From Crystallibacter degradans (lineage in GTDB: Bacteria > Actinomycetota > Actinomycetes > Actinomycetales > Micrococcaceae): a DNA stretch of 64,000 bases. The stretch's first letter is position 1; each line of letters begins with the position of its first letter. Shown in pieces: positions 1 through 64,000 of the stretch. The DNA lies in contig NZ_JABBCH010000005.1 in assembly GCF_012952295.1 (NCBI RefSeq), forward strand, positions 186,001 to 250,000, in the 5' to 3' direction. Under the pieces are notes generated by a model. The model did no database searches, was not told where the DNA came from, and saw only the letters and a list, made by a program, of their open reading frames with translations. A program made the translations under genes and the position numbers.

Positions 1-2
1 AT

Positions 3-368
3 GATAAGTCTGCCTATGACGTGCTGGCCGCGACGTTTCCGGCAGGCACGCTCTCCGGTGCGCCGAAACCGCGGGCTCTGCGCCTGCTTGATGAACTCGA
101 ACCACACCGACGCGGCATCTACGGCGGCGTGGTGGGCTATCTGGACTTTGCCGGCGACATGGACATGGCTATTGCCATCCGTTCCGCCCTGCTGCGTGAT
201 GGCCGCGCCTATGTCCAGTCGGGTGGCGGAATCGTGGCGGACTCGGATCCCGCCACCGAAGCCATCGAATCCGTGAACAAGGCCGCGGCTCCGCTGCGCG
301 CGGTGACCTTGGCCACCCGGCTGCATGCCGCCGATCCGGCAGCCATCGTCACCGGTGAAGGCAACTGA
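3..368 (+). CDS. trpE: Anthranilate synthase component I, C-terminal part (5' end outside window)
   Basis: TrpE converts chorismate and glutamine-derived ammonia to anthranilate, the first step of tryptophan synthesis. Only the last 121 codons are present, read in the frame starting at base 3. They carry the C-terminal chorismate-binding core: [14 protein letters not shown], then GGVVGYLDF, then an IRSAL strand and the [14 protein letters not shown] signature, all typical of TrpE/PabB/MenF enzymes. Neighbouring trp genes favour TrpE over PabB. Its TGA overlaps the next start codon (TGATG), so the two are translationally coupled. Nothing can be said about the promoter, any attenuator or the feedback site, which lie upstream of the window. 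Confidence 0.93.
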
Positions 369-982
369 TGTCTGAGCGGACCGAAGTGAAGCCGCCGTCG
401 CGGTGGCAGCGCAAGAGCACCGTAGTGATGGCCTCTATCCTGGCCTCGCTGGCTGCCTTTGGCGCCACTACCCAGACCTGGCTCAACGTGAGGCTGCCGC
501 AGAGCACGGTGCAGACGCCGGACCTCGACGTTGCCGGCAGCGAGGCTGCCATCGCGGTCACGGCGCTGGCCCTGGTAGGACTGGCCGCGGCACTGGCGGC
601 GTCCATCGCCGGGCGGATTGCCAGAATTATCATTGCGGTGCTGCTGGCGTTGGCCGGAACCGGGATCGCACTCTCCAGCTACCAGGTGATAGCGGATCCG
701 ACCGCCGCAGCCTCAACCGCCATTGGGGAGGCCACCGGACAGGTTGGGCAGGCTGCGGAAATCACATCCACTGTGTTTCCCGTACTGGCGCTGTTGGCGG
801 GTCTCCTGATGGCCGCTTGCGCGGTATGGCTGGTCCTTGCCGGCCGCCGCTGGCAGGCCAGCAGGAAGTACACCAGCACAACCGCTCGGCAGGCAGACGG
901 TTCGCCCTCCGACCGCGGCGGTCCGGTGGACGAGATCGACAGCTGGGACCAGCTCAGCCGGGGCACGGATCCCACAGACTAA
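368..982 (+). CDS. Trp-operon-associated transmembrane protein
   Basis: 204-residue membrane protein of the actinobacterial family found inside trp operons (TIGR02234 type, by position and appearance). A charged N-terminal tail is followed by a hydrophobic segment near residues 18-38, two adjoining segments around 58-105, and a last one near 133-157; the C-terminal tail is hydrophilic, ending in an acidic serine/aspartate-rich stretch. The start ATG overlaps the trpE stop. Its biochemical role is not known; a link to tryptophan or its precursors is inferred only from the conserved location. No catalytic motif is visible. Confidence 0.85.
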   Translation: MSERTEVKPPSRWQRKSTVVMASILASLAAFGATTQTWLNVRLPQSTVQTPDLDVAGSEAAIAVTALALVGLAAALAASIAGRIARIIIAVLLALAGTGIALSSYQVIADPTAAASTAIGEATGQVGQAAEITSTVFPVLALLAGLLMAACAVWLVLAGRRWQASRKYTSTTARQADGSPSDRGGPVDEIDSWDQLSRGTDPTD

Positions 983-1072
983 GGGACCGGGCGGGCCTAA
1001 AGTCATAGTGGCCGGTCCGCTGAAAATCAATGGCAGAATATAGGCAGTACCGTTTCTTCAGGGAGTTAGATA

Positions 1073-1354
1073 ATGGGCAATCACGCCACAGTCACCGAGA
1101 AATCATCCAACGAGCAGACCGTTTCCAGCATTCACGATGAAGTCATCGGCCATGGAAACAGCCCGGCTGCCTGGACCTGTGTCCTGATCATGATCGTAGG
1201 CAGCATTGTCTCCGGTATCGGTTTCGTCATGGCTTCGCAACTGGTTTTCTGGGCCGGCGTTGTGGTCATGTTCATTGGCCTGATCGTTGGCTGGATCATG
1301 AAAAAGGCCGGCTACGGCGTGGACGGCGACAAGCTTATGAATAGCGGTCACTAG
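1073..1354 (+). CDS. HGxxPAAW family small membrane protein
   Basis: 93-residue protein with the motif HGNSPAAW at residues 27-34, the hallmark of a small actinobacterial family that sits between trpE and trpC. Two hydrophobic segments follow (about residues 35-55 and 60-79), giving a short two-helix membrane protein. GGGAG about 8 bases before the ATG is a plausible ribosome binding site. It is 90 bases after the previous gene and 2 bases before trpC, so it is probably co-transcribed. Function is unknown; the motif might bind a ligand at the membrane surface, but that is a guess. Confidence 0.85.
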
Positions 1355-1356
1355 GA

Positions 1357-2184
1357 GTGACTGTTCTCGACGACATCATCGTTGGGGTCAGGGAAGATCT
1401 TGAGGCCCGTCGGGCGGAACTTCCGCTGGAGGAGCTAACGGAACGCGTTGCTGCCGCGGCGGCGCCGCGTGATGCCTATGCTGCCCTCGGCGGCCCGGCC
1501 AGCCCGCGAACGGAACTCAAGGTGATTTCCGAGGTCAAGCGCAAGAGCCCTTCCAAGGGCGATCTGGCGCAGATCACAGACCCGGCCGAATTGGCACGAC
1601 GCTATGAAAAAGGCGGAGCGGCAGTTATCAGCGTGTTGACAGAGCAGCGCCGCTTCGGTGGGTCGCTCGCGGATCTGGATGCCGTGCGCGACGCCGTCGA
1701 CATTCCGGTCCTGCGCAAGGACTTCACGGTCGACGAATACCAGATCTGGGAAGCGCGGGCACATGGTGCGGACCTCGTCCTGCTCATCGTTGCCGCGCTG
1801 GAGGATTCCCAGCTGCGCGCGTTCCTGGACCTGACGCACCGTTTGGGCATGAACGCTCTGGTGGAAACGCATACGGCCGAGGAGATTGAACGTGCGGTCG
1901 CCGTCGGTGCCCGGATCATCGGGGTCAACGTCCGCAACCTCAAGACGCTGGACGTGGACCGTTCCATCTTCGCCTCGCTGGCCGAAAAGATTCCGTCGGA
2001 TGCGGTCATCGTGGCCGAATCCGGCGTACGAAACGCCGACGACGTTGCTGACTACGCGATGAACGGCGCCAACGCGGTGCTGGTTGGCGAAGCACTGGTG
2101 ATCGGTAATGCACCGGAGCAAGCCGTTGCCGACTTCGGCGCAGCCGGTGCCCGGGCGATCGCGGACCGCGGCCAGGGTAGCTAA
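1357..2184 (+). CDS. trpC: Indole-3-glycerol phosphate synthase
   Basis: TrpC closes the indole ring of carboxyphenylamino-deoxyribulose phosphate to give indole-3-glycerol phosphate. The 275-residue product is a complete TIM barrel of usual length: [11 protein letters not shown] near residues 53-63 (substrate and catalytic Lys/Glu region), [11 protein letters not shown] near 122-132 (catalytic Lys), GVNVRNL and the phosphate-binding [10 protein letters not shown]. The GTG start at 1357 gives the expected N-terminus ([14 protein letters not shown]); with only 2 bases after the preceding stop, translational coupling probably helps initiation. A strong hairpin separates it from trpB. Confidence 0.97.
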
Positions 2185-2199
2185 CACAAGCAATACCGT

Positions 2200-2246
2200 C
2201 TCGGCGGCAGGCCTGGTTCTCCAGGTTCCGGGCCTGCCCGGCCGAG
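2200..2246 (+). other. Strong intercistronic hairpin between trpC and trpB
   Basis: CTCGGCGGCAGGCC (2200-2213) pairs with GGCCTGCC (2231-2238) and, past a 2-base bulge, GCCGAG (2241-2246). The 14-bp stem is GC-rich with a 17-base loop that can itself pair TGG with CCA. No T-run follows, so it does not look like a classical intrinsic terminator. A role in mRNA processing, stability or partial attenuation between trpC and trpBA is possible but inferred. Confidence 0.6.
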
Positions 2247-2275
2247 AGGTTCGAAACAGACAGGACGGCCAAGCT

Positions 2276-3601
2276 ATGACGCAGAGCCCCGAGACGCCCG
2301 ACGCCGGCGAAAAGCCGGACGCGGCGGATGCATTCCTTTCCGGCGGGAGTCTCCGCCATGCCCCGGGCCCCTACTTCGGCAACTACGGCGGGCGCTGGAT
2401 GCCCGAATCCCTGATTGCCGCACTCGACGAACTGCAGGACACATTCGACAAGGCCAAGGCCGACCCGGAGTTCATCGCCCAGGTGGCGGAACTTAACCGG
2501 AACTATTCAGGCAGGCCGTCGCTGCTGACGGAGGCCAAGCGGTTTTCGGCCCATGCCGGCGGCGCCCGGATCTTCCTCAAGCGCGAAGACCTGAACCATA
2601 CCGGCTCACACAAGATCAACAACGTGCTGGGCCAGGCCCTGCTGGCCAAGCGGATGGGCAAGACCCGCATCATCGCCGAAACAGGCGCCGGACAGCATGG
2701 CGTGGCAAGCGCGACGGCGGCGGCACTCCTCGGGCTCGAATGCGTTGTTTACATGGGTGCCGAAGACACCCGGCGCCAGGCTCTGAACGTCGCCCGGATG
2801 GAGCTGCTCGGCGCCACGGTTATCCCTGTCACCGCCGGTTCCCAGACCCTGAAGGACGCCATCAACGAGGCGCTGCGCGACTGGGTTGCCAACGTGCATA
2901 CCACGCACTATCTGCTGGGCACTGCCGCCGGAGCCCACCCGTTCCCCGCGTTGGTGCGCTATTTCCACGAGGTGATCGGCGACGAGGCACGTGAGCAGAT
3001 CCTCGCCCAGACCGGCCGGCTTCCGGATGCAGTCTGCGCTTGTATCGGCGGCGGATCGAACGCCATCGGCATTTTCCATGGCTTCCTGGACGATCCTTCG
3101 GTGGAACTTTACGGCTTTGAAGCAGGCGGCGAGGGCGTCGACACCGACCGCCACGCAGCCACTATTACCCTCGGTCGCCCCGGGGTACTGCACGGCGCCC
3201 GCTCCTACCTGATGCAGGATGAAGACGGGCAAACCATTGAGTCCCACTCCATCTCGGCGGGCCTGGACTACCCCGGCGTCGGCCCGGAACACTCCTACCT
3301 TTCGGACATCGGCCGCGCCAAGTACGAACCGGTGACCGACAGCGAGGCCATGGACGCCTTCCGGCTGCTTTGCCGCACCGAAGGCATCATTCCGGCCATC
3401 GAGTCCTCGCACGCACTGGCCGGCGCCCTCCGGGTCGGCAAGAAGCTCACCTCCGGCAAACAGAACCCGCAGGACGTCATCATCGTCGTCAACCTGTCCG
3501 GCCGCGGAGACAAAGACGTTGCCACCGCAGCGGAATGGTTCGACCTGCTGGACGGTAACTCGCCGGAAGCCGAAATCGGCGCTGAAGGAGAACAACTGTG
3601 A
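2276..3601 (+). CDS. trpB: Tryptophan synthase beta chain
   Basis: TrpB condenses indole with serine using pyridoxal phosphate. The 441-residue product has the PLP-lysine motif [10 protein letters not shown] with Lys113, the ETGAGQHG loop, GRRQA-type recognition region ([12 protein letters not shown]), the phosphate-cradle GGGSNAIG, and the GRGDKD C-terminal signature. I start at the ATG at 2276 rather than at upstream in-frame codons because it follows an AGGA ribosome site by 10 bases and matches the family N-terminus. It overlaps trpA by 4 bases (GTGA). The N-terminal 25 residues are a variable extension. Confidence 0.97.
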
Positions 3602-4401
3602 ATTCTGCCGCCATCGCCAGCAAATCAGCTGCAGCCATCGAGAAGGCACGGTCCGAGGGCCGTACCGCACTGATCGGCTACCTGCCCGCCGGCTACCCCG
3701 ATGTGCAGGGCACCATCGACGCCGCCGTCGCACTGGCCGAAAACGGTGCCGATGTGATCGAGATCGGTATCCCGTACTCGGATCCGGTCATGGACGGCCA
3801 GGTCATCCAGGCCGCCACCGTGCAGGCCCTCGAAAACGGATTCCGTGTCCGCCAGGTGTTCGACATCGTGGCCGGCATTACCTCCCGCTGTGAGGCCGCC
3901 GTCCTCGTCATGACCTATTGGAACCCGGTCATGCGCATGGGCGTCGACGAGTTTTCCCGGCGCTTGGCCGAAGCTGGGGGAGCGGGCCTGATCACCCCTG
4001 ATCTGATCCCGGACGAAGCAGCCGAATGGTTCGAAGCGTCGGACAAGTACGGACTGGACCGGGTCTTCCTGGTGGCCCCATCGTCGACGCCGGAACGCAT
4101 GGCTATGACCGTCAAGGCCAGCCGCGGATTCGTTTACGCCGTGTCCATCATGGGCGTGACCGGTGCGCGCACCAGCGTCAGCAGCGCAGCGCAGCAGGTC
4201 GTCGAGGCTGCCCACGCGGCCGGCGCCGAGCGCGTCTGCGTCGGCTTGGGCGTTTCGCAGGCCGAACACGTCCGCGAAATCGGGGCCTACGCCGAGGGTG
4301 CCATCGTCGGAACGGCGCTGGTCGCCACGCTGGGCGCCGAGGGCGTGGAAGCCGTGGGCAAACTCGCGGCGGAACTGCACAGCGGTACCACCAAAAACTG
4401 A
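3598..4401 (+). CDS. trpA: Tryptophan synthase alpha chain
   Basis: TrpA splits indole-3-glycerol phosphate and channels indole to TrpB. The 267-residue product shows [14 protein letters not shown] (catalytic Glu and Asp regions near residues 53-66), MTYWNPVM, the [10 protein letters not shown] loop and the phosphate-binding VGLGVS. The GTG start shares four bases with the trpB stop, the usual coupling of the two subunits. AAGGAG lies 7-12 bases upstream, inside trpB. All expected motifs are present; nothing is missing. Confidence 0.97.
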
Positions 4402-4441
4402 TCCTCCGCCGCCACCAAAGCCGAACAAAGGACCGCTACCG

Positions 4442-5542
4442 GTGCAGACGACTACTTCCCTTGTGATCCCGGCGTCGATTCCGAGTCCGGACTGGTCCGG
4501 GTTCAGCATCGGCCCGCTGACCATCCACGCGTATGCCTTGTGCATCCTCGCCGGCATTATCGCCGCTTTGTGGCTGACGGACCGCCGGTGGCAGGCCAGG
4601 AAGGGACCCGAAGGGGTGGTCTGGGACATTGCCATTTGGGCAATCCCCTTCGGCATCATCGGCGGGCGGCTCTACCACGTCTTCTCGTCGCCGGACGCTT
4701 ACTTCGGTCCGAACGGTGACCTGAGCCTGATCCCGCAGATCTGGCTGGGCGGCCTGGGAATCTGGGGAGCCGTGGCGCTGGGCCTGCTGGGCGCATGGAT
4801 CGGCTGCCGCCGGGCAGGCGTCAAACTGACTGCGTTCATGGACGCCGCGGCGCCCGGCGTGCTGCTGGCGCAAGCCATAGGCCGCTGGGGAAACTGGTTC
4901 AATCAGGAACTGTTCGGCAGCCCCACGGACCTGCCCTGGGGTCTGGAAATCGATGCCGACCACGCAAACTTCCCGCCTGGCGCCGAACCGGGCACGCTGT
5001 TCCATCCGACGTTCCTTTACGAATCGCTCTGGAACCTGGCCGGGGTTGCCCTGCTGCTGCTGATCGATAAACGCTTCAAGCTCCGCCGCGGGATGCTCTT
5101 CTGGCTCTACGTCGCGTACTACACGCTGGGTCGCGTCTGGATCGAAATGATGCGTATTGACGATGCCGAAATGATCACTCTCTTCGGTGTGACGCAGCGT
5201 TTGAATGTGTGGACCTCGCTGCTGCTGTTGGTGGCCGCGCTCGTCATATTCGTGCTGCTGTCCCGGAAACCGCGGACTCCCGAGATGGACTCCGTCTACC
5301 TGTCCGGCCGCGAGCCACAGGCAGAAATAGACCCCAAGAACGACGGCGGTGCTCCCGCCGCCGCCCGTGGCGCGGGCGCCGGCGGCGTTAACACAACAGA
5401 AACCGGAAAGAAAAAAACGGACAAAAACGTGTCCGAGGCCACCGGGCGTGTTAGTGTCGCTGATAATTCTTCGGAGACAGGAAAATCCTCCGCATCCGGC
5501 ACCAGCGGCACGACTGGGCCCGTGGACTCCGAAGACAAATAG
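4442..5542 (+). CDS. lgt: Prolipoprotein diacylglyceryl transferase
   Basis: Lgt moves diacylglycerol from phosphatidylglycerol to the lipobox cysteine of prelipoproteins at the membrane. The 366-residue product has about seven hydrophobic segments and the Lgt signature GRWGNWFNQELFG near residues 146-158. The GTG at 4442 is chosen because AAAGGA lies about 8 bases before it and trpA ends 40 bases upstream. The last 80 residues or so are an Ala/Gly/Ser/Thr/Lys-rich disordered cytoplasmic tail, common in actinobacterial Lgt and not needed for catalysis. Its place at the end of the trp cluster is conserved in this group. Confidence 0.95.
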   Translation: MQTTTSLVIPASIPSPDWSGFSIGPLTIHAYALCILAGIIAALWLTDRRWQARKGPEGVVWDIAIWAIPFGIIGGRLYHVFSSPDAYFGPNGDLSLIPQIWLGGLGIWGAVALGLLGAWIGCRRAGVKLTAFMDAAAPGVLLAQAIGRWGNWFNQELFGSPTDLPWGLEIDADHANFPPGAEPGTLFHPTFLYESLWNLAGVALLLLIDKRFKLRRGMLFWLYVAYYTLGRVWIEMMRIDDAEMITLFGVTQRLNVWTSLLLLVAALVIFVLLSRKPRTPEMDSVYLSGREPQAEIDPKNDGGAPAAARGAGAGGVNTTETGKKKTDKNVSEATGRVSVADNSSETGKSSASGTSGTTGPVDSEDK

Positions 5543-5548
5543 CGCCTC

Positions 5549-5564
5549 CCGGGCCACCGCCCGG
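5549..5564 (+). terminator. Possible GC hairpin terminator after lgt
   Basis: CCGGGC-CACC-GCCCGG forms a perfect 6-bp stem with a 4-base loop, 7 bases after the lgt stop. There is no T-run, so termination is uncertain; U-less hairpins of this kind have been proposed as terminators in actinobacteria. Confidence 0.35.
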
Positions 5565-5683
5565 TGAGTTGCAGCATCTGTGCCGACCACACTGATGTGG
5601 AATCTCCGTTAGATATCCGTCAACCAGTGCGGGTGCAGCGGATATGACTGCGCTTCTGTCCGGTTTCCCGGAATCAGCAAAAT

Positions 5684-5729
5684 CGTTATGCACCAACCGT
5701 GCTGCATAACGTGGGCGAGGTCATACAAT
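5684..5729 (+). promoter_or_regulatory. Candidate gltB operator and promoter
   Basis: CGTTATGCA (5684-5692) and TGCATAACG (5703-5711) are perfect 9-base inverted arms with a 10-base spacer, so the arm centres are about two helical turns apart, as for a dimeric regulator. A good -10, TACAAT, follows at 5724-5729, which puts the right arm over the expected -35. A weaker repeat, ATATCCG/CGGATAT (5613-5619 and 5639-5645), lies upstream. I cannot assign the regulator; the sequence does not resemble a GlnR or AmtR box. The rest of 5543-5825 shows no convincing gene. Confidence 0.45.
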
Positions 5730-5825
5730 TTCCAGTACTAAAGTACGGCCTCGTGCAACGTGCCGTGCTGCGGGGCCAACGGCGTCCCCTTCTCGAGTTC
5801 CACTTACGGGAGAAGGAAAACCGTT

Positions 5826-10446
<4,621 letters not shown>

Positions 10447-10454
<8 letters not shown>

Positions 10455-11913
10455 TCCACGCGGATTCATGAAGGTACGTGAACGTCAGACCCAGCCGAGG
10501 CGTCCGGTCCCGGTCCGCATCATGGACTGGAAGGAAGTGTACGAGGCACAGGAAAAGGGCGTTCTGAAGGCCCAGGCCGGACGCTGCATGGACTGCGGCA
10601 TCCCGTTCTGCCATCAGGGCTGCCCGCTGGGGAACCTGATTCCGGAATGGAATGACCTCACCTGGCGCGGCAAAGGACAGGAAGCGATTGAGCGCCTGCA
10701 CGCCACCAACAACTTCCCGGAATTCACGGGACGGCTGTGCCCGGCACCGTGCGAGTCGTCCTGCGTGCTGGGGATCAACCAGCCAGCCGTGACCATCAAG
10801 CAGGTGGAGGTTTCCATCATCGACGAGGCCTTCGACAATGGGTGGGTCACGCCGCTGGCGCCGGAGCGCCTGACCGGACAGACCATCGCTGTCGTCGGTT
10901 CCGGCCCCGCCGGCCTCGCCACCGCCCAGCAGCTGACGCGGGCGGGACACACCGTCGCAGTGTACGAGCGTGACGACAAGGTCGGCGGCCTGCTGCGCTA
11001 CGGTATTCCGGACTTCAAGATGGAGAAAGACCATCTGGAGCTGCGTCTGGAGCAGATGCGTGCCGAGGGCACCCGGTTCCGCACCGGCATCGAGATCGGC
11101 AAGGATGTCAGTTGGGAGCAGCTGCGCCGCCGGTACGACGCCGTAGTGATCGCTACCGGCGCCACCGTGCCGCGCGACCTGGCCATACCTGGCCGCGAGC
11201 TGGACGGCGTCCACTTCGCCATGGAGTACCTGGTCCAGGCCAACCGTGTTGTGGCGGGGGAGAAGGTGGAGAACCAGATCGATGCCCGTGGCAAGCACGT
11301 AGTGATCCTCGGCGGCGGCGACACCGGAGCTGACTGCCTCGGCACGGCGCACCGCCAGCAGGCGGCGTCGGTCACCACGCTGGCCATTGGAAAGCAGCCG
11401 CCTGCGGAGCGTGCCGCGCACCAGCCCTGGCCGACGTTCCCCACACTGTTCGAAGTGGCCAGTGCTCACGAGGAAGGCGGCGAGCGAACCTACCTTGCCT
11501 CCACCGTTGAATACCTGGGCGACGGCGAAGGCAAGCTGCGCGCGCTGAAGGTCGCGGAGACCGAATTCGTGGACGGCAAACGTGTGCCCAAGGCGGGCAC
11601 CGAACACGAAATCCCGGCGGATCTGGTCTTGCTCTCCCTCGGCTTCACCGGTCCGGAACCTGCAGGTATCGCCGAACAGGTGAAGGCAGAGTTCGACAGC
11701 CGCGGCAACGTGGTCCGGGACGGTTATTACATGACCAACACGAACGGCATCTTCGTGGCCGGTGACGCGGGGCGTGGACAGTCGCTGATTGTCTGGGCCA
11801 TCGCCGAAGGCCGCGCCTGCGCTGCCGCCGTCGACAAGTGGCTGACCGGGCAGACGCGGCTGCCCGCGCCGGTGGCTCCGACCGACAGGCCGATAGCCGC
11901 CCTGCCGATGTAA
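10447..11913 (+). CDS. gltD: Glutamate synthase small chain
   Basis: GltD oxidises NADPH through FAD and passes electrons via 4Fe-4S centres to GltB. The 488-residue product starts with the cysteine cluster region ([17 protein letters not shown], then CPAPCESSC), followed by the FAD Rossmann motif [10 protein letters not shown] and the NADPH motif [11 protein letters not shown], and ends with the second FAD segment [16 protein letters not shown]. The GTG start lies inside the end of gltB, with GGAGG 5-9 bases upstream. Co-expression with gltB is therefore nearly certain. Confidence 0.96.
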
Positions 11914-11973
11914 TGAACCCGGCTGTACGCCGTGGATACGCCCATAACTGCATGAGAGAACTAGGCTAGGTTT

Positions 11974-13452
11974 ATGAGACGAGCGAAAATAGTTGCAACT
12001 TTTGGTCCTGCTATTTCCAGCTACGAAAGCACCTTGGAAGTCCTCAAAGCGGGCGTTGATGTTGCCCGCATGAACATGAGCCATGGCGACTACAGCGTGC
12101 ATCAGGGAACTTACGAAAATGTGCGCCGCGCCGCGGCCGAGCTGGGTAAACCTGTTGGCATCTTCGCCGACCTCCAGGGACCCAAAATCCGGCTCGGCCG
12201 CTTTGCGGACGGCCCGCATGAGCTCAAGGTGGGGAACACCTTCACTATCACCACCGAAGATATCGAAGGCACGGCCGAGCGGTGTTCGACCACCTTTAAG
12301 GGCCTGCCGCAGGACGTTAACGCGGGAGATCCGCTGCTGATCGACGACGGCAAAGTCGCCCTGCGTGCCGTGAAGGTCACCGACACCGAAGTTGTCACAG
12401 AAGTGACCGTGGCAGGCACCGTCTCCAACAACAAGGGCATCAACCTGCCCGGTGTCGCGGTCAACGTTCCGGCACTGAGCGAGAAGGACGAGGCGGACCT
12501 GCGCTGGGCCATCCGCACGGGCGTGGACATGGTAGCCCTTTCCTTCGTGCGCAACGCAGCCGACGTGCGCCGCGTGCACGAGATCATGGACGAGGAAGGC
12601 CGCCGCACACCGGTCATCGCGAAGATCGAAAAGCCCCAGGCCGTGGATGCGCTCGAAGAGATCATTGACGCCTTCGACGCCATCATGGTGGCCCGCGGTG
12701 ACCTTGGCGTCGAACTGCCGCTCGAGGATGTCCCCGTGGTTCAGAAGCGGGCCATCGAATTAGCCCGCCGCTGGGCGAAGCCGGTGATTGTGGCGACGCA
12801 GGTGCTGGAGTCCATGATCGAGAACCCGCGGCCTACCCGTGCCGAGGCATCCGACTGTGCCAATGCTGTGCTGGACGGTGCCGACGCGGTCATGCTCTCC
12901 GGCGAGACCAGCGTGGGCGCGTACCCGCTGGAAACGGTCAACACGATGGCCCGGATCATCGAGTCCACGGAGCAGCATGGCCTGGACCGTGTCCCGCCGC
13001 TTGGCAGCAAGCCCAAGACCCGCGGCGGCGCCATCACCCGTGCCGCCGTCGAAATTGCGAACCAGTTGGACGCGAAGTACCTCTGCACCTTCACGCAGTC
13101 CGGGGACTCGGCACGCCGGCTCTCCCGCCTGCGCCCTGGCCGGCCGATCTTCGCCTTCACCCCGCTGCAGTCCACCCTGAACGTCATGTCAATGATCTGG
13201 GGCATCCAGCCGCTGCTGGTGGAGTTCGTCGAGCATACGGACAAGATGACCGCCCAAGTTGACCGTGTGCTTTACGAGAAGGGACTGGTGGACATTGACG
13301 ACCTGGTTGTCATCGCCGCCGGTTCCCCTCCCGGAAAAGCCGGATCGACAAATTCGCTGAAGGTCCACCGTGTCGGTGACCTCGCAGACGCCGGTGAGTT
13401 GCTGAACGGCTCGAACCCCCGGCACGAGAAGGTAGGTCCCTGGCCCACATAG
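11974..13452 (+). CDS. pyk: Pyruvate kinase
   Basis: Pyk makes ATP and pyruvate from ADP and phosphoenolpyruvate, the last step of glycolysis. The 492-residue product has the N-terminal RRAKIVATFGPA, the NMSHGDY segment, the B domain, the active-site IAKIEKPQAVDALEEI with its catalytic lysine, MVARGDLGVELP, and a C-terminal effector domain. No ribosome site precedes the ATG. Instead TAGGCT (11962-11967) lies exactly 6 bases before it, as expected for a leaderless mRNA starting on the ATG. A strong hairpin follows the gene. Confidence 0.97.
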   Translation: MRRAKIVATFGPAISSYESTLEVLKAGVDVARMNMSHGDYSVHQGTYENVRRAAAELGKPVGIFADLQGPKIRLGRFADGPHELKVGNTFTITTEDIEGTAERCSTTFKGLPQDVNAGDPLLIDDGKVALRAVKVTDTEVVTEVTVAGTVSNNKGINLPGVAVNVPALSEKDEADLRWAIRTGVDMVALSFVRNAADVRRVHEIMDEEGRRTPVIAKIEKPQAVDALEEIIDAFDAIMVARGDLGVELPLEDVPVVQKRAIELARRWAKPVIVATQVLESMIENPRPTRAEASDCANAVLDGADAVMLSGETSVGAYPLETVNTMARIIESTEQHGLDRVPPLGSKPKTRGGAITRAAVEIANQLDAKYLCTFTQSGDSARRLSRLRPGRPIFAFTPLQSTLNVMSMIWGIQPLLVEFVEHTDKMTAQVDRVLYEKGLVDIDDLVVIAAGSPPGKAGSTNSLKVHRVGDLADAGELLNGSNPRHEKVGPWPT

Positions 13453-13471
13453 GGCAGGTGCAGCATCCTTA

Positions 13472-13513
13472 AACGTCAGTGGCCGGTCCCGTTCAGGACC
13501 GGCCACTGGCGTT
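13472..13513. terminator. Bidirectional terminator between pyk and the ANTAR regulator
   Basis: An 18-bp stem (13472-13489 with 13496-13513, one G-T wobble) closes a 6-base loop. It sits between two convergent genes, 19 bases after the pyk stop and 7 bases from the regulator stop, so it can end both transcripts. Confidence 0.8.
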
Positions 13514-13520
13514 CGCGGGG

Positions 13521-14114
13521 CTAGTTGACCTGGTTGATGATGGTTTCGGCAACTTCGCGCATGCTCAGGCGACGGTCCATGGAGGTCTTCTGGATCCAGC
13601 GGAAGGCTTCGGGCTCGGTCAGGCCCATCTTGGTGATGAGGAGGCTCTTTGCCCGTTCCACCAGCTTGCGCGTGGCGAATTGCTCCTGCAGGTCGGAGAC
13701 CTCGGACTCCAGTGCCTTGATCTCCTGGTGGCGGGAGAGCGCAATCTCGATGGCAGGCACCAGATCGGCGGGCGTAAACGGCTTGACCACATAGGCCATC
13801 GCGCCCGCGTCGCGTGCCCGCTCGACCAGTTCCTTCTGGCTGAAGGCGGTCAGCAGCACCACGGGGGCGATGCGCGCCTTCACAATCTGTTCGGCCGCGG
13901 TAATCCCGTCCATGACCGGCATCTTGACGTCCATCAGCACGAGGTCCGGCTTGAGTTCGGTGGCCAGCTCGACGGCCTTTTCCCCGTTGTCGGCTTCGGC
14001 AACGACGTCGAATCCTTCGCCGCGGAGGATCTCAACGATGTCCAAGCGGATCAGAGTTTCGTCTTCGGCAACGACAACGCGGCGTGTGGGGGTGGACTCG
14101 GTTTGCTCAGACAC
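13521..14114 (-). CDS. pdtaR: ANTAR-domain response regulator (PdtaR type)
   Basis: Two-component response regulator whose output domain binds RNA and prevents transcription termination. The 197-residue product has a receiver domain (acidic pair E17-D18, phospho-acceptor Asp62 in VLMDVKMP, Thr in LLTAF, Lys in VVKPF), a coiled segment around residues 125-145, and a C-terminal ANTAR domain (RAKSLLITKMGLTEPEAFRWIQK). Starts at GTG after GAGGAG. A TAGGCT -10 reads on the minus strand at 14170-14165. Its sensor kinase is not in the window. The gene name rests on similarity to the mycobacterial protein. Confidence 0.92.
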   Translation of the reverse strand: MSEQTESTPTRRVVVAEDETLIRLDIVEILRGEGFDVVAEADNGEKAVELATELKPDLVLMDVKMPVMDGITAAEQIVKARIAPVVLLTAFSQKELVERARDAGAMAYVVKPFTPADLVPAIEIALSRHQEIKALESEVSDLQEQFATRKLVERAKSLLITKMGLTEPEAFRWIQKTSMDRRLSMREVAETIINQVN

Positions 14115-14264
14115 TGGTACTCCTCGATGAGTTTTGTAACCCTATTGCTGCGGTTCTCGGAAATAGCCTATCGGCATGTAGAGTAGATTCGCGCACTCAA
14201 GGAGCATGACAGTCTTCACAAAGGACTGTTGATCGTCATTGAATTTACGGTGAATGTGTTCCTG

Positions 14265-14345
14265 GCCCGAGTGGCGGAATGGCAGACGCGCTGCACTCAA
14301 AATGCAGTATCGAAAGGTGTGTGGGTTCGAGTCCCACCTCGGGCA
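14265..14345 (+). tRNA. tRNA-Leu, anticodon CAA
   Basis: The acceptor arms GCCCGAG (14265-14271) and CTCGGGC (14338-14344) pair fully, and the discriminator is A14345. The anticodon stem CTGCA/TGCAG encloses CTCAAAA, giving anticodon CAA, which reads UUG. A long variable arm (TATCGAAAGGTGT region) marks a class II tRNA, and the T arm carries GTGGG-TTCGAGT-CCCAC. The 3' CCA is not encoded. Confidence 0.96.
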
Positions 14346-14352
14346 CAAATAG

Positions 14353-14375
14353 GCTCCTGGTCCAGGAGCTTTTTG
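14353..14375 (+). terminator. Intrinsic terminator of tRNA-Leu
   Basis: GCTCCT-GGTCC-AGGAGC followed by TTTTTG, starting 8 bases after the tRNA end. It is a canonical stem plus U-run. Confidence 0.8.
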
Positions 14376-14415
14376 TGTTTAAGGGTGGACAACGCTCGCT
14401 CCGATTTCTCTGCGC

Positions 14416-15117
14416 TTACACGAGCGGCCACGGGTAACGCATGCCGGTGTCGTCGACCGGAAGCACCCGCTCATGCAGCAGGCGCTTCACCCGGAGCCGC
14501 AGGGCGGCAACCTCCATGTCGTCGAGGAGTTCGGCTACGTCGGGAGGCACCGCTTGTGCGAGTGGGGCGATGTCATCCAGCAGAGCGCCCGGGATAGGTT
14601 CACCGGCGAAATCCCAAATCACGGTGCGCAGTTTGAAGTGTGCCGCGAAGCACAGCCCGTGGTCGATGCCCCATACCCGTCCGTCGTAGCCGCGCAGCAC
14701 GTGCCCACTTTTGCGATCAGTGTTGTTGGCGATGCAATCGAACAGGGCGATCTGCGCCAAGCAGTCACGAGTTTCGGCTGATTCTGCAAAGAGCGTGAAG
14801 TAATGCTCACGCTGGTCGTTCTCGACGAACCACTGTAGCGACCCGATGCCCAAGGGAGAGTCCTCGCGAATCACTGTCGGCGGAACTAGGCCCCACCCCA
14901 GATACTCGCTCAGCAGATAAGCCGCACGTTCCCGCCGGTAGAGCCCAGGCTCAAAGTCGGACAGCGGCCGTTCCCCGGCCTCCGGCTTGTAAATTGCCCA
15001 CGCTGACTCCTCCCGGCAGGAGACTTGGACGAGGAACGTCGCGTTGCTGCTGCGCAGGATACGTCCGAGGATCTCGATGCGGCCCTCGGCGAGCAGTGTC
15101 AGCTGCCGTTCGGACAC
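14416..15117 (-). CDS. SCO1664 family protein, PI-kinase-like fold
   Basis: 233-residue member of an actinobacterial family (TIGR03843, SCO1664) described as distantly related to phosphatidylinositol 3/4-kinases and HipA-like kinases. Visible kinase-like elements are the lysine strand AIYKPEAGERPL (about residues 41-52), the catalytic-loop-like DCIANNTDRKSGHVL (about 127-141) and the metal-site-like WGIDHGLCF (about 149-157). The substrate is unknown. It begins with GTG, 13 bases after the stop of a histidine phosphatase on the same strand, so the two form an operon. In many actinobacteria a third gene (DUF3090) accompanies them; it is absent here. Confidence 0.88.
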   Translation of the reverse strand: MSERQLTLLAEGRIEILGRILRSSNATFLVQVSCREESAWAIYKPEAGERPLSDFEPGLYRRERAAYLLSEYLGWGLVPPTVIREDSPLGIGSLQWFVENDQREHYFTLFAESAETRDCLAQIALFDCIANNTDRKSGHVLRGYDGRVWGIDHGLCFAAHFKLRTVIWDFAGEPIPGALLDDIAPLAQAVPPDVAELLDDMEVAALRLRVKRLLHERVLPVDDTGMRYPWPLV

Positions 15118-15130
15118 AGTTTGACCCGTT

Positions 15131-15790
15131 TCACGACGCCCTCAACCCACTCAAGGATTCAAGGGTCGAGTTCACCATGAGCACGGCGGGCGCCTGACCC
15201 TCCACATAGGAGATGACCGAGACCGAGCACGGGCTGATAACGACCCTCTGGAAGAGGTCCAGATGCGTGCCCAGGGCATGGGCAACGGCGGCCTTGATCG
15301 GGTCGGCGTGGGAGAAGCAAACGACGACGCCGTCAGCGTGCGAGGCGCACAGCGCCTCGAGGGTGCCGACCATCCGCGCTTGCATCTGTGCGAAGCTTTC
15401 CCCCTCCGGGAAGCGGAAGGCGGACGGAGTGTGCTGTACGGTCTGCCACTGCGGCAAAACCGCCAGTTCGGCGAGCGCGGCACCGGTCCACGCGCCGAAG
15501 TCGCACTCGATCAGTCCGGCGTGCTCGTTCACCTCGAGCCCTGTCCTGGCTGCCGTCGGCTCGGCAGTTTCGCAAGCGCGTTCCAGTGGCGAGGAGTAGA
15601 TGCCGTCAATCGGAAGCGCTGCGAGCCGCTCCGCGACCCGTTGGGCCTGGACCCGGCCACCGTCGGAGAGGTGTAGTCCGGGGGCAAGCCCGGGCAGCAC
15701 CTTGCCCGTCGTGGGCGTCTGCCCATGGCGCACCAGAAGGAGCAGGGTACTCGGCGGTTTTGCTGGCGCCGACGGTGTTGTTGCAGTCAT
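15131..15790 (-). CDS. Histidine phosphatase family protein, MSMEG_4193 type
   Basis: 219-residue member of the phosphoglycerate-mutase/histidine phosphatase superfamily. It has the catalytic LVRHGQTP with the phospho-histidine, the SSPLERACETAEP arginine motif and the late SHADPIKA histidine. The mix matches the MSMEG_4193 subgroup (TIGR03848), which accompanies SCO1664 kinases and has been called a probable phosphomutase. ATG at 15790 is preferred to an adjacent TTG; TACGCT lies 8 bases before it and no ribosome site is visible. It heads a two-gene operon. Whether it is a phosphatase or a mutase cannot be told from sequence. Confidence 0.88.
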   Translation of the reverse strand: MTATTPSAPAKPPSTLLLLVRHGQTPTTGKVLPGLAPGLHLSDGGRVQAQRVAERLAALPIDGIYSSPLERACETAEPTAARTGLEVNEHAGLIECDFGAWTGAALAELAVLPQWQTVQHTPSAFRFPEGESFAQMQARMVGTLEALCASHADGVVVCFSHADPIKAAVAHALGTHLDLFQRVVISPCSVSVISYVEGQAPAVLMVNSTLESLSGLRAS

Positions 15791-15886
15791 CAAAATCCAG
15801 CGTATGCGGTCCCAGGTGCTGACGCGATGGAATCATGAGAAAGTCGGATGCTCGATTCACAGCAGTTCGAGGACTACCTTTGAGGT

Positions 15887-17275
15887 GTGAGTGATCGTCC
15901 CGAAATCTTCACCGTCGGTGAACTACGTGCAGCCGGCCATGTCCACAAGGACCTGCGCCGCGAGATCCGCGACAACCTGCTCGCCGCGCTTGCCGCAGAC
16001 CGCGATCCGTGGCCCGGCATGTTTGGTTTCAGCCGCACGGTGCTTCCCCAGCTCGAGCGTGCCTTGATCGCCGGCCACGACGTTGTCCTGCTCGGCGAGC
16101 GGGGACAAGGCAAGACGCGGCTCTTGCGCTCCCTGGTCGGGCTCCTCGACGAGTGGTCTCCGGTAATCGAGGGATCGGAACTGAACGAACACCCGTACGA
16201 ACCGATCACCGAGCTGTCCGGCGCCCGTGCCCTCACCGAAGGGGACCGGCTGCGTGTGGCCTGGCGGCACCGCTCGGAACGCTACGTCGAGAAGCTCGCC
16301 ACCCCTGACACCTCTGTCGCCGACCTTATCGGCGACGTCGATCCCATGCGGGTAGCGGAGGGCCGTCGGCTCGGGGACCCGGAAACCATCCACTACGGTC
16401 TCGTCCCCCGCTCCAACCGCGGCATCATCGGCATCAATGAACTGCCCGACCTTGCCGAGCGTATCCAGGTCGCGATGCTCAACGTGATGGAGGAGCGCGA
16501 CATCCAGATCCGCGGCTACGTCCTTCGGCTGCCCCTCGATGTGCTTGTCGTCGCCTCGGCGAACCCGGAGGACTACACCAACCGCGGCCGGATCATCACT
16601 CCACTGAAGGACCGCTTCGGCGCTGAGATCCGCACCCATTACCCGATCGAGCTGGAAGACGAAGTTGCAGTGATTGCGCAGGAGGGTCGGCTGGTCGCCG
16701 ACGTTTCGCCCATCATCCTCGAGATCCTGGCCCGCTACACCCGTGCGCTCCGTCAATCCCCGGCAGTCAACCAAAGTTCCGGAGTGTCGGCGCGGTTCGG
16801 CATCGCGGGCGCTGAGACGGTCGCCGCGGCAGCGCTGCGCCGGGCTGCCGTGCGCGGGGAAGATGAGGCAGTCGCCAGGATTGTCGATCTGGAGAGTGCT
16901 GTCGATGTCCTCTCCGGCAAGATTGAGTTCGAATCGGGTGAAGAGGGGCGGGAGCGCGCCGTCCTCGACCACCTCGTGCGCACGGCCACTGCCGAGGCCG
17001 TGCGGATGCACTACCGCGGCATCGATTTCGGGCCGCTCGTTGCTGCGCTCGACGGCCACACGACCGTAACCACCGGGGAAGAAGTCACCGCGCGGGAGTT
17101 CCTTGCGAACCTCCCGGCTCTTGACGGACCCGACCTGTACGACCAGATCGGCGCGCGCCTGGGGGCGAAAAACGAGGGGCAGCGCGCTGCCGCAATCGAA
17201 CTGGCACTGGAGGGCCTTTTCCTCGCCCGGCGGATTTCCAAGGAGTCCGACGACGGGGAAACGATCTACGGCTAG
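15887..17275 (+). CDS. AAA+ ATPase of the MoxR / magnesium-chelatase class
   Basis: 462-residue AAA+ protein. Walker A is GERGQGKT at residues 70-77; the Walker B region is IIGINEL near 180-186, with Asn-Glu in place of the usual Asp-Glu; sensor 1 is VVASANPEDYTNRG, and an arginine-rich DRFGAEIRTHYP follows. Length and motifs resemble Mycobacterium Rv0958, annotated as a possible magnesium chelatase, but no chlorophyll or cobalamin genes are near. It probably remodels a target together with the VWA protein encoded next. TACCTT 6 bases before the GTG fits a leaderless start. It is divergent from the phosphatase gene, 96 bases away. Confidence 0.88.
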   Translation: MSDRPEIFTVGELRAAGHVHKDLRREIRDNLLAALAADRDPWPGMFGFSRTVLPQLERALIAGHDVVLLGERGQGKTRLLRSLVGLLDEWSPVIEGSELNEHPYEPITELSGARALTEGDRLRVAWRHRSERYVEKLATPDTSVADLIGDVDPMRVAEGRRLGDPETIHYGLVPRSNRGIIGINELPDLAERIQVAMLNVMEERDIQIRGYVLRLPLDVLVVASANPEDYTNRGRIITPLKDRFGAEIRTHYPIELEDEVAVIAQEGRLVADVSPIILEILARYTRALRQSPAVNQSSGVSARFGIAGAETVAAAALRRAAVRGEDEAVARIVDLESAVDVLSGKIEFESGEEGRERAVLDHLVRTATAEAVRMHYRGIDFGPLVAALDGHTTVTTGEEVTAREFLANLPALDGPDLYDQIGARLGAKNEGQRAAAIELALEGLFLARRISKESDDGETIYG

Positions 17276-17302
17276 GAATCAGGACTACGGATAGGCAGCA
17301 TC

Positions 17303-19306
17303 ATGAGCGCTCACCATCGGTCCTCCCGGTACGGCCGGTACACGGGCGGACCCGATCCGCTCGCCCCGCCGGTTGATCTAGCCGAGGCGCTTGACGCGAT
17401 CGCCGAAGACGTCATGGCAGGCTACTCGCCCCGGCACGCCCTGCAGGAGTTCCTGCGCCGCGGCGGCCGGGACCGTGAAGGGCTGGACGACCTCGCCGGC
17501 CGTGTTCAGCAACGCCGACGGGACCTGCTGAGCCGTCACCGGCTGGACGGCACCCTCAGTGAAGTCCGGAAGCTGCTCGACACCGCCGTGCTGGAGGAAC
17601 GCAAGCAGTTGGCCCGCGACGCCATGATGGACAACACCGACCGTGCATTCCGGGAGATGCAGCTGCAGAACTTGCCCTCGTCCACCGCCGCAGCGGTCAA
17701 TGAGCTCGCCTCCTATGACTGGCAGTCGAGCACGGCCCGGGAGGCCTACGAACGGATCAAGGACCTGCTGGGCCGAGAGGTTCTTGATCAGCGGTTCGCC
17801 GGCATGAAACAGGCGCTCGAGAATGCCACCGACGAAGACCGCGAAGCCGTGCGCGGCATGCTGCGCGATCTGAACGAGCTGCTCGACAAACACCGGCGTG
17901 GCGAGGACACCGACGAAGACTTTCAGAAGTTCATGTCTCAGCACGGCAGCGTTTTTCCGGAGAACCCGGAATCGGTCGAGGAGCTGATCGATGCCCTTGC
18001 CCAGCGGGCTGCCGCCGCCCAGCGGTTTCTGCAATCCATGTCCCAGGAGCAGCGAGATGAGCTGATGCGTCTGTCGGCCCAAGCGTTCGGCTCGCCCGAA
18101 CTCATGGCGCAGCTCGATCAGCTCGACTCGAGCCTGCGTGCCCTGCGGCCCGGCGAGGACTGGACCGGCTCCGAGCGCTTCGAGGGACAGGAAGGACTCG
18201 GGCTGGGCGACGGCACGGGAGTGCTCCAGGACGTCGCCGAACTCGACGAGCTCGCCGAGCAGCTCTCCCAGTCCGCCAACGGATCACGCCTCGATGATCT
18301 GGATCTGGACGCCCTCGCACGCCAACTCGGTCAAAATGCCGTTGTGTCGGCCCGCGCCCTCGCGGACATCGAACGGTCGATGCAGGACAGCGGTTATCTG
18401 CGGCGCGGTGCCGACGGCGACCTCCGATTGTCGCCCCAGGCCATGCGGCGGCTGGGGAAGTCGCTGTTGCGGGACACTGCCAAGCAGCTGTCCGGCCGAC
18501 AGGGACGCCGGGATACGCGTGTCGCCGGGGCAGCGGGCGATCAGACCGGCTCCAGCCGTGAGTGGCAGTTCGGGGACGCCGAGCCGTGGGACGTCACACG
18601 CACCCTGACAAACGCGATCCGCCGGACAATGGCCGACGGCGGCGATCCGAGCCGCGGTCTGCGCCTCGGACCGGGCGACATCGAGGTGGCGGAAACGGAG
18701 GCCCGCACCCAGGCCGCCGTCGCCCTGCTGGTCGATGTGTCGTTCTCGATGGCCGCCGAGGGACGGTGGGTCCCGATGAAACGTACCGCGCTCGCCTTGC
18801 ACCAACTGGTCTCAACCCGTTTTCGTGGGGACCGGCTGCAGCTGATCACTTTCGGCCGCTACGCGCAGTCCATGGACATCGGCGACCTCACGGCCCTGCC
18901 GGCGCTGCGGGAGCAGGGAACAAACCTGCATCATGGCCTGCTGCTGGCCAATCGCTTCTTCCGGCGGCACCCTTCAATGCAGCACGTCCTCCTTGTGGTC
19001 ACCGACGGCGAACCTACCGCGCATCTGTTGTCCGACGGCGAGTCGCTGTTCTCCTGGCCACCCGATCCGGAGACAATCCGCGTAACAGTCGCCGAACTCG
19101 ACCGGCTTGGACGTGCCGGCACGCAAGCCACGTTTTTCCGGCTCGGCGACGACCCAGGACTAGCACGTTTCGTCCAAAAAATGGTCCGCCGAATCGACGG
19201 CCGGATCGTCGCTCCAGAGCCCGGGGATCTCGGCGCAGCCGTTGTGGGGGAGTACCTCCGCGCCCACTTCCACGGCACCTACGACGACATCGATTGGGGT
19301 TCATAG
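17303..19306 (+). CDS. VWA-domain protein, partner of the AAA+ ATPase
   Basis: 667-residue soluble protein with a long helical, charged N-terminal region (residues 1-400) and a C-terminal von Willebrand A domain. The MIDAS site starts with Asp478-x-Ser480-x-Ser482 (DVSFS); REQGTNLHHG and VVTDGEPT supply the remaining metal ligands. It follows the ATPase by 27 bases. MoxR-type ATPases and VWA proteins commonly act as chaperone pairs for metal insertion or complex assembly; the client is unknown. Similar in size to Mycobacterium Rv0959. The last six bases overlap the convergent LigD-type gene. Confidence 0.88.
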   Translation: MSAHHRSSRYGRYTGGPDPLAPPVDLAEALDAIAEDVMAGYSPRHALQEFLRRGGRDREGLDDLAGRVQQRRRDLLSRHRLDGTLSEVRKLLDTAVLEERKQLARDAMMDNTDRAFREMQLQNLPSSTAAAVNELASYDWQSSTAREAYERIKDLLGREVLDQRFAGMKQALENATDEDREAVRGMLRDLNELLDKHRRGEDTDEDFQKFMSQHGSVFPENPESVEELIDALAQRAAAAQRFLQSMSQEQRDELMRLSAQAFGSPELMAQLDQLDSSLRALRPGEDWTGSERFEGQEGLGLGDGTGVLQDVAELDELAEQLSQSANGSRLDDLDLDALARQLGQNAVVSARALADIERSMQDSGYLRRGADGDLRLSPQAMRRLGKSLLRDTAKQLSGRQGRRDTRVAGAAGDQTGSSREWQFGDAEPWDVTRTLTNAIRRTMADGGDPSRGLRLGPGDIEVAETEARTQAAVALLVDVSFSMAAEGRWVPMKRTALALHQLVSTRFRGDRLQLITFGRYAQSMDIGDLTALPALREQGTNLHHGLLLANRFFRRHPSMQHVLLVVTDGEPTAHLLSDGESLFSWPPDPETIRVTVAELDRLGRAGTQATFFRLGDDPGLARFVQKMVRRIDGRIVAPEPGDLGAAVVGEYLRAHFHGTYDDIDWGS

Positions 19307-20539
19307 ACGCCCCGGCCACTCCTTGCCTGCCCATGGGTCGTAATCAGCGATGAGCTCCTCCTGCGGCGTACGCTCCGCTTCGGGAACGTGCTGCAGGTTC
19401 ACCCGCACCCGGTACCAGAGCGAGCTCGATCCGCGCATTCCATCGACGAGCACATCGGCTGGGTGCAAGGCCGGGACGAGGTCCGCATGCCGAGTCTTCC
19501 ACTCTTCCAGCGCCGCTAATGCCTCGGACTTGGTCTTGGTGCGTGCCACCTCGATGAGCGGCATCATCGACTGCCGGCGGCCGGAGCCGTCGCCGCCGCG
19601 TGGCGGCTTCTCGGCGGGGCCAAGCTCGGCTGCCAAGGCGAGGAGCCCGTCAAGTGTGCCGACCGCGTCGTCGATACCGGCATGAGGATCTCCCAGCTCG
19701 GCGAACCGCTCGGGCACCGTGCGCACGGTGAATTGTTCGGGCAGGGCGGAGCGGACCTCGTCCCATGCGAGCGGCGTCGAGACGCGGGCATCGGGCAGGG
19801 GCCGGACCGAGTATGCCGACGCCACGGTGCGGTCCTTGGCGTTCTGGTTGAAGTCGACGAACACGCTCTCGCCGCGCTCCTCCTTCCACCACCGCGCGGT
19901 GGCGAGGCCGGGAGCGCGGTTCTCGACCTCACGGGCGAGGGTCTCGGCGGCGAGCCGCACGTCGCGGTACGTCCATTTCGGCGCAATGCGCACCAGAATG
20001 TGGAGTCCGCGTGACCCGCTCGTCTTCGGCCAGCCCGTAAGTCCCACGTCGTCGAGCACCTCACGCGCTACATACGCGACGTCGACGATCTGTGACCAGT
20101 CGACCCCCGGCATCGGATCGAGGTCGACCCGGAGCTCGTCGGGGTGCTCGAGGTCCTCCGCGCGCACAGGATGCGGGTTGAGGTCCAGGCATCCAAGATT
20201 CACCACCCATGCCAGGCCGGCGGCATCCCGGATCACCGTCTCCTCGGCTGATGTCCCCGATGCGTAATGCAGCGTTGCCGTGTCGATGAACTCGGGGTGG
20301 TTCTCGGGCACGCGCTTCTGAAAGAACGGCTCAGCGTCGATGCCCTTCGGGAAGCGCTTGAGTACCATTGGCCGGCCACCGGCGCCACGCAACGCACCGT
20401 CCGCGACGGCGAGGTAGTAGCGAACCAGGTCGAGTTTCGTCAGCCCGGGCTCGGGGAACACCATCTTGTCCGGACTCGAAATGCGGACCTCGGAACCGGC
20501 GATGTTGAGGATCTCGGCCGGGGTCTTCGACGGCGTCAT
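19301..20539 (-). CDS. Stand-alone LigD-type polymerase domain protein (longer, PolD2-like)
   Basis: 412-residue archaeo-eukaryotic-primase-like polymerase domain of the kind that forms the polymerase part of LigD. RVDLDPMPGVDW carries the catalytic Asp-x-Asp; KTSGSRGLHILV is the conserved nucleotide-binding stretch; WWKEERGESVFVDFNQN holds the third acidic residue. Residues from about 300 on are a C-terminal extension absent from the second copy at 31473. No ligase or nuclease domain and no Ku gene are nearby. Mycobacterial homologues (PolD1, PolD2) add ribo- or deoxynucleotides at gaps and ends. TAGCGT 6 bases before the ATG suggests a leaderless start. Confidence 0.9.
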   Translation of the reverse strand: MTPSKTPAEILNIAGSEVRISSPDKMVFPEPGLTKLDLVRYYLAVADGALRGAGGRPMVLKRFPKGIDAEPFFQKRVPENHPEFIDTATLHYASGTSAEETVIRDAAGLAWVVNLGCLDLNPHPVRAEDLEHPDELRVDLDPMPGVDWSQIVDVAYVAREVLDDVGLTGWPKTSGSRGLHILVRIAPKWTYRDVRLAAETLAREVENRAPGLATARWWKEERGESVFVDFNQNAKDRTVASAYSVRPLPDARVSTPLAWDEVRSALPEQFTVRTVPERFAELGDPHAGIDDAVGTLDGLLALAAELGPAEKPPRGGDGSGRRQSMMPLIEVARTKTKSEALAALEEWKTRHADLVPALHPADVLVDGMRGSSSLWYRVRVNLQHVPEAERTPQEELIADYDPWAGKEWPGRL

Positions 20540-20601
20540 TCCACCACGCTAGCAACGATCGGCTGTCCCAGCCACAGGTTGGTGATGTCGACTGGACGGT
20601 A

Positions 20602-21024
20602 CTACTCGGCAGGCGGTCGCTTTCGTTGCTGTTTAGTCGCCGCACGCTGTTGCTTTGCTTCCAGGCGCCGCCGGTTCGAACCACGGGTGGGTTTGGTTGC
20701 CCGGCGGCGAGCAGCTTCGGGAGCAAGACCTTGCGCCACGAGGTCGGCGAGTTTAGCCAGTGCAATCTCGCGATTGCGCAACTGGGAGCGCCGCTCGGAG
20801 GCGGTCACCGTGATCACTCCGGCGATGAGTCGTGAACCGAGACGCTCGACCAGCATCAGCCGTTGCACATCCGAAAGCGCTGCCGAGTCGGCGACGTTCC
20901 ACGAGAGCTCGACGCGGCTGTCCGAAGTGTTGACGTGTTGGCCCCCTGGCCCGGACGAACGCGAGAACCGCCAGCTCAGTTCCGACGCGGGAATCGTGAG
21001 CGCGCGCGACACCTCCAGATCCAT
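20602..21024 (-). CDS. arfB: Alternative ribosome-rescue factor / peptidyl-tRNA hydrolase ArfB
   Basis: 140-residue release-factor-like protein. The catalytic GGQ sits in SGPGGQHVN at residues 29-37, and the C-terminus is a strongly basic tail rich in Arg, Lys and Gln that in ArfB enters the empty mRNA channel of stalled ribosomes. Length and the lack of codon-recognition domains fit ArfB (YaeJ) rather than a full release factor. AAGGCT lies 6 bases before the ATG, loosely like the leaderless pattern seen elsewhere here. Confidence 0.93.
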   Translation of the reverse strand: MDLEVSRALTIPASELSWRFSRSSGPGGQHVNTSDSRVELSWNVADSAALSDVQRLMLVERLGSRLIAGVITVTASERRSQLRNREIALAKLADLVAQGLAPEAARRRATKPTRGSNRRRLEAKQQRAATKQQRKRPPAE

Positions 21025-21121
21025 GTAACCAGCCTTGCACAGTATTGGAATTTTCCCAGCTGCAGGGAGTTCCCAGCCGCGTCATGAATGACTAGGCTGT
21101 GCGGATGGATTGGAGCCAGTC

Positions 21122-21949
21122 ATGACCACGCGTACTTATCCACTAGGTGTCCCGTGCTGGATCGATACGGAGCAGCCCGATGTCGAGGCAGCCATTGAAT
21201 TCTACGGCGGCATCTTCGGCTGGACGTTTGAAGATGTGATGCCTCCGGAATCGCCGGACCGCTATGTGATTGTCAAGCTTGACGGCCAGGACGTCGGCGC
21301 CATCGCCGGTCCCCGCGAGGGAACTGCCAAGTGGAACACCTACGTCTCCGTTGACAGCGCGGATGCCGCGGCGGAGCGTCTGGTTGCTGCCGGCGCCGTT
21401 CTCCGATCTGCCCCGGCCGATGCGGGAGAGGGCGGCCGCGGTGCCGTGCTGACCGATCCGGAGGGCGTCGAGTTCCGCCTTTGGGAAGCCAAACGGCGGC
21501 CGGGCGTGCAGCTGGCCAACCAGCCGGGAGCATGGAATTTCAGCGATCTTCACACGAGCGGTGCCGATGCCGCCATTGCGTTCTATGAGCAGGCGTTCGG
21601 CTGGCAAGTAGACGACATCGGCTTCGGCAAGTTGATCCGCCGACCCGGCTATGGAGACCACCTGGAAGCGACGACCGACCCAGGCATCAGAGCACGGCAG
21701 TCGGAGATCGCCACCCCGGTGGGTTTCGAGGATGCGGTCGCTTGGCTGGCTCCGGTTGCCCCTGACGAGGTGCCGCATTGGCATGTCTCGTTCACAGTGG
21801 CCGATCGCGACCAGACCGTGATTGACGCTGAGCGGCTTGGCGCGAAAGTCCTTGGGCAGGACGACAACGAATGGACCCGCAGCGCATTGATCCGTGACCC
21901 CCAGGGAGCGGAGTTCACGGCCAGCCAATTCGCGCCGACGGGCGTCTGA
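21122..21949 (+). CDS. Two-domain VOC family protein (glyoxalase/dioxygenase fold)
   Basis: 275-residue protein with two vicinal-oxygen-chelate modules, about residues 3-125 and 130-270. Each opens with the fold's typical strand-helix pattern (GVPCWIDTEQPDVEAAIEFYGGIFGW; NFSDLHTSGADAAIAFYEQAFGWQ in part). It resembles actinobacterial proteins such as Cfp30B; the substrate is unknown. The ATG at 21122 is chosen because GGAG lies 6 bases before it; an in-frame TTG at 21110 lacks such a site. A TAGGCT -10 at 21093-21098 predicts a transcript start near 21105, where a six-codon ORF begins and overlaps this start. Confidence 0.85.
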   Translation: MTTRTYPLGVPCWIDTEQPDVEAAIEFYGGIFGWTFEDVMPPESPDRYVIVKLDGQDVGAIAGPREGTAKWNTYVSVDSADAAAERLVAAGAVLRSAPADAGEGGRGAVLTDPEGVEFRLWEAKRRPGVQLANQPGAWNFSDLHTSGADAAIAFYEQAFGWQVDDIGFGKLIRRPGYGDHLEATTDPGIRARQSEIATPVGFEDAVAWLAPVAPDEVPHWHVSFTVADRDQTVIDAERLGAKVLGQDDNEWTRSALIRDPQGAEFTASQFAPTGV

Positions 21950-22002
21950 AAGAGAAGCGTGACCGGCGGGAGGGACGTGGCGCCGTCGTCGTAATTTTCG
22001 AC

Positions 22003-23478
22003 TCAGCGGGTGGGGAACGGCTCACCGCCCTGCAGGCCGGCGTGGTGGTCGGCGACGATCATCCGCCGGGCGATGATTGAGCCGATCAGTGAGGTCAGCG
22101 CGATGGCAAACAGCAGGATGGCCGGGCCCACCGAGCTGCCGCCCGTCATGGTCAGGATCCAGGCGGCGAGCGCCGGCATGAACCCGGCAATGATGCCGGA
22201 GATGTTCGCGGACAGGGCGATGGCGGAATAGCGCAGCCGGATCGGGAAGAGCTGGGTGAGCGTTGTCCCCACGGGTGCATACGGAATGGACGCGAAACCC
22301 AGCCCCAGGATCATGGCCACGGTGATGAGCAGCGAGCTGCGCGTGTCGACCAGCCAGAAGATCGGGAAAGCAACGACGACGGCGATCACGTAGCCGATCA
22401 CCACCATTTTCGCCGGGGTGATCCGGTCTGCGACCTTGCCGGCGATGGTCATCGAAATAATCTGTGCGACGGCGCCCCAGGAGATGGCCGTGAGGATCAC
22501 CGTGGGATCCAGCTCCAGGACTCTGCTGACGTAGCTGATCATGAATGTGGTGAGCAGGAAGAAGCCGGCGTTGCCGAACAGATAGGTGCAGATGCCCACA
22601 ACCAGGCGGCCGGGGATGTGCCGGAAGATCTCGACCACCGGGATGGTCTTGTGGGCGCCTGGTGCGGCGTCGGCGGCGGCGGCACGGTAGTCGGGCGTTT
22701 CGTCAACGGCCAGGCGCAGCCAGACACCGACCGCCACGAGCACGATCGAAATCAGGTAGGGGATCCGCCAGCCCCATTCGAGGAACTGGTCCCCGGTCCA
22801 GGCCACAACACCGGCCACGATCAGGCTTGACAGCAGTGTGCCGGTGGGGGAGCCGAGCTGGACGACGGCGCCGTAGAAACCGCGCTTCTCCGGCGGCGCG
22901 GACTCGACGGCCATCAGGGTGGCACCGCCCCATTCGCCGCCGGTTGCCAGTCCCTGGACGAAACGCAGCGTGGCCAGCAGGATCGGGGCCACGATACCCG
23001 CCGTCTCGAAGGTCGGCAGCACGCCGATGAGGGCGGATGCCACGCCCATGACCACGATCGTGATGACGAGGATGCCCTTGCGGCCCAGCCGGTCGCCGAA
23101 GTGGCCGAAGACCAGGGCGCCGAGCGGCCGGCCGATGAAGCCGACGCCGAAGGTCAGGAAGGCTTGGATGGTCCGCAACGCCGGGTCGTCGCCGCCGAAG
23201 AACAGCGGGGCGAAGACGATCGCGGCGGTGGTACCGAACAGGAAGAAGTCGTACCACTCCAGGGAGGTGCCGACGTATGAGCCCCAGAGCGCTCTGCGCG
23301 CTTTTTTGGGGTCGGTCTGGATGGGGGCCAACGGTGCGGCGTCGTCGGCTTCTCCGGGATTTCGCGGACGCCGATGGTGGGGATGGCCCGACCGACCAGG
23401 ATCGGAGGGAGGCGTTGTATTCAAGGTTCCGTCCTTATCGTCGTCGTAACGGTCTTCGGCAGCGGTTGTGCCACTCAT
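22003..23478 (-). CDS. MFS transporter, metabolite:H+ symporter (MHS) family
   Basis: 491-residue, 12-segment major facilitator. YVGTSLEWYDFFLFG near residues 68-82 and the loop GHFGDRLGRKG are the signatures of the MHS family (shikimate, proline/betaine, alpha-ketoglutarate and similar symporters). The first 60 residues are hydrophilic and Asp/Pro-rich. AAAGGAG precedes the start. It is divergent from hrpB, with 67 bases between starts. The substrate cannot be assigned; a carboxylate or betaine is likely from family knowledge. Confidence 0.88.
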   Translation of the reverse strand: MSGTTAAEDRYDDDKDGTLNTTPPSDPGRSGHPHHRRPRNPGEADDAAPLAPIQTDPKKARRALWGSYVGTSLEWYDFFLFGTTAAIVFAPLFFGGDDPALRTIQAFLTFGVGFIGRPLGALVFGHFGDRLGRKGILVITIVVMGVASALIGVLPTFETAGIVAPILLATLRFVQGLATGGEWGGATLMAVESAPPEKRGFYGAVVQLGSPTGTLLSSLIVAGVVAWTGDQFLEWGWRIPYLISIVLVAVGVWLRLAVDETPDYRAAAADAAPGAHKTIPVVEIFRHIPGRLVVGICTYLFGNAGFFLLTTFMISYVSRVLELDPTVILTAISWGAVAQIISMTIAGKVADRITPAKMVVIGYVIAVVVAFPIFWLVDTRSSLLITVAMILGLGFASIPYAPVGTTLTQLFPIRLRYSAIALSANISGIIAGFMPALAAWILTMTGGSSVGPAILLFAIALTSLIGSIIARRMIVADHHAGLQGGEPFPTR

Positions 23479-23545
23479 GATGCTCCTTTGGCCCGGCTAA
23501 CGGAAGGGCTGCGCCCCTGCAACAGGACCAAGGCACAATGGAGAC

Positions 23546-26242
23546 GTGACTTCTGCGTACCTCCCCTCCGGCCCCGCCAGCAGCCCCGGCCCCTTCGACC
23601 TGGCAGCCATCGGTGCCGGTCTGGTCTTTGCAGAGTCGCTGGGCGAGCTGGCCGTGGCGGTCAATGCCGGAGGCCCGGCCGGATCCGCCGTGGTGCAGGC
23701 TCCTCCCGGTACCGGCAAGACCACCTTGGTGCCCCCGCTGCTGGCGAACCTCGCCTGGAACAGGGCCGGACGTGTAGCCCGGGAACGAGGCGGACTTCCC
23801 CGCGTTGTGGTCACCCAGCCGCGCCGTGTTGCGGCACGCTCTGCTGCCCGTCGTCTAGCCGTTTTGGACGGCAGCCGGCTCGGCGACCGCGTCGGGTACA
23901 CGGTCCGGGGTGAACGCCGGACCGGAACTGGAACGCTGATCGAGTTCGTTACCCCGGGCATCCTGCTGCGCCGCCTGCTCGCGGATCCGGGGCTGGAAGG
24001 CACGGATGCGGTGATCCTTGACGAGGTCCACGAACGAGGGCTCGAGACCGACCTGCTGCTGGGCATGCTCGCCGAAGTCCGCGAACTGCGCGGCGATCTG
24101 ACGTTCGTGGCCATGTCCGCCACACTCGACGCCCCGCGGTTCGCCGCTTTGATCGGCAAGTACGACGGCGAGGGGCCGGCTACCGTTGTCGACTGTCCTT
24201 CCGCGCTCCATCCCTTGGCAACGGTCTGGGCGCCGGCAGCGGTGGCGCGGCTGGACGGACGCGGCGTGACCCGCGCTTTCCTGGACCATGTAGCGGATAC
24301 AGCGGCGACGTCGCACCAGGAAGCGCTCGCAGCCGATCCGGGGATCGACGCCCTGGTCTTCGTGCCCGGCGCCTGGGAAGTTTCCCATGTTGCCGCGCGC
24401 ATCCGGAACCGGCTGCGCAGCCACAGTGCGGGGACCGAGGTACTGGAACTGCACGGGCAGGCAGGTCCGGCGGCCCAGGACCGTGCGGTCTCCGGCCGGG
24501 AGCTGGGCGGGCCGCCGCGGATCATCGTGTCCACGGCGCTCGCCGAATCCTCGCTGACAGTTCCGGGTGTCCGGCTAGTGGTTGACGCGGGTCTGTCGCG
24601 CGAGCCAAGGCGGGATGCCGCACGGGGCATGTCCGGTCTGGTCACCGTCTCCTGCTCCCGTGCGTCCGCCGAGCAGCGTGCGGGACGCGCCGCCCGGCAG
24701 GGCCCCGGCACGGTGGTGCGTTGTTACGACCAGAAGACTTTCGGGGCTGCCCCGGCCCACCGGACACCCGAGATCATGGCCGCGGACCTGACCGGCGCGG
24801 CGCTGGTTCTGGCTTGCTGGGGCGCACCCGGCGGCCAGGGACTGGCCCTGCCGGACGATCCTCCCCGGAACGCGATGGATGAGGCGGTCGAGGTGCTGCG
24901 CGATCTAGGCGCGGTGGAGCTCTCCGGGCATGCCACGGAGCTGGGCAGGACGCTGGCCCGGATCCCGGCGGACCCGAGGCTGGGACGGGCCTTGCTGGAC
25001 GGCTCCGCTCTGCTGCGGCGTTCCGCCACAACGAAACGGACCAGCGCGGCGGAGATTGTCGCTATGGTCTCCGGCGATCTGCGAGCGCAGGGCGCGGACC
25101 TGACCCGGCTGCTGTCGGCGCTGCGGGCGGGACAGGAACCCGCGGCCGCGCGCTGGGTAGAGGAGGTGCGGCGGTTGGAGGGAATCGTGCGCGAGGAGGT
25201 TTCCGGCGTCGTACTTGAGGGGGAACCATCGGAGCCTGTGCCGGAGGGAGATGCGGTGGGGTTCGTCGTTGCCCTGGCGTTCCCCGACCGCGTGGCCCAC
25301 CGCGTTCCGGGCGGCGGACCGGCACAGTATCTGCTGGCCTCCGGTACCCGGGCTGGCCTGCCCGCCGAAAGCACGCTGGCCGGACACGAATGGCTGGCCG
25401 TCGCCGAGGTATCCAGGGCACAGGGGCGCGCTGCGGCCGGAACCGGCGCCGTGATCCGTTCGGCCGCACCGCTGACTGCGGAGACCGCGGAGGCGGCGGC
25501 CCGCCACTTGCTGGCCGAAACCATGGAAGCGTCCTTCGCAACCGGCAGGGTGACGGCCCGGCGGCAACGCAGGCTAGGCGCCATTGTGCTGTCCTCGACT
25601 CCGATCCGGCCCCCGCTGTCCGAGGGGCGCGCCGCAGTGATTCGCGCGCTGGAGCAGGACGGGCTGTCGGTCATCGGATGGTCGACGGCGGCGGACGTTC
25701 TGCGCCGCCGGCTCGCCCTGCTGCACCGCGAACTGGGCGAACCCTGGCCGGACGTTTCCGACGAGGCACTTATTGCACGGCTGGATGAGTGGCTGTCGCC
25801 GGAGATCGAGGCCTTGGCCGGCGGCACTCCGGCGAATGCGGTCAAGCTGACCGATCCCTTGCGGCGGCTGCTGCCCTGGCCGGAGGCGGCACGGCTCGGG
25901 GAACTGGCACCCGAGTCGCTGGAAGTACCGAGCGGTTCGCGGGTGCGGATAGACTACCCCGCGGTGGAGGACGGAGGCGGCCGCCCGGTGGTGGCGGTCA
26001 AGCTACAGGAGTGTTTCGGCTGGGCACGGACGCCGCGGCTGGTGGATGAGCGGGTGCCGGTGTTGTTCCATTTGCTCTCGCCGGCCCGGCGCCCACTGGC
26101 CGTCACGGACGATCTGGCCTCTTTCTGGTCCGGACCCTACGCGCAGGTCCGGGCGGAAATGCGCGGCCGCTATCCGAAGCACCCCTGGCCCGAGGATCCT
26201 TGGACGGCGCGGGCTACGGCACGGGTGACGAGGAAAGCTTGA
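23546..26242 (+). CDS. hrpB: ATP-dependent RNA helicase HrpB
   Basis: 898-residue DEAH-family helicase. The motifs in order are PPGTGKTT (I), PRRVAARSAA (Ia), DEVHERGLETD (II), MSATLDA (III), STALAESSLTVPGV (V) and EQRAGRAARQGPG (VI). A long C-terminal half contains the HrpB-specific region, ending in the SFWSGPYAQVRAEMRGRYPKHPWPEDP signature (partly quoted here as its key residues SFW and KHPWPEDP). HrpB proteins act on RNA, but their exact role is unsettled. The start is a GTG; CACAAT lies 6 bases before it, and GGAG overlaps the gap. Confidence 0.94.
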   Translation: MTSAYLPSGPASSPGPFDLAAIGAGLVFAESLGELAVAVNAGGPAGSAVVQAPPGTGKTTLVPPLLANLAWNRAGRVARERGGLPRVVVTQPRRVAARSAARRLAVLDGSRLGDRVGYTVRGERRTGTGTLIEFVTPGILLRRLLADPGLEGTDAVILDEVHERGLETDLLLGMLAEVRELRGDLTFVAMSATLDAPRFAALIGKYDGEGPATVVDCPSALHPLATVWAPAAVARLDGRGVTRAFLDHVADTAATSHQEALAADPGIDALVFVPGAWEVSHVAARIRNRLRSHSAGTEVLELHGQAGPAAQDRAVSGRELGGPPRIIVSTALAESSLTVPGVRLVVDAGLSREPRRDAARGMSGLVTVSCSRASAEQRAGRAARQGPGTVVRCYDQKTFGAAPAHRTPEIMAADLTGAALVLACWGAPGGQGLALPDDPPRNAMDEAVEVLRDLGAVELSGHATELGRTLARIPADPRLGRALLDGSALLRRSATTKRTSAAEIVAMVSGDLRAQGADLTRLLSALRAGQEPAAARWVEEVRRLEGIVREEVSGVVLEGEPSEPVPEGDAVGFVVALAFPDRVAHRVPGGGPAQYLLASGTRAGLPAESTLAGHEWLAVAEVSRAQGRAAAGTGAVIRSAAPLTAETAEAAARHLLAETMEASFATGRVTARRQRRLGAIVLSSTPIRPPLSEGRAAVIRALEQDGLSVIGWSTAADVLRRRLALLHRELGEPWPDVSDEALIARLDEWLSPEIEALAGGTPANAVKLTDPLRRLLPWPEAARLGELAPESLEVPSGSRVRIDYPAVEDGGGRPVVAVKLQECFGWARTPRLVDERVPVLFHLLSPARRPLAVTDDLASFWSGPYAQVRAEMRGRYPKHPWPEDPWTARATARVTRKA

Positions 26243-26266
26243 CCCGTACGTACCCGCGCATACGGC

Positions 26267-27004
26267 TCAGCCCGGGGTGAGGACGCAGAACTCGTTGCCC
26301 TCTGGGTCGGCGAGGCATACCCAGGGCACATCGCCCTGGCCGACGTCCAGGTCAGTGGCGCCCAAAGCCGTCAGCCGGGCCACCTCCGCCGCCTGATCGT
26401 CACCGGGGTACGGCATCAGGTCCAGATGGACACGGCCAGACTCGGTCTTCAGGACGGGGATGCGAAGGAACTCCAGATACGGACCGACGCCCTTGGCCGA
26501 ACGCAGCCTCGCATGATCGTCGGTCACCTCGTGCAGGGTCCAGTCCATCGCCTCGCTCCAGAACCGGGCCATGGCGCGGGGATCCGCACAGTTGACCATC
26601 ACCGCGGCGATCGGCCCGGTGTCCCGGTAAACCGATCGAGGCTCCAGCACGCGGAACAGGTTGCCCTCCGGGTCGGCCAGAACCGTCCACGGCACATCAC
26701 CCTGGCCCACATCCACCGGCGTCGCACCGAGCTCCTTCAGGCGTGTGACCAGCCCTGTCTGATGGGCGGCAGAGGTGGTATTGAGATCGAGGTGCGTGCG
26801 GTACCTCACGGTCTCGGGGTCCGGGACGGTGACCACATCGACGCAGACGGCGACGGGGTCCGGCCAGTCGAAGTCCACGGGTTCAACGTTGGTCACACCG
26901 GGGCCTTCGCTGGAAACGCCCCAGCCGAGTGCCTCCGCCCAAAACCGCCCGAGCGCCGAGTCGTCCCGAGCCTTGAAATTCACCTGAACAAGTCGCAACG
27001 CCAT
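26267..27004 (-). CDS. Two-domain VOC family protein
   Basis: 245-residue glyoxalase-fold protein with two repeats, about residues 1-120 and 125-245. Each half ends with a very similar strand (DVGQGDVPWTVLADPEGN and DVGQGDVPWVCLADPEGN), which points to internal duplication. Metal-ligand positions typical of dioxygenases are not obvious, as in many actinobacterial VOC proteins of unknown or binding function. It converges on hrpB with 24 bases between. TAGGGT 8 bases before the ATG may be its -10. Confidence 0.85.
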   Translation of the reverse strand: MALRLVQVNFKARDDSALGRFWAEALGWGVSSEGPGVTNVEPVDFDWPDPVAVCVDVVTVPDPETVRYRTHLDLNTTSAAHQTGLVTRLKELGATPVDVGQGDVPWTVLADPEGNLFRVLEPRSVYRDTGPIAAVMVNCADPRAMARFWSEAMDWTLHEVTDDHARLRSAKGVGPYLEFLRIPVLKTESGRVHLDLMPYPGDDQAAEVARLTALGATDLDVGQGDVPWVCLADPEGNEFCVLTPG

Positions 27005-27076
27005 ACCGCCCGACCCTATACCGAGGCACTACCCGAGATAAAGAGGCACGTTCAGGTGTCCGTTGCCGGTGCCGCA

Positions 27077-27107
27077 GGGTGCTGGGTGCTGGGTGCTGGG
27101 TGCTGGG
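27077..27107 (+). repeat. Heptamer tandem repeat (GGGTGCT)x4 + GGG, G-quadruplex motif
   Basis: Four exact GGGTGCT units followed by GGG give five G3 runs separated by identical four-base TGCT loops, a textbook quadruplex-forming pattern on the + strand. A -10-like GATAAT starts 3 bases later (27110-27115), and the DUF1992 gene starts 51 bases downstream. Gain or loss of units would alter promoter geometry by 7 bases. Confidence 0.9.
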
Positions 27108-27158
27108 ACGATAATGGCATCAGAAATCGGCGTGGTTCAGTACCCAAGGAGGTGGCAG

Positions 27159-27755
27159 ATGATGGGCGGCATGAGCTCCGGCGAGCATGAGCGAAGGCTG
27201 GCGCGCGCGGCCGAACTGCGTGCCGCGCGTGCTTCCGGCGGCCGCCGGACTCACAGCACGGACGCGGACGAGGAATCGCGGCGTAAGCGCAACAAGATCA
27301 GCGACGCGGCCAAGGCGGACTACCTCATCCGCGATGCAATGGCGCGCGGTGAATTCGACAATCTGGAGTATGCCGGAAAACCGATCCCGGGGCTGGGGGA
27401 GCGCTACGACCCCGACTGGTGGATCAAGGGCCTGATCCAGCGCGAACACATCACCGGGCTGGGACCGGCAGCCATTATGCTGCGCACCGAGGACGCCGAG
27501 CTGGACCAGGTGCTGGACAAGCAGTACACGGAGAAGCAGGTCCGCGAGATCGTCGAGGACTTCAATACCCGCGTGATCGAGGCCCGGCGTCAGCTGCTCG
27601 GCGGACCGCCGGTCATTACCAAGACCAGGGATGTCGACGGCGAGGTGGCCCGTTGGCGTGAACGCAAGGCAGCCCGTGCGACAGCAGCCCCGGCCACGCC
27701 GGCACCGGAAATCAAGCGTTCCTGGTGGCGGCGGATCTGGAGCTGGCAGGCGTAA
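27159..27755 (+). CDS. DUF1992 protein (DnaJ C28-like domain)
   Basis: 198-residue soluble protein. The conserved domain (about residues 45-115) contains KADYLIRDAMARGEFDNLEYAGKP, in which REA/ARGEFDNLxGxGKP is the family hallmark, and YDPDWWIKGLIQREH. The N-terminus is Arg/Ala-rich, and the C-terminal tail is Ala/Pro-rich, ending in a Trp/Arg cluster (KRSWWRRIWSWQA) that could touch membrane or nucleic acid. A perfect AAGGAGGT is at 27146-27153; ATG at 27159 or 27162 is possible. Function is unknown in bacteria. The upstream repeat may affect its expression. Confidence 0.88.
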   Translation: MMGGMSSGEHERRLARAAELRAARASGGRRTHSTDADEESRRKRNKISDAAKADYLIRDAMARGEFDNLEYAGKPIPGLGERYDPDWWIKGLIQREHITGLGPAAIMLRTEDAELDQVLDKQYTEKQVREIVEDFNTRVIEARRQLLGGPPVITKTRDVDGEVARWRERKAARATAAPATPAPEIKRSWWRRIWSWQA

Positions 27756-27797
27756 GGGATTTCAGCCGCGTTCCGACGGGTTCCGGCCGAAGCGGAG

Positions 27798-28463
27798 TCA
27801 GCTGTTGGCTTGCAGGAACGCCGCGGCGGGTTCCGCCAGGGAAGCACCGACCTGGTCTGCACTGCGCTTCAGGCCCGCGACCTCGAAGGAATGGCCGCCG
27901 CCTTCCAGCCACTGCAGCACAGCAGTCGCGCCGATGCGGGAAACAACCTTCTCCAGGAGTTCAGGCGTGGCGAACGGATCCCGCGTCCCTTGGAGGAACA
28001 GCATCGGCAGCGTCAGTCCGTAGAGGTGCTCATCGCGGAGCTTCTCCGGCTTGCCTGGCGGATGCAGCGGGTAGCCGAGGTAGACCAGTCCCGCTGCAGG
28101 CATACCTTCGGCGACGGCCATCGAGGCCATGCGCCCGCCGAAGGATTTGCCGGCCGCCCACAGCGGTTCGCCGTTCGATTCCGCGGCGGCGAAGTCCATG
28201 ACGGCCCGCCAGGCGGCGATTGCGGCCGGCGCGCGGTCCGGGAACTTCCTGCCTGCCTCGCGGTAGGGGAAGTTGAAGCGCAAGGTGGCTACGCCGTCTT
28301 CGTTCAATGCCCGGGTGAAGCCCTGCAGGAACGGATGCTCCATGCCAGCGCCTGCCCCGTGTGCCACGACCATTGTGGCCAGCGGGTTATCGGGCCGGGC
28401 ATAGACGCCCGAGACCGGTGTCTCGCCGACGGAGATGCTGACGGGGGATTCAGAGATGGCCAT
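27798..28463 (-). CDS. Alpha/beta hydrolase (KANL3/Tex30-like, dienelactone-hydrolase fold)
   Basis: 221-residue single-domain hydrolase. VVAHGAGAGMEHPFL is the oxyanion region, AAGKSFGGRMA carries the nucleophile Ser in G-K-S-F-G, LQGTRDPFATP contains the acid Asp, and GGGHSFE the catalytic His. The pattern is that of the KANL3/Tex30 alpha/beta-hydrolase-like family; the natural substrate is unknown. It converges on the DUF1992 gene with 42 bases between. CATGAT 6 bases before the ATG weakly matches a leaderless -10. Confidence 0.87.
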   Translation of the reverse strand: MAISESPVSISVGETPVSGVYARPDNPLATMVVAHGAGAGMEHPFLQGFTRALNEDGVATLRFNFPYREAGRKFPDRAPAAIAAWRAVMDFAAAESNGEPLWAAGKSFGGRMASMAVAEGMPAAGLVYLGYPLHPPGKPEKLRDEHLYGLTLPMLFLQGTRDPFATPELLEKVVSRIGATAVLQWLEGGGHSFEVAGLKRSADQVGASLAEPAAAFLQANS

Positions 28464-28582
28464 GTATCCATCATGCTGGATGCGCCACCCAACCCTTGCC
28501 GTTTCCGCTGCCGCGGGTGTCGAATCTAAGCACAGGGAATGGCACAGGCGGCTGCGGCTAGGTGAGGGCTAGGGGAGATGTC

Positions 28583-30763
28583 ATGTCGGTAAAAGGGACA
28601 AACGGTCCGGGAAAGGGGCCCGGGCGCTCCGGGACAGCGCTGCGGCGGGCGGACGGGACCACGGCGATGCACGCCGAGCGGCCGGAGGAGATCCGCAATG
28701 TCGCGCTGGTGGGGCATTCGGGGGCAGGGAAGACGATGCTGGCCGAGGCATTGCTGGCTGCCACTGGAGCCATCGCCAGGATGGGTTCCATTGCCGACGG
28801 GACGACGGTCAGTGACTCGGATCCCGCGGAGATCCACCAGCAGCGGTCGGTGTCGCTGTCCGTGGTCCCGGTGGTTTTCAGCGACGTCAAAGTGAACCTG
28901 CTCGACACGCCGGGATACGCGGATTTCATCGGCGAACTGCGGGCCGGACTGCGCGCCGCGGATGCAGTGCTGTTCGTGGTGTCGGCCGTGGACGATATAG
29001 ATGCGGCCACCATCGCACTATGGAACGAGTGCGAAGAAGCCGCAATGCCGCGGGCCGTGGCGATCAGCCGGCTTGACCATCCCCGGGCCGATTACGCCCG
29101 GGCGCTCGCAGCTGCCCAGCAGGCATTCGGTGATGCCGTCCTGCCCCTCTACCTCCCGGTGGGGGCCGGCGAAACCTTCAGGGGATTGCACGGGTTGCTC
29201 TCAGGCACGGTGTCGGAATACCCGGCCGGGGAGCTGCAGCCTGCCCAACGTGCCGCGACCGAGGACGAACTTGCCGCGGCGGAATCCGCCCGAGGTGCGC
29301 TGATCGAGGGGATCATCGCCGAAAGCGAGGATGAGACGCTGATGGACCGCTATCTCGGTGGTGAGCAGATCGCCGAGGAAACGTTGGTCGGGGACCTGGA
29401 GACCGCCGTCGCCCGTGGTTCCTTCTTTCCGGTGGTGCCCGTCTCGGCGGAGACGTTGGTCGGGACCGCCGAAGTGCTGCATCTGCTCACCCGGGCCTTC
29501 CCCTCGCCCGCCGAACGCGACCTGCCGGCGGTGATGAACCTCTATGGCAAGCCGGCCCTGGCGCTGAAGTGCGACCCGGAGGGTCCGCTCGCCGGCCAGG
29601 TAGTGCGGACCAGCAGCGATCCGTTTCTGGGCCGGGTCTGCCTGGTGCGCTTGTTCTCCGGCACTTTACGCGAGGACATTGCTATCCACGTGAGCGGGCA
29701 CGGGCTGGCCGAGCGGGGCCACCAGGACCATGACAGCGACGAGCGGGTCACCCATCTGCATGCCCCGGTCGGAGCGGCCCTGCAGGCGGTGCCGTTCTGC
29801 GTGGCCGGGGATATCTGTGCGCTGACCAAGGTGGGCAATGCCGAAACCAGCGACACGATTTCGGCCAAGGACACACCGTTGCTGATCGAACCGTGGCCTA
29901 TGCCGGAACCGCTGCTGCCGGTGGCGGTCGAGGCAGCGTCGCATGGCGATGAAGACGCCCTCGCCCGTAGCCTGGCGAAGGTGGCTTCAGGGGATCCGAC
30001 GCTGCGGGTGGAGCGGAACGCCGAAACCCGCCAACTGGTGCTGTGGTGCATGGGTGAAGCCCATGCGGACGTGGTGCTGGGGAGGCTGGCCGACCAGGGA
30101 GTCCAGCTGGAGACGGTCAATGTCATCACGCCGTTGCGGGAGACCTTCGCTAGGCCGGCCAAGGGGCATGGCCGGTACGTCAAGCAGTCCGGTGGCCACG
30201 GCCAGTTTGCCATCTGCGACATAGAGGTTGAGCCTCTCGGGCGCGGGGCAGGATTCGAGTTTGTCGACAGGATCGTCGGAGGGGCCATCCCGGGGCCGTT
30301 CATTGGTTCGGTGGAGAAAGGCGTCCGGGCCCAGCTGCTCAAGGGCGTCGCCGCGGGGTTTCCCGTGGTGGACATCCGGGTGACCCTGGTAGGCGGCAAG
30401 GCCCACAGTGTGGACTCCTCGGATGCTGCCTTCCAGTCCTCCGGGGCGCTGGCCCTGCGTGAAGCGGCGGCGGGGGCGCGCATCCAGTTGCTGGAACCGG
30501 TTTCAGCCGTGACGGTCACCGTTCCCGATGACCATGTTGGCGCCGTGCTCAGCGACTTGTCGTCCCGCCGCGGGCGGGTGACGGGAACGACGTCGGCCGG
30601 CGGCGACCGAACCGAGATCAGCGCCGAAGTGCCGGATGAGGAATTGCTGCGGTACGCGGTCCAGCTGCGCTCGCTGGCGGCAGGAACCGGCACGTTCAGC
30701 CGCCGCTACCTGCGGCACGAACCGGTACCCTCCAATGTCACACCGGCAGCCGTGGCCGGGTAA
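28583..30763 (+). CDS. Elongation factor G-like protein (EF-G2)
   Basis: 726-residue paralogue of EF-G, of the actinobacterial FusA2 type (compare Mycobacterium Rv0120c). The P-loop GHSGAGKT is at residues 44-51 and DTPGYADF gives the G3 motif, but the guanine-specificity NKxD is replaced by SRLD at 162-165. Domains II-V are complete, including the VEKGVRAQLLKG stretch of domain IV. ATG at 28583 is preferred to an upstream GTG because GGGGAG precedes it by 5 bases. The major fusA lies outside the window, so this is probably an accessory factor with an unknown role. Confidence 0.88.
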   Translation: MSVKGTNGPGKGPGRSGTALRRADGTTAMHAERPEEIRNVALVGHSGAGKTMLAEALLAATGAIARMGSIADGTTVSDSDPAEIHQQRSVSLSVVPVVFSDVKVNLLDTPGYADFIGELRAGLRAADAVLFVVSAVDDIDAATIALWNECEEAAMPRAVAISRLDHPRADYARALAAAQQAFGDAVLPLYLPVGAGETFRGLHGLLSGTVSEYPAGELQPAQRAATEDELAAAESARGALIEGIIAESEDETLMDRYLGGEQIAEETLVGDLETAVARGSFFPVVPVSAETLVGTAEVLHLLTRAFPSPAERDLPAVMNLYGKPALALKCDPEGPLAGQVVRTSSDPFLGRVCLVRLFSGTLREDIAIHVSGHGLAERGHQDHDSDERVTHLHAPVGAALQAVPFCVAGDICALTKVGNAETSDTISAKDTPLLIEPWPMPEPLLPVAVEAASHGDEDALARSLAKVASGDPTLRVERNAETRQLVLWCMGEAHADVVLGRLADQGVQLETVNVITPLRETFARPAKGHGRYVKQSGGHGQFAICDIEVEPLGRGAGFEFVDRIVGGAIPGPFIGSVEKGVRAQLLKGVAAGFPVVDIRVTLVGGKAHSVDSSDAAFQSSGALALREAAAGARIQLLEPVSAVTVTVPDDHVGAVLSDLSSRRGRVTGTTSAGGDRTEISAEVPDEELLRYAVQLRSLAAGTGTFSRRYLRHEPVPSNVTPAAVAG

Positions 30764-30768
30764 GGCCC

Positions 30769-31389
30769 CTACTCGAACCGGGAAGGGTCACCCATGCCGC
30801 GGCGGACAACCTCGGCGCCGCCGCCCGAGAAATCGATCACGGTGGTCGGCTCGGCACCGCAGTCACCGGAGTCCACCACGCCGTCGACAACGTGTTCGAG
30901 GCGTTCCTTAATCTCCCAACCCTGCGTCAGCGGTTCCTCCTGGCCGGGCAGCAGCAAGGTGCTGGAGAGCAGTGGCTCGTTGAGTTCCGCCAGAAGAGCA
31001 TGGACCACTTTGTTATTGGGGATGCGGACACCCACGGTCTTCTTCTTTGGATGCAGCAGCCGGCGCGGAACTTCCTTTGTCGCCGGCAGGATAAAGGTGT
31101 AGCTGCCCGGCGTGACCGCCTTGATGCTGCGGAAGACGTCATTGTCAATCAGGACGAATTGCCCCAGTTGGGAAAAATCCTTGCAGACCAGGGTGAAGTG
31201 GTGCTTGTCATCGAGCTGCCGGATGGTGCGGATCCGATCCAGCGCCTCCTTGTTCCCCAATTGCGCACCCAGCGCGTAACAGGAGTCCGTGGGGTACGCA
31301 ATCAGCCCGCCCGACTGCACCAGATCGACGATCTGCCCGACGGCGCGCGGCTGGGGGTCCTCAGGATGAACATCAAAGTATCTCGCCAT
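30769..31389 (-). CDS. yciO: YciO/Sua5/YrdC family protein, YciO subgroup
   Basis: 206-residue protein that aligns over its length with Escherichia coli YciO from memory: YFDVHPEDPQPR, then GGLIAYPTDSCYALG, the KHHFTLVCKD and PGSYTFIL segments, PRRLLHPKKKTVGVRIP, and a C-terminal TTVIDF. The family makes threonylcarbamoyl-AMP for tRNA t6A or has an uncharacterised RNA-related role in the YciO branch. TAAGCT 6 bases before the ATG indicates a leaderless mRNA. It faces away from the second LigD-type gene and converges on EF-G2 with 5 bases between. Confidence 0.9.
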   Translation of the reverse strand: MARYFDVHPEDPQPRAVGQIVDLVQSGGLIAYPTDSCYALGAQLGNKEALDRIRTIRQLDDKHHFTLVCKDFSQLGQFVLIDNDVFRSIKAVTPGSYTFILPATKEVPRRLLHPKKKTVGVRIPNNKVVHALLAELNEPLLSSTLLLPGQEEPLTQGWEIKERLEHVVDGVVDSGDCGAEPTTVIDFSGGGAEVVRRGMGDPSRFE

Positions 31390-31472
31390 GTCACGAGCTT
31401 ACGGACCAATCGCGGATCACGCATTCGCCGGGAGTGGGTGACGCCCGCCGCGGTTGTCTGTATGTTGTTCCC

Positions 31473-32495
31473 ATGGCCAGCGAAGCAACGACGCTCACGG
31501 TTGAGGGACCCCACGGCGAGCGGGAAATGCGCATTTCCAGTCCCAGCAGGGTGCTGTGGCCCGACCTGGGCCTGACGAAGCTGGACCTCGCCCGCTACGT
31601 CGCCGACGTGGGCGATGCGTTCGTCGCCGCAAACGGTGATCGCCCGGTCTCCCTTCAGCGGTTTCCCGAGGGAATCGACGGCGAAATGTTCTTTTCGAAG
31701 AATCCGCCCAAGGGCGCGCCCGAATTCGTGCGGTCCGTAAAGGTGATCTACCCCAGCGCCAGATCGCACCCCCAGCTGGTCATCGATGAACCGGCCGCCG
31801 CCGTCTGGGCTGTGCAGATGAACACGATCGTCTTCCACCCCTGGCCCTCGCGCGCCGACAACACTGACAATCCCGACCAACTGCGCATTGACCTGGACCC
31901 GCAGCCCGGCACCGACTTTGACGACGCCGTTCCCGCCGCACTGGAGCTTCGATCGGTACTCGCCGAGGCCGGGCTGACCGCGTTCATCAAGACGTCGGGC
32001 AACCGCGGGCTGCACGTATTCGCACCGATCGAACCTACCCGCGAGTTCCTGGACGTACGCCACGCAGTAATCGCCGCAGCCCGCGAACTTGAACGCCGCA
32101 TGCCGGAGCAGATCACTACCAACTGGTGGAAGGAGGAACGGGGCCAGCGGGTGTTTGTGGACTTCAACCAGGCCAACCGGGACCGCACCATGGCCGGCGC
32201 CTACAGTCCCCGGGCCTTGGCCCATGCTCCCGTTTCCTGTCCGCTTGAGTGGGACGAGCTGGAAAAGGCTGATCCGAAGCAGTTCACTATCGCCACGGTG
32301 CCGGACCGGCTCAGGACCACCGGCGACCCGTGGGCGGACATGCATGCGAATCAGGGCACCATCGATGTGCTCCTGAAGTGGTGGGAGCGCGATCTGGCGG
32401 CAGGCCTCGGCGAGATGCCGTTCCCGCCCGACTACCCGAAGATGCCGGGCGAACCCCCGCGGGTGCAGCCAAGCCGGGCGAAGAAGAAGAGCTAG
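31473..32495 (+). CDS. Stand-alone LigD-type polymerase domain protein (shorter, PolD1-like)
   Basis: 340-residue polymerase domain. RIDLDPQPGTDF carries the catalytic Asp pair, KTSGNRGLHVF binds nucleotide, and WWKEERGQRVFVDFNQ supplies the third acidic residue. It is about 70 residues shorter than the copy at 19301-20539, lacking that copy's C-terminal extension. Family knowledge: such proteins fill gaps or extend ends, often preferring ribonucleotides, with or without Ku and a ligase. ATG at 31473 is chosen because TATGTT lies 6 bases before it (leaderless type). It converges on the SnoaL-like gene. Confidence 0.92.
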   Translation: MASEATTLTVEGPHGEREMRISSPSRVLWPDLGLTKLDLARYVADVGDAFVAANGDRPVSLQRFPEGIDGEMFFSKNPPKGAPEFVRSVKVIYPSARSHPQLVIDEPAAAVWAVQMNTIVFHPWPSRADNTDNPDQLRIDLDPQPGTDFDDAVPAALELRSVLAEAGLTAFIKTSGNRGLHVFAPIEPTREFLDVRHAVIAAARELERRMPEQITTNWWKEERGQRVFVDFNQANRDRTMAGAYSPRALAHAPVSCPLEWDELEKADPKQFTIATVPDRLRTTGDPWADMHANQGTIDVLLKWWERDLAAGLGEMPFPPDYPKMPGEPPRVQPSRAKKKS

Positions 32496-32534
32496 ACGCG
32501 TTCGGGATGGCTGCGACCGAGCTGGAGCAGTTGG

Positions 32535-32894
32535 CTATGAAGGATTGCTCTGGTCCATCCACCACTCGGTGAACTCCCGGGCCAGGCCCTCGGACGTCAG
32601 TTTGATCACCCACAGGTTGCTGTAGGTCGGCCCGTCCCGGTAAACCGTGGTGCCCTGGATGATCGACACGTCCGGGGTGGCGACCAGTTCGGACCATTCG
32701 AACGCCGTGCTTCCCGGAGCATCCCGCTTCTTCCGCCACCCGGCCACGATCTCCTCGTGTCCCCGCCACGGCACTACCCACGGATCGGTCCGGTATTCGG
32801 CGTCCTCGGTAAACAGCGCGCGGATATCGTCCGGCTCATTCGATTCCCACGCCCGCCGATAGTCCGTGATCCATGCCTCAAGATAGCCGCTCAT
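32535..32894 (-). CDS. SnoaL-like / NTF2-fold protein
   Basis: 119-residue small alpha+beta protein of the NTF2/SnoaL class: an N-terminal helix (YLEAWITDYRRAWES), DIRALFTEDAEYR, WRGHEEIVAGWR and a final REFTEWWMD strand are the family pattern. Function could be a polyketide-type cyclase, a dehydratase or ligand binding; no specific substrate is indicated. The start is uncertain: ATG at 32894 gives the expected domain, while an in-frame ATG at 32996 would add a basic 34-residue tail. The PHO-box units at 33020-33063 lie upstream of it as well as of the phosphate carrier. Confidence 0.75.
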   Translation of the reverse strand: MSGYLEAWITDYRRAWESNEPDDIRALFTEDAEYRTDPWVVPWRGHEEIVAGWRKKRDAPGSTAFEWSELVATPDVSIIQGTTVYRDGPTYSNLWVIKLTSEGLAREFTEWWMDQSNPS

Positions 32895-33019
32895 GGACCA
32901 GTTGTACTGCCCGCGGGTTCGCGCCACAAGCCCAAGGATCCGCCGCTTCACCGACCTATGGCGGCCGGATGGGGTTTGTCGCTGTTCCTGCGGCATCTAC
33001 AATCGGTAAGCGCCGCACC

Positions 33020-33063
33020 CGCAGTTGAACCAATCATGACCCACGGGTGAACGGCAGCTGAAC
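33020..33063 (-). promoter_or_regulatory. PHO-box-like array, four 11-bp direct repeats
   Basis: Read on the minus strand from 33063 there are four contiguous 11-base units beginning GTTCA, GTTCA, GGTCA and GTTCA. This matches the G(G/T)TCA-core, 11-bp direct-repeat PHO box bound by PhoP in Streptomyces. It ends 27 bases before the PiT gene start and would overlap a -35 placed 17 bases before CAGATT (33076-33081). Control of the phosphate carrier, the divergent SnoaL-like gene, or both by a PhoP/RegX3-type regulator is inferred. Confidence 0.7.
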
Positions 33064-33090
33064 TTTCCCGCTGACCAGATTGGGCACCAG

Positions 33091-34281
33091 GTGGATCTCA
33101 CCTTAATGGTCGTGCTTGTCATAGCACTGGCCTTGTTCTTCGACTTTACGAACGGCTTCCACGACACGGCGAATGCGATGGCAACCCCCATCGCCACCGG
33201 TGCCATCAAGCCCAAGGCCGCGGTCCTGTTGGCGGCCATCCTGAACCTGGTGGGCGCCTTCCTGTCCACCGAAGTGGCCCAGACCATCTCCGGCGGGTTG
33301 ATCAGGGAAGGCGAGGGCGGAATCCAGATCAGCCCCGTCATGATCTTTGCCGGCCTGATCGGGGCCATCGTGTGGAACATGATCACCTGGCTGCTGGGGC
33401 TGCCATCGAGCTCCTCGCACGCCTTGTTCGGCGGCCTGATTGGCGCCGCCATCGTCGGTGCCGGATTCGCCGCGGTGGACTACGGCGTCGTCGTCTCCAA
33501 GCTCCTGCTGCCGGCCGTGCTGGCGCCTCTGATCGCCGGCACCGTGGCCTACTTGGGTACCAAGCTGGCGTACGCCATAACCCGGCGGCAGGGAAATTCA
33601 GCTGCACCCAAACGCGGCGGCTTCCGCTATGGGCAGATCTTCTCCTCGTCGCTAGTGGCACTGGCCCACGGTACCAACGATGCCCAGAAGACCATGGGCG
33701 TCATCACCCTGGTACTGATCGCCGGCGGCTTCCAGTCGGCTGGCAGCGGCCCGGCTTTCTGGGTGATCGCCGCCTGCGGTCTGGCCATCGCCCTGGGCAC
33801 CTACTCCGGTGGCTGGCGGATCATCCGGACCATGGGCTCGGGGCTGACCGAGGTGAAGCCGGCGCAGGGTTTCGCCGCCGAGACATCCACGGCGTCGGCC
33901 ATCCTGGCGTCGTCGCACTTGGGTTTTGCGCTCTCCACCACACAGGTCGCCTCCGGCTCCGTGATCGGCTCCGGGCTGGGCCGCAAAGGGGCCAAGGTCC
34001 GCTGGAACACCGCGGGCCGGATCGGTATCGGCTGGCTGCTGACCCTGCCTGCCGCCGGCGGCGTCGGTGCACTTGCGGCCTGGGTGGCCCACCTCGGCGT
34101 GGCGGGCATCATCATCGACGCGGTCGCGGGAATCCTGATCATCCTCGCGATGTACATGGTTTCCCGACGGTCCAAGGTCGGCCATGACAACGCCATCAGC
34201 GACGTCGACCAGGCGGGCGAGGTAGTCAAGATCAAGCGCAAACGCAAGAAAAAGAAAGACCGGCTGGAGGCAGGACTATGA
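33091..34281 (+). CDS. pit: Inorganic phosphate transporter, PiT family
   Basis: 396-residue membrane carrier for (metal-)phosphate/proton symport. The two inverted signature repeats are present: FDFTNGFHDTANAMA near residues 15-29 and ALAHGTNDAQKTMGVI in the second half, as are the GLPSSSSHALFGGLIGA and SSHLGFALSTTQV segments. About ten hydrophobic spans are separated by short loops, with a basic C-terminal tail. The GTG at 33091 gives the usual N-terminus but has no clear ribosome site. It overlaps the next small gene by 4 bases (ATGA). The PHO-box array just upstream suggests phosphate control. Confidence 0.94.
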   Translation: MDLTLMVVLVIALALFFDFTNGFHDTANAMATPIATGAIKPKAAVLLAAILNLVGAFLSTEVAQTISGGLIREGEGGIQISPVMIFAGLIGAIVWNMITWLLGLPSSSSHALFGGLIGAAIVGAGFAAVDYGVVVSKLLLPAVLAPLIAGTVAYLGTKLAYAITRRQGNSAAPKRGGFRYGQIFSSSLVALAHGTNDAQKTMGVITLVLIAGGFQSAGSGPAFWVIAACGLAIALGTYSGGWRIIRTMGSGLTEVKPAQGFAAETSTASAILASSHLGFALSTTQVASGSVIGSGLGRKGAKVRWNTAGRIGIGWLLTLPAAGGVGALAAWVAHLGVAGIIIDAVAGILIILAMYMVSRRSKVGHDNAISDVDQAGEVVKIKRKRKKKKDRLEAGL

Positions 34282-34502
34282 GTATCGACTGGTTTGCTTT
34301 TGTGATTGTCGCTGTCGCCACATTAGTGGCTTCCATGGTCGTGGTCGGGTTCTACGGGCTGGGCGTGCGCCTGCTGGCGGTAGCCACGGACGCCGGTCCA
34401 ACCCGGCAATCGGCGGTTCGGCTGTGCGCCTATGCCTGCTTTGCGGTGTGCGTTGCCGCAGTGCTGTACGGCATCTATTTGATTGTGCCTGCTCTTCACT
34501 AA
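34278..34502 (+). CDS. Small two-helix membrane protein coupled to PiT
   Basis: 74 residues with two hydrophobic segments (about residues 5-33 and 47-71) joined by a short polar loop (VATDAGPTRQSA). Its ATG overlaps the pit stop codon, and GGAGG lies 8-12 bases upstream, so synthesis is coupled to the carrier. No known domain is recognised. A regulatory or assembly role with PiT is inferred only from this tight pairing. Confidence 0.8.
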   Translation: MSIDWFAFVIVAVATLVASMVVVGFYGLGVRLLAVATDAGPTRQSAVRLCAYACFAVCVAAVLYGIYLIVPALH

Positions 34503-34524
34503 CGAACCGGGCTAGCATGGGCCC

Positions 34525-35097
34525 ATGGCACGCACGCTCTACTACGTTGCAAGCTCGCTGGACGGGTACATCGCGGACGAAAACGACAAGCTGGACTGGT
34601 TGTTCCGGTTTAACGACGCCGAAGGCGTGGCGGACAGCTACAAGTCCTTCATCGCGGGGATCGGCGCCATTGTCATGGGCTCCCAGACGTACAAGTTCAT
34701 TCTGGACCAGGGCGGCGCAGATGCCTGGGAGTACGGACAGATGCCTACCTGGGTCTTCACGCACCACGAGCTGCCGGGCATTACCGGCGCGGACATCACC
34801 TTTGTCCGCGGGGATATCTCGCTGTTCCACGCGAACATTGTGGCGGACGCCGGCGACAAGGACGTCTGGATAGTCGGCGGCGGTTCCTTGGCCGCGCAGT
34901 ACCTGGACGCCGGGTTGCTGGACGAGTTGATTGTCACATACGTCCCGGTCGCGATCGGCCGGGGCAAGAGCCTGCTGCCCGTGGGTACGGCGACGGAACC
35001 TGCCCAGCTGCTTGGCTCGCGGACCCTTGGCGCCGGCATGATGGAACTAAGCTACCGCTTCGCCGCCGGCGGTCCCGCAACCGAAACGGGCCGGTAG
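34525..35097 (+). CDS. Dihydrofolate-reductase-family protein (RibD C-terminal type)
   Basis: 190-residue NADPH-reductase-fold protein: YYVASSLDGYIADEN at the N-terminus, AIVMGSQTYKFIL, WVFTHHELPG, and DVWIVGGGSLAAQYLDAGLLDEL with its glycine-rich cofactor loop. It belongs to the RibD-C/YwjB-like group whose substrates are mostly unknown; true folate reduction is not implied. TAGCAT ends 6 bases before the ATG, so it is probably leaderless and independent of the upstream pit operon, only 22 bases away. Confidence 0.88.
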   Translation: MARTLYYVASSLDGYIADENDKLDWLFRFNDAEGVADSYKSFIAGIGAIVMGSQTYKFILDQGGADAWEYGQMPTWVFTHHELPGITGADITFVRGDISLFHANIVADAGDKDVWIVGGGSLAAQYLDAGLLDELIVTYVPVAIGRGKSLLPVGTATEPAQLLGSRTLGAGMMELSYRFAAGGPATETGR

Positions 35098-35122
35098 GCC
35101 AGGATTTACTCGTAATCCCTGC

Positions 35123-35605
35123 TTACGCGTTGGCCCTGATCATGTTGGTGATGCGGGCGGTGGAAAGCCGGCGCCCCTGGTCATCGGTCATGACCACTTC
35201 GTGGACCGTCAGGGTCCGGCCCAAGTGGATGGCGGTGGCCGTGCCGGTCACCAGCCCCGCGGCCGCGGCACGGTGATGGGTAGCACTGACTTCGATGCCC
35301 AGCGCGTGCCGGTCAGGTCCGGCATGGATGGCAGCGGCGAAGGATCCCAAGGTTTCGGCCAGCACCGTGTGCGCACCCCCGTGCAGGATCCCGGCCACCT
35401 GCGTATTGCCCTCGACCGGCATGGTGGCAACCATCCGCTCGGCACTCATGTGCGAAAAAACGATCCCCATTTTCACCACTAAGGCGCCCACGCCCATATG
35501 CCGCAGCCACGGACGCAGTTCCACCGGCACCCCTGCGGAAACAAGCTCTTCAGTCAAATCCGGTGCTGCCGCCGGAACCGCTTCCGGTGTGAAATTGTCG
35601 CTCAT
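35123..35605 (-). CDS. Hotdog-fold thioesterase (PaaI type)
   Basis: 160-residue hotdog protein: HMGVGALVVKMGIVF, then GNTQVAGILHGGAHTVLAETLGS, whose HGG-x-T-x-AE pattern is the PaaI/YdiI thioesterase signature (hydrolysis of acyl-CoA). The ATG at 35605 is chosen over in-frame upstream codons because those lie inside polA on the other strand. Its start is only 19 bases from the polA start, divergent, so the two share one very compact promoter region. The N-terminal 30 residues are Ala/Pro-rich. The acyl substrate is unknown. Confidence 0.88.
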   Translation of the reverse strand: MSDNFTPEAVPAAAPDLTEELVSAGVPVELRPWLRHMGVGALVVKMGIVFSHMSAERMVATMPVEGNTQVAGILHGGAHTVLAETLGSFAAAIHAGPDRHALGIEVSATHHRAAAAGLVTGTATAIHLGRTLTVHEVVMTDDQGRRLSTARITNMIRANA

Positions 35606-35624
35606 GGGAACTAGGCTGGCACCT

Positions 35625-38375
35625 GTGAGTGAAACTAACAAACCGGTGTCCCCAGCCGGCGATACGCTGACGGCCACGGCCGCAGCCCCTGAAGAAAATT
35701 CCATCCAGGAACGAAAGCGCCTGCTGGTCATCGATGGCCATTCCATGGCATTCCGGGCGTTCTACGCCCTCCCGGCGGACAAGTTCTCCACGGATACCGG
35801 GCAGCACACCAACGCTGTCTACGGTTTCACTTCCATGCTGCTGGTCATGATCCGCGAGCACAAGCCGACGCACGTGGCGGTGGCGTTCGACCTTGACACT
35901 CCCACATTCCGCGACCAGGAATACAGCGAATACAAGGGCGGCCGGAGCAAGACCCCGCAGGAATTCCATGGCCAGGTGGACCTGATCATCAAGCTCATGG
36001 AGGCCATGCGGATCCCCACCATCTCCATGGACGGGTTCGAGGCCGATGACATCATCGCCACCCTTGCCACCCAGGGCGAAGCGGCCGGCTGGGATGTGCT
36101 GGTGGTCTCGGGCGACCGGGATGCGTTCCAGCTCATCACGGACAGCGTGACGGTGCTCTACCCGAAGAAGGGCATCAGCGACATCCCGCCCATGGACGCC
36201 GCGGCTGTGGAGGCGAAGTACTTCGTGTCCCCGGCCCGCTACTCGGATCTGGCGGCGCTCGTCGGCGAGACCGCGGACAATCTCCCCGGCGTGCCGGGCG
36301 TGGGGCCGAAGACGGCCGCCAAGTGGATCAACCAGTATGGCGGTCTGGACGGCATACTGGAGAACCTGGATTCCATCGGCGGCAAGGTCGGTGACGCCCT
36401 CCGGGCGAATGTCGAGGACGTCAAGCGCAACCGCCGGCTCAATCATCTGCTCAGGGACATGGACCTGCCGGTCAACCTGGAAACCATGCTCCTGCAGCAG
36501 CCGGACCGTGACGCCATCGAGGAACTCTTCGATGCCCTCCAGTTCAACACTTTGCGCAAGCGGCTGATCGACACCTTTGGCGGCGAAGAGCAGGTCGAGG
36601 ACACCGAGGTCCACGCACCGCAGCACGTGGTTCTGACGAACGAGAAGGAACTGGACGACTGGCTCGACAGCACCAACCAGCTCCCGGTCGCCGTGCAACT
36701 GGTCAGCGAGCAATCCACAGCAGGGGACGACGCCGTGGGGCTGGCCTTGGTGAGCCCCACGGCCGCCGCTTACGTTGCCTTTGAAGGCCTCGACGCCGAC
36801 GCCGAGCGCCGGCTTGCGGAGTGGTTGGAGGATCTGGATGCACCCAAGGTCATCCACGATTTCAAGTCGGCCTACAAGCTGCTCGCCGTCCGAGGCCTCG
36901 AGCTGGCGGGCGTCGTTGATGACACGGCGATCTCCGCGTACCTGATCCAGCCGGACCGCCGCAACTACGATCTGGCCGAGCTGGCACAGTACCACTTGAA
37001 ACTCTCGGTAGCATCGGCGGCATCGCCCGGCGGCGGTCAGCTGGAGCTGAGCCTGGGCGAAGACGATGTGGCGGCTCCCGCCGTCGCAAAAGCCTTTGCC
37101 TCGCTGGAACTGAGCGAGCACTTCGCCGGCCAGCTCATCGAGCGGGGCGCGAACCAGCTGCTGGCGGGGCTGGATCTGCCGCTGTCGCTGGTGCTGGCCC
37201 GGATGGAGCTGGACGGCATTGCTGTTGCCGTGGACAAGCTGGACGGCCTGATGGACGGCTTCAACTCCACTATCAATGCCGCAAGCTCGGAAGCCTTCCG
37301 GATCATCGGAAAGGAGATCAATCTGGGTTCGCCGAAACAGCTCCAGACGGTCCTGTTCGACGAGCTGGAACTGCCCAAGACCAAGAAGATCAAGACCGGC
37401 TACTCCACTGATGCGGACGCCCTGAATGATCTGATCACCAAAACGCAGCATCCGTTCCTGGTGCAGCTGCTGGCTTACCGGGATGCCACCAAACTCAAAC
37501 AGACGGTGGAAGGGCTGAAAAAGTCAGTAGCCGAGGACGGCCGCATCCACACCACGTACGCGCAAACAGTGGCTGCGACCGGGCGCCTGTCATCGAACAA
37601 CCCGAACCTGCAGAACATCCCCGTCCGTTCCGAAGAGGGCCGCCGCATCCGCGAAGTCTTCATCGTGGGGGAAGGTTATGAAACGCTGCTCACCGCGGAC
37701 TACTCGCAGATCGAAATGCGCATCATGGCGCACCTGTCCGGTGACGAGGGACTGATCCAGGCCTTCCGCCAGGGCGAGGACCTGCACAGGTTCGTCGGCG
37801 CCCATATCTTCGGAGTGGCCCCGGAAGAGGTCACCAGCGAGATGCGCGCCAAGGTCAAGGCCATGTCCTACGGCCTGGTGTACGGCCTGAGTTCCTTCGG
37901 GCTGTCCAAACAGCTGAAGATTTCGGTTGATGAAGCCCGGACCTTGATGAAGGACTACTTCGCGCGGTTCGGGGCCGTACGGGACTACCTGCGCGGCATT
38001 GTCGAGCAGGCACGCAAGGACGGTTTCACTTCCACGATTGAGGGCCGCCGCCGCTACCTGCCGGACCTGAACAGCGGTAACCGCCAGCTGCGCGAGATGT
38101 CGGAGCGGGCTGCCCTGAACGCACCCATCCAAGGTTCGGCAGCGGACATCATCAAGAAGGCAATGCTCGGTGTTGAGGCCGGGCTCAGGCGCCAGAAGCT
38201 GTCCTCAAGGATGCTGCTGCAGGTGCATGACGAACTGGTACTCGAGGTCGCCTCGGGGGAGCGCGAGACGGTGGAGAAGCTGGTGCGGGAGCAAATGGCG
38301 GCGGCAGCCGAGCTGACTGTTCCGCTGGATGTGTCGGTCGGGATCGGCAGCAACTGGAACGAAGCCGGCCACTGA
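35625..38375 (+). CDS. polA: DNA polymerase I
   Basis: Repair and Okazaki-fragment polymerase, 916 residues. The N-terminal 5' nuclease has IDGHSMAFRAFYALP, FDLDTPTFR and VVSGDRDAFQLI. In the middle domain the DxE of proofreading polymerases is replaced by VQLVSEQS, so 3'-5' exonuclease activity is probably lost, as in mycobacterial PolA. The polymerase domain has motif A (TADYSQIEMRI), motif B and motif C (QVHDELVLEV). GTG at 35625 is chosen because TAGGCT (35612-35617) lies 7 bases before it, a leaderless-type start; longer in-frame readings run into the thioesterase gene. Confidence 0.96.
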   Translation: MSETNKPVSPAGDTLTATAAAPEENSIQERKRLLVIDGHSMAFRAFYALPADKFSTDTGQHTNAVYGFTSMLLVMIREHKPTHVAVAFDLDTPTFRDQEYSEYKGGRSKTPQEFHGQVDLIIKLMEAMRIPTISMDGFEADDIIATLATQGEAAGWDVLVVSGDRDAFQLITDSVTVLYPKKGISDIPPMDAAAVEAKYFVSPARYSDLAALVGETADNLPGVPGVGPKTAAKWINQYGGLDGILENLDSIGGKVGDALRANVEDVKRNRRLNHLLRDMDLPVNLETMLLQQPDRDAIEELFDALQFNTLRKRLIDTFGGEEQVEDTEVHAPQHVVLTNEKELDDWLDSTNQLPVAVQLVSEQSTAGDDAVGLALVSPTAAAYVAFEGLDADAERRLAEWLEDLDAPKVIHDFKSAYKLLAVRGLELAGVVDDTAISAYLIQPDRRNYDLAELAQYHLKLSVASAASPGGGQLELSLGEDDVAAPAVAKAFASLELSEHFAGQLIERGANQLLAGLDLPLSLVLARMELDGIAVAVDKLDGLMDGFNSTINAASSEAFRIIGKEINLGSPKQLQTVLFDELELPKTKKIKTGYSTDADALNDLITKTQHPFLVQLLAYRDATKLKQTVEGLKKSVAEDGRIHTTYAQTVAATGRLSSNNPNLQNIPVRSEEGRRIREVFIVGEGYETLLTADYSQIEMRIMAHLSGDEGLIQAFRQGEDLHRFVGAHIFGVAPEEVTSEMRAKVKAMSYGLVYGLSSFGLSKQLKISVDEARTLMKDYFARFGAVRDYLRGIVEQARKDGFTSTIEGRRRYLPDLNSGNRQLREMSERAALNAPIQGSAADIIKKAMLGVEAGLRRQKLSSRMLLQVHDELVLEVASGERETVEKLVREQMAAAAELTVPLDVSVGIGSNWNEAGH

Positions 38376-38383
38376 TCCGGATG

Positions 38384-38422
38384 GCTGAAGCCGGTCCGTG
38401 GGCCGGCTTCAGCGGTATTTTT
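38384..38422 (+). terminator. Intrinsic terminator of polA
   Basis: GCTGAAGCCGG (38384-38394) pairs with CCGGCTTCAGC (38403-38413) around an 8-base loop, followed by GGTATTTTTG. It lies 8 bases after the polA stop. Confidence 0.85.
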
Positions 38423-38485
38423 GTCTCATTTACTGCCGGTAGGGTTTCCTTGATCGTTTAAGCCGGCTCTGCCAGGAGAGTTCAA

Positions 38486-39166
38486 TTGTTTTTCGGCCAA
38501 CAGCCACCTGCCCGCGCGGCCGTCCGCTTCCTTCTGCTGGTTACAGCCCTCATCATGGCGCTGTTCGTAGCCGTGTTCGCCCTGCACTACGTCACCCCGG
38601 TGGACGAAGCGAAGGAATTCGTGGACATCGGGGCCGAGGCCAATCTGCCCACCTGGTGGAACTCGGCGCTGCTGTTCCTGGTGGCCGCACTGGCCGCAAC
38701 ATCCGCGCTGACTGCCCATGGCAGGACACGCTTCTCCTGGACAGTGATTGCGGCGGCGGCCGCGTACCTGAGCCTCGACGAGGCAGCCCGGCTGCACGAA
38801 CGGCTCGCCCGGCCGCTCCTGGCCGCAGGATTGGACACCCCGACCTACCCCTGGCTCGCGCTGGGTGCGGCCGTCGGGATTGCCGGTGCCACGGTGCTGT
38901 TCTTCGCCGGGCGGTCGCTGCCCCGGGAAACGGGACGACGCCTCGCCCTGGGGCTGGGCAGCTACGGTGCAGGCGCGCTGGGTGTCGAAGGGTTCAACGG
39001 CTGGATACGTCAGAATGGCCCCGATTACGTCTTCTCCGCGGGGTTGATCCTGGAGGAAGGCCTGGAAATGTTCGGCTGTATCATCGCTGTCGGCGCCATC
39101 GCTGATTACCTCGCGAGCCGGTTGCAACGGTCCCAGGATCTAGTGGAAGCGGAAAATGCCCACTAG
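38486..39166 (+). CDS. Hypothetical multi-pass membrane protein
   Basis: 226 residues with about six hydrophobic segments: near 13-35, 59-80, 84-100, 115-135, 143-158 and 178-205. Polar motifs between them include VTPVDEAKEFVDIGAEANLPTWW-like residues (Asp/Glu then Trp-Trp), SLDEAARLHERLARP and EEGLEMFG. The conserved-looking acidic/His cluster DEAARLHE could be functional, but I do not recognise the family. The TTG start at 38486 is supported by AGGAGAG 5 bases upstream. It is followed by the Eis-like gene after 11 bases. Confidence 0.75.
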   Translation: MFFGQQPPARAAVRFLLLVTALIMALFVAVFALHYVTPVDEAKEFVDIGAEANLPTWWNSALLFLVAALAATSALTAHGRTRFSWTVIAAAAAYLSLDEAARLHERLARPLLAAGLDTPTYPWLALGAAVGIAGATVLFFAGRSLPRETGRRLALGLGSYGAGALGVEGFNGWIRQNGPDYVFSAGLILEEGLEMFGCIIAVGAIADYLASRLQRSQDLVEAENAH

Positions 39167-39177
39167 GCTCGTAAACC

Positions 39178-40488
39178 GTGGACACCAACGCGGCAACCGC
39201 ATCCTCGACCCTGCGGATTGAACAATTCCCTGCCGATACTGGGGCCGGCACTCCGTCGGCCCGGTTCCAGGGCTGGTTCGAGGCCGTCGATGCAGGTTTC
39301 CATGAAAGTTCTACCGATGCAGCGCACGTAGCCGAATACGCGAACGGCTACGCCGCGGACAACCGCATGTTGTGGGGAGTTTACGACGACGAGCCCCGGC
39401 CCGGCGTGTGGAGTCCCGATATTCCCGTGGCCACCTACGCCACCATGGTCAACAGCATGAATGTCGGCGGCGGCCGCCTGCTCGATACCCACCAGATCAC
39501 CGCCGTGACCGTCCGACCCACCCACCGCCGGCGCGGTCTGCTGCGGCGCCTGATCACCAGCGATCTCGAACAGGCCGCACGCTCCGGCCTGGGCATCGCC
39601 GCGCTGACCGCATCCGAAGCGACGATCTACGGCCGCTTTGGCTTCGGAGCGGCAACTTTCACCCGCGAGGTGGAGGTGGACGTTCAGGAGCGGTTCGGCC
39701 TCCGGACGCCGCAGGCCGGCACAGTCGAGATGGCGGACCCGGCATCCCTGCAGCAGTTGGGGCCGGAGATTTTTACCCGGTTCCACGCCAGGACTCCGGG
39801 GTCGGTGGCCCGGCAGTATGCCTACGCGAAGAGAATCTCCGGCCAATGGGGGCACGACAAACCAGAACCTGACAAGTCCATCCGGGCGGCCGTCCACTAC
39901 GACGGCAGCGGGACACCCCAGGGCTACGTGAGCTACCGGTTCGCAGGTTGGTCCAAGGAACCGTACACAATGAAGGTCGTGGATCTGGTGGCCGCCACCG
40001 CGGAAAGCTACCGGGAACTGTGGCGGTATCTGGGCTCCCTTGACCTGGTGCAGCGGATCAGCTGGCCCCTTGCTCCGGTCGAAGACCCGTTGCCGTGGGC
40101 GCTGCAGGACAGCCGTGGATACGCGGCGAAGTCAGCCGAAGATGTGCTCTGGCTGCGGATTCTGGATCCGGTCAACGCATTACAAACGCGTCATTACGAC
40201 GGCGAGGGCCGGCTGGCACTTGAGATTGTTGATCCGCTCGGCCTGGCCGCAGGCCGGTTCTTGCTGGAGGCCGCCGGCGGAAACGCGCGGGTGCAACCGC
40301 TGGCACCGGACGCCGCGGTGGACCTGAGCGTTGATATCGACGTGCTGGGCTCACTCTACCTGGGCGGCGTCAGGGCCGGGACGCTGGCAGCCGCCGGCAG
40401 GCTGTCCAGTGCAACCGAGGACGCAGTGGGAAGGCTGGAGCGGATTTTCGCCACCACAGCACAGCCGTACTGCATCACGCACTTCTGA
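39178..40488 (+). CDS. Eis-like GNAT N-acetyltransferase
   Basis: 436-residue protein with the Eis layout: an N-terminal GNAT domain with the acetyl-CoA loop VRPTHRRRGLLRRLI (about residues 118-132), a second degenerate GNAT domain, and a C-terminal SCP2-like domain. The chain ends in ...CITHF; Eis enzymes use the C-terminal carboxylate of a terminal Phe as base, so the end residue fits. Such enzymes acetylate amines, including aminoglycosides and other cationic drugs; the physiological target is unknown. TAGGCT lies 8 bases before the GTG and overlaps the upstream stop codon. Confidence 0.87.
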   Translation: MDTNAATASSTLRIEQFPADTGAGTPSARFQGWFEAVDAGFHESSTDAAHVAEYANGYAADNRMLWGVYDDEPRPGVWSPDIPVATYATMVNSMNVGGGRLLDTHQITAVTVRPTHRRRGLLRRLITSDLEQAARSGLGIAALTASEATIYGRFGFGAATFTREVEVDVQERFGLRTPQAGTVEMADPASLQQLGPEIFTRFHARTPGSVARQYAYAKRISGQWGHDKPEPDKSIRAAVHYDGSGTPQGYVSYRFAGWSKEPYTMKVVDLVAATAESYRELWRYLGSLDLVQRISWPLAPVEDPLPWALQDSRGYAAKSAEDVLWLRILDPVNALQTRHYDGEGRLALEIVDPLGLAAGRFLLEAAGGNARVQPLAPDAAVDLSVDIDVLGSLYLGGVRAGTLAAAGRLSSATEDAVGRLERIFATTAQPYCITHF

Positions 40489-40544
40489 GTAGCGACTGCC
40501 CGCTCGGGATGTGGAAGATAGCCAGTGCCGCGGGCTTCAACGCT

Positions 40545-40574
40545 TTGACCGCGGTTGGCTCAAGCGGCTAGACT
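40545..40574 (+). promoter_or_regulatory. Promoter of rpsA
   Basis: TTGACC (40545-40550) and TAGACT (40569-40574) separated by 18 bases form the best sigma70-type promoter in this gap. It predicts a leader of about 150 bases before the rpsA ATG. Confidence 0.6.
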
Positions 40575-40728
40575 TATCGGGCGCGTAATGCGTACGCACT
40601 ACCCTTTTATTAAAGTCCACCTCCGGACGGTCAATAACCGCAAGGCTGCAGCTATTTTGTGCTGGCGCTGAGCGTGTAGTCAAACCGCCTGGAACTAAGA
40701 AATCTATCCACATCGGAGCCCCTACTAC

Positions 40729-42210
40729 ATGACCATCACCTCCACCGAGAAGCCCGGTACCCCGCAGGTCGCCATCAACGACATTGGTACCGCCGAAGAC
40801 TTCCTCGCTGCCGTCGACGCCACCATCAAGTACTTCAATGACGGTGATCTCGTCGAAGGTACCGTCGTCAAGGTTGACCGCGATGAAGTTCTGCTCGACA
40901 TCGGTTACAAGACCGAAGGTGTCATCCCGTCCCGCGAGCTTTCCATCAAGCACGACGTTGATCCCGGCGAAGTTGTCGCCGTGGGCGATCAGGTCGAAGC
41001 CCTTGTCCTGACCAAGGAAGACAAGGAAGGCCGCCTCATTCTCTCCAAGAAGCGTGCTCAGTACGAGCGTGCTTGGGGTGACATCGAGAAGGTCAAGGAA
41101 GAGGACGGCGTCGTTACCGGTACCGTCATCGAGGTCGTCAAGGGTGGTCTTATCCTCGACATCGGCCTGCGCGGCTTCCTGCCCGCCTCCCTCGTCGAGA
41201 TGCGCCGTGTGCGCGACCTGGCTCCGTACATCGGCCAGAAGATCGAAGCCAAAATCATCGAGCTGGACAAGAACCGCAACAACGTTGTGCTCTCCCGCCG
41301 TGCATGGCTCGAGCAGACCCAGTCCGAGGTCCGCTCCACCTTCCTCAACAAGCTGGAAAAGGGCCAGGTCCGTCCGGGCGTCGTTTCCTCCATCGTCAAC
41401 TTCGGTGCATTCGTGGACCTGGGCGGCGTCGACGGACTGGTTCACGTCTCCGAGCTGTCCTGGAAGCACATCGACCACCCGTCCGAGGTTGTCGAAGTTG
41501 GCCAGGAAGTCACCGTCGAAGTTCTGGAAGTCGATCTGGACCGCGAGCGTGTTTCCCTGTCGCTGAAGGCCACCCAGGAAGATCCTTGGCAGACCTTCGC
41601 CCGCACCCATGCCCTTGGGCAGGTTGTTCCGGGTAAGGTCACCAAGCTGGTTCCGTTCGGTGCGTTCGTCCGCGTTGAAGACGGCATCGAAGGCCTGGTT
41701 CACATCTCCGAGCTGGCCGTCCGCCACGTTGAGCTGGCCGAGCAGGTTGTCTCCGTGGGCGACGAGCTGTTCGTCAAGGTCATCGACATCGACCTCGAGC
41801 GCCGCCGCATCTCCCTCAGCCTCAAGCAGGCAAACGAGGGCGTTGACCCGGAGGGTACCGAGTTCGACCCGGCCCTGTACGGTATGGCTGCCGAGTACGA
41901 CGAAGAGGGCAACTACAAGTACCCGGAGGGCTTCGACCCGGAGTCCAACGAGTGGCTTGAGGGTTACGAGACCCAGCGCGCCGCTTGGGAGCAGCAGTAC
42001 GCTGATGCCCAGGCCCGCTGGGAATCCCACAAGAAGCAGGTTGCCCAGCACCTGCAGGAAGACACCCAGGCTACTTCCGAGCCGGGCGAATCCGCTGCAA
42101 CCAGCTACTCCTCTGAGCCCGCTCAGACGGAGACCGTCAGCACCGGTGGCGGAACGCTCGCTTCGGATGAGGCCCTCGCCGCACTGCGCGAGAAGCTCAC
42201 CGGCAATTAA
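40729..42210 (+). CDS. rpsA: 30S ribosomal protein S1
   Basis: S1 binds mRNA on the small subunit. The 493-residue product has four S1/OB repeats beginning near residues 40, 125, 210 and 297, recognisable by EGTVVKVDRDEVLLDIG, GTVIEVVKGGLILDIG, GVVSSIVNFGAFVDLGG and GKVTKLVPFGAFVRVED, each followed by a G(F/V)(I/L)P or GLVH(V/I)SEL end. Four repeats and an acidic, Gln/Ser-rich tail are typical for actinobacteria (six in enterobacteria). Codon use is strongly biased towards C-ending codons, as for a highly expressed gene. A long leader could allow autoregulation. Confidence 0.97.
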   Translation: MTITSTEKPGTPQVAINDIGTAEDFLAAVDATIKYFNDGDLVEGTVVKVDRDEVLLDIGYKTEGVIPSRELSIKHDVDPGEVVAVGDQVEALVLTKEDKEGRLILSKKRAQYERAWGDIEKVKEEDGVVTGTVIEVVKGGLILDIGLRGFLPASLVEMRRVRDLAPYIGQKIEAKIIELDKNRNNVVLSRRAWLEQTQSEVRSTFLNKLEKGQVRPGVVSSIVNFGAFVDLGGVDGLVHVSELSWKHIDHPSEVVEVGQEVTVEVLEVDLDRERVSLSLKATQEDPWQTFARTHALGQVVPGKVTKLVPFGAFVRVEDGIEGLVHISELAVRHVELAEQVVSVGDELFVKVIDIDLERRRISLSLKQANEGVDPEGTEFDPALYGMAAEYDEEGNYKYPEGFDPESNEWLEGYETQRAAWEQQYADAQARWESHKKQVAQHLQEDTQATSEPGESAATSYSSEPAQTETVSTGGGTLASDEALAALREKLTGN

Positions 42211-42232
42211 TTGCGCCGGCCCTAACGGGTAA

Positions 42233-42278
42233 GCAGACAAAAGAACCCCTGTCGCCTGACAGGGGTTCTTTTGTCTGC
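42233..42278. terminator. Perfect 21-bp terminator hairpin after rpsA
   Basis: 42233-42253 and 42258-42278 are perfect 21-base inverted arms with a GCCT loop. The stem holds an A-run on one side and a T-run on the other, so it gives a U-tract in both directions and serves rpsA and the convergent methyltransferase gene, whose stop is 11 bases away. Confidence 0.9.
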
Positions 42279-42289
42279 CTGGAACGGTT

Positions 42290-43417
42290 CTAAGGCTGGC
42301 TGGTGCTCACGGTGACGGTGAATTTCGGGTTCCGGGCAACCTCTCGGGTCGGTCCGACCAGCCGGTTCAGGGCCGGTTTGTAAGCGAGGTGGCTGTTCCA
42401 TACCGTCCAGAGCTCACCGCCGGGAGCCAGCACACGGCCGGCATCGGCGAAGAGCTTGTGGGCGATGCCGGCATGTACCGCGTTGCCGATGTGGAACGGG
42501 GGATTGAGCACAATGAATTCCTCGCTGGAGCCGGGAAGCGCGGACAGCGCATCGTCCCGCTGAACGGTCACCCGCCCGCTGACGCCGTTTGCCTCCGCAG
42601 TGGCCCGGGCCGAGGCGACGGCGGACTCGGACTGGTCCGTGGCCAGGACAGCCAGGTCCGGGCGAGACAAGGCGAGGTACGCCGCAATCGTCCCGTTGCC
42701 GCAGCCCAGGTCCACTGCGCGCCGGGCAGCGCGGGCACCGGCGAGGGCCGGGAGCAGGAAACGGGTGCCCGTGTCGAGCTTGGCTCCGCCGAAAGTACCG
42801 CCAAAGGCGACGATCCGCAGCGGAGCCGGCAGCCCGACGTCGTACTCTTCCTTGAGCGGGAAACGGCTGCCGACGTCGTCCCGGGGAACGGTTGCCGTCA
42901 GCACCCGGGCCTTCTGCCGGCCCAGCCCCGCGCTCACGGAGGCGAACGCCGTTCCCAGCACCTGGTTCATCGCGGGGGACATATGTTTGTCGCGCCCGCC
43001 GGCAAGCACCGTCACCTCCGTTGCTGCCGCGGCAGCGATGACGGCCGCCGTTTCTTCGAGGGCATCCAGCGACCGGGGCAGCTGCATCAGGACCAGACGG
43101 ACGCCCGTAAACAGCTCAGGACCCAGCGGGGAGTGCGTGTAGCCGCCGAGTCCGAGCAGGCGGGCGTTGTTGTCCAACGCACGCGCGGCCGAGAGCGGAT
43201 CCTGATGGACCCGCAGCCCGGTGAAACCTGTGGCAGCCAGGGAAAGGGTCAGCGCACCGTAGTGGTCGTTGACGACGGCGATCTGGCTGCCCTGAAATCC
43301 GGCTAGCAGGGTGGCGGCCGAGTCGAGCAGCAGCCGGTCTGCAGCATCTGCCGCATAGAGGTTCTCCGCCTCCACATCGGGCCAGCGGCGCAAGCGGGCC
43401 AAGTCCAGTTCAGGCAA
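42290..43417 (-). CDS. Class I methyltransferase, RsmC/RlmG-like
   Basis: 375-residue SAM methyltransferase with two halves. The N-terminal half is a degenerate Rossmann domain; the C-terminal half has the SAM motif AVDLGCGNGTIAAYLAL and the catalytic FIVLNPPFHIG (NPPF), which marks N2-guanine methylation of rRNA. The target is probably a guanine in 16S or 23S rRNA, by analogy with RsmC and RlmG. The long upstream reading overlaps yigZ, so I take TTG at 43417, 8 bases inside the yigZ end, which yields the usual N-terminus (LPELDLARLRRWPDVEAENL); this start is not certain. Confidence 0.85.
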   Translation of the reverse strand: MPELDLARLRRWPDVEAENLYAADAADRLLLDSAATLLAGFQGSQIAVVNDHYGALTLSLAATGFTGLRVHQDPLSAARALDNNARLLGLGGYTHSPLGPELFTGVRLVLMQLPRSLDALEETAAVIAAAAATEVTVLAGGRDKHMSPAMNQVLGTAFASVSAGLGRQKARVLTATVPRDDVGSRFPLKEEYDVGLPAPLRIVAFGGTFGGAKLDTGTRFLLPALAGARAARRAVDLGCGNGTIAAYLALSRPDLAVLATDQSESAVASARATAEANGVSGRVTVQRDDALSALPGSSEEFIVLNPPFHIGNAVHAGIAHKLFADAGRVLAPGGELWTVWNSHLAYKPALNRLVGPTREVARNPKFTVTVSTSQP

Positions 43418-44090
43418 GATCCACCCACTCGGTTCCGCGAGGCGCGGCTGGTTCTCCACCCGCGGTGAGCGAAGCCAGCTGCTCATGAAAGCGGGCCAGC
43501 ACCTCCGGGTCAGCCGCGAGGGCCACATTGATCTCCACTCCGGCCGGCCCATAGTCGCTGCCGAGCACGGTGACTCCTGCAGCGCGCAGCTCGTTCTCGA
43601 GCCGGCCGGCCTGGGCGTGTCCAGCAGCGACTGCATACAGCTGCATGCGCCGCCGCTGCACCAATCGGGCGGAGGCAACGGCCTGCGAAACCGACTCCGA
43701 GTACGCCCGCACCAGGCCGCCGGCGCCCAACAAGATACCGCCGAAATAACGTACGACGACGGCCGCAACGTCGCTGAGGTCCGTCATGCCGGGCGTTGTC
43801 TCGCGTCTGGTCAGTGCTTCCAGCATCGGGAGCCCGGCTGTACCGGAGGGCTCGCCGTCGTCGTTGGAGCGTTGCACGTCGCGATCCGGTCCCAGGACGA
43901 ACGCAGAGCAATGATGCCGGGCATCGTGGAACTCCTTGCGCAGGCCGGCGACAAGTTCGCGGGCGGCATCCTCGGTCTCGACCCGGCGAAGCACCGTGAT
44001 GAAGCGGGAGCGCTTGATCTCGATTTCGTGCCGGTGTTCGCCAGCAATAGTCGTATAGCTGGTCACCGTGGACTGGGAGGCTGGATGCAC
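43410..44090 (-). CDS. yigZ: YigZ/IMPACT family protein
   Basis: 226-residue member of the UPF0029 (IMPACT N-terminal) family: EIKRSRFITVLRRVETED, ARHHCSAFVLGPD, SNDDGEPSGTAGLPMLE and VVVRYFGGILLGAGGLVRAYS are its diagnostic segments. Bacterial YigZ is of uncertain function, possibly a translation-associated factor. Starts at GTG 44090 with TAGGCT exactly 6 bases upstream, so it is likely leaderless. It overlaps the methyltransferase gene by 8 bases and is divergent from coaE, 126 bases away. Confidence 0.92.
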   Translation of the reverse strand: MHPASQSTVTSYTTIAGEHRHEIEIKRSRFITVLRRVETEDAARELVAGLRKEFHDARHHCSAFVLGPDRDVQRSNDDGEPSGTAGLPMLEALTRRETTPGMTDLSDVAAVVVRYFGGILLGAGGLVRAYSESVSQAVASARLVQRRRMQLYAVAAGHAQAGRLENELRAAGVTVLGSDYGPAGVEINVALAADPEVLARFHEQLASLTAGGEPAAPRGTEWVDLA

Positions 44091-44216
44091 CCAACCAGCC
44101 TAGTACGGCGGCCGCCATCCTGCGCCCCTCCCTCCGTTTCCCGTGCCAGGGGTTCTGCCTGGGCCTGAGCCAAGTGGTTGCCGGGGGAGGGCTTGTGGTC
44201 TCGCTAGACTGATGCT

Positions 44217-45428
44217 GTGCTTAAGGTCGGTCTGACAGGCGGCATTGCCGCGGGTAAATCTCTGGTGGCGCGGCGGCTGCGTGAACGCGGCGCGCTCCTG
44301 ATCGATGCCGACGTGCTCGCTCGCGAAGTCGTCGAACCGGGGACTCCCGGACTGCAGGCTGTGGTGGCGGCGTTCGGGGAAAAGATTCTGACCGACGACG
44401 GCGGACTGGACCGTCCGGCCCTCGGCGCTGCGGTTTTCGGTGATCATGCGAAACGGGAACAGCTCAACGCCATCATCCACCCGCTGGTCCGCGCACGTTC
44501 GGCTCAGCTGGTTGCAGAGGCCGAGCCGGAGCGGATCATCGTTCAGGACATCCCGCTGCTGGTGGAAACCGGGCAAGGGTCGCGATTCCATCTGGTCCTT
44601 GTGGTGGATGCCCCCGAGGAAGTCCGGATCCGGCGCATGGTCTCTGACCGGGGCATGGCTGAGGCCGACGCTCAGGCACGCATTGCCGCGCAGGCGACAC
44701 ATGCCGAACGGCTGGCAGCGGCCGACGTCGTACTGGAAAACGTGGAGTCCCCGGAAGCCCTCCTGGCACGGGTAGACCGCTTGTGGGATGAGCGGCTCGA
44801 ACCTTTCGCGGCGAACCTTACGGCGGCGCGGGTGGCCGCCCACCGCGGCGGGCCTGTCCTGGCTGAACCGCGGCGGGACTGGCCGCAGCAGGCGAAGCGG
44901 CTGGCGGACCGGATCCAGGCGGCGGATGAGCGGATTCTGGCGGTGGATCACATCGGCTCGACGGCTGTACCAGGGCTGCCGGCGAAGGACGTCATCGATC
45001 TGCAGGTCAGCGTGCGTTCGTTGGCTGAAGCCGACGCGGTTGCAGACAGCCTGGCGTCGGCTGGTTTCCCCCGTCGTCGGGGATTGTGGCGGGACATCCC
45101 CAAGCCATCGCACCCGGACCCCGCCGACTGGGAGAAGCGGCTGCACGGGAATGCAGACCCGGGGCGGAGCGCAAACGTCCATGTCCGGGTCGCCGGATCC
45201 CCAGGCTGGCGGTTTGCGCTGGGCTTCCGGGACTGGCTGCGCGCCAACCCGCTGATGGTGCAGGAGTACTTGGCGGAAAAGAAACGGCTTGCCGACCTGC
45301 ACGCAACGGACAGCTCAATCGGCCGCTACGCGAAAGATAAGGAACGCTGGTTCACGGAGGTAGCCGAACCCGGGATGCAGGACTGGATGCGCCGTGTCCG
45401 ATGGCGGCCGGACGGCGCGACTGGGTAG
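44217..45428 (+). CDS. coaE: Dephospho-CoA kinase fused to a GrpB (UPF0157) domain
   Basis: CoaE phosphorylates dephospho-CoA, the last step of coenzyme A synthesis. The first 200 residues or so are the kinase: P-loop GGIAAGKS at residues 8-15, DADVLAREVVEPG, and the lid RMVSDRGMAEADAQAR. Residues from about 205 to 390 are a GrpB/UPF0157 nucleotidyltransferase-like domain with VDHIGSTAVPGLPAKDVIDLQ. The same fusion exists in Mycobacterium Rv1631, where the second domain aids folding or activity. The GTG at 44217 follows TAGACT by 6 bases, a leaderless pattern. Confidence 0.95.
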   Translation: MLKVGLTGGIAAGKSLVARRLRERGALLIDADVLAREVVEPGTPGLQAVVAAFGEKILTDDGGLDRPALGAAVFGDHAKREQLNAIIHPLVRARSAQLVAEAEPERIIVQDIPLLVETGQGSRFHLVLVVDAPEEVRIRRMVSDRGMAEADAQARIAAQATHAERLAAADVVLENVESPEALLARVDRLWDERLEPFAANLTAARVAAHRGGPVLAEPRRDWPQQAKRLADRIQAADERILAVDHIGSTAVPGLPAKDVIDLQVSVRSLAEADAVADSLASAGFPRRRGLWRDIPKPSHPDPADWEKRLHGNADPGRSANVHVRVAGSPGWRFALGFRDWLRANPLMVQEYLAEKKRLADLHATDSSIGRYAKDKERWFTEVAEPGMQDWMRRVRWRPDGATG

Positions 45429-45460
45429 CGGCGGCCGGCGCGCTACGCAGCCGTGGCCCG

Positions 45461-46912
45461 TCAGCGGGCCGCTTCTGCCCGGTCCCGTTCGATGCTGGGG
45501 ATTTCCGTCCCGCGGATGGAGCAACCAGCGGTTTCCGGGATGAACTTCAGCGCAACGGCGCCGACGACACAGGCCACCATCATGTAGTAGGCGGGAACCA
45601 GCGTGTCACCGGTAGCTTGAATGAGCAGATCGTTCACCAGCGGCGCCGTCCCGCCGAAGAGCGCCGTTGACACGTTGTAGGTGATGGCGAATCCGGCATA
45701 CCGCACCTGCGTGGGGAACATCGCCGGGAACGTCGCGGAAATTGTCGCCAGCTGCAGTACGTACAACAGACCCAGCACGGCGAAGCCGATCAGGGCCGTG
45801 CCGAAGTTGATCCGCATGAGCAGGTACATGGGTATGGCGGCCACAAAGAGGCCCAGCAGCGAGGCCCACCACATGGGTTTTCGGCCGATCCTATCGGAGA
45901 GCTTGCCGGCAAACGGGATGACAATCATCATGGCCAGCTGGCCCAGCAGCAGCAGCGTCAGAGCGTTGTTGGCGGGCAGATTGATTTCCGTCTGCAGGTA
46001 GGTGGGCATGTAGCTGAGCAGGGTGTAGTTCGTGACATTCAGCGCTACGACCAGTCCGCCCATGGTCAGCAGCGGCTTCCAATATTTCACCACCAGATCG
46101 CGCAGCTCGGTCTTCGCGTTGGGCTCTTCCAGATGATGGTCCTCGAGATCGCGGAAGACCGGCGTATCTTCGAGCTTGGTACGCAGATAGAGACCGATCA
46201 GACCCATGGGACCCGCCACCAGGAACGGCAGGCGCCAGCCCCACTCGGTCATTGCCTGCTCACCCAGCACGATCTGGAAGAACAGCACTAGCGCCGTGCC
46301 GAGGATGAAACCGAACAGGGTGCCGAATTCCAGGAAGCTGCCGAAGAAACCGCGCTTCTTATCCGGCGAGTACTCGGCCATGAAGGTTGCCGCCCCGCCG
46401 TATTCGCCGCCGGTGGAGAACCCTTGCACCATGCGGAGCAGGATCAGCAGGATCGGGGCCCAGACGCCGATCGTTTCAAAATTGGGGAGCAGGCCGATGG
46501 CAAAGGTGGCACCGGCCATCAGGATGATGGTCAGCGCCAGAATGGCCTTGCGGCCAAGCCGGTCTCCGAGCGGGCCCCAGACCAGCCCGCCCAACGGACG
46601 GACAAGGAATGAGATGGCGAAGGTGGCCAGCGCGAGGGCGGTGCCAAGGCCGCCTTCTGTGGGGAAGAAGTTGGCGGTAATGTACGTGACGGCTACCGCA
46701 TAAATGCCGTAGTCGAACCACTCCGTGGCGTTACCCATCGCCGACGCGCCGATGGCGTTCCGGATGGTTTTCCTGCCTTCAGGGGTATCGGTAGTCGGGG
46801 CCGCGTATTTTTCCTCCACGGGCTCAGACGCCGGGTTCTGCTGGGGGTTTGCGTCGTCCTGGCCGGGCCTCTGACCCGGCTCCGGCTCCGGCGGTCGTTC
46901 ATCGGTTGGCAC
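45461..46912 (-). CDS. MFS transporter, ProP-like MHS family
   Basis: 483-residue, 12-segment symporter with a 55-residue hydrophilic Pro/Glu-rich N-terminus. [28 protein letters not shown] and [25 protein letters not shown] are strongly like ProP and other osmolyte carriers of the MHS family (proline, glycine betaine). No C-terminal coiled coil of the E. coli ProP kind is seen, so osmosensing may differ. GGAGAG lies just before the GTG start. It is divergent from uvrB, 232 bases away. Confidence 0.88.
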
Positions 46913-47144
46913 TGTCTCTCCATCCAGATCAGTGATCTTTGCAGATCCTCATCTTCTGTTCGGTTCGATTGGCGTCGCTATAGCTCACAGTATCCACCGG
47001 CAGAGCGCCGAGGCCAACCGTTTTTGGCAAATTCTCCCTGCCGGATCAGCGGTAGCGGCGGAGACAACACAGGTTCTGGCCCGATGTTCAGCCGGGAGCA
47101 ATCGCGGACGAGCGCTGGCCGCAATTGGGGCTACCGTTAATGCC

Positions 47145-49241
47145 ATGAGTCTTGCGCAGGACATCAACCGAGTTGTAGCTCCATTCGAAGTAATCAGTGA
47201 TTACAAACCAGCAGGCGACCAGCCGGGCGCCATTAAGGAACTCACCGCCCGGATCCAGGCAGGGGAGAAGGACATCGTCCTTCTGGGTGCAACGGGCACC
47301 GGCAAAAGCGCCACGACGGCGTGGCTGATCGAACAGGTGCAGCGGCCCACGCTGGTTATGGTCCAGAACAAGACACTGGCAGCCCAGTTGGCGAACGAGT
47401 TCCGGGAACTGTTGCCGAACAATGCAGTGGAGTACTTCGTCTCCTACTACGACTACTACCAGCCGGAAGCTTACGTGCCACAGACGGACACGTTCATCGA
47501 AAAGGACTCCTCCGTCAACGAGGAAGTCGAACGGCTCCGGCATTCGGCGACGAACGCTTTGCTGACCCGTCGTGACGTCGTCGTCGTTGCTACGGTCTCC
47601 TGCATCTACGGTCTGGGCACGCCCGAGGAATACGTGGCTGGCATGGTCACTCTCCGTCAGGGCGAGGAGATGAACCGTGATGAGCTGCTGCGCAGATTCG
47701 TATCCATGCAGTACGCGCGTAATGACATGGACTTCCACCGGGGCACCTTCCGGGTGCGCGGGGATACGGTGGAGATCATTCCGATGTATGAGGAACAGGC
47801 CCTTCGCATCGAGTTTTTCGGGGACGAAATCGAGAAGATCTACACCTTGCATCCCCTGACCGGCGAGATTATCCGCGAGGAAACCGAGATGTATGTGTTT
47901 CCGGCCTCGCACTACGTGGCGGGACCGGAGCGGATGAGCCGGGCGATTAAGGAGATCGAGGATGAGCTGGCCAGCCGGCTGCAGGTCCTGGAATCCCAGA
48001 ACAAACTGGTGGAGGCCCAGCGGCTGCGGATGCGCACAACGTACGACCTCGAAATGATGCAGCAGATGGGCTTCTGCAACGGCATTGAAAACTACTCCCG
48101 GCACATCGACGGCCGTGGTGCCGGAACCGCGCCGCACTGCCTGCTCGACTACTTCCCCGACGACTTCATGCTGGTGATCGACGAGTCCCACGTGACAGTC
48201 CCGCAGATCGGCGCGATGTACGAAGGCGATATGTCACGTAAGCGCACGTTGGTGGACCACGGATTCCGGCTGCCCTCCGCAATGGACAACCGGCCGCTGA
48301 AATGGGATGAATTCCTCGAGCGGATCGGCCAGACCGTGTACCTCTCAGCGACGCCGGGCAAATACGAGCTCGGCAAGGCCGACGGGTACGTCCAGCAGAT
48401 TATCCGTCCGACCGGCCTGATCGACCCGGAAGTCGTGGTGAAGCCGACCAAGGGCCAGATCGATGACCTGCTGGGTGAGATCAACACCCGGGTGGAGAAG
48501 AACGAGCGCGTCCTGGTCACCACGCTGACCAAACGGATGGCCGAGGACCTGACCGAATACCTCATGGAGCACGGCGTCAAAGTCCAGTACCTGCACTCGG
48601 ACGTCGATACCCTGCGCCGGGTGGAACTCCTGCGCGAACTGCGGATGGGTACCTTCGACGTCCTGGTCGGGATCAACCTGCTGCGTGAAGGCCTGGACCT
48701 GCCCGAAGTCTCCCTGGTCAGCATCCTCGATGCAGACAAGGAGGGGTTCCTGCGCAGCAGCACGTCGCTGATCCAGACCATCGGCCGCGCGGCCCGTAAC
48801 GTGTCGGGCGAGGTCCACATGTATGCGGACCGCATCACCGATTCGATGGCGCACGCCATCGAGGAGACCAACCGGCGCCGCGAAATCCAGCAGGCCTACA
48901 ACAAGAAACACGGGGTGGACCCGCAGCCGCTGCGCAAACGGATTGCGGACATTACCGACCAGCTGGCCCGCGAGGACGCCGATACGGCGGAGCTGCTGGG
49001 TGAGTTTGATTACGGCAAGGGCAAGCGCGGCTACTCGGCCGCGAAGCCGAAGGAAAAGATCCGTAAGGACGGTCTTGCAGCGGTGCCCGCCGAGGACCTT
49101 GCCTCCCTGATCGAAGAGATGACCGCGCAGATGCATGCGGCAGCGGCGGAACTGCAGTTCGAGTTGGCCGGGCGGTTGCGGGACGAAATTGCCGATCTCA
49201 AGAAGGACCTCCGGCAGATGCGTGCAGCCGGTCACGCCTGA
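47145..49241 (+). CDS. uvrB: Excinuclease ABC subunit B
   Basis: UvrB is the damage-verifying helicase of nucleotide excision repair. The 698-residue product has Walker A GATGTGKS, the beta-hairpin [26 protein letters not shown], the helicase motifs ending in QTIGRAARN, and a C-terminal UVR motif ([21 protein letters not shown], about 670-690) that binds UvrC. ATG at 47145 is preferred to the long in-frame extension because the mature family N-terminus starts here and TACCGT (47132-47137) lies 7 bases before it. No good LexA box is visible upstream. Confidence 0.97.
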
Positions 49242-49267
49242 CCCCGGAGCGGCCGATCGGGTACACT
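49238..49267 (+). promoter_or_regulatory. Promoter of the terC leader
   Basis: CTGACC (49238-49243), an 18-base gap and TACACT (49262-49267). The predicted start near 49272-49275 coincides with the 5' edge of the riboswitch. Confidence 0.5.
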
Positions 49268-49271
49268 CGTT

Positions 49272-49394
49272 GAGGCGTAGGGGAGTATCCCAAGTGCTGT
49301 GAACGTCAACACGCCCGGCGAAGTCGCCGGGCCGGGCACAGCGGCCGGCCATTGGTTGCCGGCGGAGAGACTTGCGGCAACCACTCGTACCCTC
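49272..49394 (+). ncRNA. yybP-ykoY manganese riboswitch upstream of terC
   Basis: The leader holds the two invariant pieces of this class: GGGGAGTA at 49280-49287 and GGAGAGACTTG in the distal loop near 49373-49383. P1 forms between GAGG(C)GTA (49272-49279) and TACCCTC (49388-49394); a GC-rich internal hairpin (CCCGGCGA/TCGCCGGG, about 49313-49330) fills the junction. The class senses Mn2+ and very often controls terC, alx or mntP genes. The P1 3' strand ends right before the GAAAGG ribosome site (49395-49400), which suggests translational control. Confidence 0.8.
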
Positions 49395-49408
49395 GAAAGG
49401 CCTTTTTC

Positions 49409-50464
49409 GTGCTCGAATTACCCCTTTGGTTTGAAGTCGGCACCTTTGTGGTGCTTGGACTGGTCCTGTTGTTCGACCTTCTCTACGTGGTACGACGCCC
49501 CCATGAGCCCTCCATGAAGGAAGCCGGGCTCTGGGTCGGGTTCTACGTGACGCTGGCCCTGATCTTCGGCGCGATGATGTTCGCGTTCACGGGACCTGAA
49601 TTCGGCGGGCAGTTCCTGGCTGGCTGGGTGACGGAATACAGCCTCAGCATCGACAACCTGTTCGTCTTCATCATCATCATGGCGCGCTTCTCCGTGCCGC
49701 GTAAATACCAGCAGGAAGTGCTGATGGTGGGCATCATCATCGCGCTGATCCTGCGCGGCATCTTCATTCTGCTGGGTGCGGAGTTGGTGGAGAACTTCAG
49801 CTGGATCTTCTACATCTTCGGTGCTTTCCTGCTGTGGACCGGCTACAAGCAGGCAAAGGACGACGGCGAGGACGAAGAAGAGGGCGCTGAGAACCCGCTG
49901 ATCGCCAAGCTGCGTACCGTGGTGCCGATGAGCGACAAGTACGACGGCAACAAGATCCGCACCGTGGTGAACGGGAAAAAGGTCTTTACCCCGATGCTCA
50001 TCGTGTTCGTGACCATCGGCCTGACCGACCTGCTCTTCGCCGTTGACTCCATCCCGGCAATCTTCGGTCTGACCCAGAGCGCCTTCATTGTTTTCACCGC
50101 CAACATCTTTGCGCTGATGGGCCTTCGCCAGCTGTACTTCCTGCTGGGCGGTCTCATGACGCGCCTGGTCTACCTCAAGCACGGCCTGGCCTTCATCCTC
50201 GTCTTCATTGGCGTCAAGCTGATCTTCCACGCCATGCATGTCAATGAACTGCCCTTCCTCAACGGCGGCCAGCCGATTGAATGGGCCCCGGAGATTCCGA
50301 CCTTCGTCTCCCTGGCGGTCATCGTCGGCACGATTGTCGTCGCCACGGTAGCGAGCCTGCTGAGCCCTGCGGCCAAGGCCGCAAAGCTCGACGCCGAACT
50401 CGCTGCGGACCTGGAGGCCAGTCGCCGCGAGGAGCGCGAGGAAGACAAGCTCAACGAACAGTAG
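49409..50464 (+). CDS. terC: TerC family membrane protein (Alx/TerC)
   Basis: 351-residue integral membrane protein with about nine hydrophobic segments. WVTEYSLSIDNLFVFIIIMARF and GLTDLLFAVDSIPAIFG are the two TerC signatures, each with a membrane-embedded acidic residue; an acidic cytosolic loop (DDGEDEEEGAE) sits in the middle. TerC/Alx proteins export Mn2+ or load exported metalloproteins. The Mn riboswitch in the leader fits this. GTG at 49409 is chosen because GAAAGG lies 8 bases before it and the in-frame upstream sequence is the riboswitch. Confidence 0.94.
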   Translation: MLELPLWFEVGTFVVLGLVLLFDLLYVVRRPHEPSMKEAGLWVGFYVTLALIFGAMMFAFTGPEFGGQFLAGWVTEYSLSIDNLFVFIIIMARFSVPRKYQQEVLMVGIIIALILRGIFILLGAELVENFSWIFYIFGAFLLWTGYKQAKDDGEDEEEGAENPLIAKLRTVVPMSDKYDGNKIRTVVNGKKVFTPMLIVFVTIGLTDLLFAVDSIPAIFGLTQSAFIVFTANIFALMGLRQLYFLLGGLMTRLVYLKHGLAFILVFIGVKLIFHAMHVNELPFLNGGQPIEWAPEIPTFVSLAVIVGTIVVATVASLLSPAAKAAKLDAELAADLEASRREEREEDKLNEQ

Positions 50465-50515
50465 CCAGTTGAACGACAGGAAGCGCGCGGCGCACAGCGG
50501 CGTTATGCTCGCAGT

Positions 50516-51895
50516 GTGAGTTCTCCTGTCAACGCGGCGCTGGATGTCCAAGCACGGCTTGGACGCATCCAGCGCCGCACCGTTTTAACCCTCGCCCTCG
50601 CCCAGTTGTTCAGCGGCGTTGGCAATGGTGCCGCACTCGCGATCGGTTCCCTTCTTGCCGTGGAGCTTTCCGGCAATGAAGAACTTGCCGGTACGTCCAC
50701 CATGGCCCTGTCCCTGGCCGGTGCCCTGGTCGCGCTGCCACTGGCCGGCCTGGCGGCTCGGAGAGGCCGGCGGCAGGCGCTGATCTCCGGCCTGCTGCTG
50801 GCCCTGCTGGGCGCCGCACTCATGGTGCTGGCACCCATCCTGCGTTCCTACCTGCTGGTGCTGGCTGGATCCGCCTTGCTGGGCGTCGGCGCCGCAGTCA
50901 ATCTGCAGGCGCGGTTTGCGGCCGTCGATCTGGCACGGCCGGAGCGCCGCGGACGCGACCTGTCCTTCGTGGTCTGGTCCATCACCATCGGAGCGGTGGC
51001 AGGACCAAATCTGATTAAGCCCGGAGCCGAGCTCGCCTTAGCCCTGTCGCTGCCGGAGACGTCCGGTCCGTTCCTGTTTTCAATGGCAGGGCTGGCCATC
51101 GGAGCGGTTCTGCTGTTCGTCGGGCTGCGTCCGGATCCGCTGCTGGTGGCCCGGAGCGTTGCCGCTGGTCCCGGAACGGCGCCCGCATCTCCCGCCGCAC
51201 ATCGAGCCGCACCGGCGACGGAGGCCGCGCCGAACTCCGCCTTGCCCCAAAGGCTCCGCGGTGGTTCGCTGGGCGCTGGCCTGGCGGCGGTCCGCCGGTC
51301 ACCGATGGCTCAGCTGGGTCTGGTCACGGTCGTCGGGGCGCACCTGGTCATGGTCGCGGTGATGTCCATGACTCCCGTCCATCTGCAGGCGCTCGATCAT
51401 GCGTCCGGTCTGCACCACAGCGAGGCCGATACACTCGCGTTCATCGGATTCACCATCTCCCTGCACATCGCCGGCATGTACGCGCTGTCGCCGGTGATCG
51501 GCCTTCTCACCGACAGGCTGGGCCGACTTCGGATGATCATGGCCGCCCAGCTGGTGCTGCTGGCCGCCGTCGGGCTGGCCGGGATCGGGCACGGTGACCA
51601 GCTGTGGGTGGGAGTCGGACTGGCTGTCCTCGGCGTGGGCTGGTCGGCTGCCACCATCGCCGGCTCCACCTTGTTGACGGAATCAGTCTCCGACGAGGAC
51701 CGGGTGCTGGTGCAGGGAGTCTCCGATACCTGCATGGGTGCCGCGGGTGCGTTGGGTGCGGCGCTCTCCGGCGTAGCACTTGCGTTCTTTGGCTTCGCCG
51801 GACTGAACCTGGCAGCAGCGCTGGCGGCCGGCGTCGTCCTGGCCTTCGCTGTTGTGGAGACCGCCCGGAACCGCGCGAGCCAGCGACAGACGTAG
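50516..51895 (+). CDS. MFS transporter, drug-efflux-like
   Basis: 459-residue carrier with 12 hydrophobic segments: SLAGALVALPLAGLAARRGRRQALI contains the loop 2-3 motif, and a long central loop (residues about 215-255) is rich in Ala/Pro. LGRLRMIMAAQ repeats the motif in the second half. It resembles YfkF/tetracycline-type exporters in general form; no substrate can be named. TATGCT exactly 6 bases before the GTG indicates a leaderless start independent of terC, which ends 51 bases upstream. Confidence 0.85.
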   Translation: MSSPVNAALDVQARLGRIQRRTVLTLALAQLFSGVGNGAALAIGSLLAVELSGNEELAGTSTMALSLAGALVALPLAGLAARRGRRQALISGLLLALLGAALMVLAPILRSYLLVLAGSALLGVGAAVNLQARFAAVDLARPERRGRDLSFVVWSITIGAVAGPNLIKPGAELALALSLPETSGPFLFSMAGLAIGAVLLFVGLRPDPLLVARSVAAGPGTAPASPAAHRAAPATEAAPNSALPQRLRGGSLGAGLAAVRRSPMAQLGLVTVVGAHLVMVAVMSMTPVHLQALDHASGLHHSEADTLAFIGFTISLHIAGMYALSPVIGLLTDRLGRLRMIMAAQLVLLAAVGLAGIGHGDQLWVGVGLAVLGVGWSAATIAGSTLLTESVSDEDRVLVQGVSDTCMGAAGALGAALSGVALAFFGFAGLNLAAALAAGVVLAFAVVETARNRASQRQT

Positions 51896-51937
51896 GACGC
51901 GCCGCCGTTGTTTCCGGCAGCGGAACCTGGCCGTGAA

Positions 51938-53263
51938 CTACTCGACGGCGCCATCCTGCTTGCGGCACATGGTGAGCAGGCGGCGGAAGATGGCCTCGCC
52001 GTCGTCCGAAATGCCGTCATGATGGAAATCGGCGGTCTCCCACACCTGCAGTCCCCTGACCCGGTCGGCAGTTTCCAGCGACAGGTCGCGGTCCACGTAG
52101 ATGTCCTCCGCGTACACCGCAGCTGCGGCCGGTACGGTGTTCGCGGCCAGCCGTTCAAGGTCGTAAAGCGCGGGCCAGTCGTCCTGGGTAGCCAGCAGCC
52201 CGGCCACCTCCTGCAGCGGCACCAGCGCCGGGTCCTCCTCGAAGTACCACGGGTAGACCATTTCGCCGGTGAGCAGCGGATGCTCCGCTTCGGGGCTGAA
52301 CTGCGGATACTGCCCAAGGACCCGCCAGGCGGACCAGACGGTGGCTTCCTGCTGGGCGTAGATGGCTTCGTGCAGCAACGCATAAAGGGGATTGGCAGCC
52401 CGGCTGACTTGGTGGCTGACCTGTTCGAGGAAGGTATCGGACAGCCGCGGGCCGTCCGGCGTGGCAGTGAATGCATCTTCCAGCAGGTAGTGCAGGGCGT
52501 CCACCCGGGTATTGCCACCCAGGAAGGAGCCGAGCATCTGGAAGCGGCGCACACTCAGTTGCTCGCCGGTAGGCAGGTATTCCGGCACCTGCTCCAGATG
52601 CCGGGCTATCCGGGTCACCTGCTGGCGGTCCTCGGGGTAGCGGGCGAAGTATTCGGCGTTGCGAGCCTCGACCCCCTTGAAGGTGACCTGGTACACCCGG
52701 TCCGGGTGGCCGGTCAGCGGTGCCAGACCGCCGGTGATGAGGACCTCGCGAAGTCCCGCCGGTGCAAATGATAGGTAGCTCAGGGCGCAGAAACCGCCGT
52801 AGCTCTGGCCGAAGACGCTCCAGGGCGCGGCGGCCAGCTTCTGCCGGATGAGCTCGGCGTCCGCCACGATGGAGTCTGCCCGAAAGTGGGTCAGGTATTC
52901 CGCCTGCGCCGCCGCGCCGCCCTGCAGCGGAAGGCTCTGGCGGGAGAGGGGAGTGGACAGCCCGGTGCCGCGCTGGTCCAGCATCAGGATGCGGAAGTGC
53001 CGCGCGGCTTCCTTCATCCAGCCGCCCAGGGACGTTACCCGGTTCCCGCGGCCGCCGGGACCGCCCTGCAGGAACAGCAGCCAGGGCAGGGATTCCACTG
53101 CCTCGGGGCTGTGCTCCAGGGACGTGTATTCCCGGGCGAAGACCTGGATGCTGCCACCGTCCACGTCCCCGTGGACCAGCGGAACGGTGAACCAGTGTTC
53201 CACCGTCCTGGCCCCGTGCATGACGTGCGAGGCGGCAATCCGGTGGGCTGCGCCGTCGTGCAT
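51938..53263 (-). CDS. Alpha/beta-fold peptidase, proline iminopeptidase-like
   Basis: 441-residue serine hydrolase of peptidase family S33. LLFLQGGPGGRGNRV is the oxyanion GGPG motif, LMLDQRGTGLSTPL the DQRGxGxS motif, and VFGQSYGGFCAL carries the nucleophile Ser; the late DFHHDGISDD region should hold the catalytic His. Such enzymes remove N-terminal Pro or other residues from peptides. The ATG at 53263 shares one base with the GNAT stop (TAATG), so the gene is coupled to it; the long in-frame upstream reading is the GNAT gene in another frame. Confidence 0.89.
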   Translation of the reverse strand: MHDGAAHRIAASHVMHGARTVEHWFTVPLVHGDVDGGSIQVFAREYTSLEHSPEAVESLPWLLFLQGGPGGRGNRVTSLGGWMKEAARHFRILMLDQRGTGLSTPLSRQSLPLQGGAAAQAEYLTHFRADSIVADAELIRQKLAAAPWSVFGQSYGGFCALSYLSFAPAGLREVLITGGLAPLTGHPDRVYQVTFKGVEARNAEYFARYPEDRQQVTRIARHLEQVPEYLPTGEQLSVRRFQMLGSFLGGNTRVDALHYLLEDAFTATPDGPRLSDTFLEQVSHQVSRAANPLYALLHEAIYAQQEATVWSAWRVLGQYPQFSPEAEHPLLTGEMVYPWYFEEDPALVPLQEVAGLLATQDDWPALYDLERLAANTVPAAAAVYAEDIYVDRDLSLETADRVRGLQVWETADFHHDGISDDGEAIFRRLLTMCRKQDGAVE

Positions 53264-53757
53264 TATGCCGTCCGAGCCGGAACGGTGGAGCCGAATTCGC
53301 GCAGCGCGGGGCCGGCCAGGCGGAAGGTGGACCACTCCTCCTGCGGCAGCGCACCCAGGCTGCGGTAGAAGTTGATGGACGGTTCGTTCCAGTTCAGCAC
53401 CGCCCATTCCACCCGGGCATAACCGTTCTCGACGGCGTGCTGTGCCAGCGTGCGCAGCAGTGCCTTGCCGTGCCCCGCGCCGCGTGACTCCGGGCGCACG
53501 TACAGGTCCTCCAGGTAGATGCCGTGGACGCCCTCCCAGGTGGAGAAATTGCGGAACCATAGCGCAAAACCCTGCACGCCGCCGTCGTCCTCGGCGATAT
53601 GGGCGAACACGGACGGGTTGCCGCCGAAGAGGGCCTGCTTCAGCTGCTCCTCGGTGGTCTTGACCGCGTCCGGTTCCTTTTCGTAGACGGCGAGCTCGCG
53701 GATGAGCTCAAGGATGACGGGAACATCGGATTCGCGGGCACGCCGGATACTGGTCAT
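53263..53757 (-). CDS. GNAT N-acetyltransferase, diamine/spermidine acetyltransferase-like
   Basis: 164-residue GNAT enzyme: RRARESDVPVILELIRELAVYE at the start (partly quoted), LYVRPESRGAGHGKALLRTLA with the acetyl-CoA pyrophosphate loop, and VLNWNEPSINFYRSLGA, the NxxAxxFY end of the fold. Overall it resembles the SSAT/PaiA polyamine group, so an amine substrate is likely. ATG at 53757 is used because AGGA lies 8 bases upstream; another ATG is at 53766. It is the middle gene of a helicase-GNAT-peptidase operon. Confidence 0.88.
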   Translation of the reverse strand: MTSIRRARESDVPVILELIRELAVYEKEPDAVKTTEEQLKQALFGGNPSVFAHIAEDDGGVQGFALWFRNFSTWEGVHGIYLEDLYVRPESRGAGHGKALLRTLAQHAVENGYARVEWAVLNWNEPSINFYRSLGALPQEEWSTFRLAGPALREFGSTVPARTA

Positions 53758-53771
53758 AACTGGCATCCTAA

Positions 53772-56312
53772 TCAGAGCGGGCCCACAGCGGTAATCCGCA
53801 CGGCGGCCGTGCCCAATTCGTTGGATTCGGCAAGATTAACGACGGCGTTAATGCCCCAGTCATGATCCCCGGCCGGGTCGTCGAAGATCTGCCGGACCTT
53901 CCACTCCGCGGGGGCTTCTTCAATGATCAGGTACTTGGGGCCACGGGCGTCCGGACCGATGCCGAGATCATCATGCGCGTCGAAGTAGGCGTCCATGGCG
54001 TCCGCCCACCGGTCCGCATCCCAGCCGCTGTCCGCGTCCAGTTCGCCGAGGGCCGCTTCGTTTTCCGCTTCGAAGAGCTCCACCCGGCGGAAGAGCTCGT
54101 TCCGGACCATGACCCGGAACGCACGCACGTTGTCCGTGAGCTTCGGCGGCGCCTTGGTCAGGACGGATTCGGCGGCGTGTTCCGCTGCCAGATCCGCGGC
54201 TCCGGCGCCGGAGGTCAGCTCTTCCCATTCGTCCAGCAGGCTCGAGTCCACCTGGCGTACCAGTTCGCCGAGCCAAGCGATGATGTCCTCTAGGTCTTCG
54301 CGCAACGCCTCGGTCGGCACCGTCTGGCGCAGAGCCTTGTAGCCGTCGGTGAGGTAGCGCAGCAGGATGCCTTCGGAGCGTGCCAGCGAGTAGAACTGTA
54401 CGTACTCGCTGAAGTTCATCGCCCTTTCATACATGTCCCGGATCACCGATTTCGGCGCGAGTTCGAAGTCGCCCAGCCAGGGAGCGCTCTTCCGGTACAC
54501 ATCGAAGGACTGGAACAACAGCTCGGCCAGCGGCTGCGGATAGGTGACTTCCTCCAGCATGGCCATGCGCTGGTCGTACTCGATGCCGTCCGCCTTCATG
54601 GCGGCAACAGCTTCGCCGCGGGCCTTCTTCTCCTGGGCAGAGAGCACCTGCCGGGGCTGCTCCAGGATCGCTTCGATGGCGGAAACGACGTCGAGGGCGT
54701 AGCTGCCGCTCTCCGGATCCAGCAGTTCCAGACTGGCCACCGCGAACGGTGACAGCGGCTGGTTCAGGGCGAAGTTCGCCTGCAGGTGGATCTTCAGCCG
54801 CACCAGGCGGCCGTCCTCGTCCGGCTCGGGCAGGCGCTCCACCAGGCCGGAGGCGACCAGTTCGCGGTAGATGCCCAGGGCGCGCTTGATCAGCTTGAGC
54901 TGCGAGGCACGGGTTTCGTGGTTCTCGGTCAGCAGCCGCTTCGCGGCGGCAAAGGGATCCCCGGGCCGCTCCAGCAGGTTCAGCAGCATCGAGTGGCTGA
55001 CCGTGAAGCTGGACGTCAGTGGCTCCGGTTGGCCGTCCACCAGTTTCTGGTAAGTCGGCTCGCCCCAGCTGACAAAGCCTGCCGGCGGCTTCTTCTTGAC
55101 CACCTGGCGCAGCTTCTTCTGGTCATCACCGAACTTCGCTACCGCCTTGGCCATCGCCTTGGTGTTTTCCACCACGTGCTCCGGCGCCTGGACGACGACG
55201 GTGCCCGCGGTATCATACCCGGCCCGTCCTGCCCGGCCGGCGATCTGATGGAATTCCCGCGCGTTGAGCAGCCGGGTGCGGACGCCGTCGTACTTGCTCA
55301 ACGCCGTCATCAGGACGGTACGGATGGGGACATTGATGCCCACACCGAGAGTGTCCGTGCCACAGATGACCTTCAGCAGGCCGGCCTGGGCCAGCTGCTC
55401 GACCAGCCGCCGGTACTTGGGCAACATGCCGGCGTGATGGACGCCGATGCCGTGGCGGACCAGCCGGTTCAAGGTCTTGCCGAAGCCCGGGGCGAACCGG
55501 AAGCCGGCGATCAGTTCGCCGATCCGGTCCTTCTCCTCGCGCGTGCAGACGTTGACGCTCATCAGGTTCTGGGCCCGTTCGATCGCCTCCAGTTGGCTGA
55601 AGTGCACCACGTACACCGGCACCTGGCGGGTGCTCAGGAGCTCCTCCAGCGACTCCTGAACCGGTGTCTGAACGTAGTAGTAATGCAGCGGGATGGGACG
55701 CTCGGCCGAGCTGACCGTGGTGGTTTGCCGTTCGGTACGCTGCGTCAGCTCCTTCTCTAACCGGGTGACGTCGCCGAGGGTGGCGGACATCAGCAGGAAC
55801 TGCGCCTGCGGCAGCTCCAGCAGCGGGACCTGCCAGGCCCAGCCGCGCTGCGGGTCCGAGTAGTAGTGGAATTCGTCCATGACTACGGTTCCCAGCTGGG
55901 CCTCCGAGCCCTCGCGCAGGGCGATGTTGGCGAGGATTTCCGCAGTGCAGCAGATGATAGGAGCGTCCTGGTTCACCGACGAATCGCCGGTCACCATGCC
56001 GACGTTGTCCGGACCGAAGATGTCGCACAAGGCGAAGAACTTTTCCGAGACGAGGGCCTTGATCGGGGCCGTGTAGTAACTGCGCCGCCCGTGGGCCATC
56101 GCGTGGAAATGTGAGGCGATGGCCACCATGGACTTACCCGAGCCGGTCGGCGTAGCCAGAATGACGTTGTTGCCCGTGACCAACTCCATCACGGCCTCGT
56201 CCTGGGCCGGATACAGCGCCATGCCACGGCCCTCCACCCAGTCGATGAAGGCAGTGTAGATTTCGTCCGGGCTGGCGGTGGCGGCTGCGGGGAGCTGTTC
56301 AAGTAGGTTCAT
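53772..56312 (-). CDS. DEAD/DEAH-box helicase with DUF3516 domain (Ski2-like)
   Basis: 846-residue superfamily 2 helicase. ATPTGSGKSMVA (I), TAPIKALVSEKF (Ia), VVMDEFHYYSD (II, DEFH), LMSATLGDVTRLE (III), CGTDTLGVGINVPIRTV (V) and HQIAGRAGRAGYD (VI) are all present. The C-terminal half matches the DUF3516 region restricted to actinobacteria. Relationship to Ski2/Mtr4 points to RNA processing or turnover. GGAGGGG lies before the ATG, and TAGGCT 9 bases before it. It heads a three-gene operon and is divergent from tam, 68 bases away. Confidence 0.92.
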   Translation of the reverse strand: MNLLEQLPAAATASPDEIYTAFIDWVEGRGMALYPAQDEAVMELVTGNNVILATPTGSGKSMVAIASHFHAMAHGRRSYYTAPIKALVSEKFFALCDIFGPDNVGMVTGDSSVNQDAPIICCTAEILANIALREGSEAQLGTVVMDEFHYYSDPQRGWAWQVPLLELPQAQFLLMSATLGDVTRLEKELTQRTERQTTTVSSAERPIPLHYYYVQTPVQESLEELLSTRQVPVYVVHFSQLEAIERAQNLMSVNVCTREEKDRIGELIAGFRFAPGFGKTLNRLVRHGIGVHHAGMLPKYRRLVEQLAQAGLLKVICGTDTLGVGINVPIRTVLMTALSKYDGVRTRLLNAREFHQIAGRAGRAGYDTAGTVVVQAPEHVVENTKAMAKAVAKFGDDQKKLRQVVKKKPPAGFVSWGEPTYQKLVDGQPEPLTSSFTVSHSMLLNLLERPGDPFAAAKRLLTENHETRASQLKLIKRALGIYRELVASGLVERLPEPDEDGRLVRLKIHLQANFALNQPLSPFAVASLELLDPESGSYALDVVSAIEAILEQPRQVLSAQEKKARGEAVAAMKADGIEYDQRMAMLEEVTYPQPLAELLFQSFDVYRKSAPWLGDFELAPKSVIRDMYERAMNFSEYVQFYSLARSEGILLRYLTDGYKALRQTVPTEALREDLEDIIAWLGELVRQVDSSLLDEWEELTSGAGAADLAAEHAAESVLTKAPPKLTDNVRAFRVMVRNELFRRVELFEAENEAALGELDADSGWDADRWADAMDAYFDAHDDLGIGPDARGPKYLIIEEAPAEWKVRQIFDDPAGDHDWGINAVVNLAESNELGTAAVRITAVGPL

Positions 56313-56380
56313 GTCCCCTCCAGCCTATCGGTCGGTGCGCCGCCGGGGGACGGACGCAGCGGCAACCGTAGGCTGGGGAC

Positions 56381-57154
56381 ATGAAATGGGATCCGTCCAA
56401 GTACGCCGAGTTCGCCGATTACCGCAGCCGCCCCTTCTTTGACCTGACCGGCAGGATCGCCGCTGACGAGCCGCGCCGGGTGGTGGACCTGGGCTGCGGT
56501 CCGGGCAGCCTGACCGCGGCGCTTGCAGACCGTTGGCCCCGGGCGCGGGTCACGGGGCTGGATTCGTCCGCCGCCATGATCGCCGCAGCCGCTGCCGCTT
56601 CACAACCGCAGAACCTGGATTTTGAAGTCGGCGACATCGCGGCCTGGACCCCGCCGGAGGACTTGGACGTGCTCGTCTCGAACGCCGCCCTCCAGTGGCT
56701 CCCGGGGCACGAGGACCTGCTCCGTGTGTGGGCGGCAGCGCTGAGCTCCGGCGCGTGGCTGGCGTTCCAGGTTCCCGGCAACTTCTCGGCTCCGTCGCAT
56801 ACGCTGATGCGCCGGCAGGCCGCCTCGAGCAGGTGGCGGGCCCGGCTCGATGGCGTACTCCGACACGAAGATGCCGTCAGCGAGCCCGCAGATTACCTCG
56901 CGCTGCTGCTGGAGGCGGGATTCGACGCCGATGCTTGGGAGACGACGTACCTCCACGTCTTGCAGGGGCCCGATCCGGTGCTGGAGTGGGTCCGGGGGAC
57001 GGGATTACGCCCGGTGCTGGCCGCCCTGGAGTCCCGGGAGGCCTCCGAGTTCGAGACGGAATATGCCGAAGCGCTGCGGCATGCATATCCGGCCGGCCCA
57101 CACGGAACGGTCTTCCCCTTCCGGCGGATCTTCTGCGTTGCACGCAAGCGCTGA
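56381..57154 (+). CDS. tam: Trans-aconitate 2-methyltransferase
   Basis: 257-residue SAM methyltransferase, close to the 252 of E. coli Tam. KWDPSKYAEFADYRSRPFFDL at the N-terminus (WxPxxY...RxRPxxDL) is diagnostic, followed by VVDLGCGPGSLTAAL and LVSNAALQWLPGHEDLL. Tam methylates trans-aconitate, a by-product that inhibits aconitase. TAGGCT lies exactly 6 bases before the ATG, a leaderless pattern. It converges with the MBL gene with no base between the two. Confidence 0.93.
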   Translation: MKWDPSKYAEFADYRSRPFFDLTGRIAADEPRRVVDLGCGPGSLTAALADRWPRARVTGLDSSAAMIAAAAAASQPQNLDFEVGDIAAWTPPEDLDVLVSNAALQWLPGHEDLLRVWAAALSSGAWLAFQVPGNFSAPSHTLMRRQAASSRWRARLDGVLRHEDAVSEPADYLALLLEAGFDADAWETTYLHVLQGPDPVLEWVRGTGLRPVLAALESREASEFETEYAEALRHAYPAGPHGTVFPFRRIFCVARKR

Positions 57155-57793
57155 CTACCAGCCCCGCTCGCGCCATTCGGCCAGGTGCGGCCGTTCGGCG
57201 CCGAGCGTAGTGCCCTTGCCGTGGCCCGGGTGGACCGCAGTGTCGTCCGGCAGGTAGTCGAAAAGGCGGCGTTCGACGTCGTCAATCAGCGAGGCGAAGC
57301 GCTGCGGGTCCTGCTGCGTGTTGCCAACGCCTCCCGGGAACAGCGAGTCCCCGGTAAACAGGTGCGAGGGCCCGTGCGCGTTGCGGTATAGGAGAGCCAC
57401 CGAGCCCGGGGTGTGGCCGCGCAGTTTGATGGTCTCCAGCGCGAACCCGTCGAATTCCGCGATGTCCCCGTGATCGAGTGCGACGGCGGTGGGAACCTCG
57501 ATCTGCGCGATGTCTTCGGTTCCGGCCGCGGTGCGGGCGCCGGTGAGTTTCACTGTCTCGGCAAGGGCGCGCACATGATCCCAATGACTGTGCGTAGTGA
57601 TGATCATTGCCACTTTAGCGGGAGCCGGACTGTCCTGCGCCCCTTCGGCCAGCAGCTTTTCGATGGCGGGCAGATCGTCGGCGGCGTCGATGAGCACCTG
57701 CGTGCCGGTGTCCTTGGCCGTGATCAGGTAGACGTTGTTGTCCATCTCGCTGACGGACGCCGAACGGATGGTGATGTCATCAAGTTCCCACAT
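57155..57793 (-). CDS. MBL-fold metallo-hydrolase
   Basis: 212-residue metallo-beta-lactamase-fold enzyme of the glyoxalase II-like group. TTHSHWDHVRAL is the HxHxDH zinc motif; LRGHTPGSVALL supplies the next His, LFTGDSLFPGGVGN the bridging Asp, and AVHPGHGKGTTLG the last His. The fold fits a small thioester hydrolase; the substrate is not known. TAGACT lies 6 bases before the ATG, so it is probably leaderless. It is divergent from the GntR gene. Confidence 0.92.
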   Translation of the reverse strand: MWELDDITIRSASVSEMDNNVYLITAKDTGTQVLIDAADDLPAIEKLLAEGAQDSPAPAKVAMIITTHSHWDHVRALAETVKLTGARTAAGTEDIAQIEVPTAVALDHGDIAEFDGFALETIKLRGHTPGSVALLYRNAHGPSHLFTGDSLFPGGVGNTQQDPQRFASLIDDVERRLFDYLPDDTAVHPGHGKGTTLGAERPHLAEWRERGW

Positions 57794-57856
57794 GCGCCCA
57801 GTCTAATCACAGGCCGGATGCTGCCCGGGCCGTGTCTGCGCCCAGAGTGAAAGTCC

Positions 57857-57886
57857 TTGTCGCCCGTCAGGGAATTGGCGTAAATT
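57857..57886 (+). promoter_or_regulatory. Promoter of the GntR gene
   Basis: TTGTCG (57857-57862), an 18-base gap and TAAATT (57881-57886). This is the best sigma70-like pair in the 139-base gap. Confidence 0.45.
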
Positions 57887-57932
57887 CGATTGGTCCGGGC
57901 ACGGACATTTGCAGAAGGGCAGGCACCGGTAC

Positions 57933-58304
57933 ATGGAAGCTGACCAATTCGACTGGCGGCTGGACAAGCAGAGCTCGGTGCCGCTGTTCGAGCAGCTGCG
58001 ACTGCGCATCATCGAGGCGTCCGATGGCGGAGAGCTGGCTATCGGAACCAAGCTGCCGCCGGTGCGGCGGCTGGCCGACCATCTCGGAATTGTGCCTAAC
58101 ACGGTCGCCCGCGCCTACCGGGAACTGGAGACGGCCGGCCGGGTGACAACCGGAGGCCGGGCTGGCACCGTGATCAGCGCCGGCGGGAATGAGTCCTCGC
58201 GGCTGCTGGCCGAGGCCGCCACCAGCTTCGCCGAGACGGCCCGGGCACAGGGCGTCACGGTGAAGACAGCACTAGCCGCGGTCAAGGCGGCCCTGGAACG
58301 CTGA
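57933..58304 (+). CDS. GntR-family transcription regulator, YtrA-like
   Basis: 123-residue regulator. The N-terminal winged helix (PLFEQLRLRIIEASDGGELAIGTKLP, RLADHLGIVPNTVARAYRELE, GRVTTGGRAGTVI) is complete; only a short helical tail follows, as in the YtrA subgroup that lacks a ligand domain. Such regulators usually sit beside ABC transporter genes they repress, but none is here, so its targets are unknown. ATG at 57933 is chosen over an upstream TTG. It is followed by uvrA after 133 bases. Confidence 0.9.
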   Translation: MEADQFDWRLDKQSSVPLFEQLRLRIIEASDGGELAIGTKLPPVRRLADHLGIVPNTVARAYRELETAGRVTTGGRAGTVISAGGNESSRLLAEAATSFAETARAQGVTVKTALAAVKAALER

Positions 58305-58407
58305 TCTTTAGGACCGACCGGGCCAGAGGAAAAAATCCGGTCACCATTGACGGAACGCGGACAAGTATCGTCCGTGTGCGCACCGATGTGCCCAACGCAA
58401 TACATTT

Positions 58408-58423
58408 TCGAACGGACTTTCGA
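58408..58423 (+). promoter_or_regulatory. LexA (SOS) box of uvrA
   Basis: TCGAACGGACTTTCGA matches the Gram-positive box TCGAAC-N4-GTTCGA with one mismatch (T for G), and the core fits CGAACRNRYGTTYG apart from that base. It lies between a -35 region and the likely -10 TAGAGT (58425-58430), where LexA would block the polymerase. Confidence 0.7.
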
Positions 58424-58437
58424 TTAGAGTGGAAACC

Positions 58438-61341
58438 GTGCTAAAAGCGAGTGAATCAACTGGACCCGGATCCCACGAGGATGCCCGGACGGACCTATCC
58501 CGGCTGGTCGTGAAGGGCGCGCGGGAGCACAACCTGCGCAATGTCGACCTGGACCTGCCCCGGGATTCCATGATCGTATTCACCGGGCTCTCCGGTTCCG
58601 GCAAGTCCTCCCTGGCCTTCGACACGATCTTCGCCGAGGGGCAGCGCCGCTATGTCGAGTCGTTGTCCGCCTATGCGCGCATGTTTCTGGGCCAGGTGGA
58701 CAAGCCGGATGTCGACTTCATTGAAGGCCTGTCCCCGGCAGTTTCCATCGACCAGAAATCGTCGAGCAAGAACCCCCGTTCCACGGTGGGAACGATTACC
58801 GAGATCTACGACTACATGCGCCTGCTCTGGGCCCGCGTCGGCCGGCCGCACTGCCCGGTTTGCGGCCAGCCGGTGGCACGTCAGACTCCGCAGCAGATTG
58901 TGGATCAGCTGCTGGAGCTTGAGAGCGGTACCCGGTTCCAGATCCTGGCCCCGGTAGTCCGCGGGCGCAAGGGCGAGTTCGTGGACCTGTTCAAAGAACT
59001 TTCCGCCAAGGGCTATTCCCGCGCCAAGGTGGACGGCAAGCTGGTTCAGCTGTCGGAGCCGCCCAAGCTCGGCAAGCAGTTCAAGCACACTATCGAAGTG
59101 GTCATCGACCGGCTGGTGGTCAAGGACGGCATCCAGCAGCGGCTGACTGACTCAATCGAGACCGGGCTGGGCCTGGCCGAGGGCCGTGTGCTGGCAGATT
59201 TTGTGGACCTGGATGAAAGCGAGCCGGGACGCACGCGCGCCTTCTCGGAGCACCTCGCCTGTCCGAATGAGCACCCGTTGGCCATTGATGAAGTCGAGCC
59301 GCGGTCCTTCTCGTTCAACAATCCGTTCGGTGCCTGCCCGGTCTGTACCGGCATCGGCAGCAAGCTCGAAGTGGACGAAGACCTGGTTGTTCCGGACCCG
59401 GAGCTCAGCCTCGGCGATGGCGCGATCGCACCCTGGTCCCTGGGCACTGCAACGCAGCAGTACTGGAACCGGCTGCTTGAAGGCCTGTCCCACGAACTCG
59501 GATTCTCCATGGACGTTCCGTTCAATGAGCTGTCCAAGGATGCGCGCAAGGCCGTGCTCTACGGCAAGGACCACAAGGTGGTGGTCCAGTACCGCAACCG
59601 CTTTGGCCGCGAACGCAAGTACAGCACCGGTTTCGAAGGCGCGGTGCAGTACATCCACCGCAAACATCTGGAAACCGAGTCCGACAATGCGCGGGACCGC
59701 TACGAACAGTACATGCGGGAGATCCCCTGTCCCGAGTGCAAGGGCGCGCGGCTGAACCCTGCATCCCTGTCGGTGCTCATCAACGGCAGGTCCATCGCCG
59801 AAGTATCCGCGATGCCGCTGCAGGAATGCCGCGACTTTCTGAATTCGCTGGAGCTGACGTCGCGCGAGGCGCAAATCGCCCAGCAGGTTCTCATCGAGAT
59901 CCAGGCCAGGCTCCGCTTCCTGCTGGACGTAGGCCTCTCCTACCTGAACCTCGAACGTGCTGCCGGAACCCTCTCGGGCGGTGAAGCCCAGCGTATCCGG
60001 CTGGCCACGCAGATCGGTTCCGGCTTGGTCGGCGTGCTCTACGTTCTGGACGAGCCGTCCATCGGACTGCACCAGCGGGACAACCGCCGGCTGATCGAAA
60101 CGCTGACCCGCCTGCGCGACCTGGGCAACACGCTGATCGTGGTCGAGCACGACGAAGACACCATCAGCGAAGCCGACTGGATTGTGGACGTCGGTCCAGG
60201 TGCGGGCGAACACGGAGGCCAAATAGTCCATTCCGGTTCGCTCAAGGAACTGCTGGACAATGAGCAGTCCATTACCGGTGATTACCTCGCCGGTAGGCGC
60301 CGTATCGACGTTCCCGCCAAACGCCGCAAGATCGACAAGAAGCGGCAGCTTAAGGTGGTCGCTGCGCGGGAAAACAACCTGCAGGGCATCGACGCAGTCT
60401 TCCCGCTTGGCGTCTTCACCGCCGTCACCGGCGTGAGTGGCTCCGGAAAGTCCACCCTCGTCAATGACATCCTGTACAAGGTACTGGCCAACAAACTCAA
60501 CCGGGCCAAGCAGGTCGCCGGCCGGCATACGCGGGTCGAGGGACTTGAGCATCTGGACAAGGTCATCCACGTCGACCAGAGCCCGATCGGCCGCACGCCG
60601 CGGTCCAATGCGGCTACCTACACAGGTGTCTTCGACAATATCCGCAAACTCTTTGCCGAAACCAACGAAGCCAAGGTGCGCGGCTACCAGCCGGGACGGT
60701 TTTCGTTCAACGTCAAGGGCGGACGCTGTGAAGCATGCAGCGGCGACGGCACCCTGAAGATCGAGATGAACTTCCTGCCGGACGTCTATGTGCCGTGCGA
60801 GGTCTGCCACGGCGCCCGCTACAACCGCGAAACGCTTGAAGTCCATTACAAGGGCAAGACCATTGCGGATGTGCTGGACATGCCGATCGAGGAAGGTGCG
60901 GAATTCTTCGCGGCTTTCACCCCGATTGCCCGCCACTTGAATACCTTGGTGGACGTCGGCTTGGGATACGTCCGGCTCGGCCAGCCCGCTACTACCCTCT
61001 CCGGCGGCGAAGCGCAGCGGGTCAAACTCGCCAGCGAACTGCAGAAGCGCAGCAACGGCCGCAGCATCTACGTCCTCGACGAACCCACCACCGGGTTGCA
61101 CTTCGAGGACATCCGCAAGCTGTTGCTGGTACTCCAGTCATTGGTGGACAAGGGCAACACCGTCATCACCATCGAACACAACCTGGACGTCATCAAGAGT
61201 GCCGACTGGGTAGTGGATCTTGGGCCGGACGGAGGTTCCGGCGGTGGCCGGATTATTGCAACCGGCACGCCTGAACAGGTGGCGAAGGCGGAGGTCAGCC
61301 ACACCGGACGGTACCTCGCGGAGGTACTCGAATCGGCCTGA
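58438..61341 (+). CDS. uvrA: Excinuclease ABC subunit A
   Basis: UvrA is the damage-sensing ATPase of nucleotide excision repair, 967 residues. It has two ABC cassettes: Walker [13 protein letters not shown] and [13 protein letters not shown], two LSGGEAQR signatures, and [11 protein letters not shown] and [11 protein letters not shown] Walker B/D loops. Zinc sites are [17 protein letters not shown] and CEACSGDG with [10 protein letters not shown]. The GTG at 58438 is preferred to that at 58429 because TAGAGT lies 7 bases before it, giving a leaderless start; the LexA box is just upstream. Confidence 0.96.
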
Positions 61342-61370
61342 TTGGAGCTGCGGTATATACCTCGGGCGGA

Positions 61371-61385
61371 ATGCGTGTAACGCAT
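61371..61385 (+). repeat. Short inverted repeat before the HAD gene
   Basis: ATGCGT-GTA-ACGCAT, perfect 6-base arms with a 3-base gap, lies 28 bases before the GTG at 61414. A separate palindrome, GGTATATACC, is at 61352-61361. Either could be an operator; neither matches a known site. The 9-mer GCATAACGT beside the repeat also occurs in the gltB operator. Confidence 0.5.
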
Positions 61386-61413
61386 AACGTTCAAGGTATG
61401 GAAAAATGCCTAG

Positions 61414-62118
61414 GTGACTTCTTTGCCGGCGCTGGTTCTTTTTGACCTTGACGGGACTCTGGTGGATCCCGCGGGGGCCATCACCGGGGGTATCAGCCGA
61501 GCCCTGCAGCTAGCCGGCCTGCCGGTCCCGCAGCAGGATGTCCTCGACTCCATGGTCGGTCCGCCGCTGGGGCTGTCGCTGCGGGAGAAGGCCGGTGTTT
61601 CGGAGAGCGATCTGGCTGAAGTCATTAGGCTCTACCGGACCGAGTACCGCGTCTCCGGAATGGCAGCCAGCCATGTTTATCCCGGAATGGAAGGGCTGCT
61701 GCAGCAGTTGAAGACCGAAGGCACAATCCTGGCCGTGGCTACGCAGAAGCCCACTCCGATCGCCGACGAACTACTGCGTGTACAGGGATTGACCGCCTAT
61801 TTCGAGAGTGTCCATGGCGCTGGCTTTGACGATCCCGGCAGCAGCGCCGCAGCCGATGCAGGCAAAATCCCGATTCTGGAGGAGGCTTTGCGGCGGTACG
61901 CCGGGGCCTACGGCAGCGTCGTGATGGTGGGGGACCGGCACTACGACATCACCGCCGCCGTCCACCACGGGATCCCGGCCATCGGTGTCGGCTGGGGATT
62001 TGCGGCCGACGGTGAGCTGGAAGCCGCCGGTGCCGCCGCCGTCGTCGTCAATACCCAGGAACTAGCGGAGGAACTGGCACTGCAGCTAGCGGCCGCCACA
62101 CAAGGAAAGGAGAGGTAA
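61414..62118 (+). CDS. HAD-family hydrolase, phosphoglycolate phosphatase-like
   Basis: 234-residue haloacid-dehalogenase phosphatase. VLFDLDGTLVDP has the nucleophile Asp and the acid Asp; ILAVATQKPT holds the Thr/Lys region and VVMVGDRHYDITAA the metal-binding Asp. A small alpha-helical cap lies at about residues 15-85. The pattern fits Gph or PpaX-type phosphoglycolate/pyrophosphate phosphatases. The start is GTG, with a weak site upstream. It is followed 4 bases later by the acyltransferase gene, forming an operon that runs on into uvrC. Confidence 0.88.
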   Translation: MTSLPALVLFDLDGTLVDPAGAITGGISRALQLAGLPVPQQDVLDSMVGPPLGLSLREKAGVSESDLAEVIRLYRTEYRVSGMAASHVYPGMEGLLQQLKTEGTILAVATQKPTPIADELLRVQGLTAYFESVHGAGFDDPGSSAAADAGKIPILEEALRRYAGAYGSVVMVGDRHYDITAAVHHGIPAIGVGWGFAADGELEAAGAAAVVVNTQELAEELALQLAAATQGKER

Positions 62119-62122
62119 GGGA

Positions 62123-62791
62123 ATGGAATTTTTCGAAGGCACCCGTGCTGCATTCCGTTCCGTGATCTCCGGAACCTGCCGGCCCACGGTTGACGGGCTG
62201 GAAAACTTCCCGCCGGAGGGCCCCGTTATCGTCGCCCCGAACCACCAGTCGTTTTTCGACAGCATCATCGTCCAAGCACTGATGCCGCGCAAGGTGGCGT
62301 TCTTTGCCAAGGCCGAGTACTTCACCGCGAAAGGACCGAAAGGAGCCGCGATGCGCTGGTTCTTCAACAGCGTCGGTTCCGTTCCGGTGGAACGCGGGGA
62401 ACAGGCTGCCAGCGTGGCGGCGCTGCAGACAGCGGTGGAAATTCTTGAGCGGAAAGAGGCGTTCGGCATCTATCCCGAAGGCACCCGTTCCCGCGACGGT
62501 CTGTTGTACCGTGGAAGAACAGGCGTTGGCTGGCTTGCGCTGACCACCGGCGCTCCCGTGGTGCCGGTGGGACTGATCGGAACCGACAGGCTCCAGCCAG
62601 CGGACAAGAAGATGATCAAACCGCAGCATTTCACCCTGAAGATCGGCGCTCCGCTGTATTTCGACAAGACGGGCACGGGGCACTCCCTGCCTGCCCGCCG
62701 TGCCGCCACGGATAAGATCATGGACGCCATTGCCGAACTGAGCGGGCAGGAACGGGCCGGCACCTACAACCAATCCAAACAGGCACAGTAA
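62123..62791 (+). CDS. plsC: 1-acylglycerol-3-phosphate O-acyltransferase-like (PlsC family)
   Basis: 222-residue membrane-associated acyltransferase. The catalytic HX4D is in NHQSFFDS near residues 40-47, and [10 protein letters not shown] supplies the glycerol-phosphate site; [13 protein letters not shown] follows. It makes phosphatidate from lysophosphatidate or is a related glycerolipid acyltransferase. GGAAAGGAGAGG precedes the ATG. It shares one base with uvrC (TAATG), so repair and lipid genes are translationally linked, a common actinobacterial arrangement. Confidence 0.9.
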
Positions 62792-64000
62792 TGGCACTGC
62801 CCTCGTCTTACCGGCCGAAGCCGGGGGAGATCCCTACCCAGCCCGGAGTGTACAGGTTCCGGGACGACAACAAGCGCGTCATCTATGTGGGTAAGGCCAA
62901 GAACCTCCGGTCCCGTCTCAACAGCTACTTCGCAAATCCCGACGGACTCATGCCGCGCACCCGGGCAATGGTGCATACCGCTGCGTCGGTGGAATGGACC
63001 GTGGTGGGCAGCGAACTGGAGGCCATCCAGCTCGAGTACACCTGGATCAAAGAGTTCACGCCCCGGTTCAACATCATGTTCCGGGACGATAAGTCCTACC
63101 CCTACCTGGCTGTCACCATGGCGGAGAAGTTCCCGCGCGTGCAGGTCATGCGCGGGGACCGGCGAAAGGGCACAAAGTACTTCGGCCCCTTCTACCCGGC
63201 CAAGGCGATCAGGGAAACGGTCGACACCCTGCTGCGCGTCTTCCCGGTCCGCACCTGCAGTGTTGGCGTCTTCAACCGTGCCCAGCGGACCGGCCGGCCG
63301 TGCCTGCTCGGCTACATCGACAAGTGCTCCGCACCGTGTGTCGGACGGATTTCCCCTGAAGACCACAAGGCCCTCGCCGCCGAGTTCTGCGCTTTCATGG
63401 GCGGCGAAGCCGACCGTTTCATCCGTGCGCTGGAACAGAAGATGAACGCCGCCGTTGCCGAGCTCGACTACGAAGCGGCGGCACGGTACCGGGACGACAT
63501 CGCTGCCCTTAGGCGCGTCTTCGAACGTAATGCGGTGGTGCTCAGCGAGGACACGGACGCGGATATTTTCGCCCTGGCCGAAGACGAGCTTGAGGCGGCG
63601 GTCCAGGTTTTCCACGTCCGCGGCGGGCGGATCCGGGGCCAGCGCGGCTGGGTCGTCGAAAAGGTCGAGGATGCCTCCCCGGCGGACCTGACCGAGCACC
63701 TGCTGCAGCAGGTCTACGGCGACGGCGAAGGGCCCGACAGGATCCCCAAGCAGGTGCTGCTGCCCGTCGAGCCGGAAAACAGGCCCGAGCTGGAGGAATG
63801 GTTGCGCGGTTTGCGCGGCAGCAAGGTCGAACTGCGGGTGCCCCAGCGCGGCGACAAGGCCGCGCTGCTCGGCACAGTGCAGGAGAACGCGACCCAGGCG
63901 CTGGCGCTGCACAAGAGCCGCCGCGCCGGGGATCTGACCACCCGCTCCGCCGCGCTGCAGGAGTTGCAGGAGGCGCTCGACCTGCCTGTGGCCCTGCTGC
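62791..64000 (+). CDS. uvrC: Excinuclease ABC subunit C, N-terminal part (3' end outside window)
   Basis: UvrC makes the two incisions of excision repair. The first 403 codons are present with no stop. The N-terminal GIY-YIG nuclease is [24 protein letters not shown]-like (residues about 19-42), with [21 protein letters not shown] after it. A cysteine cluster follows ([14 protein letters not shown]), then the UVR motif ([20 protein letters not shown], about 215-235) that binds UvrB. The sequence ends before the RNase H-like nuclease and HhH domains. ATG at 62791 overlaps the preceding stop by one base. Confidence 0.96.

Follow-up and report, generated by a model that had tools for sequence, protein, structure and literature searches.

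In the window, by which we mean the whole stretch of 64,000 nucleotides of Crystallibacter degradans DNA analyzed here, a kinase gene of the SCO1664 type (K) and a histidine phosphatase gene of the MSMEG_4193 type (P) lie side by side without DUF3090, the third member of the actinobacterial cassette to which both families belong. The locus raises the question of whether these two genes are a minimal form of a reversible phosphorylation system, as the original prediction proposed, or belong to something larger. Our analysis suggests that a known, uncharacterized phosphorylation cassette gains two partners not connected with it before: the pair is probably one half of a divergent four-gene module, a variant of the P–DUF3090–K system that lacks DUF3090 and in which an AAA+ ATPase and a VWA-domain protein act in the same system.

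Gene content of the locus

A short intergenic region separates the VWA and AAA+ genes from P and K (Table 1), and the two arms would be transcribed divergently from this shared region. P may start with the ATG at 15790 or with a TTG one codon further up, at 15793. An alignment of 35 Arthrobacter-type loci revealed conserved blocks beside both start codons of the intergenic region, which, judged by eye, may be putative promoters; no match to the sigma-70 consensus was detected within positions 14000–17400 of the window.

Table 1. Features of the four-gene locus (positions in the window)
Feature	Position	Strand	Basis or remark
K: SCO1664-family (TIGR03843) kinase, 233 aa, PI4KII-like fold	14416–15117	−	ORF and profile matches
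Gap between P and K, 13 bases	15118–15130	none	Too small for DUF3090
P: MSMEG_4193-family (TIGR03848) histidine phosphatase	15131–15790	−	ORF and profile matches
Short region separating the divergent P and AAA+ genes	15791–15886	none	Alignment
A: AAA+ ATPase, ChlI/MoxR-like, 462 aa	15887–17275	+	Pfam AAA_5, Mg_chelatase, Sigma54_activat
V: VWA-domain protein, 667 aa	17303–19306	+	Pfam VWA_2, residues 473–570

The coordinates and family names given in the original prediction for the closely spaced pair proved right. K scored 247–252.9 bits against TIGR03843 (curated cut-off, 172.4) and 31.1 bits against Pfam PI3_PI4_kinase (cut-off, 27.1), and P scored 216.8 bits against TIGR03848 (curated cut-off, 203.85) and 167.7 bits against Pfam His_Phos_1 (cut-off, 21.7). 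Loss of kinase-fold residues in relatives, which had been named as an argument against catalysis, was not seen: Lys-44, Glu-63, Asp-134, Arg-135, Lys-136, His-139, and Asp-152 of K were conserved in all 173 kinase rows tabulated (57 pair rows together with 25 and 91 trio rows, some genes having been fetched twice). In P, Arg-22, His-23, Arg-72, Glu-96, and His-162 were conserved in the pair loci, and Arg-72 and His-162 in 172/172 rows, again with some genes fetched twice; the RHG glycine was replaced by alanine in 14 trio rows and Glu-96 by aspartate in 20, substitutions that occurred in none of the pair loci. We take Rv2135c to be the phosphatase of the SCO1664/DUF3090/MSMEG_4193 cassette. 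The Mycobacterium tuberculosis phosphatase is described as an acid phosphatase with no known substrate (PMC3866925).

The AAA+ gene, which encodes a Walker A motif (GERGQGKT), adjoins a gene whose product carries a C-terminal VWA domain with MIDAS residues (Asp-478, Ser-480, Ser-482, Thr-540, and Asp-568), as in MoxR/VWA pairs. The Walker A lysine was retained in 111/115 rows (the other four being gaps) and the MIDAS residues in 117/120 (three gaps), with genes fetched twice included in both sets. Thus, the catalytic residues are intact in all four genes. Asn-Glu replaces Asp-Glu in the AAA+ Walker B motif in 114 of the 115 rows, which is unusual for a family of ATPases.

Around the four genes, a tRNA-Leu (CAA) gene (14265–14346) and then a terminator-like hairpin (14351–14371) lie directly past the 3′ end of K. 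Because tRNA-Leu was found in the fetched stretches of only two of 53 pair loci (L036 and L043), a tRNA-borne island fails to explain the origin of the module. The 3′ end of the VWA gene shares a few bases with a stand-alone LigD primase-polymerase gene (19301–20539), and an ARAGORN tRNA-Ala call (10824–10920) inside a gltD-like ORF (10447–11913) is probably a false positive. ORF clustering of the pair neighborhoods, a weak approach that picked many antisense frames, revealed no further trustworthy conserved partner and gave no hint of a proteasome link.

DUF3090 and the second copy in the genome

As the original prediction stated, no DUF3090 gene lies between or beside the two genes, so that the locus does not have the trio order, with DUF3090 between P and K. 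A search of the whole genome (4.96 Mb in 124 contigs) with TIGR03847 and TIGR03843 revealed that DUF3090 is nevertheless not missing from it: there was one DUF3090 match, on contig C92 (239.9 bits; TIGR03847 cut-off, 117.25), and two TIGR03843 kinases, the window copy and one on C92 (344.6 bits). The C92 locus is a complete P–DUF3090–K trio that is not next to AAA–VWA genes, and the window genes are only distantly similar to it (35% identity for K and 43% for P). A DUF3090 gene elsewhere with conserved linkage had been expected to turn the pair into a relocated trio. Since the C92 DUF3090 is flanked by its own P and K, this reading is ruled out; the genome has two copies, of which the window pair is the divergent one.

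We sorted the kinases of a family sample of 120 genomes into two classes by score, a split that agrees with the kinase tree for the fetched loci. Trio-type kinases (at least 337 bits) were present in 57/120 genomes, all with DUF3090, and window-type kinases (216–265 bits, one of them in two pieces) in 31/120, of which 14 had no DUF3090 match at all. The Corynebacterium glutamicum control genome also had the kinase and no DUF3090 match. In a phylum sample of 246 genomes, K was found in 105 and DUF3090 in 107, including every genome with K; the two that carry a window-type kinase (G000 and G009) also have a trio. Since TIGR03847 finds DUF3090 in all of these K genomes and detects divergent copies in the phylum at scores of about 90 bits and lower, it is unlikely that a divergent DUF3090 was missed in the genomes that appear to lack it. 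The original reading is thus borne out in part: the pair can do without DUF3090 (14/31 pair genomes), but to call it a minimal form is misleading, since it is tied to the AAA+ and VWA genes, as described below.

Seven genomes in the family sample had DUF3090 without an intact trio kinase, and all seven carried a window-type kinase, compared with 10/57 genomes with a trio kinase (Fisher 3e-5, calculated with shared ancestry ignored, the seven genomes representing four genera). In six of the seven, the lone DUF3090 was an open frame beside a kinase stub (L136–L141). Pairwise dN/dS values for DUF3090 were 0.04–0.12 among three of these loci from one genus (L137, L139, and L141), 0.04–0.26 among all lone copies, and 0.11–0.27 among trio copies. 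The survival of lone DUF3090 genes together with the window-type pair indicates that the pair can take the place of the trio kinase and that DUF3090 can outlast its partners. DUF3090 may have a role in trans for the pair. The 7/7 contrast, the open frames beside kinase stubs, and the low dN/dS values are what would be expected if the window pair still used DUF3090 supplied by the C92 trio, only the linkage having been lost; however, the complete lack of a DUF3090 match in 14/31 pair genomes and in C. glutamicum, the internal stop in the DUF3090 gene beside the broken kinase of G038 (L134), and the non-independence of seven genomes from four genera make this reading rather doubtful.

Two further irregularities of the trios were observed. 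One family genome (G098), which is 4% contaminated, has a second, broken trio in addition to an intact one, and four genomes of one genus (G014, G044, G068, and G090) have a partial second trio-type kinase, mostly its C-terminal half, 4–12 kb from the trio. In two family genomes, a gene for a TerC-family membrane protein lies beside the P–DUF3090–K trio (L150:9067–10149 and L151:4268–5365; Pfam E 8e-49 and 3e-48).

The model structure of DUF3090 (from L038; pLDDT 87.2) had PURA repeat I–II as its best solved match (Z 8.8, rmsd 3.4, 110 residues aligned), followed by Whirly proteins (Z about 6). Since these matches are near the level of common arrangements, we draw no function from them. Rv2134c is presumably the DUF3090 gene of M. 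tuberculosis. According to PMC11329110, Rv2134c was among the BCG mutants that were more sensitive to rifampicin (−1.42).

Linkage of the pair to the AAA+ and VWA genes

Among the best 80 of 300 related loci, 53 were without DUF3090 and 27 with it (L079 by a weak match), and the closest named record for K was from Arthrobacter sp. VKM Ac-2550 (94%). The comparison of gene order that the original prediction had called for thus revealed that the pair without DUF3090 is a recurrent arrangement rather than a chance one. In 53/53 of these loci, P had an AAA+ gene and then a VWA gene upstream of it, both on the opposite strand; the AAA+ match was less than 400 bases from the P match in 50 of them and 1.4–1.9 kb from it in L030, L048, and L057. 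The hosts were Arthrobacter, Pseudarthrobacter, Citricoccus, Propionibacteriaceae, Micropruina, Brachybacterium, Gulosibacter, and Corynebacterium, and the arrangement was kept across Micrococcaceae, Propionibacteriaceae, Corynebacterium, Brachybacterium, and Gulosibacter, while the flanking genes varied. Of the 27 loci with DUF3090, only L075 had AAA–VWA in the fetched stretch. The 53 loci share an ancestor and represent few independent events; the linkage of AAA–VWA to P–K is well supported. In the literature searched, in which subscription journals were thinly covered, no published link between the P–DUF3090–K cassette and AAA–VWA was found.

The association of the VWA gene with K extends to genomes in which the two are unlinked. 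The Fisher values below were calculated with shared ancestry ignored and without an unrelated gene as a control. In the family sample, VWA was present in 33/120 genomes, including all 31 with a window-type kinase, where it was always within about 6 kb of that kinase on the same contig. The remaining two (G052 and G086) have a trio kinase, and in G086 AAA–VWA is still accompanied by P and by a window-type kinase that is broken. All 33 VWA genomes thus have an intact K, and VWA was absent from all 42 genomes without K (Fisher 5e-8, ancestry ignored). In the phylum sample, K was present in 73/76 genomes with VWA (71/74 when the two linked genomes were left out) versus 32/170 without it, the three VWA genomes that lack K being G170, G323, and G338. 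Here AAA+ adjoined VWA in 29 of the 30 VWA loci returned, and P, DUF3090, and K were absent from all 19 longer regions surrounding unlinked AAA–VWA genes (L115–L133). In addition, 25 of the 27 genomes with P–DUF3090–K loci of the wider clade of this kinase (among the best 80 of 300) had a VWA gene. In a class sample of 197 genomes, VWA was found in 119 and K in 185 (Fisher 0.002, ancestry ignored), with VWA but not K in G386 and G442 (60% complete); K is present nearly everywhere in this sample, so the test is weak there. Conversely, 32/105 K genomes in the phylum sample and 68/185 in the class sample, Streptomyces-like and other genomes among them, retain K without VWA, indicating that AAA–VWA is not required for K retention. 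The dependence is one-way: VWA depends on K, not K on VWA.

Adjacency of all the components was also found outside Actinomycetota. K was present in 44/95 genomes of the phylum Rokubacteria, and we fetched 37 of the 45 full-length K matches there, two others being L056 and L075. In L075, from a Rokubacteria MAG, VWA–AAA was divergent from P–DUF3090–K. In L220, L241, and L245, the AAA+, VWA, P, DUF3090, and K genes were contiguous on one strand; the VWA stop almost touches the first bases of P in L220 and L241, the AAA+ gene of L245 is truncated by the contig end, and the gene between P and K in L220 was identified as DUF3090 by Pfam (E 3.3e-47). Identity to the window proteins was 46–48% for AAA+ and 32–33% for VWA in L220, L241, and L075, and 35% for the part of AAA+ present in L245. 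Eight further loci had AAA+ on the strand opposite to P, 4–7 kb upstream of it, and 26 of the 37 fetched K regions, some of them cut by contig ends, had no AAA+.

The history of the module was examined using kinase and AAA+ trees, both built by a quick method. In the kinase tree, the pairs without DUF3090 formed a group (60 rows, SH-aLRT 93) with three DUF3090-bearing loci from Propionibacteriales MAGs inside it (L038–L040), and this group was nested among DUF3090-bearing kinases of the Acidimicrobiia type and was separate from the Actinomycetes trio kinases. The pair-linked AAA+ genes formed one clade together with L251 and L147 (58 rows plus these two, SH-aLRT 99), which lay inside Actinomycetes and not beside Acidimicrobiia. 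The module is therefore chimeric, P–K of one stock having joined a resident AAA–VWA of another. Since L038–L040 lie inside the group, either DUF3090 was lost repeatedly, or it was regained, or these loci are misplaced. In the genome of L040, a VWA–AAA locus (L251) is followed 3.4 kb on, at the contig end, by the start of P, which suggests that the linkage of AAA–VWA to P–K came before the loss of DUF3090.

Possible functions and related systems

In the four-gene module that we favor, K, a compact PI4KII-like kinase, would phosphorylate and P would dephosphorylate one common target, and the AAA+/VWA proteins, by analogy with RavA–ViaA or CbbQ–CbbO, could be an ATP-driven remodeler with K, P, or their common target as its client and the VWA protein as its adaptor. 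RavA–ViaA is a MoxR AAA+/VWA pair that remodels clients with the VWA protein serving as the adaptor (PMC10585395), and MIDAS mutants of CbbQ–CbbO retain ATPase activity and lose activase function (PMC5437159). The one-way dependence of VWA on K fits an AAA–VWA arm acting on the kinase/phosphatase cycle. DUF3090 would be an accessory component that is dispensable in this lineage; in the genome studied here, the C92 trio can still provide one in trans. More tentatively, and with somewhat less than even confidence, AAA+, VWA, histidine phosphatase, DUF3090, and PI4KII-like kinase may form a five-component phosphorylation machine across Actinomycetota and Rokubacteria, in which the joining of AAA–VWA to P–K in the window lineage makes DUF3090 unnecessary, both serving overlapping control steps of one cycle; in most actinobacteria such a machine would be split over two loci and hence unrecognized.

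The neighborhood might also have been inherited without any functional tie, P–K having landed once beside a resident AAA–VWA operon. The few joining events implied by the trees, the chimeric descent of the module, and the position of the C92 trio away from AAA–VWA are all compatible with such hitchhiking, which we nonetheless consider improbable given the independent adjacency in Rokubacteria, the co-occurrence of VWA and K where the genes are unlinked, and the survival of the arrangement across the five host groups despite differing flanks. That K and P form an autonomous kinase/phosphatase pair to which AAA–VWA is irrelevant would accord with their intact enzyme residues and with the 14 pair genomes without DUF3090, but the unbroken linkage to AAA–VWA in the 53 loci and the co-occurrence results leave this reading little chance. 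Even less credence is due to a defense or conflict system of the vWA–MoxR kind (VMAP ternary or TerY-type kinase/phosphatase/vWA sets). Although vWA–MoxR pairs and vWA/kinase/phosphatase sets do occur in such systems (PMC7159879), PADLOC matched none of K, P, and VWA and gave for AAA+ a single meaningless match to a P-loop (19 bits), the module occupies a single steady chromosomal locus, and P is a histidine phosphatase rather than a PP2C; we therefore rejected this candidate.

Regarding the substrate, the predicted structure of K (mean pLDDT 90.5) was closest to PI4KIIβ among solved structures (Z 19.0, rmsd 3.1, 218/233 residues aligned), and the nine best solved entries were all type II PI 4-kinases (Z 19.0 to 17.4; Foldseek E 2.3e-08), in line with a sequence profile match to PI4K2B (E 8e-05). 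A review reports SCO1664 as always closely linked to mshC (PMC4255298), and this linkage and the PI4KII-like fold together make an inositol compound a candidate substrate. A role of K as a lipid or inositol kinase, in a system that phosphorylates phosphatidylinositol or one of the inositol sugars of mycothiol synthesis, is nevertheless unlikely: a common fold says nothing on the substrate, the same fold family also holds kinases that act on proteins and sugars (FAM20, Z 15.6; CtkA, Z 13.6; HipA-type kinases, Z about 12), and neither K copy was noticed beside mshC in this genome.

The SCO1664/DUF3090/MSMEG_4193 cassette is present in most of the Actinomycetes sampled (K in 185/197) and has no known function. 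Once it is tied to AAA–VWA, two lines of inquiry that had led nowhere become a single system open to testing: the AAA–VWA pair gains a candidate client in the K/P system, and Arthrobacter and Corynebacterium are organisms in which DUF3090 can be omitted.

Several known systems resemble parts of this module. The fold predicted for K is that of the type II PI 4-kinases (PI4KIIα/β), although K is much smaller and only about 21% identical. The AAA+ protein matched the magnesium/cobalt chelatase families BchI-ChlI (37.7 bits) and Cob-chelat-sub (35.2 bits), with ChlI as its closest PDB sequence (E 2.6e-08), and the VWA protein matched Cob-chelat-sub (36.0 bits) and no PDB sequence at E 0.01. These likenesses to magnesium chelatase I/D are weak, however, since scores of 35–38 bits are far below the NCBIfam cut-offs of 467–779 bits for magnesium/cobalt chelatases, and no AAA domain was reported in the VWA protein. 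We take MSMEG_5512/Rv0958 to belong to the same family as the actinobacterial AAA–VWA operons described here. In PMC7092591, MSMEG_5512/Rv0958 is annotated only as “magnesium chelatase.”

RavA–ViaA, CbbQ–CbbO, and NirQ–NorD likewise consist of an AAA+ gene followed by one encoding a protein that ends in a VWA domain with an intact MIDAS; the window pair differs from them in that the best family and PDB matches of its AAA+ protein are to ChlI and not to RavA, and in being tied to a kinase and a phosphatase. With the three-gene cassette TIGR03848–DUF3090/TIGR03847–TIGR03843, the window locus shares both enzyme families and the position of P upstream of K on one strand, and differs in lacking DUF3090, in being joined to AAA–VWA, and in the divergence of its enzymes from the trio of its own genome. 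The five-gene loci of Rokubacteria (L220, L241, L245, and L075) retain the DUF3090 that is absent here, and contain all four genes of the window module, in L075 with the same divergent layout.
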